A stretch of DNA of 64,000 bases from NCBI RefSeq assembly GCF_003355155.1, contig NZ_CP031320.1:6623861-6687860 (forward strand), in the 5' to 3' direction. Shown piece by piece: positions 1 through 64,000 of this stretch (its first letter is position 1; each line of letters opens with the position of its first letter). Origin of the DNA: Streptomyces armeniacus. Lineage in GTDB: Bacteria; Actinomycetota; Actinomycetes; Streptomycetales; Streptomycetaceae. The notes beneath the pieces were generated by a model. It had not been told where the DNA came from, did not search any database, and worked only from the letters and a program-made list of their open reading frames with translations. A program made the position numbers and the translations under genes.

Positions 1-182
1 GCGGCACGGGTGCGGTGCGCGCGGGGCGCTTCGGCGGGTGCTTGCGCGGGTGCTCCCGAGCTCTCCGGGCAAAGGCTTTGCCGGGCTGTCCGGCGGCCTA
101 GTAACGTAGGGGGCGATTGGTGACAGCCCACGGTGCTGTGCCATCATCTGGACGCACACTTCACGGCAGCACGAGTGTGCCT

Positions 183-273
183 GGAGGCTTCGCCTAGTCT
201 GGTCTATGGCGCCGCACTGCTAATGCGGTTTGGGGATAACCCCCCATCGAGGGTTCAAATCCCTCAGCCTCCG
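183..273 (+). tRNA. tRNA-Ser (anticodon GCU)
   Basis: The acceptor arm GGAGGCT/AGCCTCC closes with discriminator G at 273. The anticodon loop ctGCTaa is closed by a ccgca/tgcgg stem, and the T-arm carries ggTTCAAATCC. The roughly 91-nt length with a long variable arm (ggggataacccccc) is typical of a class II tRNA-Ser. No CCA is encoded. Confidence 0.95.
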
Positions 274-489
274 CTTGATCCCAAGGATCACCCGAAGCCC
301 CGGCCGACCCGGCTGGGGCTTCCGCCGTTCCATGTCCGCTTCCGCGCCTGTTCGCGCTCGCGCGTGACCGCGCGGGATACTGCCGCGTGCGGCCCCGAGA
401 AGGGCATCTGCGCAGGTCAGACAGCATATGGCTAATGGATTTCACCTGCGGCCAAGGGTCATGTAATGTTGTTCCCGCACCGCACGCAG

Positions 490-562
490 GCGCTCGTAGC
501 TTAACGGATAGAGCATCTGACTACGGATCAGAAGGTTGCAGGTTCGAATCCTGCCGAGCGCG
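490..562 (+). tRNA. tRNA-Arg (anticodon ACG)
   Basis: The acceptor stem GCGCTCG/CGAGCGC and anticodon loop ctACGga on a tctga/tcaga stem are clear. The T-arm is ggTTCGAATCC and the length is 73 nt. The 3' side continues with CA. An integrase remnant lies immediately downstream, and tRNA-Arg 3' ends are common attachment sites. Confidence 0.95.
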
Positions 563-570
563 CACAGGTG

Positions 571-606
571 AGAGCCCCGCTCCGATTCTCGGAGCGGGGC
601 TCTTTC
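571..606 (+). terminator. Intrinsic terminator after tRNA-Arg
   Basis: A perfect 14-bp stem (571-584 with 590-603) encloses a 5-nt loop (attct) and is followed by a short T run. It ends the tRNA transcription unit. Confidence 0.85.
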
Positions 607-638
607 GTGCCGTACAGCAGCGAAGTACAGCAACCGGC

Positions 639-890
639 TCAGCCATCGGCAGCCGTACCGTCCATGGCGATCCCAGAGTGCCGGAGGATGTGCTGTGCCA
701 CCTTCGGGTGGACCCCGAGCGCGACCAGGAGCGAGCTGCACGCGTGCCGGGTGTTCCGCACCGGGATCACGCGGAGTCCGGCTCGGCGGGCCCGCAGCGC
801 GAACATGCGGGACAGGTTGCCCGGCTCGATCGGCGTGCCGTACTTCGTCGTGAAGGCCAGCCCGTGCGTGTTCTGCCAGAGATCACCGGC
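639..890 (-). pseudogene. Tyrosine recombinase (phage integrase) C-terminal remnant
   Basis: Reading leftwards, the translation has WQNTHGLAFTTKYGTPIEP followed by RNTRHACSSLLVALG and HPKVAQHILRHS, the hallmark C-terminal catalytic box (R-H..H-x-x-R..LRHS) of phage-type integrases. The active-site Tyr segment that should follow is gone: the frame ends in MDGTAADG directly after HSGIAM. The N-terminal SAM-like and core domains are not found upstream. The remnant lies about 80 bp beyond tRNA-Arg with its 3' end toward the tRNA, a usual arrangement for elements integrated at a tRNA. It is a decayed integrase rather than an active one. Confidence 0.8.
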
Positions 891-1354
891 CGCCCTCCGG
901 CCACGGACTGAGCCTCGCGCGTGCGGAACGCCTTGAGGTAGCGGGTAACGGGGGGAATCGTCCGAATAGGCGAGGACTGCCCGTTTGATGACTGCGCTGG
1001 GACGCGGCCCCTGAGCACCACCTAGAGCGCGGGCGGCGCTATCGATGGCTGGGGTCGTGCCGGACATGGAGGTGCAAGTCAGACGTGGTGCTTCGGGTCC
1101 CGCCTGCACAGCAGACCCGTGCCCTCGCACCTTCCGCAATCTCCAATCAAGAGTCCCTCACCGGTTCCGTCGCAGGCGCGGCACCTTTCGGTGTCGGCGC
1201 CGCAATCCCGACATGGTGCTGACATCTCAACTTCCTTCCGTCGAAGGATTGTTCGCAACTTTCCAACCTACCGACGTCGGCTCCCGAGTCGCTACGCGAG
1301 GAAGGCACCTGCTGGGCTTCATGGCACGGGGATTCCCAAGCTCATGCCACATGA
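891..1354. other. Eroded element sequence, no gene seen
   Basis: Between the integrase remnant and the next gene all frames are short, and no family motif is recognisable. Base composition drops compared with the neighbouring core genes. It is probably residue of the same integrated element. Confidence 0.5.
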
Positions 1355-1942
1355 CTACTTTTGCCTCGACAAGAGGGGGTGATGGTCGTGCCAGAGAAGG
1401 TCCCGACCGCCACGGGGAAGTTCGGCTATACCCCACTCCGCACGCATCACTCCCTGTTCCTTTGAACAGGCATAGGCCAAAAGGACGAGCCCCTGCACCC
1501 CAGGCTGTGTCAGGAGCTCCGGAAGAGTCTTGGACTCTTGCGGCCCCTCCAGTCCCAGGTCGAGCTCCTGTTGCATTGGTTCAGGTCCAAGCTGCCGGAT
1601 CAGCTCTGCACGAAGCCCAAAAGCGTTGCGCAGACGGGCGGTCGTCACAGGTACATCTCGCTTGGCGTAGCGCAAGGGATAGAGCACACGTCCCTTCACC
1701 AACATGACGGTACGACCACGCAGGCTCAGCGGCTCTCCATACGGATCGAGGCCCCGCGCTAGCTCTTCGTACTGTGCGGCGTACAGGCCATGCCCGTATG
1801 CCTCAAGCGTCTGGGTGTGGACCCCCTCATGACCATCACGTGCGCGGTCGTGAGCACGCAGGAGGCAGGCCGGAATGATGTCTGTCAGCTCTCGCGCAAG
1901 TTCGCCGAAGATGTCGTTCGCCCATTGACTCACTGAGCCCAT
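1355..1942 (-). CDS. Hypothetical protein of the integrated element
   Basis: A 195-residue protein that I do not recognise. The ATG at 1942 is chosen over the longer upstream frame because the purine-rich ggagagggaggg stretch lies 3-8 nt before it and the protein looks coherent from MGSVSQW onward. It appears soluble and helical, with no signal peptide or membrane segment. The middle contains a charged stretch (YGEPLSLRGRTVMLVKGR) and the C-terminus ends in WHDHHPLLSRQ. GC content is visibly lower than in the core genes, and it sits among integrase debris, so horizontal origin is likely. It appears intact. Confidence 0.6.
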   Translation of the reverse strand: MGSVSQWANDIFGELARELTDIIPACLLRAHDRARDGHEGVHTQTLEAYGHGLYAAQYEELARGLDPYGEPLSLRGRTVMLVKGRVLYPLRYAKRDVPVTTARLRNAFGLRAELIRQLGPEPMQQELDLGLEGPQESKTLPELLTQPGVQGLVLLAYACSKEQGVMRAEWGIAELPRGGRDLLWHDHHPLLSRQK

Positions 1943-2680
1943 GCGCCCTCCCTCTCCACCGCTGAGCCGGCCAGGCCATGACTGAAACCATGCGATGGGG
2001 CCGATGTGCTGGGGAAGAGCGCATCGAGGGCGCGGAAGGGCACGTTGGAGGAGGCACGCGGGCAGCACGCGGTCCATAGGGGCCGCTGTACAGCAACACG
2101 AGCAGCAGTCCCGACGACCGCCCACGGAAGTCTCGTGTCTGTGGACTACAGTTTCTCCGTGGACATTTGCTCGCCTTCCTCAGCCAACCAGCCGTCACAA
2201 TAGGCCGCTTGCTCGCCCGCGTCTGAGTACAGGTTGCCGCAGTGCATGCCATCGGAGGGGCAGATACCACCTTGTGGGCCCCCGAAGGCGGCACGTATCT
2301 GCTCCCGTGTACGGGTATCATCGGGGTGGCACTGGCAGCGCCGCGGGCATGGCGCCGAGGAATCGATTCCCCATCTACACACCTACGTCGGTGCAAGCCC
2401 TCGCTAGCGTCTCCAGGTACTCGCCCGATCTGCCAAGCAGGTCTCAGCAACTGCCCCACTCGTCGTTCGGAACGGGAGGGTCGGTCCGCGTGCCACAGCC
2501 GTGCCAGAACGAGCGGGGACTCAGAGGGAGTCCAGGAACCTGACAGTCGCTCAACCGGGTACCGCTCTCGCAAGTCAGCCAGTACCCACCGAATGCGTGC
2601 CAGCCAAGACGGTAAGTCATGGTCAACAACGCGTGCCAGACAGACAGCTCACTGTTCCCCTGGGGCACCGTGGGCGCTGG
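1943..2680. other. Decayed region with a possible small ORF
   Basis: No convincing full-length gene is present. On the minus strand 2146-2382 encodes a Cys-rich stretch (PRRCQCHPDDTRTREQI, then CPSDGMHCGNLY) that could be the tail of a small protein. The frame 2444-2668 also looks partly coding (YRLGWHAFGGYW). Both lack convincing starts and may be pieces of one broken gene belonging to the integrated element. Confidence 0.35.
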
Positions 2681-2815
2681 TCAGGTAGTCGCTCCGCTCT
2701 CCTGTTTCCTGTCGCCGGAACCGCCGTCGTCCGGGCTCTCGGAGCTACCGCAGGCCGTGAGCGTGAGGGCGGTGACGAGCCCCGTGGCGGTCACGGCAAA
2801 GGGTGCTCGTGTCAT
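2681..2815 (-). CDS. Very short lipoprotein (44 aa), possibly truncated
   Basis: ATG at 2815 starts a 44-codon frame: a short basic N-terminus (MTRAPF), a hydrophobic core (VTATGLVTALTL) and a lipobox LTAC at about residues 19-22, then a Ser/Gly/Asp-rich tail that stops after KQESGATT. This is a textbook lipoprotein signal peptide with linker but without any folded domain. It is either a true mini-lipoprotein or the N-terminus of a lipoprotein cut off by loss of the neighbouring element. No strong ribosome binding site is visible. It is divergent from the histidine kinase gene downstream. Confidence 0.5.
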   Translation of the reverse strand: MTRAPFAVTATGLVTALTLTACGSSESPDDGGSGDRKQESGATT

Positions 2816-2934
2816 CAGCCCGAGCACGACGATTTCCGCCTGCATAGCGAGGGGCCCTTCGCATGTGCCCTGGACGGCCGGGGGCCCTGCGCAGCGGAGA
2901 CTGGGCGGAGAGGGGTGAGGACTAGCGTCGCGGC

Positions 2935-4182
2935 ATGTTCGAGGCTGCGGCTGCGTCGCTGGTGCGGGCTGTCCGTCCCGTGGTCGTCCGGTGGCGTGCG
3001 CGGGGCGTGCTGGTGCACGACGCCGTGTTCACCGCGGTGCTCGCCCCGGTGGTGTTCGCGCCGGGTACGGCCCATATCGGCGCCGAGTTCGGTGATCTGC
3101 CGCAGCGGCCGCTCGACGCCGTGGGAGTGCTCGTCATGGTGGCCCTGTGGGTGCCGCTGGCCGTGCGGCGCCGGTGGCCCGGGGTCTGCCTGGCCGTCGT
3201 GGGGAGCGCGTACGCCGCGCATGAACTGCTCGGCTGTCCGGAGACGTTCGCGACCGTGGGGCTGTACGTCGCCCTGTACAGCGCGGGTTCTCGGATCGCG
3301 GGTCGTCCGCTCGTGGTGGCGGCCGCTTCCGCGACGGGTGCGTACGTCCTGTTCGCCGTCGGGCTGCACGCCAAGGGCTCGCCTCAGCGGCTGTCGGACT
3401 TCGTCACGATCTACGTGGTGCTCGCCCTGTGCTGGGGTGCGGGCGCGTGGGTGCGGGTGCGGCAGGCCAGGGAGGCCGTACGGCGTCGGCTCGGCGCGGC
3501 GGCGGCGAGGGAACAGGAACGCGCCCGGATCGCGCGGGAGTTGCACGACGTGGTGACGCACCACGTCACCGCGATGGTGGTGCAGGCCGACGCGGCGCAT
3601 GTCGTGCTGGCCGAGGCGCCCGATCGCGCGGCCGAGGGCCTCACCACGATCGGCGATTCCGGCCGCCGCGCCCTGGACGATCTGCAGCATCTGCTGGGTG
3701 TGTTGGACGCGTCCGGCGACGGCTCCGGAGACGCGTCGGTCCCGGCTCGTCTGACCGATCTGGTCGAGGAGACGCGCGCGGCCGGCCAGCCCGTGGAGCT
3801 GACCGAGCTGACCGAGCTGACCGAGCGGGGCGAACGGCGTCCGGCCTCCGGAGGCGTTGAACTCGCCGCGTACCGGGTGGTGCAGGAGTCGCTGACCAAC
3901 GCGCTCAAGTACGCGCCCGGTCGGAAGACCGCCGTGCGGGTCCGTTACGGCCTCGAGGAGACCGACATCGAGGTGACCACCGACGGGCCGGACGCCGCGG
4001 TGGCGGACGGGCCGGAAGGGCAGCCAGGCGGGCCCGGCGGGCCGGCAGGGCCGCGCGGCGGGGGACGCGGCCTGGACGGGCTACGGGAACGGGTGAGCGT
4101 GCTGGGCGGCGAGCTGCTCGCGGGCGCCCGGCCGGACGGCGGCTTCGTCGTCCACGCCCGCGTGCCCTCCGGGAGCGACTGA
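2935..4182 (+). CDS. Sensor histidine kinase (DesK/NarL-partner family)
   Basis: A 415-residue membrane kinase. About five hydrophobic segments occupy residues 30-165. These are followed by the HisKA_3 dimerisation box ERARIARELHDVVTHH with the phospho-accepting His at about 204, an N-box-like QESLTNALKYAP, and a glycine-rich end GRGLDGLRERV of the HATPase domain. It should autophosphorylate and pass phosphate to a NarL-type regulator; the obvious partner is the regulator at 5882. The two are separated by a secreted lipoprotein gene, which may be the sensed or controlled product. A 9-bp unit (gaccgagct) repeated three times encodes ELTELTELTE in the linker near residue 290, and the ATP-lid region carries a Gly/Pro-rich insertion. 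Confidence 0.85.
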   Translation: MFEAAAASLVRAVRPVVVRWRARGVLVHDAVFTAVLAPVVFAPGTAHIGAEFGDLPQRPLDAVGVLVMVALWVPLAVRRRWPGVCLAVVGSAYAAHELLGCPETFATVGLYVALYSAGSRIAGRPLVVAAASATGAYVLFAVGLHAKGSPQRLSDFVTIYVVLALCWGAGAWVRVRQAREAVRRRLGAAAAREQERARIARELHDVVTHHVTAMVVQADAAHVVLAEAPDRAAEGLTTIGDSGRRALDDLQHLLGVLDASGDGSGDASVPARLTDLVEETRAAGQPVELTELTELTERGERRPASGGVELAAYRVVQESLTNALKYAPGRKTAVRVRYGLEETDIEVTTDGPDAAVADGPEGQPGGPGGPAGPRGGGRGLDGLRERVSVLGGELLAGARPDGGFVVHARVPSGSD

Positions 4183-4415
4183 CCGGCGCCAACGGCCTTG
4201 TAGTCGTACGCAGTTGTGCCGGCTCGCTCGGACCACGAGCCGGGGCCGGGAACCAGCGCCATTTTTTCCGCGTCCTTGACGAAAAGGTTGACCACCTCAG
4301 TCCGGGCGCGACCGAGCAGTGCTCGCTGCGCCGGGCAGGCCACTCCCGGTGGCTCTCCGACCGCACATCACGAACGTGAACGGTGAAACAGGGCGCGAAA
4401 GAAGGGAAATCTCTC

Positions 4416-5765
4416 ATGGGGGACAGCGTCGGCAGGCACTCGACCGAAAGCGCCGAAAGCGCCGAAAGCACTGATGGCACTGAAAGCGCTGAAGGCACAG
4501 GAACCGCCAGGCAGGGCGCGTTGTCCCGTCGGCGGATGCTCGGTGTGTCCGGGGCCGCCGGGCTGGCCGTACTGGGTGCCGCGGGGTGTCAGAGCGACGA
4601 CTCCGGATCGGGTGGGAAGGACGCCGGAGGGAACAAGCCGGGGGAGGTGGGCAGTCAGTCCGGGCGCGGGGAATCCGGGAAGCGCGAGGAAGGCCCCCGC
4701 CTTGCGGACGCCGTCCTCGGCGCGAACTTCAACGGCGACCCGTCCAAGGTGACCTTCGCCGAACTCGAGGACGTCTCGGCGACCTGGCTGCGCGGTTTCT
4801 TCCCCATGGACGACGCGGACAAGGACTCCATACCCGGGAAGCCGCAGATCAAAATGCTCCTCGACGCCAAGGAGCGCGGACTCGGCACGTCGCTGTCGCT
4901 GAAGTTCCAGTACAAGGGGGAAGCCATTCCGACGCCGGGCAGCGAAGCCTGGAAAACGGCGTTCGCCCGCCTCGACAAGGTGCTGCCGGCCGTCATGAAC
5001 AAAATCGACATCCTGGTGATCGGCAACGAACCGTTCCTCGAGACCCGCGAGGAAGACCGCGACCGCCGCCTCAACAAGTTCTACGAGAAGCTCGCCCGGC
5101 ACGTCGTCGCGTACCGCGACAAGCACTCCGCGACCGGGACCAGGCTCTACATGGGGGCGCTCAACCACATCGACTGGGAGGACGGGAAGACGGCCGCCAC
5201 ACAGCGCTGGATGGACTTCGTGAAGAAGACCAAGGGCATCGACGGAGTGGACATCCACCCGCACGTGTCGTCGCTGGCCGGCGCCCAGGAGTACATCGAC
5301 TACGTACTCCCCCGCATGCGTCCTGAACAGAAGTTCCTGGCCACCGAGTTCTCGCTCGTCCTGTACTGGCAGGAGCACATGGCGGACCCGGTGGCCGCCG
5401 GTTTCGCGGAGAAGTACCCGGAGACCAAGGGCATGCAGGTGTGGGAGGTGCTCCGCGAGGCCACACAGGAGCGCTTCACGCAGGAGCAGTGGAGCGACTT
5501 CTTCGCCATGACTCCCTGGCTCCGCAAGCAGCGGAACTATCTGCGGGAGCAGGTCGAGATGTTCCGCAAGACCGAGCGGCTCGCACTGGCGGGTTACGGC
5601 GTGAGCCAGGACGAGGCGATGACGGTGGAGATGACCGCCGAGAAGAAGCCCTGGATGCTCAACAGCCTGTTCTGTCCGTACACCGTGCGGGACGGAAAGG
5701 ACGGTCTGCCCGGGCGGAACACCACATGGATCGGGCAGTTCCGTGAGCTTCAGAAGAAGTCCTGA
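4416..5765 (+). CDS. Tat-exported lipoprotein with glycoside-hydrolase-like barrel
   Basis: About 449 residues from ATG 4416, preferred over the in-frame ATG at 4383 because gaagggaaa lies upstream. The N-terminus has a Ser/Glu repeat (ESAESAES), then a twin-arginine motif SRRRMLG, a hydrophobic stretch and lipobox GAAGC. The mature part looks like a (beta/alpha)8 glycosidase: VIGNEPF and FLATEFS sit where clan GH-A enzymes hold the acid/base and nucleophile Glu, and DGVDIHPH resembles the His-bearing strand between them. I cannot assign a GH family, so the substrate is unknown. It lies between the kinase at 2935 and regulator at 5882 on the same strand and may belong to their regulon. Confidence 0.6.
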   Translation: MGDSVGRHSTESAESAESTDGTESAEGTGTARQGALSRRRMLGVSGAAGLAVLGAAGCQSDDSGSGGKDAGGNKPGEVGSQSGRGESGKREEGPRLADAVLGANFNGDPSKVTFAELEDVSATWLRGFFPMDDADKDSIPGKPQIKMLLDAKERGLGTSLSLKFQYKGEAIPTPGSEAWKTAFARLDKVLPAVMNKIDILVIGNEPFLETREEDRDRRLNKFYEKLARHVVAYRDKHSATGTRLYMGALNHIDWEDGKTAATQRWMDFVKKTKGIDGVDIHPHVSSLAGAQEYIDYVLPRMRPEQKFLATEFSLVLYWQEHMADPVAAGFAEKYPETKGMQVWEVLREATQERFTQEQWSDFFAMTPWLRKQRNYLREQVEMFRKTERLALAGYGVSQDEAMTVEMTAEKKPWMLNSLFCPYTVRDGKDGLPGRNTTWIGQFRELQKKS

Positions 5766-5881
5766 GGGACGGGGGCGGATCGGATGCCCGCGTGGTTAAC
5801 GGAGCGCAGTAGGGCGGACGGCCGTCCTGGCTACGGGAGACGGATTCACCGGCGGGCCCCGAATTCGGTCGGAGGTGCGGT

Positions 5882-6562
5882 GTGAGTGAGCCGATACGTG
5901 TGCTGATCTGTGAGGACCAGCAGCTCGTGCGGGCCGGTTACGTCACCATTCTCGGCTCGGAGCCCGACGTCGAAGTGGTCGGCGAGGCCGAGGACGGAGG
6001 CGAGGCGGTCGAGAAGGCCGGGCGGCTGCGCCCCGACGTCGTGGTGATGGACATACGGATGCCCGGCATGGACGGCATCGATGCGACCAGGCTGCTCGCC
6101 GGGCCCGACGTCGCCGACCCGGTCAAGGTGCTCGTGGTGACGACGTTCAACGTCGACGAGTACGTGTACGCGGCCCTGCGCGCCGGGGCCAGCGGGTTCC
6201 TGCTCAAGAACGCGCGGCCGGCGGAGCTGGTCGACGCCGTGCGTACGGTCGCCACCGGCGACTCGCTGCTCGCACCGGCGGTGACCCGCAGCCTGATCGG
6301 CCGCTTCGGCGAGCGCATACGCCCCGGCGGCCCCGTGCCGCCGGACGAGCGGGAGCACGCCGCACTGACGCTGCGCGAGACCGAGGTGCTGCGGCTGATC
6401 GCTACGGGGATGTCCAACGCGGAGATCGCGGAGCAGTTGGTGATCAGCCATGAGACGGTGAAGACGTACGTCTCCCGCATTCTGTCGAAGCTGGAGCTGC
6501 GCGACCGCGTGCAGGCGGTCGTCTTCGCCTACCGGACCGGTGTCATGGAGATGCGCGGCTGA
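5882..6562 (+). CDS. NarL/LuxR-type response regulator
   Basis: A 226-residue regulator starting at GTG 5882, preceded by tcggaggtg. The receiver domain (residues 1-120) has acidic residues LICEDQQ, the phospho-acceptor Asp at about 57 in VVMDIRMPG, and the conserved Lys in FLLKN. The C-terminal LuxR helix-turn-helix (about 160-218) reads LTLRETEVLRLIATG then SNAEIAEQLVISHETVKTY. It is likely the target of the DesK-type kinase at 2935. The intervening lipoprotein gene makes this a three-gene signalling unit on one strand. Confidence 0.9.
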   Translation: MSEPIRVLICEDQQLVRAGYVTILGSEPDVEVVGEAEDGGEAVEKAGRLRPDVVVMDIRMPGMDGIDATRLLAGPDVADPVKVLVVTTFNVDEYVYAALRAGASGFLLKNARPAELVDAVRTVATGDSLLAPAVTRSLIGRFGERIRPGGPVPPDEREHAALTLRETEVLRLIATGMSNAEIAEQLVISHETVKTYVSRILSKLELRDRVQAVVFAYRTGVMEMRG

Positions 6563-6643
6563 GGCCGCAACCGGTCACCGCGGCGGGCCGGTTGGCGTCG
6601 TGCGAAACAGCGACGAAAGCCCCCCTGCCGGTACACAGGCACC

Positions 6644-7240
6644 ATGCGTGTGCTGATCGTGGATGACACAGCGGGCGACGGGGATCACGGGGGCCGCGGC
6701 GACGGGAGCGGTCCTGTACGGCGCGGGGAGTCGGCCGCCGAGCGGCTGGCCGGTGAGCTGCGGCGCGCCGGGTACGCCGTGGCGGTCGTCGGTGACGACG
6801 GCGCCGTGCCGCGCCCGTCCCGGCCGCCGCACCCAACGCACCCGCCCCGCCCGTCCGTTCTGGAGTACGCCGGACTCGTACTGGACGCGCCGCGCCGCCG
6901 TGCCAGCCGCGAGGGGCGGCCGGTGCTGCTGTCCGCCCGGGAGTTCGGCGTGCTCGAGGTGCTGATGCGGGCCGACGGTGCGGTGGTCAGCGGCGAGGAG
7001 CTGGTGGCCCGTGTGTGGAACGGGGAAGTGGGCGCCCGGAGCAACGCCGTACGGATCACCGTCAGCAGACTGCGGGCCAAGCTCGGGAAGCCGGTGGTGG
7101 TGGAGACGGTGCCGCGGGTCGGGTACCGCCTGCGGCGGCTGCCCCTCTCTCAGGCGGCGGCGCCCCGTGAGGCGCCTCACGCGGCGCCCCGCCCGGCGCC
7201 TCACGGGACGGCCAACCGGCGGCCCGCGCCGTCGCCGTAG
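6644..7240 (+). CDS. OmpR-type winged-helix regulator with degenerate receiver
   Basis: 198 residues. It begins like a receiver (MRVLIVDD) but only about 60 poorly conserved residues separate this from the DNA-binding domain. The phospho-acceptor Asp, switch Thr and Lys are all missing and are replaced by a Gly/Arg-rich stretch and a PPHPTHPPRP linker. The winged helix (about 75-165) is intact: LVLDAPRRRASREGRPVLLS, then REFGVLEVL, VRITVSRLRAKLG and VPRVGYRLRR. No kinase gene adjoins. It probably binds DNA without phosphorylation control. Its 3' end overlaps the convergent exporter gene by 40 bp. The winged helix resembles that of the regulator at 12339. Confidence 0.75.
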   Translation: MRVLIVDDTAGDGDHGGRGDGSGPVRRGESAAERLAGELRRAGYAVAVVGDDGAVPRPSRPPHPTHPPRPSVLEYAGLVLDAPRRRASREGRPVLLSAREFGVLEVLMRADGAVVSGEELVARVWNGEVGARSNAVRITVSRLRAKLGKPVVVETVPRVGYRLRRLPLSQAAAPREAPHAAPRPAPHGTANRRPAPSP

Positions 7241-9162
7241 AGCCGCGCGTACGTGCCGCCCCGCGCCAGCAGTTCCGCGTGGCGGCCCGACTCCACCAGG
7301 CGGCCCCCGTCGAGTACGAGGATGCGGTCCGCGTCCGGGGCCACGTGCAGATCGTGCGTGATGAGCAGCGTCGTACGCCCGTGCATCAGGTGCCGCAGCG
7401 GCGCGATCACCTGGCGGGCGGCGACGGCGTCGAGGCCTGCCGTCGGCTCGTCCAGGACCAGTACGGGGGAGTCGCGCAGCAGGGCACGGGCGATGGCGAT
7501 GCGCTGGAGCTGGCCGCCGGACAACTGGGCGGTGCCCGGGGCGATATGGGTGGCGTAGCCGTCGGGGAGCGCGGCGATGAAGTCGTGGGCGGCGGCGTCG
7601 CGGGCGGCCCGGCGGATCTCGTCGTCGGTCGCGGTCCCGCCCGGCCGTCCGCAGGCGATGTTCTCGCGGATGGTGCCGTGCAGGACGAGCGTCTCCTGGG
7701 GGAGGAGCGTGACGCGCTCGCGCAGGAACTCCAGCGGGAGGGCGTCCAGCCGTATCCCGTCGAGCCGGATGTCGCCGGCGGCCGGGTCGTAGAAGCGGGG
7801 CAGGAGCTTGGAGACGGTCGACTTGCCGGCGCCGCTGGGCCCGGTGAGCAGGATCAGCTCCCCGGGGCGCGCGGTGAAGGAGACGTCGCGGAGGGCGTAC
7901 GGGGCGCGGTCGGGGCTGGGGCCGGGGCCGGGCGCGCGGTCGAGACCGGGGGCGCGCACCGCTTCGTCCGAGCTCCCGTCGGGGCCGGGGTAGCGGAACG
8001 AGACCCGGTCGAACTCCACCACGCCGCGTATCCCGTGGGGCGGGCGCCCGGCGCCCGGCGGGTCGGTGACGGCGGGCTTCGCGGCGAGGATCTCCAGCAG
8101 CCGCTCGGCTCCCGCGGTGGCGGCGGTGACGACGAGCCCGAGCTGGCCCAACTGCCGTATCGGCGGGAAGAGATAGCCGAGGAACGCGGCGAAGGACAGC
8201 AGCTGCCCGAGCGTCATCCGGCCAGCGGAGATCTCCCACGCGCCGAGCCCGATGATGGCCAGAACGCACACGGTCTCCATGACCTCGACCAGCTGCTCGT
8301 ACATCTCGCTCAGCCGGTTCCCGCGTACGGACGCGCGCATCCAGGCGCCGGCCTCGGTGCTCAGCCGCTGCTCCTCGTCGCGCTGCCGGTTGTACGCCTG
8401 GGTCAGCACTATGTTGCCCAGCGACTCCTCGACGACGGAGGTGATCGCCCCGTCGGCGACGCGCTCCTGCCGGGCCGCGGTCTTGATACGGGTGGCGAAC
8501 TGCCGGGCGGCCAGCCAGAACAGCGGCGCAAGCACGAACGTGGCGAGGGCCAGGTCCCAGCGCAGGAAGAGCGCGGCGCCGAAGAAGAAGACCGTGCTGA
8601 ACAGCGCCGACACGGTCTGGACGACCCCGGAGACGACCATCTGCTCGATGGCCTCGACGTCGCCGGTGAGGCGTTCCACGAGGTCGCCCTGGCGGTGGCG
8701 CTGGAAGAAGTGCGGCGGCAGCGCCTGTACGTGGCCGAAGACGCGGGCCCGCAGCCGCATCACGAACCGTTCGGCGACCCATACCGCGGCGGAGTTCCCG
8801 GCGTAGCCGACGAGGGCGCCGAAGACCGCCATTCCCAGCCACTGCGCGGCCGGTCCCCAGAACGCGCTGACCGACCCCTTCTGCAGGGCGTTGTCGGCCA
8901 GTTGGCCGAAGAGGAGGACGGCGCCGGTCTCCGCGAGGGCGGCGACCACGACGCACAGGCAGATCAGCACCAGCCAGAGCCGGTCGCCCTCGGTCATCGG
9001 CCAGAAAGCACGGAACGCGTGGCGTGCGGACGCGCTGGCCGAGGAGCCGTCCTTCTTTTCCCCGCCCGCGAATTCCGGTGCGGGATTGGGCGGCACGGGA
9101 AATTTCGGTACGGGTGTGAAAGCCCGCAGCCGTACCGTCGGCTCGTCCTCGTACGGAGACAC
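7201..9162 (-). CDS. ABC exporter, fused membrane and ATPase domains
   Basis: 653 residues from GTG 9162, preceded by GAGGAG at good spacing. A hydrophilic Pro-rich N-terminus of about 60 residues is followed by six membrane segments (about 65-340) with the exporter loop HFFQRHRQGDLVERLTGDVE. The nucleotide-binding domain follows: Walker A TGPSGAGKST, Q-loop LLPQET, signature LSGGQLQR and Walker B VLVLDEPTAGLD. There is no C39 peptidase domain. It has the architecture of lipid, drug or peptide half-exporters that work as dimers. The small two-cysteine peptide gene at 9258-9410 is transcribed just upstream on the same strand, so peptide export is a reasonable hypothesis. A Pro/Gly-rich insertion occurs before the ATPase domain. 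Confidence 0.85.
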   Translation of the reverse strand: MSPYEDEPTVRLRAFTPVPKFPVPPNPAPEFAGGEKKDGSSASASARHAFRAFWPMTEGDRLWLVLICLCVVVAALAETGAVLLFGQLADNALQKGSVSAFWGPAAQWLGMAVFGALVGYAGNSAAVWVAERFVMRLRARVFGHVQALPPHFFQRHRQGDLVERLTGDVEAIEQMVVSGVVQTVSALFSTVFFFGAALFLRWDLALATFVLAPLFWLAARQFATRIKTAARQERVADGAITSVVEESLGNIVLTQAYNRQRDEEQRLSTEAGAWMRASVRGNRLSEMYEQLVEVMETVCVLAIIGLGAWEISAGRMTLGQLLSFAAFLGYLFPPIRQLGQLGLVVTAATAGAERLLEILAAKPAVTDPPGAGRPPHGIRGVVEFDRVSFRYPGPDGSSDEAVRAPGLDRAPGPGPSPDRAPYALRDVSFTARPGELILLTGPSGAGKSTVSKLLPRFYDPAAGDIRLDGIRLDALPLEFLRERVTLLPQETLVLHGTIRENIACGRPGGTATDDEIRRAARDAAAHDFIAALPDGYATHIAPGTAQLSGGQLQRIAIARALLRDSPVLVLDEPTAGLDAVAARQVIAPLRHLMHGRTTLLITHDLHVAPDADRILVLDGGRLVESGRHAELLARGGTYARLYGDGAGRRLAVP

Positions 9163-9211
9163 CGCGCCACTCCTCTTCCGTGCCGTCCCTGAATCCCGTG
9201 CCCGCGCGCGC

Positions 9212-9245
9212 CCGGAGGCGGGCCCCCCACTGGGCCCGCCTCCGG
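9212..9245 (-). terminator. Strong hairpin between peptide gene and exporter gene
   Basis: A perfect 14-bp stem (9212-9225 with 9232-9245) has a 6-nt loop and no T run. It lies 12 bp after the peptide stop codon and about 50 bp before the exporter start. It could be a partial terminator or an mRNA-stabilising 3' structure, which would raise peptide expression over transporter expression as in many peptide operons. Confidence 0.7.
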
Positions 9246-9257
9246 TAGGTGTGGATG

Positions 9258-9410
9258 TCAGCAGCCGCCGATGGGGCGGGCCGGCTTCCAGCAGCCGGGC
9301 TGCGCCGGGCGGGCGGGCTCCGCCGGCCGGGCGTGGCCGCCCTTGCCCGGCTTGCCGATGGCGATGCCCCTGCGCGTCTTGGTGATGGCGATGGTCTTAC
9401 GGGCGCTCAT
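9258..9410 (-). CDS. Small basic two-cysteine peptide, candidate RiPP precursor
   Basis: A 50-residue frame with ATG at 9410 and a good ribosome binding site (GGGAGA, about 6 nt upstream). The N-terminal half is basic and Gly-rich (MSARKTIAITKTRRG, then KPGKGG). The C-terminal half is Pro/Ala-rich and contains the only two cysteines, in GCWKPARPIGGC, with the last residue being Cys. A possible leader/core boundary lies after the GG near residue 25. It is followed by a strong hairpin and an ABC exporter on the same strand. No LanB/LanM, radical-SAM or ATP-grasp enzyme adjoins, so the product may be a disulfide-linked peptide or be modified in trans. I do not recognise the family. Confidence 0.65.
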   Translation of the reverse strand: MSARKTIAITKTRRGIAIGKPGKGGHARPAEPARPAQPGCWKPARPIGGC

Positions 9411-9550
9411 GGTGTTCTCCCTCTCTCGGTGTTGCTCGCGTTCTTCGGTTTTCCGGAATTCCCGGGCGTGGCCCGGGAGATGAATGCGTAACGCATTCCC
9501 GTACGCCTCCGTGCTGTGCTTTCGATGGCGACACAGAAGACGTTAGGCGA

Positions 9551-9617
9551 GCGGCACGTGCCGCCGATACCTTTTCCGATGAGGTCTCGCTTAATTGAGA
9601 ATGAGAGCGTTTCTCAT
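9551..9617 (-). promoter_or_regulatory. Two palindromes in the peptide gene's upstream region
   Basis: GCGGCACGTGCCGC (9551-9564) is a perfect 14-bp palindrome. Forty bases farther upstream of the peptide gene, TGAGAA(9)TTCTCA (9596-9616) overlaps ATGAGA(5)TCTCAT (9601-9617). This AT-richer stretch, within the 356-bp gap 9411-9766, is the likely promoter/operator zone of the peptide gene and perhaps of the divergent gene at 9767. The second element looks loosely like a Fur/Zur-family site, but its spacing does not match the standard boxes. Confidence 0.45.
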
Positions 9618-9766
9618 CTGTAACGGGGAGTTTTATCCGGCACTTATGCGGAGGCGCCTAGTCCGGTTCATCGCGTACGCGCGCTCGCGGGGGGTCTGAC
9701 GGAAGGGCACCATACGGGGTACCCCGGGCAGTTCGTCCGCTGATCGAACCGCTAGCCTCCGCATGC

Positions 9767-10507
9767 ATGACCGATCCTCAACCCCCCAACCGACCTGCCG
9801 GGGGTGAGCTCGCGAGACCACCGGCCCGCCGCGTCGTCCTGCGGCTCGCCGCGGGTGCCACCGCGGCCCTGCTCGTCACCGACCTCGCCACGCGCGGCTA
9901 CAACCGCTACGACGCGATCCCGACCATCCGCCGCTTCGTGAACGTCGACGTCGAGGCCAACCTGCCGACGTGGTGGAACAGCACACTCCTGCTGGCCGTC
10001 GCGGGCACGGCACTGACCGCCGCGCTGCTCAGCGGGCGCGGCGCGCGCCCCGGCCGGCTGTCGTGGCTGGCCCTCGCCGCCGCGACGGCGCTGCTCAGCA
10101 TGGACGAGTCGGCCTCGCTGCACGAACGCCTCGGCGAGGTCGGCAAGTCGTGGAAGGAGTGGGCCGGGGTCTCGCTCCCCACGCACGCCTGGGTCCTGCC
10201 CGGCGCGGTCCTCGCGGTGGCGGGCACCGTGTGCGCCGTGCTGTGGGCCCGTAAGCTCCCGCGCGACCTGCGGTTCGGGCTGCTGGCCGCGCTGGCGGTG
10301 TATCTGGGCGGTGCACTGCTGACCGAGGCGTTCAACGGCTGGGCGCACTCGAACGACTACAGCACCGCGCTCATGCTCGGCACGATCGTGGAGGAGGGCC
10401 TGGAGATGAGCGCCTGCCTCGTCGCCCTCGCCACCCTCGGCCGGTACGTGGTGCTGGAACGCGACCCGGAGTCCGGCCGCGCGGTGGTCCGGCTCGCGAA
10501 CGCGTAG
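9767..10507 (+). CDS. Conserved multi-pass membrane protein of unknown function
   Basis: 246 residues. After a short Pro-rich N-terminus there are about six hydrophobic segments (for example AAGATAALLVTDL, LLLAVAGTALTAALL and VLAVAGTVCAVLW). The acidic motif LLSMDESASLHERLGEVG between segments recalls a signature seen in families of uncharacterised bacterial membrane proteins (S-x-D-E-x-x-x-x-H-E). A second acidic/His cluster, LTEAFNGWAHSND then IVEEGLEMS, suggests metal- or proton-linked chemistry in the membrane, which is an inference. It is divergent from the small peptide gene, with which it shares a 356-bp intergenic region. Function not assigned. Confidence 0.65.
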   Translation: MTDPQPPNRPAGGELARPPARRVVLRLAAGATAALLVTDLATRGYNRYDAIPTIRRFVNVDVEANLPTWWNSTLLLAVAGTALTAALLSGRGARPGRLSWLALAAATALLSMDESASLHERLGEVGKSWKEWAGVSLPTHAWVLPGAVLAVAGTVCAVLWARKLPRDLRFGLLAALAVYLGGALLTEAFNGWAHSNDYSTALMLGTIVEEGLEMSACLVALATLGRYVVLERDPESGRAVVRLANA

Positions 10508-10625
10508 CCGCCTCGGGCCCGGGGCGGACCCGAGGCGGTCGGCAGCCTGGCCCGCCGGTACAGGGGGTCAGGCCGGCGGACCGTACGGCGGCCGGGGTGC
10601 TGTACGGGCTTTCCGTACGCGGGGG

Positions 10626-11054
10626 TCACACGCGGGCGTCGAGGCGGTGCAGCAGTGAGCCGTCCGGGCCGAACACGTCCAGCACGTAGTCCTCTTCCGG
10701 CGGGTCACCCTGCTCGTGCAGGAAGCCGGTGATCGAGTCCTTGAGAGCGTCGAACACCTCGGCGTCCTCGTTCTTGTCGCGCGTCCACACCGTCAGCTGC
10801 TCGGCGCCGCCGGGCCCGGAGCCGCGCAGGATCGCGTACACGTCCTTCGCCCCGCCCGACTCCCGGTAGCGGTCCGCGAGCCGGACCGCCTTGTCGGGCG
10901 CGGTGGTCGAGGTGGCGGTCGGGCCGGGGGTTTCGGAATCGGAGGCGGAGGGGCGGTCCGGGGCGGGGTCGCTGTCCGAAGTGCAGCCGGACAGCAGGGC
11001 GGCGGCCACGGCGCAGGCGCAGGCCAGCGCCGTCGTGTGGGGGGTACGGATCAT
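10626..11054 (-). CDS. Lipoprotein of unknown function
   Basis: 142 residues. The signal peptide (MIRTPHTTALACACAVAAA) ends in lipobox LLSGC near residue 24. A Ser/Thr/Pro/Asp-rich linker follows, then a roughly 90-residue domain (DKAVRLADRYRESGGAKDVYAI to LLHRLDARV) that I do not recognise. It should be anchored on the outer face of the membrane. It lies downstream of the kinase gene at 11128 on the same strand with a 73-bp gap and may be cotranscribed. Confidence 0.7.
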   Translation of the reverse strand: MIRTPHTTALACACAVAAALLSGCTSDSDPAPDRPSASDSETPGPTATSTTAPDKAVRLADRYRESGGAKDVYAILRGSGPGGAEQLTVWTRDKNEDAEVFDALKDSITGFLHEQGDPPEEDYVLDVFGPDGSLLHRLDARV

Positions 11055-11127
11055 CGCGCCATTCTGTCGGCCGTCGCGGCGCGGCGTGAAGCCGCCCCGG
11101 CGAACTCCGTTCGCGACAGAGGCCGGT

Positions 11128-12342
11128 TCAGGGGCCGCCGTGTGCTGCCGCGGGCGGGAAGCGTACGCGGATGGTGAGGCCGCCTTCCGGGTTTGCCGTG
11201 GCGTGCGTGGTCGCGTTGTGGGCGCGGGCTATCGACGCGACGATCGAGAGGCCCAGACCCGCGCCGCCGTCCGACGGGTCGCGGCGGTGGCCGCGTTCCT
11301 CGGCGCGGCGGAACGGCTCGAACAGCAGCGGCACGTCCCCGAACGGCACCACCGGGCCCGTGTTGGCGACCTCCAGGCCGTACGTGTCGACGCGTACGCG
11401 GACGGTGCCGCCGGGGTGGTTGTAGCGGAGGCCGTTGGAGGCGAGGTTGTGGACGGTGTGCTGGAGGAGGACCGGGTCGCCCTCCACGTACAGCGGCTCC
11501 GCCGCGTCCACGTGCAGCGTGAGCGAGCGCCGTGCCGCTTCGTCGCGCAGGTCGTCCGCGCAGCGGTCGGCGATGTCGTGCAGGGCGACCTTCTCGCGGC
11601 GCTGCAACTGCCGGTCGGAGACGGCGAGCAGCAGGAGGGCCTCGATGAGGCGCTCGCTGCCGTCGGCGTTCTCGATCAGTTTGCGCCGCATACGGGCGAC
11701 CTTCTCCGGCGGCGGATCGTCCGCGAGGCCGATCTCGGCGGCGGCGCGCTGGACGGCGAGCGAGGTGCGGAGTTCGTGTGCGGCGTTGGCCGCGAAGCGC
11801 TGGCGGGCCGCGACGAGGTGCTCGATGCGGTCGAGCATCTGGTCGAAGGTGTCGGCGAGTTCCTTGAGTTCGCCGCCGCGTGACTTGAGGGCGAGCCGTT
11901 CGTGCAGGTTGGCGCCCGACAGCTGCCGGGCCCTGGCCGTGATGACGCCGACGGGGCGCAGGACGCGGCCCGCCATCCACCAGGCCAGCGCGGCGGAGAC
12001 GAGCGCGAAGACGGCGAGGGAGACGCCGGAGACGGCCAGCAGCCGGTTCAGCGCGGCCTCGCCGGCGACGTCGCTCACCTTGGCCACCGCCATCTCGGCC
12101 GTGTCCGACGGGTTGGTGGGCAGCGGCTGTGCGGGGGCGACGTCCGTACTGCCCTCCGTACGGTCTCCAGTCCGGCCCCAGTCCGGGTTGTACGCCGTGC
12201 CCGGCACGGCGCGGACCGCGTTCCCGATGCGCGCGTCGAGGCTCTGCCGCAGGAGGACGTAGACGAGACCCGTGAGCAGGGTGCCGGCGAGGACGAGCAG
12301 GCCGGTGTAGAGGGCGGTGAGGCGGGCGCGTTCGCTGTTCAC
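11128..12342 (-). CDS. Sensor histidine kinase (OmpR-partner type)
   Basis: 404 residues from GTG 12342, which overlaps the regulator stop by 4 bp (GTGA). Transmembrane segments at about 10-32 and 110-135 flank an extracytoplasmic loop. A HAMP region (AGRVLRPVGVITARARQL) follows, then HisKA box RFAANAAHELRTSLA, N-box VHNLASNGLRYN and G-boxes DGGAGLGLSIV. The usual Pro after HELRT is Ser here. It forms a two-component system with the regulator at 12339-13103. The divergent lipoprotein-adaptor-ABC operon at 13250 is the most likely target, a layout typical of envelope-stress or antimicrobial-peptide responses. Confidence 0.88.
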   Translation of the reverse strand: MNSERARLTALYTGLLVLAGTLLTGLVYVLLRQSLDARIGNAVRAVPGTAYNPDWGRTGDRTEGSTDVAPAQPLPTNPSDTAEMAVAKVSDVAGEAALNRLLAVSGVSLAVFALVSAALAWWMAGRVLRPVGVITARARQLSGANLHERLALKSRGGELKELADTFDQMLDRIEHLVAARQRFAANAAHELRTSLAVQRAAAEIGLADDPPPEKVARMRRKLIENADGSERLIEALLLLAVSDRQLQRREKVALHDIADRCADDLRDEAARRSLTLHVDAAEPLYVEGDPVLLQHTVHNLASNGLRYNHPGGTVRVRVDTYGLEVANTGPVVPFGDVPLLFEPFRRAEERGHRRDPSDGGAGLGLSIVASIARAHNATTHATANPEGGLTIRVRFPPAAAHGGP

Positions 12343-13103
12343 CGGGGGGCTCCGTCCGTACGGGGTGCCGCGTCCGTACGGATTTCCGCGTCCGTACGAG
12401 GTTCGCTGCCCGTACGGGGCTCGGTGCCCGTACGCGGCCCCGGGCCCGCCACGAGCCGGTACCCCGAGCCCGGCACCGTCTCGATGACCGGCGGGTCGCC
12501 GAGCTTCGCGCGGAGCTTGGAGAGCGTGACGCGTACGGCGTTCGTGCGGTAGCTGGTGTCCTCCTCCCACACCTGCTCGATCAGATCCTCACCGCTGACC
12601 ACCGCGCCCTCCGCCCGCAGCAGCGACTCCAGCACGGCGAACTCCTTGCGCGACAGCGCGAGATAGCGGCCGTCCCGGCTGACCTGGCGCCGTGCGGTGT
12701 CCAGCACCAGCCCGGCCCGCTCCAGTACGGGCGGCAGCGCCGGCTGCGCGCGCCGCCCGAGGGCGAGGACGCGGGCCAGCAGCTCGTCGTACGCGAACGG
12801 CTTGCTGAGGTAGTCGTCGGCGCCCAGGCCCAGGCCGGCCACCCGGTCCCGTACGTCGCCGGCCGCGGTCAGCATCAGGATGCGGGTGAGCAGCCGCTGC
12901 CGTACGACCCGGCGGCACACCTCGTCGCCGTGCACCAGCGGCAGGTCGCGGTCGAGGACGAGGACGTCGTACGCGCCGAACTGGAGCTTGCGCAGGGCGG
13001 CCTGGCCGTCGTACGCCACGTCCACGGCGACGGCGTCGCGCCGCAGCCCCTCGGCGATCATCTCGGCCAGGAACTCCTCGTCCTCCACCAGCAGTACGCG
13101 CAT
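12339..13103 (-). CDS. OmpR-type response regulator
   Basis: 254 residues from ATG 13103, chosen because the receiver begins exactly there (MRVLLVEDEEF). Asp51 is the phospho-acceptor in VLVLDRDLP, the switch Thr is in MLTAAGD, and Lys101 is in YLSKPF. The winged helix spans about 125-215 (LSRKEFAVLE, VRVTLSKLRAKLG, PGSGYRLV). The C-terminal 35 residues are an unusual repeat tail of RTD/RTG units (PRTGTEPRTGSEPRTD) encoded by imperfect copies of a cgtccgtacgg-containing unit. It is translationally coupled to the kinase and divergent from the ABC operon at 13250. Confidence 0.88.
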   Translation of the reverse strand: MRVLLVEDEEFLAEMIAEGLRRDAVAVDVAYDGQAALRKLQFGAYDVLVLDRDLPLVHGDEVCRRVVRQRLLTRILMLTAAGDVRDRVAGLGLGADDYLSKPFAYDELLARVLALGRRAQPALPPVLERAGLVLDTARRQVSRDGRYLALSRKEFAVLESLLRAEGAVVSGEDLIEQVWEEDTSYRTNAVRVTLSKLRAKLGDPPVIETVPGSGYRLVAGPGPRTGTEPRTGSEPRTDAEIRTDAAPRTDGAPR

Positions 13104-13249
13104 GGGCACCTGTGTACCGGAGCGGGGGGTTTCGTCGGCGTAAACGGATTTGCTGAGAGAAACGAAAGGCGGCTCTGCGGGACGGTCACGGCGTTCGCGT
13201 TCACCGCACCCCACCGTCACAGGACGAGTGACAGGACGAGGAGACCGCC

Positions 13250-13843
13250 GTGCAGAAGTCAACAGCGGAGACGGCCTTGAAGCATGCCGAGCATGCCGAG
13301 CGTGCCGAGCCGGAGAGCCCGCGCCGGGGCCCGGTCACGGGGCACCGCCCGGGTACGAGGCGCCGCGCCGCCGCCGTCGCGGCCTGTGTGGTCGTGCTGG
13401 TCCTGGCCGGTACGGCGTGTTCCGACGGCGACGGGTCCGACGGCAAGGACGACGCCGCGGCCTCGGACACCGGCAAGACCGACGAGGACAAGGCAGTGGC
13501 CTATCGCAAGTGCCTCCGCGACAACGGCATGGACATCTCCGAGCCCAAGCCGGGCAAGAAGAAGGAGGCCGTCACCGTCGACGGCGGCAACAAGGCGACG
13601 ATGGAGAAGGCGTTCAAGGCGTGCAAGGACAAGGCGCCGAACGGCGGCCCCGGCGGCGAGCCGTCGCAGGCCGACAAGGACAAGGCGATCAAGTTCGCCA
13701 AGTGCATGCGTGAGAACGGCTGGAACATGCCCGACCCCAAGTTCGAGGAGGGCGCGGCCCGCGCCATGCCGGCGCCGAAGACGGCGGCCGAGAAGAAGAA
13801 GTTCGAGAAGGCCAACAAGGCGTGCGGGGGCGAATTCCGGTGA
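13250..13843 (+). CDS. Lipoprotein with duplicated Cys motif, first gene of ABC operon
   Basis: 197 residues from GTG 13250. A Glu/Ala-rich cytoplasmic start (EHAEHAERAEPES) and an Arg stretch precede a hydrophobic segment ending in lipobox AGTAC. The mature region carries two related units, AYRKCLRDNGMDISEPKPG and KFAKCMRENGWNMPDPKF, each followed about 40 residues later by another Cys (FKACKDK, NKACGGE). Four Cys could form two disulfides. It overlaps the next gene by 4 bp. Genes of this type precede adaptor/MacB modules in Streptomyces in my recollection. The role is unknown but presumably extracytoplasmic. Confidence 0.7.
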   Translation: MQKSTAETALKHAEHAERAEPESPRRGPVTGHRPGTRRRAAAVAACVVVLVLAGTACSDGDGSDGKDDAAASDTGKTDEDKAVAYRKCLRDNGMDISEPKPGKKKEAVTVDGGNKATMEKAFKACKDKAPNGGPGGEPSQADKDKAIKFAKCMRENGWNMPDPKFEEGAARAMPAPKTAAEKKKFEKANKACGGEFR

Positions 13844-14901
13844 AGCGCGGCACCGTACTGGCCGCCGTGCTGACGGTGCTGGCCGTGGCGGGCGGCACCA
13901 CCGCGTTCGCCACCCTCAACTCCTCCGACGGCGGCGGCACCACCCGCGACAGCGGCCTGCCCCCGGACACCGCCGCCGTCGAACGGGGTGACCTGAGCGA
14001 GAGCGTGCAGGCGGACGGCACCATCGGCCACGCGGGCGAGCGGAAGATCAACGCCGCCGCCGCGGGCACCCTGACCTGGGCGCCCAAGGCCGGTTCGGTG
14101 ATCAAGCGGAACGGTGAGCTGTACGCCGTCAACGGCCGCTCCGTACGGCTGATGTACGGCTCCCAGCCCATGTACCGGACGCTGAAGGACGGCGTCGAGG
14201 GCGACGACGTACGGCAGTTCGAGAAGAACCTCGCCGCCCTCGGCTACACCGGCTTCACCGTCGACGACGAGTACACGGACCTCACCGCCGACGCCGTCGA
14301 GCGCTGGCAGGAGGCCAACGGCGACAAGGAGACCGGCACCGTCGGCCCGGAGCACGTCGCGTTCGCGCCGGACGCCGTACGCGTCGAGAGCGCGGCCCGC
14401 TCCGTCGGCGACCAGGCGGCGCCCGGCCAGCCCGTGCTGACCACGACCGGCTCCGAACGCGTCGTCACCATGAAGCTCGACGTCAGCGAGAGCGGCTCCG
14501 CGAAGAAGGGCGACAAGGTCACCGTCACGCTGCCGGACGGCAGTTCGGCGGCCGGCGAGATCCGTACGGTCGGCACTTCCGCCAAGCCGGACGGCGAGAA
14601 CCCCGAGGACGACTCGCCCAAGATCAGCGTCACCGTCTCGCTGGACGAACCGGAGAAGGCGGACGCGCTCGACAAGGCGCCCGTGACGGTGGAGTTGCGC
14701 GGCGAGACCCGCAAGGACGTGCTGACCGTGCCCGTCGAGGCGCTGCTGGCATTGCCCGGCGGCGGCTTCGGCGTACAGGTCGTGGAGCACGGCAAGGCTC
14801 GCGACGTACGGGTCGAACCGGGCCTCTTCGCCCAGGGCCGCGTCGAGGTCGGCGGCGGCGGGCTGAGCGAGGGCACGAAGGTCGGGGTGCCGGAACTATG
14901 A
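13840..14901 (+). CDS. Membrane-fusion/adaptor protein with peptidoglycan-binding domain
   Basis: 353 residues from GTG 13840, inside a GTGA overlap with the preceding stop. An N-terminal membrane anchor (GTVLAAVLTVLAVAGG) is followed by a HlyD/MacA-like beginning (AAVERGDLSESVQADGTI). A peptidoglycan-binding_1-like module lies at about 110-165 (VRQFEKNLAALGYTGF then DAVERWQEANG). Beta-barrel/MP-type domains follow (KKGDKVTVTLPDG, VLTVPVEALLALPGGGFGV). It is expected to bridge the MacB-type ABC complex to the cell wall. It overlaps the ATPase gene by 4 bp. Confidence 0.82.
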   Translation: MKRGTVLAAVLTVLAVAGGTTAFATLNSSDGGGTTRDSGLPPDTAAVERGDLSESVQADGTIGHAGERKINAAAAGTLTWAPKAGSVIKRNGELYAVNGRSVRLMYGSQPMYRTLKDGVEGDDVRQFEKNLAALGYTGFTVDDEYTDLTADAVERWQEANGDKETGTVGPEHVAFAPDAVRVESAARSVGDQAAPGQPVLTTTGSERVVTMKLDVSESGSAKKGDKVTVTLPDGSSAAGEIRTVGTSAKPDGENPEDDSPKISVTVSLDEPEKADALDKAPVTVELRGETRKDVLTVPVEALLALPGGGFGVQVVEHGKARDVRVEPGLFAQGRVEVGGGGLSEGTKVGVPEL

Positions 14902-15644
14902 CGCGGGTCGTCGGCCTCACGGGGGTCACGAAGGAGTACGCGGGCGGCGTCACGGCGCTGCGCGACGTCGATCTCGGTATCGAGGAGGGCGAGTTGGTGG
15001 GCATCGTCGGGCCGTCGGGCTCGGGGAAGTCCACGCTGCTGCACATCGTCGGCACGCTCGACCGGCCCACGTCCGGGTCGGTCGAGATCGCCGGGTTCGA
15101 TGTGGCGGCGCTGTCCGACCGCGAACTGTCCGCGCTGCGGGCCCGGCACGTGGGCTTCGTCTTCCAGGCGTTCCACCTGGTGCCGGGCGTCAGCGCGCAG
15201 GACAACGTGGCGGAGGGGCTGCTGTACTCCGACCTGCCACGGGCCGTACGGCGCCGGCGCGCCGCCGAGGCGCTCGAACGCGTCGGCCTCGCCGACCGCG
15301 CACGGCACCGGCCGCACGAACTGTCCGGCGGGCAGAAGCAGCGCGTCGCCATCGCACGGGCCGTCGTCGGCGAACCCGAACTGCTGCTCGCGGACGAGCC
15401 GACCGGCGCGCTCGACTCCGCGTCCGGCGAGTCCGTCATGGCGATCCTGCACGACCTGAGCGAGTCGGGCGCGACGATCGCGGTCATCACGCACGACGCG
15501 GAGGTCGCGGACCAGCTGCCGCGGCGCGTACGGCTGCGGGACGGCGCGGTGGTCGGGGACGTGACGGGGCCCGTGACGGGGCCCGTACGGGGTGGGGTAC
15601 GGGCGGTTGCGCCTGTGCCGGACGACGCGTGGGCGGGCGCGTGA
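14898..15644 (+). CDS. MacB/LolD-type ABC transporter ATPase
   Basis: 248 residues. Walker A is GPSGSGKST, the Q-loop is FVFQAFHL, the signature LSGGQKQRVAIARA, Walker B LLLADEPTGALD and the H-loop VITHDAEVA. This is the FtsE/LolD/MacB type that powers mechanotransmission rather than classical transport. The final 35 residues (a GPVTGPVRG repeat) are an unstructured extension. It is part of the lipoprotein-adaptor-ATPase-permease operon, and its TGA overlaps the permease ATG. Confidence 0.9.
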   Translation: MTRVVGLTGVTKEYAGGVTALRDVDLGIEEGELVGIVGPSGSGKSTLLHIVGTLDRPTSGSVEIAGFDVAALSDRELSALRARHVGFVFQAFHLVPGVSAQDNVAEGLLYSDLPRAVRRRRAAEALERVGLADRARHRPHELSGGQKQRVAIARAVVGEPELLLADEPTGALDSASGESVMAILHDLSESGATIAVITHDAEVADQLPRRVRLRDGAVVGDVTGPVTGPVRGGVRAVAPVPDDAWAGA

Positions 15645-16912
15645 TGGGGCGCCGCAACGAGGGTCCCCGTATCGCGGGGCGCCGCGTGTTCGCGGGCCGC
15701 AAGTCCTCCCGTTCGCCCGGCCGCAGGCTCTCCCCCGCCCGGCTCAGCCCGCGCGACGTCCTGCACGTCGGCTCCGGCGGTCTGCGCAGCCGCCCGTTGC
15801 GCGTCGTCCTCTCCGCGCTGGGCATCGCCATCGGCATCGCCACCATGATCTCGGTGGTGGGCGTGTCCGCCTCCAGCCAGGAGCAGCTGATGCGGCGGCT
15901 CGACCGGCTCGGCACCAACATGCTGGTGGTGTCGCCGGGCGAGTCGATGTTCTCCGGCGAGGACGTCAAGCTGTCCCGTAACGCCGTCGGCATGGTCAGC
16001 CGTGTCGACGGGGTCGAACAGGCGGGCGCGACCGGCTCGGTCGACGCGACCGTACGCCGCAACGAGAAGATCCCGGAGGACGAGAGCGGCGGCATCGCCG
16101 TACAGGCCGCGACGCAGGGGCTGCTGAAGGTCGTACGCGGAAAGACGGCCAGCGGCACCTGGCTCAACGAGGCCAACGGCCGCTACCCGTCCGTCGTCCT
16201 CGGCCACGTCTCCGCGCAGCGGCTCGGGATCGGCAAGGCGGGGCAGCAGGTGTGGCTCGGCGACCGGTACTTCACCGTCGTCGGCATCCTCGACCCGCTG
16301 CCGCTGGCCCCGGAGCTCGAACGGTCCGCCCTCGTCGGCTGGTCCGCCGCCGAACGGCTCCTCTCCTTCGACGGCCACCCCACCTCGGTGTACGAGCGCT
16401 CCACGGACGACTCCGTAAGCGACGTACGCGACCTCCTCGCGGCCACGGTCGACCCGGAGAACCCGCAGAACATCAAGGTCACCGACCCCTCCGCGAAGCT
16501 TCAGGCACGGGCGGCGACGGAGGGCGCGTTCAGCAGCCTGCTGCTCGGACTCGGCGGCATCGCGCTCCTGGTGGGCGGCGTCGGCGTCGCCAACACCATG
16601 ATCATCTCGGTGCTGGAGAGACGCTACGAGATCGGGCTGCGGCGCTCGCTGGGCGCGGCACGGGGGCAGATCCGCATCCAGTTCGTGACGGAGTCACTGC
16701 TGCTCTCCGGCCTCGGCGGCGTGGCCGGCGTCGCCCTCGGGGCGGCGGCGACGGGGGTGTTCGCACACCTCGACGGGCTGCCGTGGGTCGTACCGCTGTG
16801 GGCGGTCGGCGGCGGCTTCGGAGCCACGCTGGTCATCGGCACCCTGGCGGGCCTCTACCCCGCGGTCCGCGCGGCCCGCCTCTCCCCGACGCTGGCCCTG
16901 CACGCGGCGTGA
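15644..16912 (+). CDS. MacB-type ABC permease
   Basis: 422 residues from ATG 15644, embedded in TGATG with the ATPase stop. An Arg-rich N-terminus precedes the first membrane helix (RVVLSALGIAIGIATMISVVG). A large extracytoplasmic MacB_PCD domain follows (about 75-280), and three C-terminal FtsX-type helices close the protein (LLLGLGGIALLVGGVGVANT, SLLLSGLGGVAGVALGAAA, GGFGATLVIGTLAGLYPA). The coupling segment LERRYEIGLRRSLGA is characteristic. With the adaptor and ATPase it forms a complete complex, probably controlled by the divergent two-component system. Confidence 0.88.
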   Translation: MGRRNEGPRIAGRRVFAGRKSSRSPGRRLSPARLSPRDVLHVGSGGLRSRPLRVVLSALGIAIGIATMISVVGVSASSQEQLMRRLDRLGTNMLVVSPGESMFSGEDVKLSRNAVGMVSRVDGVEQAGATGSVDATVRRNEKIPEDESGGIAVQAATQGLLKVVRGKTASGTWLNEANGRYPSVVLGHVSAQRLGIGKAGQQVWLGDRYFTVVGILDPLPLAPELERSALVGWSAAERLLSFDGHPTSVYERSTDDSVSDVRDLLAATVDPENPQNIKVTDPSAKLQARAATEGAFSSLLLGLGGIALLVGGVGVANTMIISVLERRYEIGLRRSLGAARGQIRIQFVTESLLLSGLGGVAGVALGAAATGVFAHLDGLPWVVPLWAVGGGFGATLVIGTLAGLYPAVRAARLSPTLALHAA

Positions 16913-16986
16913 CGGGCCCCCCGGGGGCTTCCCGGGGCGCCCCTCGGGGGCGCCTCCTGGGGGCGCCCTCCCGAGGGCGGCAGACC

Positions 16987-17030
16987 GGCGCGGTGTGTGC
17001 CCGAGGAGGGGTGGGCACACACACCGCGCC
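16987..17030. terminator. Large hairpin closing the ABC operon
   Basis: Arms ggcgcggtgtgtgccc (16987-17002) and gggcacacacaccgcgcc (17013-17030) pair along their length with one 2-nt bulge. The hairpin lies between convergent genes and can serve both directions. Confidence 0.7.
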
Positions 17031-17081
17031 GCGGGGCTACGCCGTACGGCGCCGTGTGGCGCACCCAATCAGCCGGGGACG

Positions 17082-19610
17082 TCAGTCGGTCCGCCGGCTT
17101 GAGGCGCGGGCCAGCGCCGCTCGGTCTCGTACTTCGGCTTCGCGGCGCCGGTCGCCTGTCTCTCGAAAGATGGCAGCAGCGGTGGAAAGAGCCTCAACAG
17201 CCTCTTCGAGTCTGGGTACCTGACACAGACTGAGCCCGACGTTCTTCCAAGCGATGCCTTCGCCGTGGCGGTCGCCCAGCTCCCGGCAGAGCTGCGCGTC
17301 CTGGGCACCAACGTCGGCAGCCTCGTCGAATCTGCCTTCTTCGGCGAGGGCTTGGCCGAGGAGATTCAGCGTAGAGGCCGCACTGCGGCGGTTACCGGTT
17401 TCCCGGAAGAGGCTGACAGCGGTGGTGAGTGGAGTGACAGCATCGCCGAAGCTCCGCTTCTGAAGCAGTATTTCCCCGAAGTTGGCCAGCGCCATGGCCT
17501 CGCATTCTGGGTATCCGATCTCCTTGGAGAGGCGAGCAGCGCCGAGCACGGCGTCGGCGGACTCGTCGAATCTACGCATCCGGATCAGTGCGCCCCCGAG
17601 GTTGTTGAGCGCATGTGCCTCCCCATGGGGGTCACCGAATTCACGGAAGAGGGCAACGGCGTCAGTGTGAGCTTTGACTCCCTCCCCAAACTTGCGTGCG
17701 CCGACCAGGGCCAGTCCGAGTGTGTCCAGCGTGACGCTCTCTGCGTGACGATCGCCCACCTCCCTCCAGTGAGCGACAGCCTCGGTCAAGTTGCCGACGG
17801 CCTGCTCGGCTCCGCCCAGCTCGATCTGGATGGAGCCCAGGATGCCCAGCACCCGGGCCCCGCCCAGGCTGTCTCCCAACTCCCCGAAGAGAGTCGCCGC
17901 ATCGGTGAGGACGGTGACGGCCTCCACGAATTTCTCCAGGGAAGCCAGAGCCTGTCCGAGATTGCTCAACGTCATGGCTTCCGCGTGGCGGTCTCCGGCC
18001 TCACGGCAGAGATCGAGAACCGCAGTGAAGGTGTCGGCCGCTTCTTGGAACCTGCCTGCCCGGGTGAGGGCCCGCCCCAGGCCGTCGAGCGCTGCTTTCT
18101 CGTTGTGACGGTCTCCGGCCTCACGGCAGCTGGCAACGGCGGCAGTACAGAGGTTGATCCAGTCGTTGGCGTAGCGGCGCAGGTCGAAGAACGTGCCAAG
18201 AGCCAGTGCGAGACCTGTTGCGGCGGCGTGGTGTGCAGGGGCGGCCGTGGCGGCGGCGACGAGATTGCTCTGTTCGGTATCCAGCCACTCCAGTGCCTGA
18301 TCGCGGTCGGTGAAGTCGTCCGGGAGGGGCAAGCCCGGTGTTGTCTGCAGGTGGATGTCGGCGGCCTGAGCGGCAGTGAGGTAGTGGTCGAGCAGGCGCG
18401 CCACCGCCGCGTCCCGGCCGTCGTCCGTGGCGCGGGTGTGGCCGGCCTCGTCCGCGAAGAGCCGGACCAGGTCGTGCATCCGCCAGCGGCCCCAGACCTG
18501 CCCGGGCTCGACCAGGTGCGAGTCGGTCAGGTGTTGCAGCAGCTCTTCGGCCCGGTCCGTGGCGGTGCCGGCAAGGTGGGCGGCGGCTTCGGTGGACAGG
18601 TCGGGGCCGGGGTTGAGGGGCAGCAGCCGGAACAGCCGGGCGTGATCACTGTCGAGGAGTCGGTAGGACAGGTCGAAGGCGGCACGTACGGCCCGGTCGG
18701 GGCGGCTCAGCTTGTCCACGCGGGTGTGCTCGGCCTGAAGGGCAGTGGCCAGGGAGGCCGCGGGACGGGCGGGCGCGGCAGCCAGGAGGGCGGCGGCGAT
18801 ACGCAGGGCCAGCGGCAGGCCCGCACACAGACGGGCAATCGTCGTGGCCGCTTCGGGATCGTCGGCAATGCGGGTGTCGCCGTCTCCACGGGCGTGGCGT
18901 AGTGCCTGGTCGAGCAGGGCGATGGAGGCCGGTTCCTCAAGGACGTCGAGGTCGTGGAGGCGGGCGTCGAGTCCGTCGAGGGTCTGGCGGGAGGTGACCA
19001 GGGCGGCGGTCACACCGTCGGTGGGCAGCAGCGGGCGGGCCTGCTCGGTGGTGAAGGCGTTGTCGACGACCACCAGGATCCGCTGGCGGCGTTCGGCGTA
19101 GGCCGCCAGCACGCTGCGGTACAGCCGCTGCCGGTCCTGCAGACCGTCGGGTATGTGATCGCCGGGCATGCCCAGTGCGCGCAGCAGGCCTTCCAGGGCC
19201 CGCTCGGGAGACAGGCGGCGCTCGGGGTCGTAGCCGGACAGGTCGGTGAAGAGCACCCCGCCGGGGAACAGGCCCCGCTTCTTGCGGGCCCGGGCGGCGG
19301 TCTGGACGGCCAGTTCGGTCTTGCCGATGCCGGCCAGGCCGGACACGGCAGTCACCAGCGCTGTCTGCCCGGCGCCCCCGCGGCTTTCGTCCGGGGCCAG
19401 GTCGTTCAGCAGCCGGTCGACGTCCTGGTCGCGGCCGGTGAAGGCGGCGGAGGGGGCGGGCAGGCCGGACAGGGCCGGGGTGATCCGCGGCGGCAGCTGC
19501 ACGGTGATGTCCCGGCCCTGGATGACCGCGTGGAAGAAGATCCCGCCGCTGATCGTGTTGTCGACCCGGCCATCCGCTGCGCCCTCGCGGGCTGCCTCTG
19601 TCTGCCCCAT
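17082..19610 (-). CDS. NB-ARC/STAND NTPase with TPR array (NLR-like)
   Basis: 842 residues from ATG 19610, chosen because GGAG lies 9 nt upstream; TTG 19619 is an alternative. Residues about 18-40 hold a short motif (NTISGG, then VIQGRD) before the NTPase. The NB-ARC-type domain (60-400) has the P-loop SGLAGIGKTE, Walker B RILVVVDNA, sensor VTSRQT and GLPLALRIAAALL. A winged-helix-like segment and about seven 40-residue TPR units follow (repeats of FRExGDRHGEA and ALxNLGxAL). STAND proteins act as ligand-triggered oligomerising switches. The upstream gene carries a matching motif at its C-terminus, suggesting a sensor-effector pair in defence or cell death. No SARP DNA-binding domain is present. 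Confidence 0.85.
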   Translation of the reverse strand: MGQTEAAREGAADGRVDNTISGGIFFHAVIQGRDITVQLPPRITPALSGLPAPSAAFTGRDQDVDRLLNDLAPDESRGGAGQTALVTAVSGLAGIGKTELAVQTAARARKKRGLFPGGVLFTDLSGYDPERRLSPERALEGLLRALGMPGDHIPDGLQDRQRLYRSVLAAYAERRQRILVVVDNAFTTEQARPLLPTDGVTAALVTSRQTLDGLDARLHDLDVLEEPASIALLDQALRHARGDGDTRIADDPEAATTIARLCAGLPLALRIAAALLAAAPARPAASLATALQAEHTRVDKLSRPDRAVRAAFDLSYRLLDSDHARLFRLLPLNPGPDLSTEAAAHLAGTATDRAEELLQHLTDSHLVEPGQVWGRWRMHDLVRLFADEAGHTRATDDGRDAAVARLLDHYLTAAQAADIHLQTTPGLPLPDDFTDRDQALEWLDTEQSNLVAAATAAPAHHAAATGLALALGTFFDLRRYANDWINLCTAAVASCREAGDRHNEKAALDGLGRALTRAGRFQEAADTFTAVLDLCREAGDRHAEAMTLSNLGQALASLEKFVEAVTVLTDAATLFGELGDSLGGARVLGILGSIQIELGGAEQAVGNLTEAVAHWREVGDRHAESVTLDTLGLALVGARKFGEGVKAHTDAVALFREFGDPHGEAHALNNLGGALIRMRRFDESADAVLGAARLSKEIGYPECEAMALANFGEILLQKRSFGDAVTPLTTAVSLFRETGNRRSAASTLNLLGQALAEEGRFDEAADVGAQDAQLCRELGDRHGEGIAWKNVGLSLCQVPRLEEAVEALSTAAAIFRETGDRRREAEVRDRAALARASSRRTD

Positions 19611-19615
19611 GCCGG

Positions 19616-20095
19616 TCAACTCCGCGCCGGTGGGAGGGTGCTGTCGCCGTCGTCGGTATCGGCCGTCGGCTGCGCGGCCGGTGCGGAGGGCGCAGGGGGC
19701 GGGGTGGTGAAGGACAGGCCGGAGAAGTCCCGGCCCTGCAGCACCGGCCCGTGCTGGGTACCGCCGCTGATGGTGTTGTGCACCGTGCCGTCGCCGGTGC
19801 TCACCAGCTTGGCCTGCTCCTGCCAGGCTTCAAGACCGGTGCGGAAGTCCGTATCCAGCGCGGCCCGCACCGCGAGTGCGATGCTCAGCGCCTGCGCTTG
19901 CCGCTGGTCGGCCGGATCCTCTTCCAGCCGCGCCAGCTCCGCCTCCCCGGAACTGACCGCCGGTGCCTCTTCACCGGCGTCGCGGCGGAACGGGCGCCGC
20001 ACCAGAGCCGTTAACCCCGCCCAGGCCTGCCGCCCGAGCTCCCCGCCGGCCCCGCCGGCCAGCGCCGCCAGCAGCCCTACCGATACCGGGTCCAC
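19616..20095 (-). CDS. Putative effector partner of the STAND protein
   Basis: 159 residues from GTG 20095, with AAGGTGG upstream. The N-terminus is a small-residue-rich helix (MDPVSVGLLAALAGGAGGEL) followed by an amphipathic basic segment (GLTALVRRPFRR) and a charged helical region to about 100. Near residue 112 is NTISGG followed by GPVLQGRDFSGL, almost the same motif found at the start of the adjoining STAND protein. The rest is a Pro/Ala-rich tail. The layout (helical domain plus C-terminal short motif, next to an NLR carrying the motif N-terminally) matches bacterial amyloid-signalling pairs, where the effector can be a membrane-targeting death domain. This is an inference from layout. 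Confidence 0.6.
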   Translation of the reverse strand: MDPVSVGLLAALAGGAGGELGRQAWAGLTALVRRPFRRDAGEEAPAVSSGEAELARLEEDPADQRQAQALSIALAVRAALDTDFRTGLEAWQEQAKLVSTGDGTVHNTISGGTQHGPVLQGRDFSGLSFTTPPPAPSAPAAQPTADTDDGDSTLPPARS

Positions 20096-20297
20096 TCCGC
20101 ACCACCTTCACCTTCCGTAATGGGACTGTCACCAAGGATGGACGAGCGGGAAGGGAGCGGTAGTTCCCGCTCCAGCAGCGTCCAGACCCTGATCGGGTCC
20201 TCCGGCTCCCACTCCTGGCGCACCCCACGCGCCCCCGGCCCGCGAACGAGGTGCAGGCTTCGTGAACCGGTACGGGGCCGGCGGCCGATGAGGGGGT

Positions 20298-20858
20298 GTG
20301 GACGACTTGAGCCGGGGAGGGCCCGGGAGACGTGGCGACGGCGAGCTGGTGCGGGACGCCGTCGACGGGGACCGGCGCGCGTTCGAGGAGCTGTACCGGC
20401 GGTACGCGCCGTGGCTGGTGACGCGGCTGCGTGCGCGGTGTGCCGACCGGGCGCTCGTCGACGACGTGGTGCAGGAGACGTTCCTCGCCGTGTGGCACGG
20501 CAAGGCGCGCTACCGCCGTGACGGTGACGTGGCCGGGTGGCTGTGGCGGATCGGGTCGCGGCGGCTGGTGGACGCGTTGCGGGGGGACGGGGCGCGGGGG
20601 CGCGTACGGCAGGCGCTGGGGCGGTTGCGGCACCGCGACGAGGTGTCCGCGGAGGAGCGGGTGCTGGCGCGGGTCGAGCACGGCGATCTGGCCGGTTCGC
20701 TGGAGCGGCTGTCGCCCGAGCTGCGGGCGGTGCTGCAGGCGACCGTCATCGACGGCCTGACCACCCGCGAGGCCGCCGTCCTGCTCGGCATCCCGCCGGG
20801 CACCGTCAAGACGCGGGCCATGCGGGCCCGTAAGCAACTGCGGCAGGAGCTCGCATGA
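20298..20858 (+). CDS. ECF-family RNA polymerase sigma factor
   Basis: 186 residues from GTG 20298. Region 2 reads AFEELYRRYAPWLVTRL, then DRALVDDVVQETFLAVW. Region 4 reads LSPELRAVLQATVIDGL, then TTREAAVLLGIPPGTVKTRAMRARKQLR. It overlaps the next gene (anti-sigma-like membrane protein) by 4 bp, so the pair is translationally coupled. The ABC ATPase downstream is presumably part of the same stress or export response. It is divergent from the STAND/effector pair. Confidence 0.9.
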   Translation: MDDLSRGGPGRRGDGELVRDAVDGDRRAFEELYRRYAPWLVTRLRARCADRALVDDVVQETFLAVWHGKARYRRDGDVAGWLWRIGSRRLVDALRGDGARGRVRQALGRLRHRDEVSAEERVLARVEHGDLAGSLERLSPELRAVLQATVIDGLTTREAAVLLGIPPGTVKTRAMRARKQLRQELA

Positions 20859-21700
20859 CGTGGCACGTGCCCGAGAACGATCTGCGGGCGTACGCGGACG
20901 GGGAGTTGGCGCCGCCGCGGCTGTGGTCCGCCGACACGCATCTGCAGGGGTGCGGAGACTGCCGTACGGCGCTCGGCGCGTACGTGGACCCGGCCGGGCT
21001 GGACGCCGGCTGGGCGCGGCTGGACGCGGAGCTGGACGCGCCGCGGCCGGCGCGTTCCGAGGCGCTGCTCGTACGGGCCGGGGTGCCGGACCACACGGCG
21101 CGGCTGCTGGCCGCGACGCCGCTGCTGCGCCGCTCGTGGCTGCTGTCGGTGCTGGTGATCCTGGCGCTCGGGGTGGTGGTGGGCCGTACGGCGACGCCGC
21201 TGCTGCTGCTCGCGACGGCGCCGCTGCTGCCGCTGACGGGGATGGTCCTGTCGTTCGGGCCGGGGCTGGACCCGATGTACGAGGTGTCGGTGGCGGCGCC
21301 GATGCACACGTTCCGGCTGGTGCTCGTACGGGGTGCGGCGGTGCTGGCGACGACGGTGCCGGCGGCGGTGCTGGCGAGCCTGGGGATGCCGTCGTTCGCC
21401 GTGGTGACGGCGGGCTGGCTGCTGCCCGCGCTGGGGCTGACGGCGCTGGGGCTGGCGCTGATGCCGCGGCTGGGGCCGGTGGCGGCGCCCGCGCTGGCGG
21501 GCGGCGGCTGGGTGGCGGTGCTGCTGCTGAGCCGGCTGGTGGCCCAGGGCGCGCCGTTCCCGTTCACCGCCGCCGGCCAACTGGCCACCGGGGCCGCGGC
21601 GCTGGGCGCGACCGCCGCGCTGGTGGCCGTACGGGACCGCTTCGACAGCGCCCGGCACCTTGACCCGTCCTTCCGATTCGCAGCCAGGAGGCTGTCATGA
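20855..21700 (+). CDS. Membrane anti-sigma factor with zinc-finger-like N-terminus
   Basis: 281 residues. The N-terminus DLRAYADGELAPP followed by HLQGCGDC has the H-x3-C-x2-C pattern of ZAS anti-sigma factors. About six hydrophobic segments follow (residues 90-265; for example LLSVLVILALGVVVG). Most ZAS proteins have one membrane span, so this looks like an anti-sigma domain fused to a polytopic membrane region. It is coupled to the sigma gene (ATGA) and to the ABC ATPase gene (ATGA at 21697), so it could also act as the membrane partner of the ATPase. Confidence 0.75.
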   Translation: MTWHVPENDLRAYADGELAPPRLWSADTHLQGCGDCRTALGAYVDPAGLDAGWARLDAELDAPRPARSEALLVRAGVPDHTARLLAATPLLRRSWLLSVLVILALGVVVGRTATPLLLLATAPLLPLTGMVLSFGPGLDPMYEVSVAAPMHTFRLVLVRGAAVLATTVPAAVLASLGMPSFAVVTAGWLLPALGLTALGLALMPRLGPVAAPALAGGGWVAVLLLSRLVAQGAPFPFTAAGQLATGAAALGATAALVAVRDRFDSARHLDPSFRFAARRLS

Positions 21701-22566
21701 ACGCTGCTGCACCGACGACGGTTTCGGCTTCCGGACTGTCTCTCAGTTACCGGGGGACGCGCGCCCTGGACGACGTGTCCCTGCGGCTGTCCCACGGCGT
21801 GACGGGGCTGCTCGGCCCGAACGGCGCGGGCAAGACCACTCTGCTGCGCATCCTGGCCACCGCGACCCCGCCGGACCGGGGCGCGCTGAGCATCCTGGGG
21901 CACGACCCGGGAACGGTGCGCGGTCGTGCGCAGGCCCGCCGCACGCTCGGCTACCTGCCGCAGAACCCCGGTTTCCACCCGGGCTTCACGGCCTTCGAGT
22001 TCGTCGACTACGTGGCGATCCTGAAGGAGCTGACCGACCGCGCCGCGCGGCACGCGGAGGTGCGCCGGACGCTGGAGTCGGTCGGCCTCGCGGACGTACG
22101 CGGCAAACGCATCCGGGCGCTGTCCGGCGGCATGCGGCAGCGGGTGGCGCTGGCGGCGGCGCTCGTCGACGACCCGGGGTTCCTGGCGCTGGACGAGCCG
22201 ACGGTGGGGCTGGACCCGGAGCAGCGGATGCGGTTCCGGGAGCTGATCGCGCAGGCGGGCGAGCACCGTACGGTGCTGCTTTCCACGCACCAGACGGAGG
22301 ACGTGGCGATGCTGTGCCGCCGGGTGGTGGTCATGGACAAGGGCCGGGTGCGGTTCGACGGCACGCCGGGCGAACTCACCGCGCAGGCGCGCGGCCGCGT
22401 GTGGTCCAGCGCGGAGCGCGAACCGGGGGCGCTCGCGGGGTGGCGTACGGGGACGGGGGAGTTCCGGAACCTGGGCGAGCCGCCGGGGGACGGGGAACTG
22501 GTCGAACCGACGCTGGAGGACGGCTACTTGCTGGCCCTCGGCGGTCTCACGGAGGTGGCGGCATGA
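21697..22566 (+). CDS. ABC transporter ATPase (ABC-2 type)
   Basis: 289 residues. Walker A is LGPNGAGKTT, the Q-loop YLPQNPGFH, the signature LSGGMRQRVALAAAL, Walker B FLALDEPTVGLD and the H-loop LLSTHQTEDV. The C-terminal 60 residues form the accessory region typical of ABC-2 ATPases. It overlaps the anti-sigma gene by 4 bp and its stop overlaps the start of the following frame, where the permease gene is expected but not found, so the transporter is probably orphaned. Confidence 0.88.
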   Translation: MNAAAPTTVSASGLSLSYRGTRALDDVSLRLSHGVTGLLGPNGAGKTTLLRILATATPPDRGALSILGHDPGTVRGRAQARRTLGYLPQNPGFHPGFTAFEFVDYVAILKELTDRAARHAEVRRTLESVGLADVRGKRIRALSGGMRQRVALAAALVDDPGFLALDEPTVGLDPEQRMRFRELIAQAGEHRTVLLSTHQTEDVAMLCRRVVVMDKGRVRFDGTPGELTAQARGRVWSSAEREPGALAGWRTGTGEFRNLGEPPGDGELVEPTLEDGYLLALGGLTEVAA

Positions 22567-22880
22567 GCGGACAGACCGGCATGAGCGGCACAAGCGGCAT
22601 GAGCGGCAAGACCGGCCCCGGGAAGGCCGCAGGCCGGGGCGCGGGGTCCGGTACGGGGCCCGATTCAGGTTCCGGTTCGGCGCGCGGCGGTTCAGGCGCG
22701 GCGGGCGGCGGCCCGGCGGACGGCGGCTCCGCGGGCGGCGGCGGTACGGCAGGCGGCGGCACCGCCGTACTGGACCGCCCCGAGCCGGGCCCGCCCCCCG
22801 GCGCCCCGTCCCTTATACACACCGCCCGCTCCCGCGACGCGCCCTCCCCCCGATCTCCACCCCTCACCCCTCCCCGCCAC
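22563..22880 (+). pseudogene. Remnant at the expected ABC permease position
   Basis: ATG 22563 overlaps the ATPase stop (ATGA), exactly where a permease should start. The frame begins with tandem MSG repeats (MSGQTGMSGTSGMSG), a long Gly/Ala/Ser-rich stretch and TAVLDRPEPG, but no membrane segment follows. Past about 22860 the open frame continues to 23252 only as the antisense of the PucR gene. The permease body appears deleted, with the junction inside low-complexity sequence. Confidence 0.6.
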
Positions 22881-22890
22881 GTCCGGCGCA

Positions 22891-23604
22891 TCATACGGCA
22901 CAGGGTCCGGGGCCTGGCCCCGGCCCCACCCCCGTACGCCCCGGCCCCGGCCCTGCTCCGCCGCCGTCGGCGTCAGCGTCGGCCGCCGCCCCCGCGCCGT
23001 CCTCCGTACCGGCGTGCCACGGCGTCACCGCCACCATTGCCAGCGGTCCGCCCGCCGCCTGCCCCAGTGCCGCACGCAGCCGGGCCGCCGCCTCCACACG
23101 GTCCCCGGCGCGGTCCCCGGCGGCCCCGGCGGCGCCGCTCAGCAGCGACCGCAGCAGCTCGCCCGCCTCCGCGCCCGACCGCGTCTCGGCGGCCAGGAGG
23201 CCGCCGATCCGCACGGCCGTCGCCTGTGCCTGCGCCAGCCGCGGGTCGGTAAGGTCGAGCGTGCCCTCGTCGAGCAGCCATACGTAGCCGTACACCACGC
23301 CCCCGTGCCGTACGGGCAGGCAGATCCGGCCGGTGACGACGCCCGCGGACGGGTCGGGCGGGATGCGTACGGGCCGGGTCGCGCGCGTGATGCCGAAGCT
23401 CTCGAACCAGGCGCGGACCGCCGCCGTCGAGCGCCGGTGCAGGATCGACCGCGTACGCACCGGGTCGAGCGCTGGCTCGGTCCCGTCCCCGCGCCCCTCG
23501 TGGGCGCCGAAGGCGATCAGCCCGAAGTCCCGGTTCTCCAGCGTCGCCGGGGTCCCGAGCAGGGCCGAGATCTCGTCGATCAGCGACTGGTAGTCCTCGC
23601 GCAT
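22891..23604 (-). pseudogene. PucR-family regulator of proline catabolism, truncated
   Basis: ATG 23604 with GAGGAG upstream starts a protein that reads like the N-terminal sensor part of the Streptomyces regulators next to proline dehydrogenase (MREDYQSLIDEISALLGTP, RTRSILHRRSTAAVRAWF, GRICLPVRHGGVVYGYVWLLD). Only about 237 residues remain. The C-terminal PucR helix-turn-helix region is absent and is replaced by a Gly/Pro/Asp low-complexity tail ending GPGPGPCAV. Without its DNA-binding end it should not regulate normally. The loss coincides with the loss of the convergent permease. Confidence 0.7.
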
Positions 23605-23813
23605 ACGCTCCTCGCCCTCGCCCTTGCTCCCAGCGTCGCCCCCGCCGGCTCTCCGCTCGCAGCCGCCCCCGCCGTCACGGCCCATTCTCGTACAACTGTC
23701 TGAGATCCGGCACACGGATGCGTGACAGCTGTCGATGGCAGCGCGACCGCGCGATCCTTAGGTTTCACGGAGGCTCACCCCGCCGTCAGACACATTTCAG
23801 CTGGAGGTGCCCC

Positions 23814-24740
23814 GTGCTGGGTCCCGTGCTCCTCGCCGCCGCGCGCAGCGACGCGATCCGTCGCCTCGTCTCGGGCGCGCCCGTCACCCGGCCGGTCGTC
23901 GACCGCTTCGTCGCGGGTGAACGGCTCGACCAGTCGCTGCACACCGTACGGTCGCTGACCGACCGGGGTCTGGACGTCACCCTCGACCATCTGGGGGAGC
24001 ACATCACCGACCGTACGGAGGCGGTGCGGAACCGGGACGCGTACCTCGACCTGACCGACGCGCTGGCGGCGGAGGGGCTCGGCCCGCGCGCGGAGATGTC
24101 CGTGAAGCTGTCGGCGTTCGGGCAGGCCCTCCCGAACGGGCACGACATCGCGTACGCGAATATCCTCCCGGTGGTCGAGCGCGCCGCCGCCGCGGGCACC
24201 ACGGTGACCCTGGACATGGAGGACCACACCACGGTCGACTCCACCCTCGCCATCCTCGCCGAGCTGCGGAAACGCTTTCCGGAGACCGGCGCCGTCGTGC
24301 AGTCGTACCTCTTCCGCACCGAGGAGGACTGCCACGCACTGGCCGGGGAAGGATCACGGGTGCGACTGGTGAAGGGCGCGTACGACGAGCCCGCCGATGT
24401 CGCCTTCCGGAGCAAGCGCGACGTCGACCGCTCGTACGTGCGCTGTCTGCGGATCCTCATGGCGGGCAAGGGCTACCCGATGGTCGGCTCGCACGACCCG
24501 CGGATCGTCGCCATCGCACAGGAGCTGGCGCGGCGCGCCGGGCGGAAGCAGGACGAGTACGAGTTCCAGATGCTGTACGGCATCCGCGACGCCGAGCAGC
24601 GGCGGCTGGTGGCGGAAGGGCACCGTATGCGGGTATACGTCCCGTACGGGACCGACTGGTACGGCTACTTCATGCGCCGTCTCGCGGAGCGGCCGGCCAA
24701 CACCGCATTCTTCCTGCGTTCGCTGGCCACCCGTGGCTGA
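23814..24740 (+). CDS. Proline dehydrogenase
   Basis: 308 residues from GTG 23814 with ctggagg at ideal spacing. A monofunctional FAD-dependent proline dehydrogenase (EC 1.5.5.2) oxidising L-proline to pyrroline-5-carboxylate. Diagnostic segments of the barrel are MSVKLSAFG, TVTLDMEDHTT, VVQSYLFRTEEDC, RLVKGAYDEP, PMVGSHDPR, EFQMLYGIR and YVPYGTDWYGYFMRRLAERP. It is followed 117 bp later by the P5C dehydrogenase gene, which completes the two-step conversion to glutamate. The divergent PucR-type gene would normally control it but is truncated. Confidence 0.95.
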   Translation: MLGPVLLAAARSDAIRRLVSGAPVTRPVVDRFVAGERLDQSLHTVRSLTDRGLDVTLDHLGEHITDRTEAVRNRDAYLDLTDALAAEGLGPRAEMSVKLSAFGQALPNGHDIAYANILPVVERAAAAGTTVTLDMEDHTTVDSTLAILAELRKRFPETGAVVQSYLFRTEEDCHALAGEGSRVRLVKGAYDEPADVAFRSKRDVDRSYVRCLRILMAGKGYPMVGSHDPRIVAIAQELARRAGRKQDEYEFQMLYGIRDAEQRRLVAEGHRMRVYVPYGTDWYGYFMRRLAERPANTAFFLRSLATRG

Positions 24741-24857
24741 GCTCGCCCATCATGCAGACAGCCGGCCGGCACCCCGGCCGTCACCACCCCGGCGAAGACA
24801 ACTCCCCGGCGAAGACAACTCCCCGAAATCCCGACCCGCGAAGGAGACACGGCCGCC

Positions 24858-26489
24858 ATGGACGCTGTGACCCAGGTCCCCGCCCCGTACAACGAGCCGG
24901 TGCACACCTACGCCCCCGGCAGCGCCGAGCGCGCACGCCTGGAGGCGAAGCTCAAGGAGCTCGCCGAGCACCCCGTTGACCTGCCGATGACGATCAACGG
25001 CGAGAAGCGCATGGGCGGCGGCGAGCGCGTCGACGTCGTGCAGCCGCACAACCACAAGGCCGTTCTCGGCACGTACGGCACCGCCACCCGCCAGGACGCG
25101 CAGGACGCGGTCGACGCCGCGCTGGCCGCCGCACCCGCCTGGCGCGCGCTCTCGTACGACGACCGCGCCGCCGTCATCCTGAAGGCCGCCGAACTGCTGT
25201 CCGGGCCGTGGCGCGAGACGATCGCCGCCTCCACGATGCTCGGCCAGTCGAAGACCGCGCAGCAGGCCGAGATCGACGCGCCCTGTGAGCTGATCGACTT
25301 CTGGCGGTTCAACGTCCACTTCGGCCGCGAGCTCATGGCCGAGCAGCCCCTCATCCAGCCCAAGGGCGTCTGGAACCGGCTGGACCACCGGCCGCTGGAG
25401 GGCTTCGTCTACGCGATCACGCCGTTCAACTTCACCGCCATCGCCGGCAACCTGCCGACCGCCCCCGCCCTCATGGGCAACACGGTCGTGTGGAAGCCGT
25501 CGCCCACCCAGACCCACGCGGCCGTGCTGCTGATGGAGCTGCTGGAGGAGGCGGGCCTGCCCAAGGGCGTGATCAACCTCGTGACCGGGGACGGCAAGGA
25601 CGTCTCCGAGGTCGCGCTGCCGCACCCGGACCTGGCCGGCGTGCACTTCACCGGCTCGACGGCCACGTTCCAGCACCTGTGGCGGACGGTCGGCGAGAAC
25701 ATCGCGCGCTACAAGTCGTACCCGCGGCTGGTCGGCGAGACCGGCGGCAAGGACTTCATCGTCGCGCACCCGACCGCCGACCCGGCCCTCCTGAAGACCG
25801 CGATCACGCGCGGCGCCTTCGAGTACCAGGGCCAGAAGTGCTCCGCCGCCTCCCGCGCGTACATCCCGCGCTCGCTGTGGGAAGGCGGGCTGAAGGAGGA
25901 GCTGGCCGCGGAGGTCGACGGGCTCGCGATGGGCGACGTCAGCGACCTGTCGCACTTCATCGGCGCCGTCATCGACGACCGCGCGTTCGCGAAGAGCAAG
26001 GCCGCGATCGACTTCGCCAAGTCCGACCCGACGTGCGAGATCGTCGCAGGCGGCACGTACGACGACTCGGTCGGCTGGTTCGTACGGCCCACGGTGATCA
26101 GCTGCTCGGACGCCGAGAGCGAGGTCTTCAAGAAGGAGTACTTCGGCCCGATCATCGCCGTCCTGGTGTACGAGGACGGGGAGTTCGACGCGATGGTGGA
26201 GCAGATGGAGTCGGCCTCGGCGTACGCGCTGACCGGCGCCGTCATCGCCCGTGACCGGCAGGTGCTGACGGACGTGTCGGAGAAGCTGCGGTTCGCGGCG
26301 GGCAACTTCTACCTGAACGACCGGCCCACCGGCTCGATCGTCGGGCAGCAGCCGTTCGGCGGGGCGCGTGCGTCCGGCACGAACGACAAGGCGGGCTCGA
26401 AGTTCAACCTGCTCCGCTGGATGTCGCCGCGCGCCATCAAGGAGACGCAGGTGGCCCCGACCGACTACCGCTACCCGCACATGGGCTGA
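24858..26489 (+). CDS. pruA: L-glutamate gamma-semialdehyde (P5C) dehydrogenase
   Basis: 543 residues, NAD-dependent (EC 1.2.1.88). The sequence shows YAITPFNFTAI, PTAPALMGNTVVWKPSPTQ, HFTGSTATF, catalytic Glu in LVGETGGKDF, and nucleophilic Cys in YQGQKCSAASR. The C-terminal oligomerisation flap contains QQPFGGARASGTNDKAGS. It oxidises glutamate semialdehyde, in equilibrium with P5C, to glutamate in the cytoplasm. A tandem 17-bp repeat (ccggcgaagacaactcc) lies in the 117-bp gap upstream. Confidence 0.96.
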   Translation: MDAVTQVPAPYNEPVHTYAPGSAERARLEAKLKELAEHPVDLPMTINGEKRMGGGERVDVVQPHNHKAVLGTYGTATRQDAQDAVDAALAAAPAWRALSYDDRAAVILKAAELLSGPWRETIAASTMLGQSKTAQQAEIDAPCELIDFWRFNVHFGRELMAEQPLIQPKGVWNRLDHRPLEGFVYAITPFNFTAIAGNLPTAPALMGNTVVWKPSPTQTHAAVLLMELLEEAGLPKGVINLVTGDGKDVSEVALPHPDLAGVHFTGSTATFQHLWRTVGENIARYKSYPRLVGETGGKDFIVAHPTADPALLKTAITRGAFEYQGQKCSAASRAYIPRSLWEGGLKEELAAEVDGLAMGDVSDLSHFIGAVIDDRAFAKSKAAIDFAKSDPTCEIVAGGTYDDSVGWFVRPTVISCSDAESEVFKKEYFGPIIAVLVYEDGEFDAMVEQMESASAYALTGAVIARDRQVLTDVSEKLRFAAGNFYLNDRPTGSIVGQQPFGGARASGTNDKAGSKFNLLRWMSPRAIKETQVAPTDYRYPHMG

Positions 26490-26536
26490 CGCCCGTACGG
26501 GCGCCGCGCGCCTTCCCGTACGCGCGCCCTCCCGTA

Positions 26537-26580
26537 CGGAGGCCCGGTCCCCGCCCTCGCCGGCGGGCGCCGGGCCTCCG
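26537..26580 (+). terminator. Hairpin after pruA
   Basis: Perfect 11-bp arms cggaggcccgg (26537-26547) and ccgggcctccg (26570-26580) have an inner GC-rich loop that can also pair. It separates pruA from the HAD gene. Confidence 0.65.
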
Positions 26581-26624
26581 TGCGTACGTGCCGGGCACGG
26601 CCGCGGGCTGCTACGTTCCGGCAC

Positions 26625-27401
26625 ATGCCGATCCGTGCCGTGCTGTGGGACGTCGACGACACGCTCTTCGACTACGCGGGCTCCGACCGCACCGGAGCGC
26701 TGCGGCACATCGAGGCCGAAGGGCTGCTGGCGCGCCACCCGTCGCCCGAGGCGGCGCTGGAACGCTGGCAGGTGGTGATGGACGAGCAGTTCGCGCGCTT
26801 CCTGAGCCGAGAGCTGAGCTTCCCGGACCACCGCCGGGAGCGCGCACGGCAGTTCCTCGGCGAGCCGCTGACGGACGCGGCGGCGGACGAGTGGTTCGGG
26901 CGGTACGTCGCGCTGTACGAGGAGGCATGGACGCTGTTCGCGGACGCCGTGCCCGCCCTGGACGCGCTGACGCCCGCGTACCGGCACGGCATCCTCTCCA
27001 ACTCCGCCGTGCGGAACCAGGACCGCAAACTGACCCGGCTCGGCATCCGGGACCGCTTCGAGGTGCTCCGCTGCGCGGACGAACTGGGCTGCGCCAAGCC
27101 CGACGCCGCCGCCTTCCACGCCACGTGCGCCGCACTGGGGCTGCCCCCGGAGCAGGTCGCGTACGTCGGCGACCACCCCGACCTGGACGCGCGCGGCGCG
27201 GAGGCCGCCGGGCTGCTGGGCATCTGGCTGGACCGTTCGGGCGCGGGGGAACGGGCGCGCGCGGGCGACGCGGCTGGTGGTGGCGACCCGGCAGGTGGGA
27301 GCCACCCGGCTGGTGGTGGCGACGGCCTGCGGCGGATCACGGGGCTGGCGGAGCTGCCGCGGCTGCTGCGGGCGTACGAGGCCGGCACCGGCCGTCAGTG
27401 A
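26625..27401 (+). CDS. HAD-superfamily hydrolase
   Basis: 258 residues from ATG 26625. Motif I is WDVDDTLFDYAG, with Asp nucleophile and acid/base in DVDDT. A helical cap of subclass I follows (residues 20-95), then motif II GILSNSA, motif III Lys in CAKPDAAAF, and motif IV YVGDHPDLDARGAEAAG. The enzyme is likely a small-molecule phosphatase with unknown substrate. A Gly/Pro repeat (GGGDPAGGSHPAGGGD), probably encoded by a recently expanded repeat, is inserted near residue 220, before the final helix. Confidence 0.85.
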   Translation: MPIRAVLWDVDDTLFDYAGSDRTGALRHIEAEGLLARHPSPEAALERWQVVMDEQFARFLSRELSFPDHRRERARQFLGEPLTDAAADEWFGRYVALYEEAWTLFADAVPALDALTPAYRHGILSNSAVRNQDRKLTRLGIRDRFEVLRCADELGCAKPDAAAFHATCAALGLPPEQVAYVGDHPDLDARGAEAAGLLGIWLDRSGAGERARAGDAAGGGDPAGGSHPAGGGDGLRRITGLAELPRLLRAYEAGTGRQ

Positions 27402-27442
27402 CCGCTGTCACAGAGGGAAACCGCAGGTGGGCGGGGGTGCCG

Positions 27443-27480
27443 TCTCAGATAGTAGGAAGGCCAAGTAAAAACGAGACATC
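27443..27480 (+). promoter_or_regulatory. AT-rich promoter-like segment
   Basis: The stretch ctcagatagtaggaaggccaagtaaaa stands out from the GC-rich context and lies about 180 bp before the small gene at 27652. It could contain a promoter or a regulator site. No assignment is made. Confidence 0.3.
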
Positions 27481-27651
27481 AGGGCTCATCGCTCTTACCT
27501 TGGTAGAAGCCGAACGTCTCGCTCCATCGGGCGACTGGCGGACGCGGCACGGTGCGACGCGCAGGTGACCCCTGCGGCGCCGGAGCCCCCGCCCCTTCCG
27601 GCGCGTTGAATCCCCCGCTTCTCGCACTGTGCCCCGAAGGAGCTGCTGACC

Positions 27652-27801
27652 ATGGACGAGACCGCTCGCCGCCGTACGCGGCACAACGCCCCCCGCAACG
27701 GCCAGTCCGCCGACGGGCGTAACGCCGACCGCCGCAACGCCGCCGCCGCCCTCCAGCGCGCCCTCGACCGCCGGGACAACGGCGGAGCCACGGGCCACTG
27801 A
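27652..27801 (+). CDS. Small basic hypothetical protein (49 aa)
   Basis: ATG 27652 has a good site (gaaggag, about 8 nt upstream). The 49-residue product is very hydrophilic, with Arg/Asn/Asp-rich segments (MDETARRRTRHNAPRNGQS, AALQRALDRRDN). It has no Cys, no signal peptide and is probably disordered with one helix. It is convergent with the phosphatase gene at 27847. A 250-bp gap upstream includes the AT-richer segment 27443-27480. Confidence 0.6.
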   Translation: MDETARRRTRHNAPRNGQSADGRNADRRNAAAALQRALDRRDNGGATGH

Positions 27802-27846
27802 CCGGCCGGTCTCTCCGTACCGACCCCGCTCGGCCCTGACGTCCCG

Positions 27847-29457
27847 TCAGCCCTCCGAGCGCTGACGCCGCCGGCGCTCGACCGTGAAGCGGTCGATGCG
27901 CCGGCCCGTCTCCGCCAGCGCCGTGACCTCGAGCTTCGGCGCGCGCCCCGCCGTCCCCGGCCGTGACTCGACGGCCAGGAACGAGAAGCCCGTGTAGCGC
28001 ACCCGCGACCACTCCACCCGGTCCCCCTCCTGCTCGTCCGGCCCGGTCCAGTGGAACGTCGGCACGTGATCGCGCTCGTCCTCGTGGCCCTCGTAGCTGT
28101 CCGGTACGGGGAAGTCGTACAGCTTCTTGCCGCCGCCGCCCGCCGTCACGTACACCGTGCCGTCCCGCGCCGGCTCCGTGGAGCCGCCGACGGGCAGTGC
28201 GCGGGTCGGCTTGTCGCCGCGTACGGGATCGGTGCGCTCGTAAACGTGGTTGTGCCCGTTGATCACCAGATCGACCTGGTGCCGGTCGAAGAGCGGTACC
28301 CACTCCTCGCGTACGCCGCCGTCGGAGGCGTGCGTGCTCGTCGAGTAGGCGCAGTGGTGGAAGAAGACCACGACGAAATCGATGTCGCCCGCCGCGCGCA
28401 GCTCGCGCAGCCGCGCGCCGAGCCAGCGGGTCTGGGCGCCGTCCGTGTAGCCCCTGTTGGCGGGGATCTCGTACGACACGTCGTTCGCGTCGAGGGCGAC
28501 GACGCCGACGTTGCCGTAGCGGAACGCGTACACGCCCGGCGCGTTCTTCGCGTCCGGGCCGGTCGCGGGCAGGGACCAGCGGGCGGACTGGCCCCCGTAG
28601 CCGTTGGGGGAGTACCACGCCTCCATGTCGTGGTTCCCGGTGGTCACCATCCACGGCACGCGCGCCGCGACCGACTCGGTCTGCGCGAGGAACTGGTCCC
28701 ACACGCGGGCGTCGTACGTGTCGTCCCGCTCGCCGTGGCCCGTCTCGTCCGCGTAGCAGATGTCGCCCGCGTGCAGATGGAAGGACGGGTTCTGGCCGAG
28801 CAGCAACTGGTCGTTGGCCAGGGCCTGGTAGCTCACGCCCTGGTCGCCGAAGGCCGTGAACACGAACGGATCGCCGGGCTCCGCCGGCGCCGTGGTGAAC
28901 GAGCCGAGCGTCGCGAGCCGGTCCGGGGCCGTCGGGTCGAAGCCGTCGTGGCCGACGCCGTAGTAGTACGTGGTGCCGGGGCGGAGCCCGTCCAGCGCGG
29001 CGTGCAGATAGAACTGCTCCACCGCGGGCAGCTTCCGGGACAGCGCGGGCGTCCGCAGCTCGCGTACCTCCGCCTCGATCTTCCGGCTCAGCTCCCACGG
29101 CTCGCCGCCGATCCGGATGTACGGCTTCCGTACGGCGAAGGGCACCTGCCAGGACACCCGCATCTGCGTCTTGGGGTCGTCGCCGAACGCCAGATGGCGC
29201 CCGAAGGGTGCCACGAGCGAGCCGTCCACCCGTACGGGCGACGGCGCCGCCGGTGTCGCGGACGGCCCGCCGCCGTCCGCCGCGTCCGAGGTGCAGCCGA
29301 GCAGCCCGGCGCCGGCGGCCCCCGTGACGGCGAGGCCGCCGCCGCGCAGCAGGCCGCGGCGCGACACGCCGGACGTACGGCCTGCCAGCCGCGCCCGCAG
29401 GTACTCGTGCTGCTCCGGCATGCTCATCCGCGCCGCCAGCCGCTCCGGAATCCCCAT
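27847..29457 (-). CDS. Tat-exported purple-acid-phosphatase-like metallophosphoesterase
   Basis: About 536 residues from ATG 29457 (GGAGA upstream; ATG 29472 is an alternative). The Tat signal is [10 protein letters not shown] with lipobox-like GLLGC. An FN3-like N-terminal domain (about 95-190) is followed by the metallophosphatase core: [36 protein letters not shown] and [11 protein letters not shown], which supply the metal-binding Asp/Asn/His set of the purple acid phosphatase group. It likely releases phosphate from extracellular esters. It is divergent from leuB. Phosphate control is plausible but no clear PHO box was seen. Confidence 0.85.
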
Positions 29458-29613
29458 TCGCGGTGTCTCCATGGGAGAAAGCTGGCAGCGATCGGCAACT
29501 GCCGTGCATCCTGGGCACGTACGCGCGGTGAACCGCACCCGGCTGGCAGACCGTTCGTCCGGAATATGGACGGGTGTGTGTCAACTCATGGGACAGCGAG
29601 TACGCTCCCGTGC

Positions 29614-30651
29614 ATGGCGCGCAGCATCAATCTCGCAGTGATCCCCGGTGACGGCATCGGCCAGGAGGTCGTGACACAGGGCCTCAAGGTCCTCAGCGCC
29701 GTCCTCCCGCAGGACGTGAAGCTGGAGTCACGGCAGTACGACCTCGGGGCCCGCCGCTGGCACGAGACCGGCGAGACCCTGCCCGAGGCCGAGCTGGAGC
29801 AGCTCAAGAGCCACGACGCGATCCTGCTCGGCGCGATCGGCGACCCGTCCGTGCCGTCCGGCGTGCTCGAGCGCGGTCTGCTGCTGAAGCTGCGCTTCGC
29901 CTTCGACCACTACGTCAACCTGCGGCCCTCGAAGCTGTTCCCCAATACGGCTACGCCTCTGGAGGGCCGTCCGGACATCGACTTCGTCGTCGTCCGCGAG
30001 GGCACCGAGGGCCCGTACGTCGGCAACGGCGGCAGTCTCCGCACCGGCACCCCCGCCGAGGTCGCCACCGAGGTCAGCCTCAACACGGCGTACGGCGTGG
30101 AGCGGGTCGTGCGCGACGCGTACGAGCGGGCGCAGGCGCGCCCCCGCAAGAAGCTCACCCTCGTGCACAAGAACAACGTGCTCGTGCACGCCGGCCACCT
30201 GTGGAAGAACCTCTTCGACCAGGTCGGCCAGGAGTACCCCGAGGTCAGCACGGACTATCTGCACGTCGACGCCGCGACGATCTTCTTCGTCACCGACCCG
30301 GCGCGCTTCGACGTGATCGTCACCGACAACCTCTTCGGCGACATCCTCACCGACCTCGCCGCCGCCGTCTCCGGCGGCATCGGCCTCGCCGCGTCCGGGA
30401 ACATCAACCCCACGGGCGCGTTCCCCTCGATGTTCGAGCCGGTGCACGGCTCCGCACCGGACATCGCGGGCACCGGCAAGGCCGACCCCACCGCGACCAT
30501 CCTCTCCGTCGCGCTGCTGCTGCGGCACCTCGGCCACGAGCCGGAGGCCGCCCGTATCGAGGACGCCGTTTCCGCCGATCTGGCGGGCCGTTCCGGTGCT
30601 CGTACGACCGACGAGATCGGTGACGCCATCGCCGTACGAGTAGCCAGCTAG
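29614..30651 (+). CDS. leuB: 3-isopropylmalate dehydrogenase
   Basis: 345 residues from ATG 29614. NAD-dependent oxidative decarboxylation of 3-isopropylmalate in leucine synthesis (EC 1.1.1.85). Signature features are [49 protein letters not shown], the [15 protein letters not shown] metal site, and [16 protein letters not shown]. The L-R-F/D substrate loop matches the actinobacterial LeuB type rather than isocitrate dehydrogenase. ilvE follows 260 bp downstream. Confidence 0.93.
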
Positions 30652-30911
30652 GCCCGCCGTACGTCCACCCGCCGGCGTCCCCTCGGGGCGCCGCGCGGCA
30701 GTGGCCCACCGGCCGGGTCCCAGCCACCCGGCCGCTGGGCAACCGAGCGGTTGGGTGTCACCATCTATTCAGGACCGCCCCGTGTCCGTCTCTCGGTCCC
30801 ATACGCGCGATAATCGAACGCGGGCCGTAGTGCGAGGGGAAGCTCGGACGTCCTAGTAACGCAGGGCGAAGGGCGCGGTCCGCCACGACACTCAGCGAAG
30901 GACGCGCTCTC

Positions 30912-32015
<1,104 letters not shown>

Positions 32016-32028
32016 CGGCCCCTCCCCA

Positions 32029-32076
32029 CCGGCCGGGCGGTTCGTTCCGCCTCTGGCGTACGAACCGCCCGGTCGG
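32029..32076. terminator. Bidirectional terminator between ilvE and the effector-like cassette
   Basis: A stem of about 17 bp (32029-32045 with 32060-32076) with a perfect 13-bp core (ccgggcggttcgt) and a 14-nt loop. Confidence 0.85.
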
Positions 32077-32085
32077 GCTTCCAGG

Positions 32086-32670
32086 TCATTCGCTACGCAG
32101 ATCGACACCTGTGGGTGCGGAATACGTGGGGGAGGAAACAGCGAAGGACAGGATGTCCTCTTTGGAGCCGGTCGTGTTGCTCGCGTCGCGGAGAAGTAGT
32201 TCCACCTCGACCAAATATTTGTCTTTCTTGTGAAACGCTTCGAGCTGCAACTGCTGTGCCTTAGATTTGGCGCGTGCGTACTTGTCAATTTGCCACCCGT
32301 GTTCGGGAAGCTTATCGTGCAGCCTTTTCATGGCAGCTTTCAATTGGTCCTCTGTAACGTTCCACGCCGACCATGAGTGTCGAATATAGTAGTTTCCTTC
32401 TCGCTGACCTGAAGTTGTGAGGAGCGGCCCGGTAGGCGTTACTTTCCCCTTTAGGTCCGTGAGGTCGAGCAGTTGACTGGAGATCTGTTTCGTCTTCGAG
32501 CGTGCTTTATCCGGCTCCATCGTGAGTCGTTTCGGTTCGTGCGAATCCGAGTCGACTGGTGCTGTATCACTCACCGTGTCACATCCCAGAGAGCCGAAGC
32601 TGCAGAAAGCGATAGTTGCGAATAGGGCGAGGGGCCACCGGCGCGCACGACCCACAAGTCGGTTATTCAT
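32086..32670 (-). CDS. Lipoprotein paired with DUF1023 hydrolase
   Basis: 194 residues. The signal sequence (RWPLALFATIAFCSFGSLGC) has its lipobox Cys near residue 30. A Ser/Asp linker and a roughly 140-residue alpha/beta domain follow (NYYIRHSWSAWNVTEDQLKAAM, LHDKLPEHGWQIDKYA, YLVEVELLL). I do not recognise the domain, but lipoproteins like this commonly follow WXG/DUF1023 genes in actinobacteria. The gene overlaps the hydrolase gene by 8 bp. It could be an immunity or chaperone-like membrane partner. Lower GC and more A/T-ending codons than the core genes suggest transfer. Confidence 0.65.
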   Translation of the reverse strand: MNNRLVGRARRWPLALFATIAFCSFGSLGCDTVSDTAPVDSDSHEPKRLTMEPDKARSKTKQISSQLLDLTDLKGKVTPTGPLLTTSGQREGNYYIRHSWSAWNVTEDQLKAAMKRLHDKLPEHGWQIDKYARAKSKAQQLQLEAFHKKDKYLVEVELLLRDASNTTGSKEDILSFAVSSPTYSAPTGVDLRSE

Positions 32671-34471
32671 CGACAGTCACCTCGTCGTAGTTTCCTACGA
32701 TCACCCGTGACTGATTTAGGAGGCTCTCGGATGCCCCAGGGGCGTCGTCCCGGTACTTCCAGTAGTCGCTATGCCCTTGTGTGTCGGTTCGCATCTGGGT
32801 TGCCCCAAATTCTTCGTCGCTCGGGATGATGTAGTCCCGGCCAGTCTCCCAGTCCGCTTCCTTATGTCCATGAAATGGTTGACCGATTTCTGGAACTAGA
32901 TCACCTTTTGCTTCCTGATTCCAGACGTGGCCCTGTGGGACGTCCATGTCTTCCGCGCGACCGACCTGGGCCCCCGGGCTCCCTGCGAACACCACGTCAT
33001 CGGCGTTGAGGTCGTCGAGTCTGGCCGCAGAGCCGACCAAGGTCGTGCCGTAGCTGTGGCCCACAATTGTCGTGTGGCTGCGGGACTCGGATTCATGGGA
33101 CGAGGTCAGCCCATCCGTAAATCTATTGAGATCGGGCGCGGCGTCATTTGCGTAATGACTGAAGGTCGAATCCTTTACGGGATTCTGTGGGGCATCGTAG
33201 CCATACCAGGTGATTGTGGATACTTGTGCATCTGGGGCAAGTTTTGAGCTTTCTGCCCATAGTGCGTCAGAGCGATCCATTCCATTTTGTATTTCTGAAA
33301 GCCTTGCTCCTGTGCCCGGTACATATACTGCGGTGTGGTCGGCGGTGTCAGGGTTGCCATTGGCGATGATCGCTTGGCCTCTTCCTGTATCGTCGAAGCC
33401 CAGTAGGTAGGCTTCGGGAAGCCCTTCCCTTCCCGTTCTGGCGAATCGCTCTTCCAGCCCCTCGATTTCTTTGACTTCCCCTTCCAAGTCGGCCACCCTT
33501 GACCCGTACTGCTGCTCCCAGTCGCGGGCCTTTTCGGCGTGCTCGCGCCAGTTCCTGTGCTGCGACCCTCCGGGATGGGCGTATAGAGGCGGTTTCGGGG
33601 GGATCGCATCGAGCTGCGTCTGGTAATGACCCTTCTTCTCCGCGAGGACTGCCCTATTTGCTTCATCGCGAACTTCGGAAGGAAGACCGTCCAGTGCACC
33701 GACAGAAGAGGGGTAGAGGGAGGTGTAGTCGGCCTTCTCTTGCGCGTTGAGGCCCTTCCACCATGCCGCGTTCTCCTCAGCGCTCTTACCCTTGGGGATG
33801 CCGCTCTTGTCCAGGTAGACCCCGGCGGCCTTTTGCATGGCACGCTGATCGCCGTATACGTTCGCCCAGTCCTTGTCGCTGACGGTGAGGTCGTTCTGAG
33901 CTTTGAGGCGTCTCAGCTCTGGCGCCCATCTCTGGTCAGCCTCAGCGGCGGCGGTAAGGGCATCACCGATGCGGTCGGCCAGCCCTTGCGCCTTCACCCG
34001 GTTCGGATCTATTGGCTTCCAGGGGTCCTCTTGCCCCGCAGCCACGCTGTTGCGGCCGGGGAACGGCTCGTCCTTCGACGCTGTCCAACTGACGTTGCCG
34101 TTCTCCTCGTCCACCGTGAAGCCCGCGCTCTTCGCTTCTTGCTCCGCGGTGGTGAGCTTCTTCTTCGCCGCCCTTAGCTCCGCGGCGAAGCCGTTCAGCG
34201 CCGCGCTGATCAGGCCGCATTCCACTTGCGTATAGTGGAAGCTCCTGGCCAGCCGCGTGAGCCGCCCACGAGCGGCCATCGCGCCCTCGCCGACCAGCCC
34301 CTCGGCCGCTTCGTCCCCGGACGGACTCGGGTTGGGGAGCGCCTTGGCCACGATCTGGTCGGCGAGGCGGTCCTTGGCCGCGCGGGCCGCTGTGCTCACC
34401 GCGTGGTAGCCGTCGGCCGCCTGCTCGAACTCGGACGGTTTGACGTCCCGGAGCGTGCTGTAGCTGACCAT
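32663..34471 (-). CDS. WXG-like/DUF1023 alpha-beta hydrolase, putative secreted effector
   Basis: 602 residues. The first 200 or so are helical and heptad-like (FEQAADGYHAVSTAARAAK, LNGFAAELRAAKKKLTTAEQ), as in actinobacterial WXG/LXG-style secreted proteins. A central segment is rich in YGDQRAM and WWKGLN. The C-terminal half is a DUF1023-type alpha/beta hydrolase: AVYVPGTGARL, the nucleophile elbow IVGHSYGTTLVG with Ser at about 473, and VFAGSPGA. There is no Sec signal, consistent with type VII export, but no T7SS genes are nearby. It is encoded after the WXG-like gene (6-bp gap) and before the lipoprotein. Substrate unknown. Confidence 0.75.
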   Translation of the reverse strand: MVSYSTLRDVKPSEFEQAADGYHAVSTAARAAKDRLADQIVAKALPNPSPSGDEAAEGLVGEGAMAARGRLTRLARSFHYTQVECGLISAALNGFAAELRAAKKKLTTAEQEAKSAGFTVDEENGNVSWTASKDEPFPGRNSVAAGQEDPWKPIDPNRVKAQGLADRIGDALTAAAEADQRWAPELRRLKAQNDLTVSDKDWANVYGDQRAMQKAAGVYLDKSGIPKGKSAEENAAWWKGLNAQEKADYTSLYPSSVGALDGLPSEVRDEANRAVLAEKKGHYQTQLDAIPPKPPLYAHPGGSQHRNWREHAEKARDWEQQYGSRVADLEGEVKEIEGLEERFARTGREGLPEAYLLGFDDTGRGQAIIANGNPDTADHTAVYVPGTGARLSEIQNGMDRSDALWAESSKLAPDAQVSTITWYGYDAPQNPVKDSTFSHYANDAAPDLNRFTDGLTSSHESESRSHTTIVGHSYGTTLVGSAARLDDLNADDVVFAGSPGAQVGRAEDMDVPQGHVWNQEAKGDLVPEIGQPFHGHKEADWETGRDYIIPSDEEFGATQMRTDTQGHSDYWKYRDDAPGASESLLNQSRVIVGNYDEVTVDE

Positions 34472-34477
34472 CGCGGG

Positions 34478-34996
34478 TCACCGTCCCTGATACGGGTGAC
34501 CACCCGTGGACGGATGGCCGCCTCCGCCTGGATCGGACTCGACCGGCTTGGTCTGCTGTTGCTCGAACGCGTGCTTGATGGCCTCCTCATTCTTGTAGTG
34601 GTCGTCGCCGGCCTTCTCCAACTTCCCTTTGAGCTCCCCGCACTCACGGCTGATGAGGTCCAGATAGCGTTCCCAGGACTCGTAGACGGTCATCTGCGCC
34701 GAGCCGGTCAGGAACCCGGTGACGGTTCTGTCGCTCGCCCCCAGGCCCGCCTGGTGCTCTGTGAGCTTCGCAGTCCCCTTCTTCAAAGTCCCTTGCAGCG
34801 ATCCGACACCATCCGATGCCCCGGTCCACAGCGTCTTGTCGGATTTCATGCTGCCCCAAGGTCCGCCATCGCCTCCATTGCCGGCGGAAGCCAGGGATGT
34901 GCGAACGCTCGTGCCGTCAACCCCGGCCGCCTCCTCGCCACCGCCCTTTGCGGGCTCGACGAAATCTAAGATCGCCGAGCGCGGTCCTTCCCCCAT
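34478..34996 (-). CDS. WXG100-like small helical protein
   Basis: 172 residues from ATG 34996 (MGEGPRSA). A Gly/Ala-rich N-terminal part is followed by a helical hairpin region (LQGTLKKGTAKLTEHQAGLG, YESWERYLDLISRECGELKGKLEKAGDDHYKNEE) ending in a disordered GGGGHP tail. The spacing of Trp, Glu and Leu and the position as first gene of the cassette recall ESX-type WXG partners, although a canonical W-x-G turn is not obvious. It probably forms a complex with, or targets, the DUF1023 protein. Confidence 0.6.
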   Translation of the reverse strand: MGEGPRSAILDFVEPAKGGGEEAAGVDGTSVRTSLASAGNGGDGGPWGSMKSDKTLWTGASDGVGSLQGTLKKGTAKLTEHQAGLGASDRTVTGFLTGSAQMTVYESWERYLDLISRECGELKGKLEKAGDDHYKNEEAIKHAFEQQQTKPVESDPGGGGHPSTGGHPYQGR

Positions 34997-35086
34997 GCCC
35001 TCATTCCTCCCTCTGCGTCCGGTCGCCGACATCCATGCGTCGATCACGTATCCGCGGCATCGACGTCATCACAGTCAGCAGTAGTC

Positions 35087-35127
35087 TGCATACGTGACGT
35101 ACGCATGACCTGAGTACGTGTACTCAG
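35087..35127 (-). promoter_or_regulatory. Paired palindromes upstream of the WXG/DUF1023 cassette
   Basis: TGCATACGT-g-ACGTACGCA (35087-35105, one mismatch) and a perfect CTGAGTAC-gt-GTACTCAG (35110-35127) lie about 90-130 bp upstream of the cassette start. The TGAGTA half-site recurs twice in opposite-strand form near 35624-35641, before the membrane-protein gene, suggesting one regulator for both units. Confidence 0.5.
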
Positions 35128-35233
35128 ATCCCCAAACGGAACCGGGGGCCGGGGGGAGTGGGCATGGACATGTGCCCACTGTTCGGCGTGAGTTCGGCGC
35201 GTGTGCGACACATCCGCTCTGTCGGAGAGCAGG

Positions 35234-35578
35234 TCATGCCATGGCGATTATTGCCACGCCGGTGATGCCTTGCAGTGCGAGCTGTAGGCAGACCAGCGGC
35301 AGCCACAGCCTTCTCGCCCGCTCGGCCGCAGGGTTCAGCACCGAAGCGGTCACGCCGATGGCGGCGCTGCCCCAGAATGCCCACCACGCCACGTCGCCCA
35401 GAACGGCGGGCGCGCAGCCCTCGCCGTACGTGAGGCAGCGGGCGAAGCGCTCCGAGCTGAGGACGGGCAGCCAGACGACCAAGGTCATCGGGAGGAGCGT
35501 CGCCAGGCCGATACGGGCCCGACGACGCCATTGCCGGGGACCGGCTTCGCTGTGCTGGAGGGGCAGGACGTCAGTCAT
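35234..35578 (-). CDS. Small membrane protein (114 aa)
   Basis: Three hydrophobic segments (IGLATLLPMTLVVWLPVL, AVLGDVAWWAFWGSAAIGVTA, LWLPLVCLQLALQGITGVAII) follow a short basic N-terminus. Two Cys lie in the loop CLTYGEGC. No family recognised. It sits just upstream of the WXG/DUF1023 cassette on the same strand, separated by about 240 bp containing palindromes. Confidence 0.6.
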   Translation of the reverse strand: MTDVLPLQHSEAGPRQWRRRARIGLATLLPMTLVVWLPVLSSERFARCLTYGEGCAPAVLGDVAWWAFWGSAAIGVTASVLNPAAERARRLWLPLVCLQLALQGITGVAIIAMA

Positions 35579-35825
35579 GTCTCCCAGTCCGCCACACGCG
35601 GACTCGCCGGGGATCCGTCAAGCTACTCAGCCGGGTACTCAAATCGCCCGGTGCGCCCGGCCCTTGGGAGGCGTACGGAGAAGGTCCCACCCGCGCCCGA
35701 GCGGTGCGTACGGGCGCGGGCGGGCCGCCGGGGCCGTACGTGCCGAGATGTGCCTTTCCGCATCGTGAGACGGTTCCGCGCGGCGCGGGGCGGCGTGGCA
35801 GACTGCCCGCGTGCTCTCGTTCGCC

Positions 35826-35867
35826 ATGATTATTGGTGACAGCGCGCCGGTCCTCAGTGGCCGCTGA
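35826..35867 (+). CDS. Putative cimA leader peptide with tandem Ile codons
   Basis: ATG 35826 opens a 13-codon frame (MIIGDSAPVLSGR) in which codons 2 and 3 are both ATT, the rarest Ile codon in such a genome, and Val-Leu follow. It ends 53 nt before a strong intrinsic terminator and 204 nt before cimA, an isoleucine-pathway gene. This is the layout of ribosome-mediated attenuation. An in-frame GTG at 35811 could extend it. No good ribosome binding site is visible, so the assignment is tentative. Confidence 0.45.
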   Translation: MIIGDSAPVLSGR

Positions 35868-35920
35868 TCCGTATTCAACCGAAGCGGCAGTGGACACCGT
35901 GTCCCAGACCCGCGCGCAGA

Positions 35921-35953
35921 CCTCTCGCACCCGCGAGGGGTTTTTTCGTTTTT
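35921..35953 (+). terminator. Intrinsic terminator in the cimA leader (attenuator candidate)
   Basis: An 8-bp stem (35921-35928 with 35933-35940, one G-U) with a 4-nt loop is followed directly by ttttttcgttttt. No plus-strand gene precedes it within the gap 35579-36071, so it most likely controls read-through into cimA. Confidence 0.8.
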
Positions 35954-36071
35954 CGGGGCCACCGAACCGGAGAGCGGGAGCGCGCAGGATGATGGGGATA
36001 AGTGGAGCCGAGTCTTCCGGGCGTGGACGAGTCGTCCGGACTTCCGCTCACCCGACAGGAGCCAGACCACC

Positions 36072-37676
36072 ATGACGAAGGACGTCCCCAGCGACGACTT
36101 CCATGTCTTCGACACCACACTGCGCGACGGCGCCCAGCGTGAAGGCATCAATCTCAGCGTCGCCGACAAGCTGACCATCGCCCGCCACCTGGACGCCTTC
36201 GGCGTCGGTTACATCGAGGGCGGCTGGCCCGGTGCCAACCCCCGTGACACCGAGTTCTTCCAGCGTGCGCGGTCCGAGATCGATTTCCGCAGTGCCCAGC
36301 TCGTCGCGTTCGGCGCGACCCGCAAGGCGGGCGTACGGGCTGCCGACGACCCGCAGGTCGTCGCGCTCGCCGACGCCGGGGCGCCCGTGGTGACGATCGT
36401 CGCGAAGTCCCATGACCGACACGTCGAGCTCGCCCTGCGCACCACCCTGGAGGAGAACCTCCTGATGGTGCGCGACACCGTCGCGTATCTGCGGGAGCGC
36501 GGCCGCAGGGTGTTCGTCGACTGCGAGCACTTCTTCGACGGCTACCAGGCCAACCCCGGCTACGCCAAGGACGTCGTCCGCACCGCGCACGAGGCGGGCG
36601 CGGAGGTCGTCGTCCTCTGCGACACCAACGGCGGCATGCTGCCCGCCCAGGTGCAGGCCGTCGTACGGACCGTCGCCGGTGACACCGGTGCCCGGCTCGG
36701 CATCCACGCGCAGGACGACACCGGCTGCGCCGTCGCCAACACGCTCGCGGCCGTCGACGCGGGCGCCACCCACGTCCAGTGCACGGCGAACGGCTACGGC
36801 GAGCGCGTCGGCAACGCGAACCTCTTTCCCGTGGTCGCCGCCCTCCAGCTCAAGTACGGCCGCAAGGTGGTCCCCGAGGGCGCGCTGGCCGAGATGACCC
36901 GCATCTCGCACGCCATCGCCGAGGTCGTCAACCTCACCCCCTCCACCCACGAGCCGTACGTCGGCACCTCCGCCTTCGCGCACAAGGCCGGACTGCACGC
37001 CTCCGCCATCAAGGTCGATCCCGACCTGTACCAGCACATCGACCCCGAACAGGTCGGCAACTCCATGCGGATGCTCGTCTCCGACATGGCAGGCCGCGCC
37101 TCCGTCGAGCTCAAGGGCAAGGAGCTCGGCTACGACCTGACCGGCGACCGCGAGCTCGTCGGCCGCATCGTCGAGCGGGTCAAGAGGCAGGAGCTGCGCG
37201 GCTATTCGTACGAGGCGGCCGACGCCTCCTTCGAACTGCTGCTCCGCGACGAGGTGCACGGCGGCGGCGCGCCGCGGTTCTTCCGGATGGAGTCGTGGCG
37301 GGCGATCGTCGAGGACCGGCCGGACGGCACGCACGCGAACGAGGCGACCGTACGGCTCTGGGCGAAGGGCGAGCGGGCCGTCGCCACCGGCGAGGGGAAC
37401 GGCCCGGTCAACGCGCTGGACCGGGCGCTGCGGGTCGGACTCGAGCCGGTCTTCCCGGAGTTGGCCCGGATGGAGCTCGTCGACTACAAGGTGCGCATCC
37501 TGGAGGGCAAGCACGGTACGGAGTCCACGACCCGGGTGCTGATCTCCACCAGCGACGGCAGCACGGAGTGGTCCACGGTGGGCGTCGCGGACAACGTGAT
37601 CGCCGCCTCGTGGCAGGCGCTGGACGACGCCTACACCTTCGGGCTGCTGCGGGCCGGGCTGACGCCGGGGGAGTAG
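36072..37676 (+). CDS. cimA: Citramalate synthase
   Basis: 534 residues; ATG 36072 has aggag 10 nt upstream. Condenses pyruvate with acetyl-CoA to (R)-citramalate (EC 2.3.3.21), a threonine-independent route to 2-ketobutyrate and isoleucine. The HMGL-like barrel has FDTTLRDGAQREGI, VGYIEGGWPGANP, VFVDCEHFFDGY, LCDTNGGMLP, and HAQDDTGCAVANTLAAVDAGA. A C-terminal LeuA-like regulatory/dimer domain (about 395-530) is present, allowing feedback control. The long-form size and the GGWPG motif fit CimA rather than LeuA or homocitrate synthase. A leader peptide and terminator upstream suggest attenuation. Confidence 0.93.
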   Translation: MTKDVPSDDFHVFDTTLRDGAQREGINLSVADKLTIARHLDAFGVGYIEGGWPGANPRDTEFFQRARSEIDFRSAQLVAFGATRKAGVRAADDPQVVALADAGAPVVTIVAKSHDRHVELALRTTLEENLLMVRDTVAYLRERGRRVFVDCEHFFDGYQANPGYAKDVVRTAHEAGAEVVVLCDTNGGMLPAQVQAVVRTVAGDTGARLGIHAQDDTGCAVANTLAAVDAGATHVQCTANGYGERVGNANLFPVVAALQLKYGRKVVPEGALAEMTRISHAIAEVVNLTPSTHEPYVGTSAFAHKAGLHASAIKVDPDLYQHIDPEQVGNSMRMLVSDMAGRASVELKGKELGYDLTGDRELVGRIVERVKRQELRGYSYEAADASFELLLRDEVHGGGAPRFFRMESWRAIVEDRPDGTHANEATVRLWAKGERAVATGEGNGPVNALDRALRVGLEPVFPELARMELVDYKVRILEGKHGTESTTRVLISTSDGSTEWSTVGVADNVIAASWQALDDAYTFGLLRAGLTPGE

Positions 37677-37689
37677 CGGCGTACGCGGA

Positions 37690-37722
37690 AGGCCGTACGG
37701 CACCGGGTGTGCCGTACGGCCT
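37690..37722 (+). terminator. Terminator after cimA
   Basis: A perfect 13-bp stem aggccgtacggca (37690-37702) with tgccgtacggcct (37710-37722) and a 7-nt loop. Confidence 0.8.
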
Positions 37723-37799
37723 CGCGCGGCCGAGCGGTACTGTGCCCGCGTGCCCCGGCTCCGGCCCGTACGGCAGAGGGGCGGCGGGGACGGCGTCGT

Positions 37800-37828
37800 T
37801 TGCAGGAACCTGCCGTTGCAGGAACCTG
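37800..37828 (+). promoter_or_regulatory. Direct repeat of an inverted-repeat element upstream of accB
   Basis: ttgcaggaacctg occurs twice (37800-37812 and 37816-37828) with a 16-bp period. Each unit contains the half-sites CAGG-aa-CCTG (the first extended to GCAGG-aa-CCTGC). It lies about 180 bp before accB, in a 329-bp gap that otherwise holds only the cimA terminator. Helical-turn-related spacing of two dyads suggests cooperative binding by a dimeric regulator. Confidence 0.5.
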
Positions 37829-38005
37829 TTGCCCGTGGTGTTTACGCTGTGGAGACCCAACAGCCCCGGGCCCCCGAGGTGGGAGAGTTCCCTGCATGGA
37901 CCCTCCAAAAGGGTGCGGTTCTGTCCAGCGCAGCCATGAAACCGGCGCGGAGACTGTTCGGATCTGACGAGGGCAGGGCGCCCGGCCGTTTCGTAGGGTC
38001 TATAC

Positions 38006-39571
38006 ATGACCGATCTGTCTCAGGACTCCCGCGGCCGTGTGGCCGAGCTGCACGCCATCCGTGCGCAGGCCCGTCGCGGGCCGAGTGAGAAGGCCACCGA
38101 GGCGCAGCACGCCAAGGGGAAGCTGTCGGTCCGGGAGCGGATCGACGTGCTTCTGGACGAGGGGACCTTCCGTGAGGTCGGCGGGCTGCGGCGGCACCGC
38201 GCCACCGGCTTCGGGCTGGAGGAGAAGCGGCCGTACACCGACGGCGTGGTGACCGGCTGGGGCAAGGTGCACGGGCGGACGGTGTTCGTCTACGCGCACG
38301 ACTTCCGCATCTTCGGCGGCGCCCTGGGGGAGGCGCACGCGGCGAAGATCCACAAGATCATGGACATGGCCATCGCGGCCGGCGCACCCCTCATCTCGCT
38401 CAACGACGGTGCGGGCGCGCGTATTCAGGAGGGCGTCGCCGCCCTCGCCGGCTACGGCGGGATCTTCCAGCGCAACACCCGCGCGTCCGGCGTCATCCCG
38501 CAGATTTCCGTGATGCTCGGCCCGTGCGCGGGCGGCGCGGCGTACTCGCCGGCGCTGACCGACTTCGTGTTCATGGTCCGGGAGACCTCCCAGATGTTCA
38601 TCACCGGGCCGGACGTCGTGCAGGCGGTGACCGGCGCCGAGGTGACGCAGAACGGGCTCGGCGGCGCCGACGTGCACGCCGGGACCTCCGGAGTGGCGCA
38701 CTTCGCCTACGACGACGAGGAGTCGTGCCTCGAGGAGGTGCGGTACCTGCTGTCGCTGCTGCCCGCCAACAACCGCGAGAACCCGCCGGTGGCGCCCACC
38801 GCCGACCCCGCGGACCGCACCAACGACTCGCTGCTCGACCTGGTGCCGGTGGACGGCAACCAGCCGTACGACATGCACAAGGTCATCGAGGAGATCGTCG
38901 ACGACGGCGAGATGCTCGAGGTCCACGAACGCTGGGCCACCAACATCGTGTGCGCGCTGGCCCGGATGGACGGCCAGGTCGTGGGCTTCGTCGCCAGCCA
39001 GCCGCAGTCGCTGGCCGGCGTGCTGGACATCGAGGCATCCGAGAAGGCCGCGCGTTTTGTGCAGATGTGCGACGCGTTCAACATCCCGATCCTGACGCTG
39101 CTGGACGTGCCGGGCTTCCTGCCGGGCGTCGACCAGGAGCACGGCGGGATCATCCGGCACGGCGCGAAGCTGCTGTACGCGTACTGCAACGCGACGGTGC
39201 CGCGCATCTCGCTGGTGCTGCGGAAGGCGTACGGGGGCGCATACATCGTCATGGACTCGCAGTCCATCGGCGCCGACGTCACCTTCGCGTGGCCGACGAA
39301 CGAGATCGCCGTGATGGGCGCCGAGGGCGCGGCGAACGTCATCTTCCGCAGGCAGATCGCGGCGGCCGACGACCCCGAGGCGATGCGGACGCACATGGTC
39401 AAGGAGTACAAGGCCGAGCTGATGCACCCCTACTACGCCGCCGAACGCGGGCTGGTGGAGGACGTCATCGATCCGGCCGAGACCCGGCAGGCGCTCATCT
39501 CCGCGCTGGCCATGCTCGCCACCAAGCACGCGGACCTGCCGTCCCGCAAGCACGGCAACCCGCCGCAGTGA
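38006..39571 (+). CDS. accB: Acyl-CoA carboxylase beta (carboxyltransferase) subunit
   Basis: 521 residues. Transfers carboxyl from biotin to acetyl- or propionyl-CoA. Carboxyltransferase signatures are KGKLSVRERIDVLLDEG, the SLNDGAGARIQEGVAAL oxyanion hole, MLGPCAGGAAYSPALTDF, and in the C-terminal half LDVPGFLPGVDQEHGGIIRHGAK and AYGGAYIVMDSQ. The residue matching Asp422 of Streptomyces PccB is Ile here (GGAYI), which in the characterised pair marks AccB, able to use acetyl-CoA, rather than PccB. The epsilon subunit gene follows. The biotinylated alpha subunit must be elsewhere. The start is close to tatac with no clear ribosome binding site. Confidence 0.9.
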   Translation: MTDLSQDSRGRVAELHAIRAQARRGPSEKATEAQHAKGKLSVRERIDVLLDEGTFREVGGLRRHRATGFGLEEKRPYTDGVVTGWGKVHGRTVFVYAHDFRIFGGALGEAHAAKIHKIMDMAIAAGAPLISLNDGAGARIQEGVAALAGYGGIFQRNTRASGVIPQISVMLGPCAGGAAYSPALTDFVFMVRETSQMFITGPDVVQAVTGAEVTQNGLGGADVHAGTSGVAHFAYDDEESCLEEVRYLLSLLPANNRENPPVAPTADPADRTNDSLLDLVPVDGNQPYDMHKVIEEIVDDGEMLEVHERWATNIVCALARMDGQVVGFVASQPQSLAGVLDIEASEKAARFVQMCDAFNIPILTLLDVPGFLPGVDQEHGGIIRHGAKLLYAYCNATVPRISLVLRKAYGGAYIVMDSQSIGADVTFAWPTNEIAVMGAEGAANVIFRRQIAAADDPEAMRTHMVKEYKAELMHPYYAAERGLVEDVIDPAETRQALISALAMLATKHADLPSRKHGNPPQ

Positions 39572-39696
39572 CGAGCGCGCACAGCGAGCACGTACGCCGA
39601 GTACGTACACAACGGGCACGTACCAACGGGCACCTGCACACCGCACCACACGCACGACCGGCACCAACTGACCGCACAACGAACGGGGAATCCGAA

Positions 39697-39900
39697 ATGA
39701 GCGCTCCGGCACCGCACCTCGTACGGGTGGAGAAGGGGCAGGCCAGCCCCGAGGAACTGGCCGCCGTCACCGCGATCCTGCTCGCCCGCGCCGCCACGCC
39801 GCCCGCGCACGCGGGTGTGAACAGGGGGCGCAGCAAGGCGGGTTGGCGGCGCCTGGAGCGTACGGCGGGCTTCCACGCACCGCACAGCTGGCAGCACTGA
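39697..39900 (+). CDS. accE: Acyl-CoA carboxylase epsilon subunit
   Basis: 67 residues. The actinobacteria-specific AccE stimulates the beta-subunit complex. Typical sequence: LVRVEKGQASPEELAAV, TAILLARAAT, then RSKAGWRRLERTAGFHAPHSWQ at the C-terminus. It lies 125 bp after accB on the same strand. The gap carries short repeats of acgtac and caacgggcac. Confidence 0.88.
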   Translation: MSAPAPHLVRVEKGQASPEELAAVTAILLARAATPPAHAGVNRGRSKAGWRRLERTAGFHAPHSWQH

Positions 39901-39971
39901 GCCACGGGCCACGCGGCGCACGGCGCACGGCGTGCGTGGCGCGCACGGCGCGCGGCGGCACACACAAGAAA

Positions 39972-40002
39972 AGGGGCCCGTACGCGATGCGTGCGGGCCC
40001 TT
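39972..40002. terminator. Bidirectional terminator between accE and the small minus-strand gene
   Basis: A 12- to 14-bp stem (gggcccgtacgc, 39974-39985, with gcgtgcgggccc, 39989-40000) has a 3-nt loop and flanking aa/tt pairs. Confidence 0.8.
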
Positions 40003-40018
40003 CGTCGTTCGCTGTGCC

Positions 40019-40201
40019 TCAGGCGCCGGGGGCGTCCACGAGGACGGTACGGCGCGGATTCGCGGTCTGCGGGGGAAGTTGGGCCTCGGTGTCGTCGTCG
40101 GTGTGGGCGGCCGATTCGGCGGAGAGCCCGGTAAGATCGTCTGCGTCCTCGAGATGCGCCAGCGTGGTGCGCTGCGGGTTGGCTATGTTGCGCATGATCA
40201 T
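40019..40201 (-). CDS. Small acidic hypothetical protein (about 60 aa)
   Basis: From ATG 40201 (or 40195) the product reads MRNIANPQRTTLAHLEDADD, then an Asp/Glu/Thr-rich middle (SAAHTDDDTEAQLPPQ) and a C-terminus NPRRTVLVDAPGA. The frame extends upstream to 40297, but that part is AT-rich and promoter-like. The site gaag is weak. The small size, an acidic 'leader-like' half and conserved-looking ends resemble peptide precursors, but no modifying enzyme adjoins. Family not recognised. It is convergent with accE. Confidence 0.5.
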   Translation of the reverse strand: MIMRNIANPQRTTLAHLEDADDLTGLSAESAAHTDDDTEAQLPPQTANPRRTVLVDAPGA

Positions 40202-40701
40202 GGTGGTCTTCACGAGTAAGGATTCCCCAGCGAGTCGCTTGTCGTTTCCGTATAGCGTGTAAACCTCAAGAGTAGGCGCGCTATTCCCAGTGATCATGTG
40301 ACCTAGGCAACTCCCCGCGTGTGAGTTTTCTCACTTACTTGTGAGCAAAGCCGACATAAGGCACAGTCGCCACCCTATGGGTAATCGGGCAATTAGGACG
40401 GAAGGGAAGCTTCCGTGTGCTCGGAGTGCTACCGGGGCAGTGTGACGGGGCGAGATGCTCGTACGGATAAGTCCGGTATCGCGGGCAATGATTTCTACAG
40501 CACGTAACGCGGCGTCTCCATAGCGTCACGCATGTCACAGGGTTATCCACAGGTCTTGTTGGAGATCCGGCACTGTGCTGGAATTCCACGGACCGCCGCG
40601 GGAACATCAGCCGGCGCGCAGGGGGCGCAGAGAAGCGCCGCGCGGCGGTTAAAGGGGACGCGCCGGTCACTCACGAACGCCCAGGGGGCCCTGGAACCCC
40701 C
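40202..40701. other. Long intergenic region upstream of the conservon
   Basis: About 500 bp without a supported gene. It is AT-richer than its surroundings around 40240-40560 and holds an interrupted repeat (tgtgag..ctcac..gtgag, 40319-40350), so it probably contains divergent promoters for the small gene at 40019 and for cvnA. Confidence 0.5.
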
Positions 40702-43700
40702 ATGACTCGATACCGTCCCACCGTCCCAAGCGGCGGGACGCCTGGTCCAGAGGTTGCGACGCTAGTGCAGGGACGTTTCAAGAGGGATGGCAGCACGGTG
40801 GGGGACCCGGAGCTGCGTGGTTCGACCGACCGCGCCTCCTCACCTCAGCGCGCCCAGGGGAGCGGGACCACCGCTGCCGCCGCGGACTCCGGCGGCGCCG
40901 CGGGCGCTCCACAGGGCGAAGGAGACGGCAAGGGTGCAGGGAAGGCCAAGGGCTCGACCGGCCCGGGGTCACGCCTCGCCCTGCGCAACTGGCGTATCAG
41001 TACCCGCCTGGTGTCCCTGCTCACGCTGCCCGTAGTCGCCGCGACCGCCCTGGGTGGCCTGCGCATCAACGACTCGCTGGACGACGTCAAGCAGCTCGAC
41101 AACATGAAGCTCCTCACCGAGATGACGGAGCACGCCACCGAGCTGGCCGCCGCTCTCCAGGAGGAGCGGGACAAGTCGGCCGGCCCGCTGGTCAGCACGG
41201 GCAACGAGAAGGACGACTCGGTCGTCGCCAGCCGTGAGGACACGGACCGGGCCCGCCAGGCGTTCAACGAGGCCACCGGCGACATCAACGCCGACGACGA
41301 GGTGATGTCCGGTGTCCAGACCACCGTGGTCGACATCACCCGCCAGCTGAACAACATCAAGGACATCCGCGAGGACGCGTACGACACCCCTGAGTACACG
41401 TCGCAGACCGTCGACCGGTACAGCCGGCTGATCGAGTCGCTGCTCGGACTCTCCCTCGACATGGCCCAGGCCACGAGCAACAGCGAGATGATCCAGAGCA
41501 CGCGTGCGCTGTCGGCGTTCTCGTCGGCGAAGGAGTTCGCGTCGGTCCAGCGGGCGATCATCAGCGCCGGTCTGGCCCGCAAGGACGGCCCCGAGCTGTC
41601 CCAGACCGACCGGCTCTACGCGAGTACGGCGATGGCCAGTGAGGACGCCAAGCTCACGACGTTCGGGCAGATCAACGGCGAGGGCGCGGCCGAGCTGCTC
41701 AAGCCGCTCGAGGGCGGCATCGTCAACATCACCGCGGCGGACACGTACCGCGACCGGGTGCTGAAGTCCGCGGACGGGATCAAGCGCGAGCAGCGCTCGT
41801 ACATGGACTGGTACGACCAGGACAAGAGCAAGATCGAAGAGATGGGCAAGATCGAGGCCACGCTGCTCTCCGAGATGGAGCAGCAGGCCCGCAAGCTCCG
41901 CTCCGAGGCGCAGCGCGACGCGATCATCAACGGCGCCATCATCTTCCTCGTCCTCGGCATCTCCCTGGTCGGCGCGTTCGTCGTGGCCCGCTCCATGGTC
42001 CGGTCGCTGCGCAGGCTGCAGGACACCGCGCAGGAGGTCGCCCGGCAGCGGCTGCCCGAGCTGGTCCGCCAGATGTCCGAGGCCGAGCCGCAGGACGTGG
42101 ACACCTCGGTCGAGTCCGTCGGTGTGCACAGCCGGGACGAGATCGGCAAGGTGGCCTCCGCGTTCGACGACGTCCACCGCGAGGCCGTCCGGCTCGCCGG
42201 TGAGCAGGCGCTGCTGCGGGGGAACGTCAACGCGATGTTCACCAACCTCTCCCGCCGCAGCCAGGGCCTCATCCAGCGCCAGCTGTCGCTCATCTCCGAG
42301 CTGGAGTCCCGCGAGGCCGACCCCGACCAGCTGTCGTCGCTGTTCAAGCTGGACCACCTCGCGACCCGTATGCGCCGGAACGGCGAGAACCTCCTCGTCC
42401 TCGCGGGCGAGGAGCCGGGCCGCCGCTGGACCCGGCCGGTGCCGCTCGTCGACGTGCTGCGTGCCGCCGCGTCCGAGGTGGAGCAGTACGAGCGCATCGA
42501 GCTGAGCTCCGTTCCGACCACCGAGGTCGCGGGCCGCGTCGTCAACGACCTCGTGCACCTGCTGGCCGAGCTGCTGGAGAACGCCACCTCGTTCTCCTCG
42601 CCCCAGACGAAGGTGAAGGTCACCGGTCACGCCCTGCCCGACGGGCGGGTGCTGGTCGAGATCCACGACACCGGCATCGGGCTGTCGCCCGAGGACCTCT
42701 CCGCGATCAACGAGCGGCTGGCGAACCCGCCGACGGTGGACGTCTCCGTCTCCCGCCGCATGGGCCTCTTCGTGGTCGGCCGCCTGTCCCTGCGGCACGG
42801 CATCCGGATACAGCTGCGGCCCTCCGACTCCGGCGGCACGACCGCGCTCGTCATGCTGCCCGTCGACGTCGCCCAGGGCGGCGCGCAGGGCGCCAAGGGC
42901 AAGCCGGGCGCCGCTCCCGGCGGTCCCGGCGCCCCCGGCGGTGCCGGCGCCCCCAAGGGCACCGGGCTGGCCGCCGCGCTCCAGCGCGAGCCGCGCGGCG
43001 GCGTCGGCCAGACGACGCGGCTGGGTGCGGTGCCCCCGCGCGGCCAGGTGGGCGGCGCCTCCTCGCGCCCCGCGCTGCCCGGCAGCGGCGGGGACGGCGG
43101 CGACGAGCCGCAGCAGGCGCCCGGCACGGGGCTGCCCGTACGGCCGCGGGGCGGCACGCCCGTCGGCGCCGACAGCGGCGCCACTCCCACCGACTTCTTC
43201 GGCAACGGCGCTCCGGCCCCGCAGCGCCCGCTGGGCTCGCCGCCCGGCCCGCCCGCCGGCGGCAACGGCGCCCCGTCGCCGCAGCGCCCGACCGCGCTGC
43301 CCGTACGGGGCGGGCCCGCCGGCGAGCTGCCGCCGCGGCCGCAGGGCGGTCCCGGTGACACCGGTGAGTTCCCGATGCCGCAGCGGCCGCAGGGCGGCCC
43401 GGGTGACACGGGTGAGTACCCCGTGCCGCAGCAGCCCCAGTCCGGCGGTCCGGGTGACACGGGTGAGTTCCCGCAACCCCCGTTCCCCCAGGCGCCGTTC
43501 CCGCAGCAGCCGGCGCAGGCGCCGCAGCAGTCCGGAGGACCGGGCGACACCGCGCAGTTCGACCGGCCCGACTTCAACGGCCCGCCGCCCGCGGGCGTTC
43601 CGGGCGGCCAGTCCGGCACGGGCACGGGCGAGCAGCGCCCCAGCTGGGCCAGTGCCGACGAGGCGCCGCGCGGCCACGACGACACGGAGACCGGCGGCGA

Positions 43701-44412
43701 GTACGCCCGCCCCGGTCACCCGGGTCAGGGTCAGGGCCAGGGCCCGCAGGACACCGGCGAGTACGCCCAGCCGGGCCTGCCCGCCGGGAGCGGTCAGAAC
43801 GCCCAGGGAACCGGCGAGTTCCCGCTGCCCCAAGCCCCCCGGAACGACCCGGACTTCGGCATACCCGCGGGCCCGCCGGCCTCGGCCGACACGCCCACCC
43901 CCATATTCGAGTCGATGGAATCGAACTGGTTCCGCGGCACCCGCTCGTCGCAGCCGGCACAGCAGCAGGACCAGGGCGGCGACGACTCGCAGCAGCCGCA
44001 GGCGCCCACACCGCGTCCCGGCTCGGCCTCCGCCACGCCTCCGATGCCGCAGCGCCAGTCCGCGCGCGGCAGCGCCGAGGACGGCGGCGGCTCCGGCACC
44101 GGAGGCACCCGCGAACCGGCGGGGGCCAACTGGGGAGCAGCTCCGAACGACGAACGCTGGCGCCAGGCGGAGCAGCTCCGCCAGCCCGCCGCCGGAGGTG
44201 TCACCACGTCGGGTCTGCCGCGCCGTGTGCCCCGCGCCAACCTGGTGGCGGGCACCGCGCAGCAGCAGTCGACGGCCCAGTCCGGTCCACAGGTCTCGCG
44301 TGCGCCCGATGATGTGCGCGGGCGGCTGACCAATCTCCGTCGTGGCATCCGGCAGGGCCGACAGGCCACTGACGGCCATGGCATTGGCCCCACCTACCAG
44401 CAGGAGCGTTAG
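40702..44412 (+). CDS. cvnA: Conservon sensor kinase-like protein CvnA (NIT/HAMP/HATPase)
   Basis: 1236 residues. A Gly/Ala-rich cytoplasmic N-terminus of about 90 residues is followed by a membrane segment (LVSLLTLPVVAATALGG), an extracellular NIT-type sensor domain (about 120-410), a second membrane helix (IINGAIIFLVLGISLVGAFVVA), HAMP and the helical region VNAMFTNLSRRSQGLIQRQLSLI. The ATPase domain follows with N-box DLVHLLAELLENATSF and G-box HDTGIGLSPEDL. Residues about 735-1230 are a disordered Pro/Gly/Gln-rich tail with repeats of GDTGEF/Y. CvnA proteins are membrane sensors that work with CvnB, C and D in a G-protein-like complex. The first gene of the conservon. Confidence 0.92.
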   Translation: MTRYRPTVPSGGTPGPEVATLVQGRFKRDGSTVGDPELRGSTDRASSPQRAQGSGTTAAAADSGGAAGAPQGEGDGKGAGKAKGSTGPGSRLALRNWRISTRLVSLLTLPVVAATALGGLRINDSLDDVKQLDNMKLLTEMTEHATELAAALQEERDKSAGPLVSTGNEKDDSVVASREDTDRARQAFNEATGDINADDEVMSGVQTTVVDITRQLNNIKDIREDAYDTPEYTSQTVDRYSRLIESLLGLSLDMAQATSNSEMIQSTRALSAFSSAKEFASVQRAIISAGLARKDGPELSQTDRLYASTAMASEDAKLTTFGQINGEGAAELLKPLEGGIVNITAADTYRDRVLKSADGIKREQRSYMDWYDQDKSKIEEMGKIEATLLSEMEQQARKLRSEAQRDAIINGAIIFLVLGISLVGAFVVARSMVRSLRRLQDTAQEVARQRLPELVRQMSEAEPQDVDTSVESVGVHSRDEIGKVASAFDDVHREAVRLAGEQALLRGNVNAMFTNLSRRSQGLIQRQLSLISELESREADPDQLSSLFKLDHLATRMRRNGENLLVLAGEEPGRRWTRPVPLVDVLRAAASEVEQYERIELSSVPTTEVAGRVVNDLVHLLAELLENATSFSSPQTKVKVTGHALPDGRVLVEIHDTGIGLSPEDLSAINERLANPPTVDVSVSRRMGLFVVGRLSLRHGIRIQLRPSDSGGTTALVMLPVDVAQGGAQGAKGKPGAAPGGPGAPGGAGAPKGTGLAAALQREPRGGVGQTTRLGAVPPRGQVGGASSRPALPGSGGDGGDEPQQAPGTGLPVRPRGGTPVGADSGATPTDFFGNGAPAPQRPLGSPPGPPAGGNGAPSPQRPTALPVRGGPAGELPPRPQGGPGDTGEFPMPQRPQGGPGDTGEYPVPQQPQSGGPGDTGEFPQPPFPQAPFPQQPAQAPQQSGGPGDTAQFDRPDFNGPPPAGVPGGQSGTGTGEQRPSWASADEAPRGHDDTETGGEYARPGHPGQGQGQGPQDTGEYAQPGLPAGSGQNAQGTGEFPLPQAPRNDPDFGIPAGPPASADTPTPIFESMESNWFRGTRSSQPAQQQDQGGDDSQQPQAPTPRPGSASATPPMPQRQSARGSAEDGGGSGTGGTREPAGANWGAAPNDERWRQAEQLRQPAAGGVTTSGLPRRVPRANLVAGTAQQQSTAQSGPQVSRAPDDVRGRLTNLRRGIRQGRQATDGHGIGPTYQQER

Positions 44413-44835
44413 TTGAGTCCGATGAGCCAGGCGGCGCAGAACCTGAACTGGTTGATCACCAACTTCGTGGACAACACCCCGGGTGTGTCGCACACGGTGG
44501 TGGTCTCCGCCGACGGGCTGCTCCTTGCGTTGTCCGAGGGCTTCCCGCGCGACCGGGCCGACCAGCTGGCGGCTGTCGCGTCGGGTCTGACCTCGCTCAC
44601 CGCGGGCGCGTCCCGGATCTTCGAGGGCGGCCTCGTGAACCAGACGGTGGTGGAGATGGAGCGGGGGTTCCTCTTCATCATGTCCATCTCGGACGGTTCG
44701 TCGCTGGCGGTGCTCGCGCATCCGGAGGCCGATATCGGTCTTGTCGGGTACGAGATGGCGCTGCTCGTCGACCGTGCGGGCACCGTCCTCACCCCCGATG
44801 TCCGTGCCGAGCTCCAAGGAAGCATCCTCAACTGA
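44413..44835 (+). CDS. cvnB: CvnB, roadblock/LC7-domain protein
   Basis: 140 residues. TTG 44413 is preferred because aggag lies 6 nt upstream and it directly follows the cvnA stop; ATG 44422 is the alternative. Roadblock/LC7 features are LNWLITNFVDNTPGVSHTVV, SADGLLLALSEG, and FLFIMSISDGSSLAVLA. It probably acts as a GTPase-regulating subunit (MglB-like) for CvnD. Second gene of the conservon. Confidence 0.9.
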   Translation: MSPMSQAAQNLNWLITNFVDNTPGVSHTVVVSADGLLLALSEGFPRDRADQLAAVASGLTSLTAGASRIFEGGLVNQTVVEMERGFLFIMSISDGSSLAVLAHPEADIGLVGYEMALLVDRAGTVLTPDVRAELQGSILN

Positions 44836-44899
44836 CTGACAGCTCCCCCCACATGAGCACCACAGTCCGCTTAGACCTCATGCCTCGCCCGGAGGAGCC

Positions 44900-45313
44900 A
44901 TGACCCCGCCGCCCGCCTCGCCCGGCCCGTACGGTGCCTCGAACTATCAAGCGTCGTACGGGGGTGAAGGCGACCAACCGCTGGTGCGGCCGTACGCCAT
45001 GACCGGTGGCCGGACCCGGCCGCGCTACCAGCTGGCCATCGAGGCCCTGGTGAGCACCAGCGCCGATCCGATGCATCTGCAGGGTCTGCTCCCCGAGCAC
45101 CAGCGGATATGCCACCTGTGCCGGGAGGTCAAGTCGGTCGCGGAGGTCTCGGCACTGCTGGCCATTCCGCTGGGCGTGGCCAGGATCCTCGTCGCCGACC
45201 TGGCCGAGGCCGGCATGGTGGCCATTCACCAGCCTGGCGGCGGCTCCGAACCGGGCGGCGCCCCCGATGTGACCTTGCTGGAAAGGGTGCTCAGTGGACT
45301 TCGCAAGCTCTAG
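44900..45313 (+). CDS. cvnC: CvnC, DUF742 protein
   Basis: 137 residues. ATG 44900 is immediately preceded by ggaggagcc. DUF742 signature: VRPYAMTGGRTRP, LAIEALVSTS, LLPEHQRICHLCREVKSVAEVSA, and LGVARILVADLAEAGMV, resembling a winged helix. It overlaps the cvnD start by 20 bp. Confidence 0.9.
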   Translation: MTPPPASPGPYGASNYQASYGGEGDQPLVRPYAMTGGRTRPRYQLAIEALVSTSADPMHLQGLLPEHQRICHLCREVKSVAEVSALLAIPLGVARILVADLAEAGMVAIHQPGGGSEPGGAPDVTLLERVLSGLRKL

Positions 45314-45504
45314 CCCTCAGATGGGGCAGACGAGTCAGATGGGGTACGGGGCGCCGACGCCGCGTGCCGCCACCTCGGCCAAGATCGTGGTGGCTGGTGG
45401 GTTCGGCGTGGGTAAGACGACCTTCGTCGGCGCGGTTTCGGAGATCAATCCGCTGCGTACCGAGGCTGTGATGACGTCGGCTTCGGCGGGGATCGATGAC
45501 CTCG
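45294..45504 (+). pseudogene. cvnD: CvnD GTPase, truncated after the G1 region
   Basis: GTG 45294 starts normally (MDFASSS, TSAKIVVAGGFGVGKTTFVGAVSEI, LRTEAVMTSASAGIDDL) with an intact P-loop. After GIDDL the sequence switches abruptly to transposase-tail sequence in another frame. The remaining roughly 130 residues with the G3 and N-K-x-D-type motifs of the small GTPase are missing. The fused frame runs to 45653 with meaningless sequence. The conservon therefore lacks its G-protein. Confidence 0.85.
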
Positions 45505-45630
45505 AACACCGAGCGAACCGCAGCCCTGGCAAACTTCCTCCACACCTACAACCACCACCGCTGCCACACCGCACTCGACGGACACCCGCCCATCACCCGC
45601 GTCAACAACCCTGCGGGTCAATACACCTAG
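45505..45630 (+). mobile_element. IS481-family transposase C-terminal fragment
   Basis: Frame 45505-45630 reads NTERTAALANFLHTYNHHR, then CHTALDGHPPITRV, ending QYT and a stop. The YNHHRCHTALxGxPPxxR signature is the conserved end of IS481/IS3-like DDE transposases. Nothing of the 5' part of the element is present. The junction with cvnD lies at about 45500-45505, indicating insertion followed by deletion of the intervening DNA. Confidence 0.8.
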
Positions 45631-45638
45631 GCCGTGTT

Positions 45639-46550
45639 TTAGGTAGCGGGTGAGTCTTGGAGGGAGAGTTCTAGGGCCAGTTCCATACAGCGCAGGCGGG
45701 CTGGGGAGAAGTCGTAGGGCATCTTGCCGGTGGCTTCGAACACGCTCATGGAGTCAGCCTCCCGCCTGCCAGAGTTGAGGTCGGCCTCGCCGTCGCCGTC
45801 ATCGGTGGTGGCAGGGTGCAAAGCGTCCCAGGCGTCGAAGAGGTCATCGTCGTCCTTATCCAGGCCGGACTCCTCGATGACGGCGTGCAGGGCGCTTTCG
45901 AAGGCGTGCCGCTCGACGGCCACTTGAGCCACTCGTGGATCATCGACGGCGACACTGTCATCAAGTGCCTCCTCGGCGTCATCGATGCGGTCGGAATCCT
46001 CCCGCAGCGTGGGATGCGTGGCCAGGACCACGAAGCGGGTGGCCTGGACGGCCGCGCCGAGCGGGCCGAAGATCCGCTCAGTGACCAGCAGACTGTCCAG
46101 GTCCGCCTGACGCAGAGAGCCCTCGGGCAGGTTCTTGAGGCGTTCGGTGACGAGGTCGGAGAGCAGGCCCATCCGGCTCCCTTCGGTGCGCATCCGCTGC
46201 ACGGCGGTCCGCTGCCGCCGCAATTCCGCCTCCTGCTCGGCGAGGGTTTCCTCCAACCGCTCCAGGATGCCCGCGATACTGTCTCCGCTGTCCGCACCGG
46301 CGGAAGCCGTGCCGGTGGTGAAGGCGTCACGGATGTCGTCCAGGGCGATCCCGGCGTCGGCCATCTTGCGGATCCACAGCAGGCGGATCATGTCCTCGTA
46401 CCCGTAGCGGCGGCGGTCATCGCCGCCCCGCTCAGGCTCGGGGAGCAGGCCGATCTGGTGGTAATGGCGAATCGCCCGTGGCGTGCTGCCTGCGAAGGCC
46501 GCCGCGTCACCGATCTTGACCTGGCGGGGTGGCATGAAGGACGTACGCAT
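45639..46550 (-). CDS. MerR-family transcriptional regulator
   Basis: 303 residues from ATG 46550 (aaagg upstream). The N-terminal winged helix-turn-helix reads VKIGDAAAFAGSTPRAIRHYHQIGLLPEPERGG. A Zn/ligand-independent helical region follows (IRLLWIRKMADAGIALDDI, then the coiled coil ILERLEETLAEQEAELRRQ), and a roughly 170-residue C-terminal domain, rich in Asp/Glu, that I do not recognise. There is no Cys cluster for metals. The product is likely a repressor/activator of unknown stimulus. The gene begins next to the IS tail and is divergent from the methyltransferase. Confidence 0.82.
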   Translation of the reverse strand: MRTSFMPPRQVKIGDAAAFAGSTPRAIRHYHQIGLLPEPERGGDDRRRYGYEDMIRLLWIRKMADAGIALDDIRDAFTTGTASAGADSGDSIAGILERLEETLAEQEAELRRQRTAVQRMRTEGSRMGLLSDLVTERLKNLPEGSLRQADLDSLLVTERIFGPLGAAVQATRFVVLATHPTLREDSDRIDDAEEALDDSVAVDDPRVAQVAVERHAFESALHAVIEESGLDKDDDDLFDAWDALHPATTDDGDGEADLNSGRREADSMSVFEATGKMPYDFSPARLRCMELALELSLQDSPAT

Positions 46551-46898
46551 GAGCAGGGACCTTTCCTCAAGGGATCGGGACGTAAGTCCACCGGACCACA
46601 TGCCGCTACGGAAGGTGCAACCCCAAACACTCGGCCCGTGTGTGTGCGCCCACGCACCGCTCGTCGTCTGCCGTCTGCCGTCTGCCGTCTGTCGCCTGTT
46701 GTTCGGTCGCGTGCCGTGTGCCGTGTGCCGCGTCTCGTGTCGTATGGTCACGCGTGCGTGTCGTACGGCCACGCGTACGCACGCCCGCTGTACGGTCACC
46801 CGCGCGTGTTCGGCCACGCGCGTGTACGAGCGCGACCGCCGTTCGGGCCTTGCCCCGCGCCGTACGTCCCGCCCGTTCTGCGCGGCATGATGTGGGGG
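46551..46898. repeat. Intergenic region with simple repeats
   Basis: The gap between the MerR gene and the methyltransferase has four tandem 7-bp ctgccgt-type units at about 46667-46694, then gtgccgt pairs and many cgtacg/cacgcg palindromes to 46880. No gene supported. Divergent promoters are expected near 46560-46620. Confidence 0.5.
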
Positions 46899-47765
46899 AT
46901 GCACATTACTCCCGGCGGCTCTCCGCGCCCTGCTCGTACTGCCCTTGACCTGTTGCGCTGTCCTTTGTGTGGGGCGCGTCTTGCTCGGTCCGGCAGCGCG
47001 TTCGTGTGTCCGGTGGGGCACTCGTTCGACATCGCCCGGCAGGGTTATGTGGGTTTGCTGGGCGGGGGTGTGCGGGCGGCGAGTGCGGATACGGCCGTGA
47101 TGGTGGGGGCGCGTGAGGCGTTTCTGCGTGGGGGTCATTACGCGCCGCTTGCCGGTGCGCTTGCCGGGTGGGCTGTCTCGTTGTGCCGGCCTGGCGCGGC
47201 TGTTCTGGATGCGGGTGTGGGCACCGGTTACTATCTGGCCGCTGTGCTCGAGGCCCTGCCCGGGGCCGTGGGTCTGGGTCTGGACGTCTCCAAGTACGCG
47301 GTGCGCCGTGCCGCGCGGGTGCATCCCCGGGCCGCTGCCGCGACCTGGGATGTGTGGGAGGCGTTGCCGGTCGGTACGGACTCGGTGGATCTGCTGGTGA
47401 ATGTTTTTGCGCCGCGTAACGGGCGGGAGTTCCGTCGTGTTCTGCGGCCCGGTGGCGTGTTGCTGGTGGTGACGCCGACGTCCCGGCACATGGCCGAGCT
47501 GCGCGATGCGTTCGGCATGCTGGCGGTCGACGGGGCCAAGGAGGAACGGCTCGGCCGCACTCTGTCGGCGTTCTTCCGGCACGTGGAGACTCGGCTGCGG
47601 GAGTACGCCGTGACGTTGACGCCTGGTGAGGTGGCGGATCTGGTGTCGATGGGGCCGACGCATCATCATCTGCGGGAGGGGGAGGCGGCGGGCCGTGCCG
47701 CGGGACTCGACGGGCCGGTGCGGGTGACCGCCTCATTCCGCTTGTCCGTTTACCGGCCGTTGTGA
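46899..47765 (+). CDS. 23S rRNA (guanine-N1)-methyltransferase, RlmA/TlrB type
   Basis: 288 residues from ATG 46899 (46887 and 46890 are in-frame alternatives). The N-terminal zinc knuckle is LRCPLCGARL with FVCPVGHSFDIARQGYVGLL. The SAM-binding Rossmann domain has VLDAGVGTGYYL and GLGLDVSKYAVRRA, and the catalytic-side motif is LLVNVFAPR. The family methylates helix 35 of 23S rRNA (G745 or G748). TlrB-like members give tylosin-type macrolide resistance, while RlmA-I members are housekeeping, and I cannot decide between them. No macrolide biosynthesis genes are in the window. Confidence 0.85.
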   Translation: MHITPGGSPRPARTALDLLRCPLCGARLARSGSAFVCPVGHSFDIARQGYVGLLGGGVRAASADTAVMVGAREAFLRGGHYAPLAGALAGWAVSLCRPGAAVLDAGVGTGYYLAAVLEALPGAVGLGLDVSKYAVRRAARVHPRAAAATWDVWEALPVGTDSVDLLVNVFAPRNGREFRRVLRPGGVLLVVTPTSRHMAELRDAFGMLAVDGAKEERLGRTLSAFFRHVETRLREYAVTLTPGEVADLVSMGPTHHHLREGEAAGRAAGLDGPVRVTASFRLSVYRPL

Positions 47766-47875
47766 GGCAACCACAACCATTTGCCGGTCTCGTGTGTCTT
47801 ATCTGGCAGCCGAACGCTCGGGCCCGGGCTTTTTTCGGAGGACATCACACACAGACAGCAGGGGGGGAACCATTC

Positions 47876-48400
47876 ATGCGTTCACGTAAGTTCGCGGTGG
47901 CGGCGGCCGCGTGTGCCTTCGTCCTGGTCCCGGCCGCGACGGCGTCGGCCGGCAGCGGTCCCGTTCCTGATTCCTCCAAGCGCGCCCCGGCGAAATCGAC
48001 GGCGCCGTCGGCCCAGGGCAACCCGCGAAGCCTGAAGGCCGAGGCTGTCGGGGTCTGTCCGGATGCGTATCAGATCGGCACCACCGGTTACGTCAAGCGC
48101 GGGAGCGAGACGATCGCCTCGGTGAAGCAGTTCTATTCGCCCACGTGCCAGGAGAACTACGGCTACCTGTGGGTGTGGCAGGGCTTCCGTGACAAGCACG
48201 GCGACTACGACGTCAACTCCGCGGTCTACAGCTACTCGCAGGACGAGGTTCTCGGTGCCCGGGCCTGGACGGACAGCAACGGCCAGGAGTACTGGTCGTA
48301 TCCCACCGACACGGTCAGGGACTGCACCGCCGCCGTGGGCGCGGTCCGTCCGGCGGGGTCGCCGCTGGCGTATCAGGCGGCGAGTTCGAAGCGTTGCTGA
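47876..48400 (+). CDS. Secreted protein with paired cysteines
   Basis: 174 residues from ATG 47876 (ggggggaa upstream). Sec signal MRSRKFAVAAAACAFVLVPAATASAG with cleavage after ASA. A Ser/Ala/Pro linker precedes a roughly 110-residue domain with four Cys (VGVCPDAY, SPTCQEN, VRDCTAA, SKRC), probably two disulfides, and many aromatics (YGYLWVWQGFRDKHGDY). It resembles small secreted actinobacterial proteins of unknown function. Monocistronic. Confidence 0.7.
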   Translation: MRSRKFAVAAAACAFVLVPAATASAGSGPVPDSSKRAPAKSTAPSAQGNPRSLKAEAVGVCPDAYQIGTTGYVKRGSETIASVKQFYSPTCQENYGYLWVWQGFRDKHGDYDVNSAVYSYSQDEVLGARAWTDSNGQEYWSYPTDTVRDCTAAVGAVRPAGSPLAYQAASSKRC

Positions 48401-48473
48401 TCGCGTACGCGTAGCGCGGGCGGGTGTCTGCCGCGCGCGTGCCGCGGACGGCTGGTACGGCGTGTGCGGCACG

Positions 48474-48900
48474 CACGGGGCGGCCTGCTGGGCGCGTGCC
48501 CGGTGAGCGCGCCCCGCTGTGCACCGTCGTGTGCGGCAGGCACGGGGCGGCCTGCTGGGCGCGTGCCCGGTGAGCGCGCCCCGCTGTGCACCGTCGTGTG
48601 CGGCAGGCACGGGGCGGCCTGCTGGGCGCGTGCCCGGTGAGCGTGTCCCGCCGTGCCCCGCCGTGTACCACCGTTCCCGGTTGTACGCGTGCCCGGTGAG
48701 CGTGTCCCGCCGTGCCCCGCCGTGTACCACCGTTCCCGGTTGTACGCGTGCCCGGTGAGCGTGTCCCGCCGTGCCCCGCCGTGTACCACCGTTCCCGGTT
48801 GTACGCGTGCCGGTGAGCGTGCCCCGCCGTGTATCACCGTTCCCGGTTGTACGTGTGCCGGTGAGTGTGTACCGCCGTGTACCACCACCGCTGTGTATTG
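48474..48900. repeat. Minisatellite: 67-bp and 59-bp tandem repeats
   Basis: A 67-bp unit starting cacggggcgg occurs at 48474, 48541 and (partial) 48608. A 59-bp unit starting gcgtgcccgg occurs at 48628, 48687, 48746 and in shortened, diverged form from 48805. The copies are nearly identical within each group. The gap 48401-49007 contains no supported gene; the frames through the repeats are artefacts. Confidence 0.9.
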
Positions 48901-49007
48901 CCGTGTGCCGTCGTGTTCTGGTTGTTCTGTGGGTGGTCGGGGTGCGGTGGTGTGTCTGTCGTGTGTCGGCTGCGCGGGTAGCCTCCTGGCGTACGGGAGG
49001 AGGGCGC

Positions 49008-49646
49008 GTGGTCCAGGAACAGGCCGGCCGGGTGCTGGCGGTGAATCTGCGGGCGTTGCGGGAGAGGGCCGGTATCACGCTGTCGGAGTTGGCGCGGCGG
49101 TCGGGTATCGCGAAGGGCACGCTGTCCCAGCTCGAGTCGGGGTCGGGGAATCCGACGATCGAGACGGTGTTCAGTTTGTCGAACGCGCTGGGTGTTCCGG
49201 TGTCGTCTCTGTTGACCGAACAGGCCGTGCCCGATGTGGTGTTGGTGCGCTCCGGTGGTCTGGAGGTGCTCAGCAGCAATGCGGTGGATCTGCGGATGCT
49301 GCGGCGGCTGGATGTGACCGGCCGGGTGCTGGAGCTGTACGACCAGCGGGTCCGTCCGGGGGAGAGGCAGTATTCCGGCGGGCATCCGGGGCGGGAGCAT
49401 GTGGTGGTGACCTCGGGCCGGTTGAGGGTGGGTCCGCCGGAGTCGCCGTACGAGCTGGGTCCGGGCGATTACGTGTGTTTCGCGGCGCGGGCGCCGCACG
49501 TCTACGAGACGGCGGGCGGGCCGGTGACCTCGGTGCTGATGCTGGAGTATCCGGCCGACGCGGGGCCGCCGGCGCCCGCCGGGACGTGCGCGGCGGCGGC
49601 GGCGGGGGAGTCGGAGGGGAAGACGGGGGACGGGGTGGGGGGTTGA
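49008..49646 (+). CDS. XRE-family regulator with cupin domain
   Basis: 212 residues from GTG 49008 with gggaggagg 5 nt upstream. An HTH_3 domain (residues 5-65: LRALRERAGITLSELARRSG, KGTLSQLESGSGNPTIETVF) is followed by a cupin_2 sensor domain (about 100-185: RPGERQYSGGHPGREHVVV, ELGPGDYVCFAARAPHVYE). This architecture regulates amino-acid or polyamine catabolism in many actinobacteria. The adjoining hydroxyproline operon starts just after its stop codon; the operon promoter -35 overlaps the end of this gene. It may sense an operon intermediate. Confidence 0.85.
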   Translation: MVQEQAGRVLAVNLRALRERAGITLSELARRSGIAKGTLSQLESGSGNPTIETVFSLSNALGVPVSSLLTEQAVPDVVLVRSGGLEVLSSNAVDLRMLRRLDVTGRVLELYDQRVRPGERQYSGGHPGREHVVVTSGRLRVGPPESPYELGPGDYVCFAARAPHVYETAGGPVTSVLMLEYPADAGPPAPAGTCAAAAAGESEGKTGDGVGG

Positions 49647-49696
49647 CGGTGTCCGCGGCGGGTCCCTAGCCTCAAAAGCGTTCATTTAAATGAACG
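49643..49696 (+). promoter_or_regulatory. Promoter and 18-bp palindromic operator of the hydroxyproline operon
   Basis: -35 TTGACG (49643-49648), an 18-bp spacer and -10 TAGCCT (49667-49672). The perfect palindrome cgttcatttaaatgaacg (49679-49696) covers the expected start point, a position suited to repression. It is strikingly AT-rich in this genome. Confidence 0.7.
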
Positions 49697-49712
49697 GCTG
49701 GTGGGGTGGTGT

Positions 49713-50903
49713 GTGGGTGTGGCGGCACGCGCGGCGGATGTCGTGGTGGTGGGTGCGGGCGTGGTCGGTGCCGCGTGTGCGGAGGCGCTCAGTGCGGCCG
49801 GGCTGTGTGTGCACGTGCTGGATCGGGGGCCGGTGGCGTGTGGGACGACGGCCGCCGGCGAGGGCAACGTACTGGTCTCCGACAAGGCCCCCGGCCCGGA
49901 ACTGGACTTGGCCCGTGATTCCCGCCGCCGCTGGCCCGGGCTCCTGGCCGCTCTGGGTGAGGAACTCGGCCCGTGTGGAGCGGAAGCGGAGTGGGAGGCC
50001 AAGGGTGGCCTCGTGGTCGCCACCACGCGGGAGGCGGTCGCGCCGCTGGCCGCGTTCGCGGATGCACAGCGCGCCGTGGGCGTACGGGCCGACCCGGTGA
50101 GCTCCGGGCAGGCGCGGGAGTTGGAGCCGTACCTGACCAGGGATCTGACGGCGGCGGTGCACTATCCCGAGGACGCCCAGTTGCAGCCGGTGCTGGCGGC
50201 GACCGCGCTGCTGGCCGCGGTCCGTGCCCGGGGTGGTGAGGTGTGTTCCGGGGTGCCGGTGCGGGGAGTGTTGCGGGATGGGGCGGGCGCGGTACGCGGG
50301 GTGCGTACGGCGCGGGGCGTCATCCCGTGCCCTGTGGTGGTGAACGCGTGCGGTCCGTGGTCGGGCCGCTTCGCCGCGGCGGCGGGCGTACCGCTGGCGG
50401 TGCTGCCGCGGCGGGGCATGGTGCTGGTCACCGGGCCGCTCCCGGCGGGTGTCGTACGGCGGAAGGTATACGACGCGGACTACGTGGGGGCGGTCGCCAG
50501 CGGTGACGCCGACCTGCAGACCTCCACGGTCGTGGAGTCGACGCGGGCGGGGACGGTGCTCATCGGTTCCAGCCGGGAACGTGTCGGGTTCGACGACCGG
50601 CTGCGCACGGAGGTGCTGGGCGTGCTGGCACGGAAGGCGCTGGGGCTGTTCCCGGTGCTGGAGGGTGTGCCGGTGATGCGCGCCTACGGCGGCTTCCGCC
50701 CGTACGCCCCGGACCATCTGCCGGTGATCGGTGAGGACCCGCGGCTGCCCGGTCTGTGGCACGCCACCGGGCACGAGGGGGCGGGGATCGGCCTCGCGGC
50801 GGGCACGGGGCGGCTGCTGGCGGATCTGTGCACGGGCGAACGGCCCGCGGTGGATCCGGAACCGTTCCGGGTCGGCCGGCCCGCACTCATGCAGGAGGCG
50901 TGA
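49713..50903 (+). CDS. FAD-dependent oxidoreductase, DAO family (hydroxyproline dehydrogenase subunit)
   Basis: About 396 residues. GTG 49713 is used; 49701 and 49719 are in-frame alternatives and the spacing from the palindrome favours none strongly. FAD-binding signature DVVVVGAGVVGAACAEAL, substrate-side segments PRRGMVLVTGPLP and VMRAYGGFRPYAPDHLPVIG, and C-terminal FAD motif HATGHEGAGIGLAAGTG. It is the D-amino-acid-oxidase-like subunit of three-component dehydrogenases that oxidise cis-4-hydroxy-D-proline (or similar) to the pyrroline. Its TGA overlaps the next ATG (TGATG). Confidence 0.8.
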   Translation: MGVAARAADVVVVGAGVVGAACAEALSAAGLCVHVLDRGPVACGTTAAGEGNVLVSDKAPGPELDLARDSRRRWPGLLAALGEELGPCGAEAEWEAKGGLVVATTREAVAPLAAFADAQRAVGVRADPVSSGQARELEPYLTRDLTAAVHYPEDAQLQPVLAATALLAAVRARGGEVCSGVPVRGVLRDGAGAVRGVRTARGVIPCPVVVNACGPWSGRFAAAAGVPLAVLPRRGMVLVTGPLPAGVVRRKVYDADYVGAVASGDADLQTSTVVESTRAGTVLIGSSRERVGFDDRLRTEVLGVLARKALGLFPVLEGVPVMRAYGGFRPYAPDHLPVIGEDPRLPGLWHATGHEGAGIGLAAGTGRLLADLCTGERPAVDPEPFRVGRPALMQEA

Positions 50904-51187
50904 TGAACGGAAACGGGAACGGGAGCCTGCTGCGGGTACGCGTGGACGGCGAGGAACGGCACGCCTTTCCGGGCCAGACGGTGGCCGGGCTGCTGCTGGC
51001 GGAGGGCCGCGTGTCGTGGCGTACGACGCGGGGCGAGGGCCGCCCGCGGGGGGTCTTCTGCGGTATCGGGGTGTGTTTCGACTGCCTGGTGGTGGTCAAC
51101 GGCGTGCCCGATGTCCGCGCCTGCCGGCGGCTGCTGGCCGAGGGGGACGAGGTACGAACGCAGCACGGCGCGGAGCTGCCCTCATGA
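50903..51187 (+). CDS. (2Fe-2S)-binding small subunit of the dehydrogenase
   Basis: 94 residues. A Fer2_4-type ferredoxin fold: VRVDGEERHAFPGQTVAGLLLA and the cluster ligands in GVFCGIGVCFDCLV plus ACRR. It corresponds to the small HcnA-like subunit of heteromeric amine/hydroxyproline dehydrogenases, shuttling electrons between the two flavin subunits. It overlaps both neighbours (TGATG, ATGA). Confidence 0.85.
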   Translation: MNGNGNGSLLRVRVDGEERHAFPGQTVAGLLLAEGRVSWRTTRGEGRPRGVFCGIGVCFDCLVVVNGVPDVRACRRLLAEGDEVRTQHGAELPS

Positions 51188-52931
51188 GCCCCGGCCCGGT
51201 GGTGGTGGTCGGGGGCGGTCCGGCCGGGATGGCGGCGGCGCGCGCCGCCGCCGGGGCGGGTGCGGGCGTGGTGCTGGCCGATTCCGGGCCGCTGCTGGGC
51301 GGCCAGTACCACCGGCAGAACACGCTGCACCCCGGCGCCCGGCTGGCGTTGCCGGAGGGTGTGGAGCATGTGCCGGAGGCGGAGGTGTGGGCGCTGGAGC
51401 ACCTCCCCGACGACGACGGCGGGGGCCACCGGGTGCACCTGCGCTGCGGTCCGGCGGACGGGCCGGGCCGCCACGGCCGCACCGTGGACACCCCGGCGCT
51501 GGTGCTGGCGACGGGGGCGTACGACCGTGTGCTGCCGTTCCCGGGCTGGGACCTGCCCGGGGTGTGCACGGCGGGCGCCGGGCAGGCGCTGGCGAAGGGC
51601 CAGGGCGTACCGGTGGGCCGGCGGGTGGTGGTGGCCGGCACCGGCCCGTTCCTGCTGCCGGTGGCCGCGTCACTGGCACAGGTGGGCGCGCGGGTGGCGG
51701 GGGTGTGGGAGGCCAACGCCGTCCCCGGCGGCTGGCTCGCCGATTTGGCGGGGTGTGGGCGGGCCGCGGGAAGGCGGGTGAACTGGCCCGGCATGCCGCC
51801 CTGCTGGCTCGCCGGCGCATCCCCTGCCGGCAGCGCAGCACGGTCATCGCAGCGCACGGCCGGGACCGGGTGGAGGCGGTGACGGTGGCCCGGCTGGACC
51901 ACGACTGGAACCTGCTGCCGGGCACCCGGCGGCGCATCGAGGCGGACGCGGTGTGCGTCGGCTACGGCTTCACCCCGCAGCTGGAACTCGCGCTGTCCGC
52001 GGGCTGCGCGACATCCGGCGGCTTCGTCACCGTCGACGCCGCGCAGGCCACCTCGGTGCCCGGCGTGTTCGCCGCCGGTGAGGTGACCGGCATCGGGGGA
52101 GCCCTCCTCGCCGCGAAGGAGGGCACGGTCGCCGGGACCGCGGCCGCGCGCGCGGCCGGGGTTACGGTGCGCGCCCCCGTACGCGCCATGCGGGGGGTGC
52201 GGGCGGGGCGCCGGTTCGCCGCGGCGCTGGAGCGGGCCCATCCGGTACGGGAGGGCTGGCGGGGCTGGCTGGATGAGGACACGGTGGTGTGCCGCTGCGA
52301 GGAAGTGACCTTCGGCCAGCTGCGCCGGGCGGTCCGGGAGCGCGGTGCGGCCGGCGTACGGGCGGTGAAGCTGGTCAGCCGGGCGGGGCTCGGGCTGTGC
52401 CAGGGCCGGGTGTGCGGGCGGAGCGTCGCGGAACTGACCGGACTCCCCGACCCCGGCACGGCTTTCGCGGGCCGCCCGCTGGCGGCGCCGCTGCGGCTGG
52501 GCGAACTGGCCGAGCCCTCAACCCCCGTACAGCTGCGGCAGGCGCAACCACCGCCCGTGCAGCCCCGGCAGGCGGACCCACCGCAGGCGGACCCACCGCA
52601 GGCGCACCCCCGGCAGGCGCAGCCGCCGCCCGTACAGCTGCGGCAGGCGCAACCACCGCCGGCGGACCCACCGCCTGTCCACCCTCCGTCCGTGCAGCCG
52701 CGGCAGGCGGACCCGCCGCCGGTGGACCCATCGCAGGCGCAGCCGCGGCAGGGGCAACCGCCGCCGGTGGACCGTCCGCCCGTGCAGCCGCCGCCGGTGG
52801 ACCGTCCGTCCGTGCAGCCGCCGCCGGATCGCCCCGTATCCGAGTCAGCCGAGCGCGCCGGGCCAGCCGGGTCAGCCGAGTGCGCCGGGCCAGCCGGGTG
52901 TGCCGGGCCAGCCGAGGAGGAGCAGGAATGA
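51184..52931 (+). pseudogene. FAD/NAD(P)-2Fe-2S oxidoreductase subunit, frameshifted
   Basis: ATG 51184 begins PGPVVVVGGGPAGMAAARAA and continues as a normal HcnB-like flavoprotein to WLADLAGCGRAAG. At about 51768-51772 (gcgggaaggcg) the reading frame breaks: the homologous continuation KAGELARHAALLARRRIP, then DAVCVGYGFTPQLELAL and GVFAAGEVTGIGG, lies in another frame. One missing base (A or G) explains it. The second half ends with a BFD-type 2Fe-2S site (VVCRCEEV, LGLCQGRVCG). From about 52515 a Pro/Gln repeat tail of around 130 residues is added. The frame ends at 52931, overlapping the deaminase start by 4 bp. It is broken unless the frameshift is a sequencing error or is corrected in translation. 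Confidence 0.75.
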
Positions 52932-53854
52932 CGCAGGAGAAACTCGACGGAGTGATCGTGGCGACCGCGCTGCCCTACGCCCAGGACGCGGGAGCCCCCG
53001 CGGGACTCCGCGTGGATCTGGACCGCTACGCGGAGCACTGCCGGTGGCTGGTCGACAACGGCTGCCGGGGCGTGGGGCCGAACGGGTCGCTGGGCGAGTA
53101 CTCCTCGCTGACCTCCAGCGAGCGGCGCGCGGTCGCGCGTACGGCGATCGAGGCGGTGGGGGAGGACGGCATCGTGGTCGTCGGCGTCCACGGCCCGGGC
53201 GCGCACCAGGCCCGCGCCTGGGCGGAGCGGGCGGCGGAGGACGGCGCCGACGGGGTGCTGTGCTTGCCCCCGACGATGTACCGGGCGAATACCGCGGAGG
53301 TGGTCCACCACTTCCAGGAAGTGGCCGCGGCGGGACTGCCGGTGATGGTCTACAACAACCCCTTCGACACCCGCGTCGACCTCACCCCCGAGGCCGTCGC
53401 CGAGATCGCGCAGCTGGACGGCGTGGTCGCGGTCAAGGAGTTCTCCGGCGATGTACGGCGCGTGCTACACATCCGTGAACAGGCCCCCGGCCTGACGGTG
53501 GTGGCGGGTGCGGACGACGTGGCCCTGGAAGCTGTGTTGATGGGCGCGACGGGCTGGTTCGCGGGGTTCCCGAATGTGTTCCCCGCCGCGTCCGCCCGCC
53601 TGTTCACCCTGGCCCGCCAGGGCCGCCTGGCGGAAGCGCGGGCACTGTACGAGCCGCTGGTGGCCGCCTTCCGCTGGGACTCACGCACGGAGTTCGTGCA
53701 GGCCATCAAGTACGGCATGGACACCGTCGGCCGGTACGGCGGCCCGTGCCGCCCTCCACGCGGCCCCCTCCCCGAGGCCGAACGGGCCCGGCTGGAAGCG
53801 GACATGCGCCGCGCCGTGGACCACCTCCACGCGCACTGCCCGGCGGGGGCGTGA
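52928..53854 (+). CDS. DapA-family lyase, probable 1-pyrroline-4-hydroxy-2-carboxylate deaminase
   Basis: 308 residues. Barrel of the dihydrodipicolinate synthase family: GVGPNGSLGEYSSLTSSER, PPTMYRAN, Tyr at about 142 in MVYNNPFDTRVDL, and Schiff-base Lys at about 170 in GVVAVKEFSGD. In hydroxyproline operons this member deaminates pyrroline-4-hydroxy-2-carboxylate to 2-ketoglutarate semialdehyde. Its position between the dehydrogenase subunits and the epimerase supports that role. The dehydrogenase for the semialdehyde is not next to it and must come from elsewhere. Confidence 0.82.
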   Translation: MTQEKLDGVIVATALPYAQDAGAPAGLRVDLDRYAEHCRWLVDNGCRGVGPNGSLGEYSSLTSSERRAVARTAIEAVGEDGIVVVGVHGPGAHQARAWAERAAEDGADGVLCLPPTMYRANTAEVVHHFQEVAAAGLPVMVYNNPFDTRVDLTPEAVAEIAQLDGVVAVKEFSGDVRRVLHIREQAPGLTVVAGADDVALEAVLMGATGWFAGFPNVFPAASARLFTLARQGRLAEARALYEPLVAAFRWDSRTEFVQAIKYGMDTVGRYGGPCRPPRGPLPEAERARLEADMRRAVDHLHAHCPAGA

Positions 53855-53855
53855 G

Positions 53856-54977
53856 ATGCGCGCGGCACGGTACTTCTCCGCCGTCGACTCCCACACCGAA
53901 GGCATGCCGACACGGGTGGTCACCGGCGGCCTCGGCGTCATCCCGGGCGCGACGATGGCCGAGCGCCGCACCTACTTCCTCACCCACCTCGACCACCTGC
54001 GCGAACTGCTGGTCAACGAGCCCCGCGGCCACGGCGCGATGAGCGGGGCGATCCTTCAGCCACCGGTGCTCCCGGAGGCGGACTGGGGCGTGCTGTTCAT
54101 CGAGGTCTCGGGCTGCCTGCCGATGTGCGGGCACGGCACGATCGGGGTGGCCACGGTGCTGGTGGAGACCGGCATGGTGGATGTCGTCGAGCCGGTCACC
54201 CGCGTACGCCTGGACACCCCGGCGGGGCTGGTCACCGCCGACGTCGCCGTCCAGGAGGGGCGGGCGCGGGCGGTGACGATCGAGAACGTGCCCGCGTTCG
54301 CCCTGGAGACGGGCGCGGCCCTCGAGGTGCCGGGCTGGGGCCGGGTGGGCTACGACATGGCGTACGGCGGGAACTTCTACGCGATGGTGCCGCTGGAGGA
54401 GCTGGGCATCCCGTTCGAGAAGACGGCGAAGGACCGCATGCTCCAGGCCGGACTGGCGGTGATGGCCGCGATCAACGACCAAACCCGGCCGGTCCATCCG
54501 GCCGACCCGGGCATCGGGGGCTGCAAACACGTGCAGTTCACCGCCCCCGGCACACCCGGGGCCGCCGCTGCTGCGGGCACACCGGAGGCCGCGGCGGCGG
54601 GCACCCCCCGGGCCGCGCCGGGCGCGTCGGGGGCCGGGGCGGGCAGGCCGGGGGCTGCCGCCGCTGCGCGCGGCGGGGGCAGCGACGCGCGGAATGCGAT
54701 GGTGATCCACCCGGGCTGGTTCGACCGCTCCCCGTGCGGTACGGGCACCAGCGCGCGGATGGCGCAGCTCCACGCCCGCGGTGAACTCCCGCTGGGGCGC
54801 GACTTCGTGAACGAGTCGCTGCTGGGCACGCGGTTCACCGGGAGGCTGGTGGCCGAGACGGAGGTGGCGGGTGTGCCGGCGGTGGTGCCGACGGTGACGG
54901 GCAGCGCGTGGATCACGGGCATGGGCCAGTACCTGCTGGACCCCTCGGACCCTTTCCCCCGCGGCTTCACCCTCTGA
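53856..54977 (+). CDS. Proline racemase family, probable 4-hydroxyproline 2-epimerase
   Basis: 373 residues. Both catalytic cysteines are present: Cys91 in LPMCGHGTIG and Cys294 in RSPCGTGTSARM, so it is an epimerase or racemase (EC 5.1.1.8 or similar) and not the Thr-containing dehydratase subtype. Other motifs are AVDSHTEGMPTRVV, RGHGAMSGAIL, YGGNFYAMV and GTRFTGRLV. An Ala/Gly/Pro-rich insertion of roughly 45 residues (about 231-277) lies between the halves and explains the excess over the usual 310-335 residues. One base separates it from the deaminase stop. It would start the pathway by making cis-4-hydroxy-D-proline. Confidence 0.88.
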   Translation: MRAARYFSAVDSHTEGMPTRVVTGGLGVIPGATMAERRTYFLTHLDHLRELLVNEPRGHGAMSGAILQPPVLPEADWGVLFIEVSGCLPMCGHGTIGVATVLVETGMVDVVEPVTRVRLDTPAGLVTADVAVQEGRARAVTIENVPAFALETGAALEVPGWGRVGYDMAYGGNFYAMVPLEELGIPFEKTAKDRMLQAGLAVMAAINDQTRPVHPADPGIGGCKHVQFTAPGTPGAAAAAGTPEAAAAGTPRAAPGASGAGAGRPGAAAAARGGGSDARNAMVIHPGWFDRSPCGTGTSARMAQLHARGELPLGRDFVNESLLGTRFTGRLVAETEVAGVPAVVPTVTGSAWITGMGQYLLDPSDPFPRGFTL

Positions 54978-55856
54978 CCCGCATCCGTCGCGGGCGCCTT
55001 GGTGGGCCTCGGGAGGGGGCCGCGGGGTCCGGGCCGGTGCCGGCCGTGCCTCGCGAGTCGGGTGTCCGCACATTCGCGGGGTACCCGTGTGCGGTGACCG
55101 TGCAGGCCGTCGGTGAACCGCGCGAGGAGCGGGGTCCGGTTCCGCGGGCGTGTCACCGCCGCCGGCTGCCGGGCCCGCCCGGAGAGAGCGGGCGCACCGC
55201 TCCCGTACATCACGGAGGAGGCGCTGCGCGCGTACGCCGGCGGCCCGCCGTGGTGCTTGCCGACACCTCGCGGCTTCAGGCCGCGGGGGACAGCGGTCTC
55301 GGACTGACCGGCGCCGGCTCCCTCACTCCCGGGCCGCATTCCGTGCCCGGGGCTCCGGTTGAACGGTCCGTCTCGGTCCTCGTACGGGAAGCGCTGGGTG
55401 CGTCACCGTGGCCGGGCCGGACGCTACGGTGCACCGTGGCCGGGCCGGCGTGCTGCGCGGCCTCGCCTCCGCAGGGTCTCCGGCGGCCCGGCCGTCCGGG
55501 CACGGGCACTCCCGGGGCGGCACACTGCTCCACCCCCTCCGCCACACGTACGGCCGTACCCTCACCGCCCGCCCGGCGAGCGAGCGGGGGACTTCGGAAC
55601 GCTCTCGGCGAGGGCGCTTTTTCCCGACGCGGGCGCCGGGCCTGATGCCCGTGCCGGGTTCGCGGCCTTCACCGCCGGCCACTCAGCGCAACTTCCGCCG
55701 CGGCGAACCCGTCCGGCGGGTGAGGACGGCCCGGCCCGGGTACGGGCCGGGCCCGGCGGACGATGCGGGCCGCCCACGAGCGGCGCTCCGGGCCCCGGCC
55801 GCGGGTACGGCTTCATCCCCGCCGCGGGGTGCCACCGCCGCGCGGGCCGGACCGTT
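54978..55856. other. 879-bp region without a supported gene
   Basis: All long frames here look like GC-rich noise. No domain, signal peptide or start with a ribosome site was found. Short frames around 55113-55307 and 55408-55560 have no recognisable motif. It is likely the edge of the decayed region. Confidence 0.5.
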
Positions 55857-56204
55857 TCAGCGCAAGGTCACCTCGGCGTCGGAGGCCTTCTCCCAGCCCG
55901 TCGTGATCTTGGTGACCTCGCCGCCGCAGTCCTTGTAGTCCCTGGTCTCGCCGGACGGCTTGAAGACGACCTTGGCGTAGACGCAACGGCCGTTGCCCTT
56001 GGTGTCGTTCAGCGTGCCCTTCACCTCACGCATCCCGTTTTGCGAACACTCCCCGTACTCCAGCTTGCCACCGTCGATCTTGATCGTCTCACCCCTGCAC
56101 ACAGCCGCCTGCGCAGGCTGCGCCTGTGTACTCCCGGCCGGGAGCACGAACACCGTCGTGCCCAGAGCCGCGGCACCCACCAGGCCCATACGGATCTTGC
56201 TCAT
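55857..56204 (-). CDS. Small secreted protein
   Basis: 115 residues. Signal peptide MSKIRMGLVGAAALGTTVFVLPAGSTQAQPAQA, cleavage likely after AQA. The mature part of about 80 residues has four Cys (AVCRGETI, YGECSQNG, GRCVYAK, YKDCGGE) that could make two disulfides, and is rich in Lys/Gly. Resembles small secreted actinobacterial proteins of unknown role. Located inside otherwise decayed sequence but with normal coding character. A 326-bp gap upstream shows no gene. Confidence 0.7.
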   Translation of the reverse strand: MSKIRMGLVGAAALGTTVFVLPAGSTQAQPAQAAVCRGETIKIDGGKLEYGECSQNGMREVKGTLNDTKGNGRCVYAKVVFKPSGETRDYKDCGGEVTKITTGWEKASDAEVTLR

Positions 56205-56529
56205 GACGCTTTCCCCCTTGCCTCACGGACTGACACAGGCAACGATGCGCAGTCCGCGGCAGCGCCGCAGGGTGTTTCGGCCTCACCCGAAACGCGCGGG
56301 GGCGGTTGGGCGCGCGGGCCGTCCGGCGGCGCTTGAGCGCGTACCCGCCGGCGCCCGGGTGCTGCTCCCGCACCCGGGCAGGTGTCCCACGTGCCTGCTC
56401 GTGGACGACCGGTCCGGCGCGCTCCGCCGGCCTTGTCCCCGGCCCGGTGCCCGAGGTCGGCCACAGCGGTGCCGGTGACCGCGCACTGAACGGGCTTGAA
56501 AGACGTGCCGCCGACACCGAAGCAGCTCC

Positions 56530-56649
56530 ACCCGCTTCACCCACCGTGCTCTTGCCCGAGCGGGTCTCCCCGCTCAGCACGGTCACCGGTGCGTCGAGTC
56601 TCCGCTCATGCACGACTCCGTCGGCATCGAACACCATGCACTCGAACAC
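56530..56649 (-). pseudogene. AAA/ABC-like ATPase N-terminal remnant
   Basis: ATG 56649 begins MFECMVFDADGVVHERRL, DAPVTVLSGETRSGKSTVGE, a P-loop preceded by the beta-strand pattern of large SMC/ATPase-like proteins. After about 38 residues the coding signal disappears. Only the N-terminus of a once larger gene remains. Confidence 0.55.
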
Positions 56650-56768
56650 CCTTGCCTCCCGCGCGCTCGACCGCGATCTCGGCGCGGTGGCTTGTGGCGG
56701 GTAACGAAGCAGCGCTGTCCGGGTGACGCCCGGCCGGTCGTTGCGGAGCCCGGGTTCTGGGTGGCGTT

Positions 56769-56972
56769 GTGCCTGATCGCCGCTCCGGCGCGGGCGAGAT
56801 CGCCGCGTGCCTCTTCCTCCCCGGGGGCACGGTCAGCAACTACCTCACGACGATCGTCAGCAAGCTCAACGCGCGGAACCGTATCGACGCCGTCCGGATC
56901 GCCGAGGAGGCGGGCTGGATTCCGTGGGCCGAAGGAGCGGCACACGGGAGACGGCTCATGCCTCCAGGGTGA
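56769..56972 (+). pseudogene. LuxR/NarL response-regulator C-terminal fragment
   Basis: The frame contains GEIAACLFLPGGTVSNYLTT and IVSKLNARNRIDAVRIAEEAGWIPW, the helix-turn-helix and last helix of DesR/NarL-type regulators. The receiver domain is absent upstream. Its end overlaps the end of the convergent TetR gene. Confidence 0.7.
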
Positions 56973-57552
56973 GGGCCGAGTTCATCGTCGAGCAGGTCCG
57001 GCGCAGGAGCGCGGGCAGTTCGTGCCGGGTGCAGTCGGGGAGCCATTCGTCCAGCGTGCAGCGCCAGGCGGCCACGAAGAACTCGATGAGGAGCCGTAGT
57101 TCGAGGCGGTTCCGGCCGTCGAGGCGGCGTGCGATCTCGGTCTGGACCTCGGCGCAGTGCCGCAGCGTGTGCCCGTCGAGTGCCGGTGAGTCGGCGATCA
57201 GGCGGAGCGTGCGCGGGAAGCGCCGGTACCAGTCGTCGTCCATGCGCTCCAGCGTGGTCAGCATGGCGCCGAGGAAGACGTCGGCCAGCGGCCCGGACTT
57301 CTCTGTGTCGTCCAGGACTTCCAGGTAGACGTCCCAGAGCTGCTTGACGGCGGCGAGGGCCACGTCCTCCTTGGAGTGGAAGTTGCGGAAGAAGGTCCGC
57401 CGGGACACCTCCACCTGTTCCAGCAGCGCGTCCAGCGGAGTGCCGTCGAAGCCGCGTTCGCCGAAGAGCGTGACGGCGGTGTCGACCAGCGATTGGCGCG
57501 TACGCAGCTTCTTGCGTTCGCGCAGGGTGGGGGGCTGTTCCGGAGCGGGCAT
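56956..57552 (-). CDS. TetR-family regulator
   Basis: 198 residues from ATG 57552. The DNA-binding domain (about 10-60) reads LRERKKLRTRQSLVDTAVTLF, GERGFDGTPLDALLEQVEVSRRTFFRNFHSKEDV. The ligand-binding C-terminal domain is helical. It is divergent from the quinone oxidoreductase gene at 57642, with only 89 bp between the starts, so it most likely represses that gene and responds to its substrate or to an electrophile. Confidence 0.88.
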   Translation of the reverse strand: MPAPEQPPTLRERKKLRTRQSLVDTAVTLFGERGFDGTPLDALLEQVEVSRRTFFRNFHSKEDVALAAVKQLWDVYLEVLDDTEKSGPLADVFLGAMLTTLERMDDDWYRRFPRTLRLIADSPALDGHTLRHCAEVQTEIARRLDGRNRLELRLLIEFFVAAWRCTLDEWLPDCTRHELPALLRRTCSTMNSALTLEA

Positions 57553-57641
57553 CGCGGGCAGCGTACCAAGTGCGCCAAGACAGCGCATATGCTCTACTGA
57601 AGCAAACGCCACACTGTGGCACTTTATGGGAAGGGGACTCC

Positions 57642-58574
57642 GTGCGCGCACTCGCCGTCGACCACACCTCACCCGGACACCTGTCCCTGACGGACGTCCC
57701 GGACCCGCGGCCCGCCGCCCACGAGGCGCTCGTACGGGTCGAGGCGGTCTCGCTGAACTTCGGTGAGGTCCACGGGGCGACCCGTCCGGAGGTGCCGGAC
57801 GGCACCGTGCTCGGCTGGGACGCGGCCGGCGTGGTCGTCCAGGCCGCGGCCGATGGCTCAGGGCCGGCCGAGGGAGCGCGGGTCGTCACCCTCGGGGAGA
57901 CCGGCTGGGCCGAGTTGCGGGCCGTACCCGCCGCCCTGCTCGGCACCGCGCCGGAGGACGCCGATCCCGGTGCGCTGAGCACCGTCCCCGTGGCCGGACT
58001 GAGCGCCCTGCACGTGCTGCGCCGGATGGGGTCGCTGCTCGGCCGCCGCGTGCTGGTCACCGGTGCCTCCGGCGGAGTCGGCCGCTACGCCGTGCAGTTG
58101 GCCGCCCGAGCGGGCGCGCACGTCGTCGCCATCAGCCGCAGCTCCGCCCAGGCGGACGGACTCCGATCCCTGGGCGCCCGCGAGGTCCACCCCGAGCCGG
58201 CCGCCGTTCGGGAGCCCGTGGCCGCCGTCCTCGACAACGTCGGCGGCCGGCATCTCGTCGACGCCTTCGCCGCGCTGTCGGCCGGCGGCACCCTCTTCAG
58301 CGTGGGCCGCTCCTCCGAGGCCGACGCGGTGCTGCCACCGGATGCCCTGCTGGGCAACGAGGGGCGGCATGACCGGTCGATCCGCACCTTCTTCCTCTTC
58401 GGCGACCCGGCCGCCGGCTTCTCCGCGGATCTGACCTGGCTGGCCGGAGAGATTGCCGCGGGCCGCCTCGATCCGGGCATCAGCTGGCGCGGGTCCTGGG
58501 CCCGCCACGCCGAGGCCGTACAGACCCTGCTCGACCGCCGCCTCCACGGCAAGGCCGTCCTCGATCTTCAGTGA
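57642..58574 (+). CDS. Zinc-independent quinone oxidoreductase-like (MDR) dehydrogenase
   Basis: 310 residues from GTG 57642 (gggaagggga upstream). GroES-like N-terminus (LVRVEAVSLNFGEVHG, VLGWDAAGVVVQ) and Rossmann domain RVLVTGASGGVGRYAVQLAARAG. The zinc ligands of alcohol dehydrogenases are missing, so NADPH-dependent reduction of quinones or enones is expected. Probably controlled by the divergent TetR regulator. Confidence 0.87.
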   Translation: MRALAVDHTSPGHLSLTDVPDPRPAAHEALVRVEAVSLNFGEVHGATRPEVPDGTVLGWDAAGVVVQAAADGSGPAEGARVVTLGETGWAELRAVPAALLGTAPEDADPGALSTVPVAGLSALHVLRRMGSLLGRRVLVTGASGGVGRYAVQLAARAGAHVVAISRSSAQADGLRSLGAREVHPEPAAVREPVAAVLDNVGGRHLVDAFAALSAGGTLFSVGRSSEADAVLPPDALLGNEGRHDRSIRTFFLFGDPAAGFSADLTWLAGEIAAGRLDPGISWRGSWARHAEAVQTLLDRRLHGKAVLDLQ

Positions 58575-58627
58575 CCGGCTTCGGCGACCGGCCGGTCCGA
58601 CGGCGGAGTTGACCGCCGGAGGCCGGT

Positions 58628-59478
58628 CAGCCGCCGCCCGGCAGCGCGTCCGGCAGGCCCTCGCCCAGGACCGTACGCACCGACAGGTCCGCGACCTCGC
58701 CGAAGCCCGCGTCGTAGACCGCCGCGCTGACCACGTAGCGCGTGCCCCACCCGGTACGTGCCGAACGCCCGGTCCGCGCCTGCCACGGGTGTCCCGCCGG
58801 GGCCCACCAGCCGGGCGGCGCGGCCGCCCCGGGGCGCGGGCTCGACGCCGTCCAGCGCGAAGCCGAACTCCGTGAAGCGGAACCCGCAGTCCCTGCCCCA
58901 GTGCCTTGCTGTACGCCTCCTTCAGCGCCACAGCCGCACCAGCGTGTCGTTGCGTTCCGTCTGGTCGCCCGCGTCCGGCAACCGGCGTTCGTACGGCGTG
59001 CATGCCTGCAGCTCCGAGCCGGTGCCCGCCGGTCTGCGGTCCGCCAGCTCCACGCCCACGCCGATCCGGCCCTTCCGGGTGATGCCGAGGACCATCAGCT
59101 CCTCGATGTGGCTGAGGCTCACGTCGATCTGGTCGCAGCCGCGTACATACGGCCGCCCGCCCGCCCGGCTGGTAGCCCAGATCGACGAGTTCCGGGCTGG
59201 TGTCGATGACGGAGGCCGCCGCGTACCGCAGGAGCAGCCGGGAGGCGGCGAACCGGTCGCGCATCCGGGCCGGCGAGAACGACTCGTAGCGGCACCAGTC
59301 CCGGCCCGGCAGCGACCGCAGCCACGGCACGTCCGTGCGCATGCGCAGCCAGTCGCCGAGCCGGGCGTACACGACCGCGGTGCCCACGTCGGCCAGTTCG
59401 GCGCCGAGCTGATCCCAGGGCCCGTCCGGGCCGTGGGCCCGAAGCGGCGCCGCAGGCGGCGCCGCGGCCCCGGCCACG
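58628..59478 (-). pseudogene. 4'-phosphopantetheinyl transferase remnant with frameshifts
   Basis: Pieces of a Sfp-type transferase appear in order but in different frames: GAELADVGTAVVYARLGDWL, RMRDRFAASRLLLRYAAA; then DVSLSHIEELMVLGITRKGR with IGVGVELADRRP; then VALKEAYSKALGQGLRVPLH; and a tail VRTVLGEGLPDALPGGG. The G-V-E-L-x-D and K-E-A-Y-x-K signatures are there (usually GVDVE and WTRKEA). At least three frame changes are needed. Such genes normally sit in polyketide clusters, and the preceding acyltransferase fragment fits that. Confidence 0.7.
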
Positions 59479-59735
59479 TCACGCCCCCGCCATCGAAGGC
59501 GCGAAGGACCCGGCCTCCAGCAGGGAGACCACCCCCGCGAGGTCCACGGCGTTCGTCTCGGCTCCCCGACAGACGGCGAAGCAGGGCGGGCCCGAGCGAC
59601 TTCTCGATGCGCCGGATGAACGGGGTGAGCACCACCCGCGGGCCCACCTCCACCACGTGCCTCGGCCGCTGCTGCGCGAGCAGCTGACGGGCGGCGTCGG
59701 CGAACCGCACGGGTGCGGTGATGTGCCTGGTTCTC
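59479..59735 (-). pseudogene. Polyketide-synthase-type acyltransferase C-terminal remnant
   Basis: RTRHITAPVRFADAARQLLA, QRPRHVVEVGPRVVLTPFIR and RIEKSLGPALLRRL match the end of FabD/AT domains (VEVGP..VL), followed in another frame by AETNAVDLAGVVSLLEAGS. No active-site GHSxG part is present. It directly precedes the transferase remnant on the same strand. Confidence 0.6.
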
Positions 59736-60508
59736 GAAAGGGCACAGAGCAAGGCCGCAGCGATGTTCCCCCGGGGCCGCGCCGACCGCCCGGGGTGCTG
59801 AGCGCGATGAGCGCGGACGTGCGAGACAACCCGCGCCCAGGACTGCGCCGCCGGATGTGCAGCACCCCCGGAACGGGACCGGGGCCCGCAGTTCATCACC
59901 GAGCCGCATGACGACGGCGTCGTGGCGAAGACCGGCAACGCGTCGTGGGCCCGAGGCCGGGATGACCTGCCCCGCCCGGGGCGCCGACCTCACCGTGCCG
60001 AAGTGGCCGATCATGGCGTGCTGCCGCGACCTCGTCACGACGCCCCAGGAACTGCAGCGGGCACTGCGCCCGGACACCGCCCAGCAACTCACTGCGTCGA
60101 TCGTCACCTCTCACGGCCCCGGAGCTCTGGCGCCCACCACCTACGACTCCACGTTCAACCGCGAAGGCACACCGCCGCACGCCCACCGGCCTCACACCGT
60201 CCAGACCCGCCAATACCGCCCTGTCCCCGGCCCCCGAGGACCAGGAGGGGCAGAGCCGAACCACGAAGCTTCACACCGACCTGATGAACCGGTTCCGACT
60301 GCCCAGGTCGGAGTAAAAGGCCGTCGTCATCTGACAGTTCCCGCCCGCTACCGGCGCGCCGCCGGCCTCCCGGGCGTACGGGGAGCGATTCATCGCCGCC
60401 CCCTACGCACCCTCGGTACGGTGACGGCGAGATCGCTGCTGGCCACCCTGCGCGCCAGTGGGGCTGCTCGGCCCAGTGCTGCTTTGGTGTGCATGACCAG
60501 GGCGTTCT
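59736..60508. other. Decayed region without a supported gene
   Basis: Several overlapping frames but no recognisable motif. A stretch near 59985-60135 (MTCPARGADLTVPKW, then TPQELQRALRPDTAQQL) looks partly coding but lacks start, stop and family. Treated as remnant sequence. Confidence 0.4.
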
Positions 60509-61134
60509 TCAGCGTGGGGTCCGGCCGGTGGTCTTGGCGAGGTCCTGCGCCTCGTACCAGGCGGGATCTTCACGCCCGATCGGCCATGCCTTGTTGCAGG
60601 AGCGGCGCAGGGCGAGGACCTCGTCCCAGGTCAGCTTCTCCAACCGGGCGAGCAGTGCTGCCGCTGCCCGCCCATGGGGCCCCAGCGCCCACCAGGCCGG
60701 TATCCGGCACCGTATGTGCTGGCTCCAGGCCCGTCCGAGGCGCTCCTCGTCGTTGTTCGGGAGAAGACTGACGATCCATAGCCCGAAGGGGACCTCGGTC
60801 ATGAACGGCAAGTAGTCGGCGCCTGTCGAGTGCGGTGCTGCGCGGTGCCACGGCTGCTTGCGGCGCCGCAGCGGCACACCCGGTGTTTCCCCGATGAGGA
60901 TGCTGCGCCGGTCGCGCAGGCACCGGCGTAGTCGACGGGGTCGTCTTCGAAGCCTCGGCCTGAAGGGCGTATCACCTTCCAGCCCCAGTCGGCTGGCAAA
61001 CGGTTCGGGCCCACCTTCGCGGCTGTCCAGTCTGCCCACCCAAGGCCGGGCACCGGCTCCCCTTCCGCGACGACACGGGGCTCTCTTCTGGCGTACCGCG
61101 CAGCGGGCGGCTGGGGAACCGCGGGCGTTTGCAA
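60509..61134 (-). pseudogene. Unknown gene with frameshift
   Basis: The upstream frame gives PVPGLGWADWTAAKVGPNRL and PADWGWKVIRPSGRGFEDDPV. Around 60915 the signal passes to another frame with SILIGETPGVPL and YLPFMTEVPFGLWIVSLLPNN, ending with the coherent stretch LEKLTWDEVLALRRSCNKAW and a stop at 60509. Protein-like sequence on both sides of the break suggests a single-frameshift pseudogene. Family not recognised. Confidence 0.5.
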
Positions 61135-61274
61135 CTGGCCGCGCCCGTCCGGCGGCAGCTACGCAAGCACGGCGGCAGCCGCGCTTGAACCGGATCTCGA
61201 CGCGCAGACACTGACCTTCCCCGAACCCCGAGGACGCCGACGCTGCCAGCGCCACTGTAGGGCCGCCTGTTCGT

Positions 61275-61640
61275 CTATGTGGACACCGGCGGCTGGCCGG
61301 CACCGTCTGGGTTCGCGGGCGGTAGTGCTCCTGGTGGCGGGTCGGGCGGCGGTTGGGGGGTGGCGGCGAGGGCTGTGGCTTGCCGGTAGCTGATGAGGGC
61401 TTGGATTCTTTTTTCAGGGTCTGGTATCTGGTCTAGTGTGGCCGCGAATTTCTCGTCCAGGAGTGTTCCTTTTCGATGTCGGGTGTGTTCGAGGATGAGG
61501 CTGGTGAGAGGGACGACGAGGTATACCGCGATGACAAACACTCCGACGGCCCACCAGGGAGCGCCGCCCAGGGCGCCCGCGAGGACGGCCGGGAGTCCGG
61601 CGAGGAGGCCGGTGATGGGGGCGAGAGAGGACGAGTTCAT
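61275..61640 (-). CDS. Small membrane protein with Pro-rich tail
   Basis: 121 residues. Two hydrophobic segments (LAPITGLLAGLPAVLAGALGG, WWAVGVFVIAVYLVVPLTSLI), then a cytoplasmic helix (KFAATLDQIPDPEKRIQALIS) and a Pro/Ala tail. The frame is clean with ATG 61640 and moderate GC, so it is probably expressed. No family recognised. Confidence 0.6.
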   Translation of the reverse strand: MNSSSLAPITGLLAGLPAVLAGALGGAPWWAVGVFVIAVYLVVPLTSLILEHTRHRKGTLLDEKFAATLDQIPDPEKRIQALISYRQATALAATPQPPPDPPPGALPPANPDGAGQPPVST

Positions 61641-62061
61641 CGCGCGGATGCCCTTCCAGCACGTGACGGCCGGGCCGCCTCATGCCTGAACGAGCCGTGC
61701 GGGCACGGCTGGGACGGGGAGAGGGCGGCACAGGGGTGCCGAGCGTGAGGGCACGCCGAAGGCCGGCGCCGCGATGGGGCGGGCCGGTGGTGTCTCGTTG
61801 CAGACTTGTCAGCCCCGCGGGAAACCCGTTCACGGGTCCCGCAGGGTCTTCCAGAGGCTTTGTCCGGTGGTTTTAGCGGAGGTTTTCTTCGGCTTTTTGG
61901 GCAGGGCGGGCTAAATGGCGCAATTAACAAAAAGAATGCCGATAAAGCCCTTAAGCCGACTCATTTAACCTTTTCCGCGCCACCTTTCTCTTACCCGTTG
62001 ACCGTGTGCATCCTGCTGCGAGCACGCCGGACGTGCCCACCAGTACCACTCATCGTAGCGC
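61641..62061. other. Intergenic region with AT-rich island
   Basis: Bases 61870-61990 are far AT-richer than anything nearby (aattaacaaaaagaat, cttaagccgactcatttaac). No gene supported. Likely promoter region or residue of foreign DNA. Confidence 0.5.
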
Positions 62062-62319
62062 CGCCCAAGGGCTGTTCGGCCAGCTCGGCACCCGTATCGA
62101 GATCGACCCGGCGGACCAGAGCGCGGTCGCCCCGGCCCACCGCCGGACCCTGCCCGTACGCCGGACGACGGTGCGCCCGCGCCACGGGGCGGCGGCGGTG
62201 GATGCCTGGCTGGCGGACGACGGGGCGGCGATGGACGGGTCTGGGACGAGCTCATCGTGGAGCTGGGCAGCGAGTACGACTCCTACGCCTACGTCTCCTC
62301 CATCGGCTGGGCCGCCTGA
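62062..62319 (+). pseudogene. C-terminal remnant of an unknown gene, one frameshift
   Basis: The first frame reads QGLFGQLGTRIEIDPADQS to DAWLADDGAAMDG. At about 62240 the coherent end shifts frame: VWDELIVELGSEYDSYAYVS, SIGWAA and a stop at 62317-62319. The sharp change between two protein-like stretches indicates a frameshifted gene end. Confidence 0.45.
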
Positions 62320-62869
62320 CATCCAGACCTGGAGAACCCTCGGCCCCGAAGCTGCGCTGCACGACGTCCGTGGGGTGGGGGTGCCGGTATGGGCGGCTGC
62401 TCGCCTGGCTGTCCCGGCGACCTGGGCGGCGGTCGGTGCTGCTGCGGCTTGTTGTGTGTTCTTGTTCCGTTGCTTGCGGGTTCGGGCTGCTGGGGGCCGG
62501 TTCCGGCATTCTCCGGCGCGCTGCCGGCGTATCCGCCCCTTTCTGCCCATCTTCTGGCCGGCCTTTGCGTTCTGGGTTGCTGCCGGTGCCGGTGCCGGTG
62601 GTCGGCAAGGAGGAGGGACAACGCGCGCTCACAGCACAGCTGTCGTGGGAGGAACCTTCGCCTGCAGCCACGGGTGCAACGGGTACGTCCAGAGGGTGAC
62701 GCTTCCCGGCACCCCCCTGAGGCGTGCGAACGCCGTTACCTTTCGGGGAGCCCTGTACCAGCGGATCAGGCTCTACCCGGGGCGCCACGGGCAGGAGGAG
62801 CTGCTGTCCGGCTTCGGGGATCATCCTGATGGCGGGATCGGGCCTGGCGCGGTGCGTCGGGCGCACGTC
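62320..62869. other. Region without a supported gene
   Basis: Frames on both strands are open here, but none shows a domain or a convincing start. One plus frame is hydrophobic (VGVPVWAAARLAVPATWAAV, CCVFLFRCL) but lacks a ribosome site. Confidence 0.4.
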
Positions 62870-63016
62870 CTACTCCTCCCGGTCGAGCACAGCCAGGAGC
62901 ACGGTGACGGCGGCCAGGCCGGCCAGCAGCGGCGTACCGGCCGCCGGGTGTTGCAGCACGACATAGGCGGCCAGGCTGCCGGTCAGCAGCAGCAGAACGA
63001 GGCGCTCGGCATTCAT
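62870..63016 (-). CDS. Small membrane peptide (48 aa)
   Basis: ATG 63016 with gggagag 8 nt upstream. MNAERLVLLLLTGSLAAYVV, then a short loop (LQHPAAGTP) and a second hydrophobic stretch LLAGLAAVTVLLAVLD ending REE. A two-helix hairpin membrane peptide. Family not recognised. Confidence 0.6.
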   Translation of the reverse strand: MNAERLVLLLLTGSLAAYVVLQHPAAGTPLLAGLAAVTVLLAVLDREE

Positions 63017-63281
63017 GGATGGACTCTCCCGTTGAGGTGCAGGGGGCCGGTCCGATGACCGGCAGGGAGAGCCTGCGCCACCCGGGGGCAAGCCCTGCAA
63101 CCCGATACGTGGGATCAGAGTGAGACAAGCGAAATGGGACCCGCCCCCAACGGATCTCCAGATCCTGTCCTCCCGGACAAGCACGCCGTATCCGGAGTCC
63201 GAACACCCGCCAGCGTCACGGCCCCTTCCCGTACAAGCGACGCCACAGAAACCCGAGAAACCCTCCACGCCACCGGATTGA

Positions 63282-63446
63282 TCACGCCGATGACGTCCCG
63301 TCCTCCTCCCGGGCTCGCCGCTCGGCCGCCCCATCGAGTTCCTTCTGCCGGAGGGCCAGTTCCTCCCTGCACACCGCGACGGCGTCCTGTGCAAGTCCCC
63401 GTGCGGTGACCTGCCAGCGGTACGGCTCGTACCGCTTACAGATCAC
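63282..63446 (-). CDS. Possible small hypothetical protein (54 aa)
   Basis: GTG 63446 opens a frame reading VICKRYEPYRWQVTARGLAQ and DAVAVCREELALRQKELDGA, ending in a charged helix. It looks coding by composition, but there is no ribosome site and it could be the end of a broken gene. Confidence 0.35.
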   Translation of the reverse strand: MICKRYEPYRWQVTARGLAQDAVAVCREELALRQKELDGAAERRAREEDGTSSA

Positions 63447-63539
63447 TCGGCGCGGGCCGCACCGGAGCTGTCGAGGCCCCCCAACGGCACCTGCCCGCAA
63501 GCGACATCCACAGCCTCGGGCAGATCCCCGGATGGGTCC

Positions 63540-63836
63540 TCACCGGCACCCGGCCCCAGCCGAACCTCCCGCTGCTCCCTCCGCCGAGGCCCGTGGCGCG
63601 AGGTGGTACGCCAGGCCACCCACCTGGATCCGGCCGCGCGTCCCCAGGACATGGCAGCCTTCATCGCGCTCGTCGAGCGCGAGACCAGCCCGCACACCGA
63701 CCCGCCCAAACCCGGGCCCAGCGGCTACTCGAAGCCGCCGCCGAAGGAGACGAGGACGCAGCCAGGCAGTGGGGCCAACTCGCCGCCGACCAGGGCGAGA
63801 CGTGCTTACGTGCGCGCCCTCGAGGCCGCACGGTGA
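63540..63836 (+). pseudogene. Ser/Thr protein kinase C-terminal remnant
   Basis: PWREVVRQATHLDPAARPQD and MAAFIALVERET resemble the last helix region of bacterial eukaryotic-type kinases (R-A-T-x-x-D-P-x-x-R-P). No catalytic HRD or DFG motif is found upstream. A Pro/Ser/Thr-rich tail ends at the stop near 63836. Confidence 0.45.
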
Positions 63837-64000
63837 CGGAAGCACTGCGAAGGCCTTCAGCCGCCTGGACGCGGCGTGAGCGGACAACGACACCGGCCAT
63901 GAAGCTGATGGATCCCATCAACCCCCGGAACGAATCGCTCTATGTGGCTCGTCAATCCCCCACGGCTTCACACCCCCGGCACCTCCCGCGTCCTCCGGCC

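Follow-up and report, generated by a model that had tools for sequence, protein, structure and literature searches.

Short cationic peptide genes beside an ABC exporter in Streptomyces armeniacus and related actinobacteria

A 50-codon gene in front of an ABC exporter

Whether a short open reading frame (ORF) in front of an ABC exporter gene encodes a genuine peptide, and whether that peptide belongs to the exporter, is the question raised by a locus in Streptomyces armeniacus, whose 8.08-Mb genome forms one contig. The window, by which we mean the whole 64,000-nucleotide stretch of DNA analysed here, carries on its minus strand, in this order, an upstream region (~9540-9616), a 50-codon ORF, a hairpin and the ABC exporter gene. 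The features of the locus are as follows.

9602..9616, minus strand: inverted repeat TGAGAAACGCTCTCA, operator-like, with counterparts upstream of relatives
9580..9588, minus strand: second upstream element GAGACCTCA (GAGGTCTCAG or GAGGTCTAAG in many relatives)
9540..9545, minus strand: -10-like hexamer TAACGT (TAGTGT or TAATGT in many relatives), a putative -10 element
9258..9410, minus strand: cationic peptide gene, 50 amino acids, MSARKTIAITKTRRGIAIGKPGKGGHARPAEPARPAQPGCWKPARPIGGC, net charge +10 (from the ORF, the profile and family comparison)
9212..9245, minus strand: perfect 14-bp GC hairpin without a T run, a presumed partial terminator or mRNA 3' stabiliser
7201..9162, minus strand: fused ABC exporter, a TMD-NBD half transporter of 653 amino acids with a GTG start at 9162 (from Pfam and structure matches)

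The peptide gene has an ATG start, codons at 9261-9410 and a stop at 9258-9260, and is preceded by a good ribosome site, gagagagGGAGaacaccATG. A preliminary description had reported this ORF (9258-9410, minus strand), the 14-bp hairpin and a fused, peptidase-free ABC exporter, all of which were confirmed in the sequence. The peptide has cysteines at positions 40 and 50 only, within GCWKPARPIGGC, and a hydropathy of -0.62, and carries GG at or beside its C-terminus with no core behind it. Its AlphaFold model is of low confidence (mean pLDDT 63.8, pTM 0.14), with no secondary structure assigned. An open frame of 70 codons, picked by a frame-composition rule, lies antisense to the peptide gene (9271-9483, plus strand); conservation in relatives favours the minus strand, and thus the peptide gene, over this frame.

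The peptide family and its linkage to the exporter

A direct peptide search of 295 genomes of the genus returned low-complexity matches only (best foreign E 6e-4), and a DNA search with 9200-9780 in 61 relatives produced short matches only, apart from the window's own place, and almost all of these lay in the part comprising the peptide-coding sequence and the hairpin. The family became visible only via the neighbourhood of the exporter, a methodological warning, as direct similarity search alone would have suggested 'no homologues'. An exporter-led search of named genomes identified 220 relatives, and the best 80 of these were examined. A regular expression for the peptide N-terminus matched 128 short ORFs within 1.6 kb upstream of the exporter in 75 of the 80 loci, and two further peptides, MSFRIVAPL... 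in L072 and, by a looser comparison by eye, MAIGKITPG...RRRLIGG in L060, raise this to 77 of 80. In the three loci outside the count, the peptide is reduced to a C-terminal remnant next to an exporter that is present (L110), the exporter match is disrupted and starts at residue 111 (L108), or the contig starts 41 bases upstream of the exporter (L097). The 128 matches fell in 128 kb of upstream plus strand, compared with nine in the remaining 1.84 million strand-bases of these loci, one of which is a true relative beside a second exporter (L090). Since the family stands upstream of 77 of the 80 exporters and the regular expression matches more often there, the linkage of peptide and exporter exceeds chance. 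The preliminary description had taken the ORF for a genuine peptide gene that is coupled to the exporter, the hairpin lying between them, and had named a lack of conserved homologues beside this exporter family as evidence against itself; such homologues were looked for and found, in its favour.

The same linkage was seen with a fixed rule for cationic ORFs (ATG, ribosome-site-like motif, 28-60 amino acids, net charge of at least +8, Lys plus Arg at least 20%, within 750 bases). A qualifying ORF preceded 71 of 77 exporters versus 9 of 243 other long genes at these loci, the latter called by a simple frame-composition rule, with L089, L097 and L099 left out of the 80 for too little upstream DNA. 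One of the nine is the second exporter of L090. The exporters that failed the rule were L032, L034, L079 and L090, where peptides are present by other criteria, and L108 and L110. Seen from the side of the peptide, exporter DNA lay alongside 55 of 56 fetched peptide loci (some genomes contributing more than one).

The distribution of the family was followed with a profile, A2, built from 34 peptides (33 of the 128 and that of the window). The profile recovers the window peptide, itself one of its rows, in its own genome at E 9e-10. At least 59 of 392 genomes were positive in the genus sample (E 1e-4), at least 21 of 197 in the order sample (all within one of six genera) and at least 4 of 296 in the class sample (E 1e-3; all within one of 114 genera), these being lower bounds as part of the first-look candidates were scored (18 of 218 in the window's genome). 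The profile also missed divergent peptides that accompany exporters of this kind in two genomes, G390 and G095. Searched with the same 34 members, Pfam gave no match at E 0.1 and NCBIfam only Rv1535, in two of the 34 (best E 0.013), an identity that we rejected as low complexity. Rfam yielded nothing over 7000-11000 at E up to 1, a PDB sequence search with the peptide gave chance-level matches only (E 0.17-0.44), and no description of the family was found among the open-access papers searched, including by literal N-terminal strings.

The 128 peptides are 36-55 amino acids long, with a net charge of +7 to +15 (median +12) and a median hydropathy of -1.2. Typically, a start of the form MSxxK[IV]xP, present in most, is followed by a variable middle of Lys, Pro and Ala (Arg, Pro and Gly in the window's branch) and then by RP[VI]G with a short tail. 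Most of what is conserved goes beyond the preliminary description: the cationic composition, the occurrence of tandem copies, the promoter region and, in the peptide itself, a [K/R]K[IV]xP-like motif at the N-terminus and RP[VI]G at the C-terminus. The preliminary description had instead made a two-cysteine or disulfide-bonded peptide the defining feature, which the family does not support: 101 of the 128 relatives have no cysteine, 27 have one and none has two, so that the pair is peculiar to the window peptide. A C-terminal cysteine occurs in nine of the 128. As a trait of the family, the disulfide was rejected.

Loci carry one (38 loci), two (27), three (6), four (2) or five (2) copies of the peptide gene, which mostly differ in sequence and are preceded by ribosome-site-like sequence. 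Over 194 pairs at least 75% identical, which overlap and are not independent, the pooled dN/dS was 0.33 (pS 0.244, pN 0.092), with an excess of third-position changes. The peptide is therefore under purifying selection among close relatives; the window peptide and L032-L034 were too divergent to enter the pairs, which places the window's own branch outside this result.

We think it probable, if not assured, that peptide and exporter form a two-gene cassette in which hydrophilic cationic peptides are made in excess over a dedicated exporter, recognised by their N-terminus and secreted unmodified. A promoter of its own would drive the short, hydrophilic, strongly cationic peptide, which would be made in excess because the hairpin behind the peptide gene would stop some of the transcription before the exporter gene. 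The ABC exporter, dedicated to the peptide and presumably a homodimer, would recognise the N-terminal motif and move the whole peptide outside without a built-in protease or modification by neighbouring enzymes. Once secreted, the peptide would most likely act on anionic targets, either the envelopes of competitors or the producer's own surface or matrix.

Hairpin, upstream region and gene neighbourhood

The hairpin (9245-9212, minus strand) consists of 14 perfect pairs and a 6-base loop, with a predicted stability of -36.8 kcal/mol (z -3.7) that none of 200 shuffles reached. It is absent from the list of a consensus terminator scan and has no T run behind it; partial termination is therefore something that we infer. 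In the relatives, a hairpin of strict pattern (AGGCGGG...CCCGCC) stands behind the last peptide copy at 69 of 75 loci and behind none of 53 earlier copies. By eye, three of the misses (L034, L053 and L079) have a variant hairpin, one (L069) has a further peptide at that place and one (L090) lacks the hairpin; in L095 the left arm lies ~80 bases further on and its partner is beyond the stretch inspected. In 18 aligned hairpins, which were chosen, one loop-side pair is changed on both sides in nine.

The order of ORF, hairpin and exporter, with the hairpin directly after the last ORF, would also be expected if the short ORFs were regulatory leader peptides, the translation of whose Lys/Pro- or Arg/Pro-rich sequence controls the hairpin and thus an exporter whose cargo is an unrelated drug or metabolite; ribosomes can be slowed by stretches rich in Pro and Lys. 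This explanation is nevertheless unlikely in our view, given that there are up to five tandem copies of mostly different sequence, that earlier copies are not followed by a hairpin of this pattern, and that the C-terminal RP[VI]G is conserved in most peptides.

The upstream region is conserved in most of 76 sequences, with TGTTTTCC present in 59, CTGTGTGA in 38, CGAGGTCT in 27 and AGGTCTCA in 24. The branch of the window has its own version, made up of the inverted repeat, the second element and TAACGT; a sigma-70 consensus promoter scan found no promoter for the region of this -10-like hexamer. The pattern of the window's inverted repeat, TGAGANNNNNTCTCA, has three sites in the whole genome. 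When up to two mismatches are allowed, a further element, TTMATCGAGGTCTMAGCGGAAWTGG, has a single site in each of 11 genomes out of 199 of the genus. All 11 sites adjoin a peptide found by the profile, and the element is therefore operon-specific where it is found; it is missing at the same threshold from 19 of the 30 peptide-positive genomes of that sample, including that of the window. Between tandem peptide genes, for example in L044, L064 and L111, A/T-rich stretches (AATTCACAG, GTAAATCA) recur after some earlier tandem copies and may represent a second promoter.

Clustering of neighbouring genes at 81 loci indicated that many relatives sit in one chromosomal setting, with frequent clusters such as a 5'-nucleotidase (53 loci), a GNAT acetyltransferase (49), a response regulator (47), a histidine kinase (43), a trypsin-like protease (29) and an LmeA-like protein (23). 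The window, L032 and L033 are without any of the frequent clusters, and L034 has only the acetyltransferase. Constant across these settings are the peptide and the exporter. No RiPP modifying enzyme was found by Pfam among representatives of eight frequent clusters, two neighbours of L032 and six neighbours in the window, and for the neighbours scanned this bears out the earlier statement that no maturation enzyme is adjacent. No immunity gene was recognised.

These neighbourhoods bear on whether the peptide is a precursor that an enzyme from another part of the genome modifies, as in a split-locus RiPP, before it is exported. A conserved N-terminus and a variable middle resemble a leader and its core, and RiPP clusters can be split. 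Yet the C-terminus is conserved as well, cysteine is mostly absent, and neither the frequent neighbour clusters nor the scanned neighbours in the window include a modifying enzyme, which leaves a split-locus precursor improbable. Export of an unmodified peptide remains the reading that we prefer.

Two other genes of the window may be recorded here. A gene at 6644-7237 (plus strand), convergent with the exporter gene and overlapping its 3' end, encodes a 198-amino-acid protein with a Trans_reg_C DNA-binding domain and no receiver domain by Pfam. Another, at 4383-5762 (plus strand), encodes a 460-amino-acid protein that begins like a lipoprotein (GAAGCQ) and matches nothing in Pfam or NCBIfam at E 0.001.

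The exporter, its distant relatives and known systems

The exporter matches ABC_membrane (PF00664) and ABC_tran (PF00005) above the Pfam cut-offs, with two generic ATPase matches below them, and by the fusion of TMD to NBD it appears to be of the MsbA/ABCB type. Among solved structures it is closest in sequence to P-glycoprotein and, in the membrane part, to exporters of drugs and lipids; its substrate may therefore still be a small molecule or a lipid. The alignment column of Glu78, in the first membrane helix, contains an acidic residue in 19 of 19 peptide-linked rows and Thr in L221; with this single, peptide-free outgroup, and the mis-framed L212 row left out, an argument from cavity charge is only suggestive.

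In a tree of 80 exporter rows (the window and 79 loci, L108 being left out), the window-like peptides (4 rows), the RRPIGG peptides (10 rows, L110 by its remnant) and the MSFRVIAPL peptides (3 rows) each require a single change. Peptide types thus fall on single exporter clades, which indicates common descent as a pair and is not a sign of physical recognition. Among the 80 loci, S. endocoffeicus, S. fuscichromogenes, S. sp. S3(2020), S. fulvoviolaceus and S. sp. SID13726 each have two cassettes with different peptide types. In L090, two exporters of the subfamily lie close together (~2435-7800), each with a short peptide gene of its own (MSLKKLAPLPKPK... and MSFRVIAPL...).

Nearly the whole exporter has been lost in L170 with the peptide gene kept, and in L164/L195 (one genome), L176 and L185 the peptide is kept beside an exporter without much of its membrane domain; the peptide can therefore outlast its exporter, at least for a while. 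Such persistence would be expected of a peptide that stays inside the cell as a small cationic binder of nucleic acid, polyphosphate or a membrane surface and that partners or regulates the exporter. The Lys/Ala/Pro composition, which is also that of histone H1 tails, and the lack of a predicted fold would suit such a role. It does not readily explain why an exporter accompanies nearly every peptide locus or why one exporter has several peptide copies, and we give an intracellular peptide little credence.

Exporters outside the main group extend the pattern. A short cationic ORF precedes 9 of 11 of them (L212, L213 and L220-L228), the positives being L212, L213, L220, L222, L223-L225, L227 and L228 and the negatives L221 and L226; these ORFs were picked by eye from lists of ORFs with ribosome-site-like sequence, and the background of 9 in 243 under the fixed rule applies. 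For example, the exporter of Nonomuraea gerenzanensis (L212) is 49% identical and is accompanied by a 38-amino-acid Arg/Cys/Trp-rich ORF and a hairpin, that of a Streptomyces nigrescens plasmid (42%) by a 53-amino-acid Arg-rich ORF, that of L222 (48%) by a short ORF of net charge +12 and that of L220, from another family (43%), by one of +10; no comparable ORF lies upstream of the L221 exporter (39%). The closer exporters of L215 (67%) and L219 (69%) have divergent short ORFs of +15 and +11. Of 35 genomes of the order of G738, seven have close relatives of the L220 exporter, L220 included, and six of these exporters have MPLKKILPPPPKPK-like or comparable short peptides upstream, L226 being the exception. 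The 38-amino-acid ORF of L212 (2780-2896) has five cysteines and is a candidate for disulfide chemistry in this distant branch.

A start resembling M-x-hydrophobic-x-K-[ILV]-x-P is common to the Streptomyces group and the order of G738, and is a candidate export signal; the peptides of L212, L213 and L222 lack its full form. The distant peptides otherwise vary widely (Lys/Pro, Arg/Cys/Trp, Lys/Thr/His), and they are so different that one stalling motif shared by regulatory leaders seems unlikely.

Of known systems, leaderless bacteriocins such as aureocin A70 and LsbB, the latter with LmrB, are like the cassette in being short cationic peptides without a cleaved leader, and some of their loci hold several peptide genes, four in the case of aureocin A70. 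According to PMC6131525, some such loci combine tandem short cationic peptides with a dedicated exporter and no maturation enzyme, and LmrB is reported both to secrete LsbB and to confer immunity to it. The peptides described here are likewise short and cationic (36-55 amino acids, +7 to +15), with a transporter alongside (77 of 80 exporters, 55 of 56 peptide loci). The amphipathic, hydrophobic or Trp-rich membrane-active fold that we associate with the class was not found in them: the hydropathy (median -1.2; window -0.62) lies below the approximately -0.14 to +0.7 given for the class in PMC6131525, a range that leaves out the aureocin A53-like peptides, and the model has no secondary structure. 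Aureocin A53 has five Trp according to PMC11580447, which also covers 97 actinobacterial peptides. The composition thus lacks the hydrophobic or Trp-rich character, and the cassette would therefore work like a leaderless bacteriocin system without being one.

Double-glycine bacteriocin exporters also stand beside a small peptide gene, and the membrane domain of our exporter shows weak kinship to an 'ABC-type bacteriocin transporter' (8vow, 4ry2). PCAT1 is a name for the C39 peptidase type of such exporters. Unlike these class II systems, the exporter at 7201-9162 has no C39 peptidase domain by Pfam, and nothing that could be a core follows the GG of the window peptide. The MsbA, P-glycoprotein and multidrug ABCB exporters, its best sequence matches among solved structures, transport lipids or drugs and, to our knowledge, are not encoded next to a peptide gene. 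Finally, the proline-rich antimicrobial peptides of animals and insects are rich in Pro and Lys or Arg and hydrophilic, and the family resembles them in composition, with no claim of homology; as far as we know, a bacterial origin of such peptides would be unusual.

Cassettes of this kind would easily be missed by gene finders and RiPP mining because their ORFs are short, of low complexity and without an adjacent maturation enzyme. That the family is nearly always beside its own exporter suggests a secreted, little-noticed class of short cationic peptides. A broader view, which we offer tentatively and with somewhat more doubt than belief, is that several actinobacterial orders may share an unrecognised secretion system, in which an ABCB-type subfamily and an Mx-Phi-x-K-[ILV]-x-P-like signal would deliver intact polycationic, often Pro-rich peptides, akin to proline-rich antimicrobials or extracellular polycations, that have diversified in copies and composition (Lys/Pro, Arg/Pro, Arg/Cys/Trp) with their cognate exporters. 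Should the peptides prove to be secreted, a simple two-gene system delivering ready-made cationic peptides would be present in at least 15% of the Streptomyces species sampled (59 of 392 genomes). It would provide a small, directly testable peptide-exporter pair for the recognition of unstructured polycations by ABCB-type exporters, and a new source of candidate peptides with antimicrobial or matrix roles.
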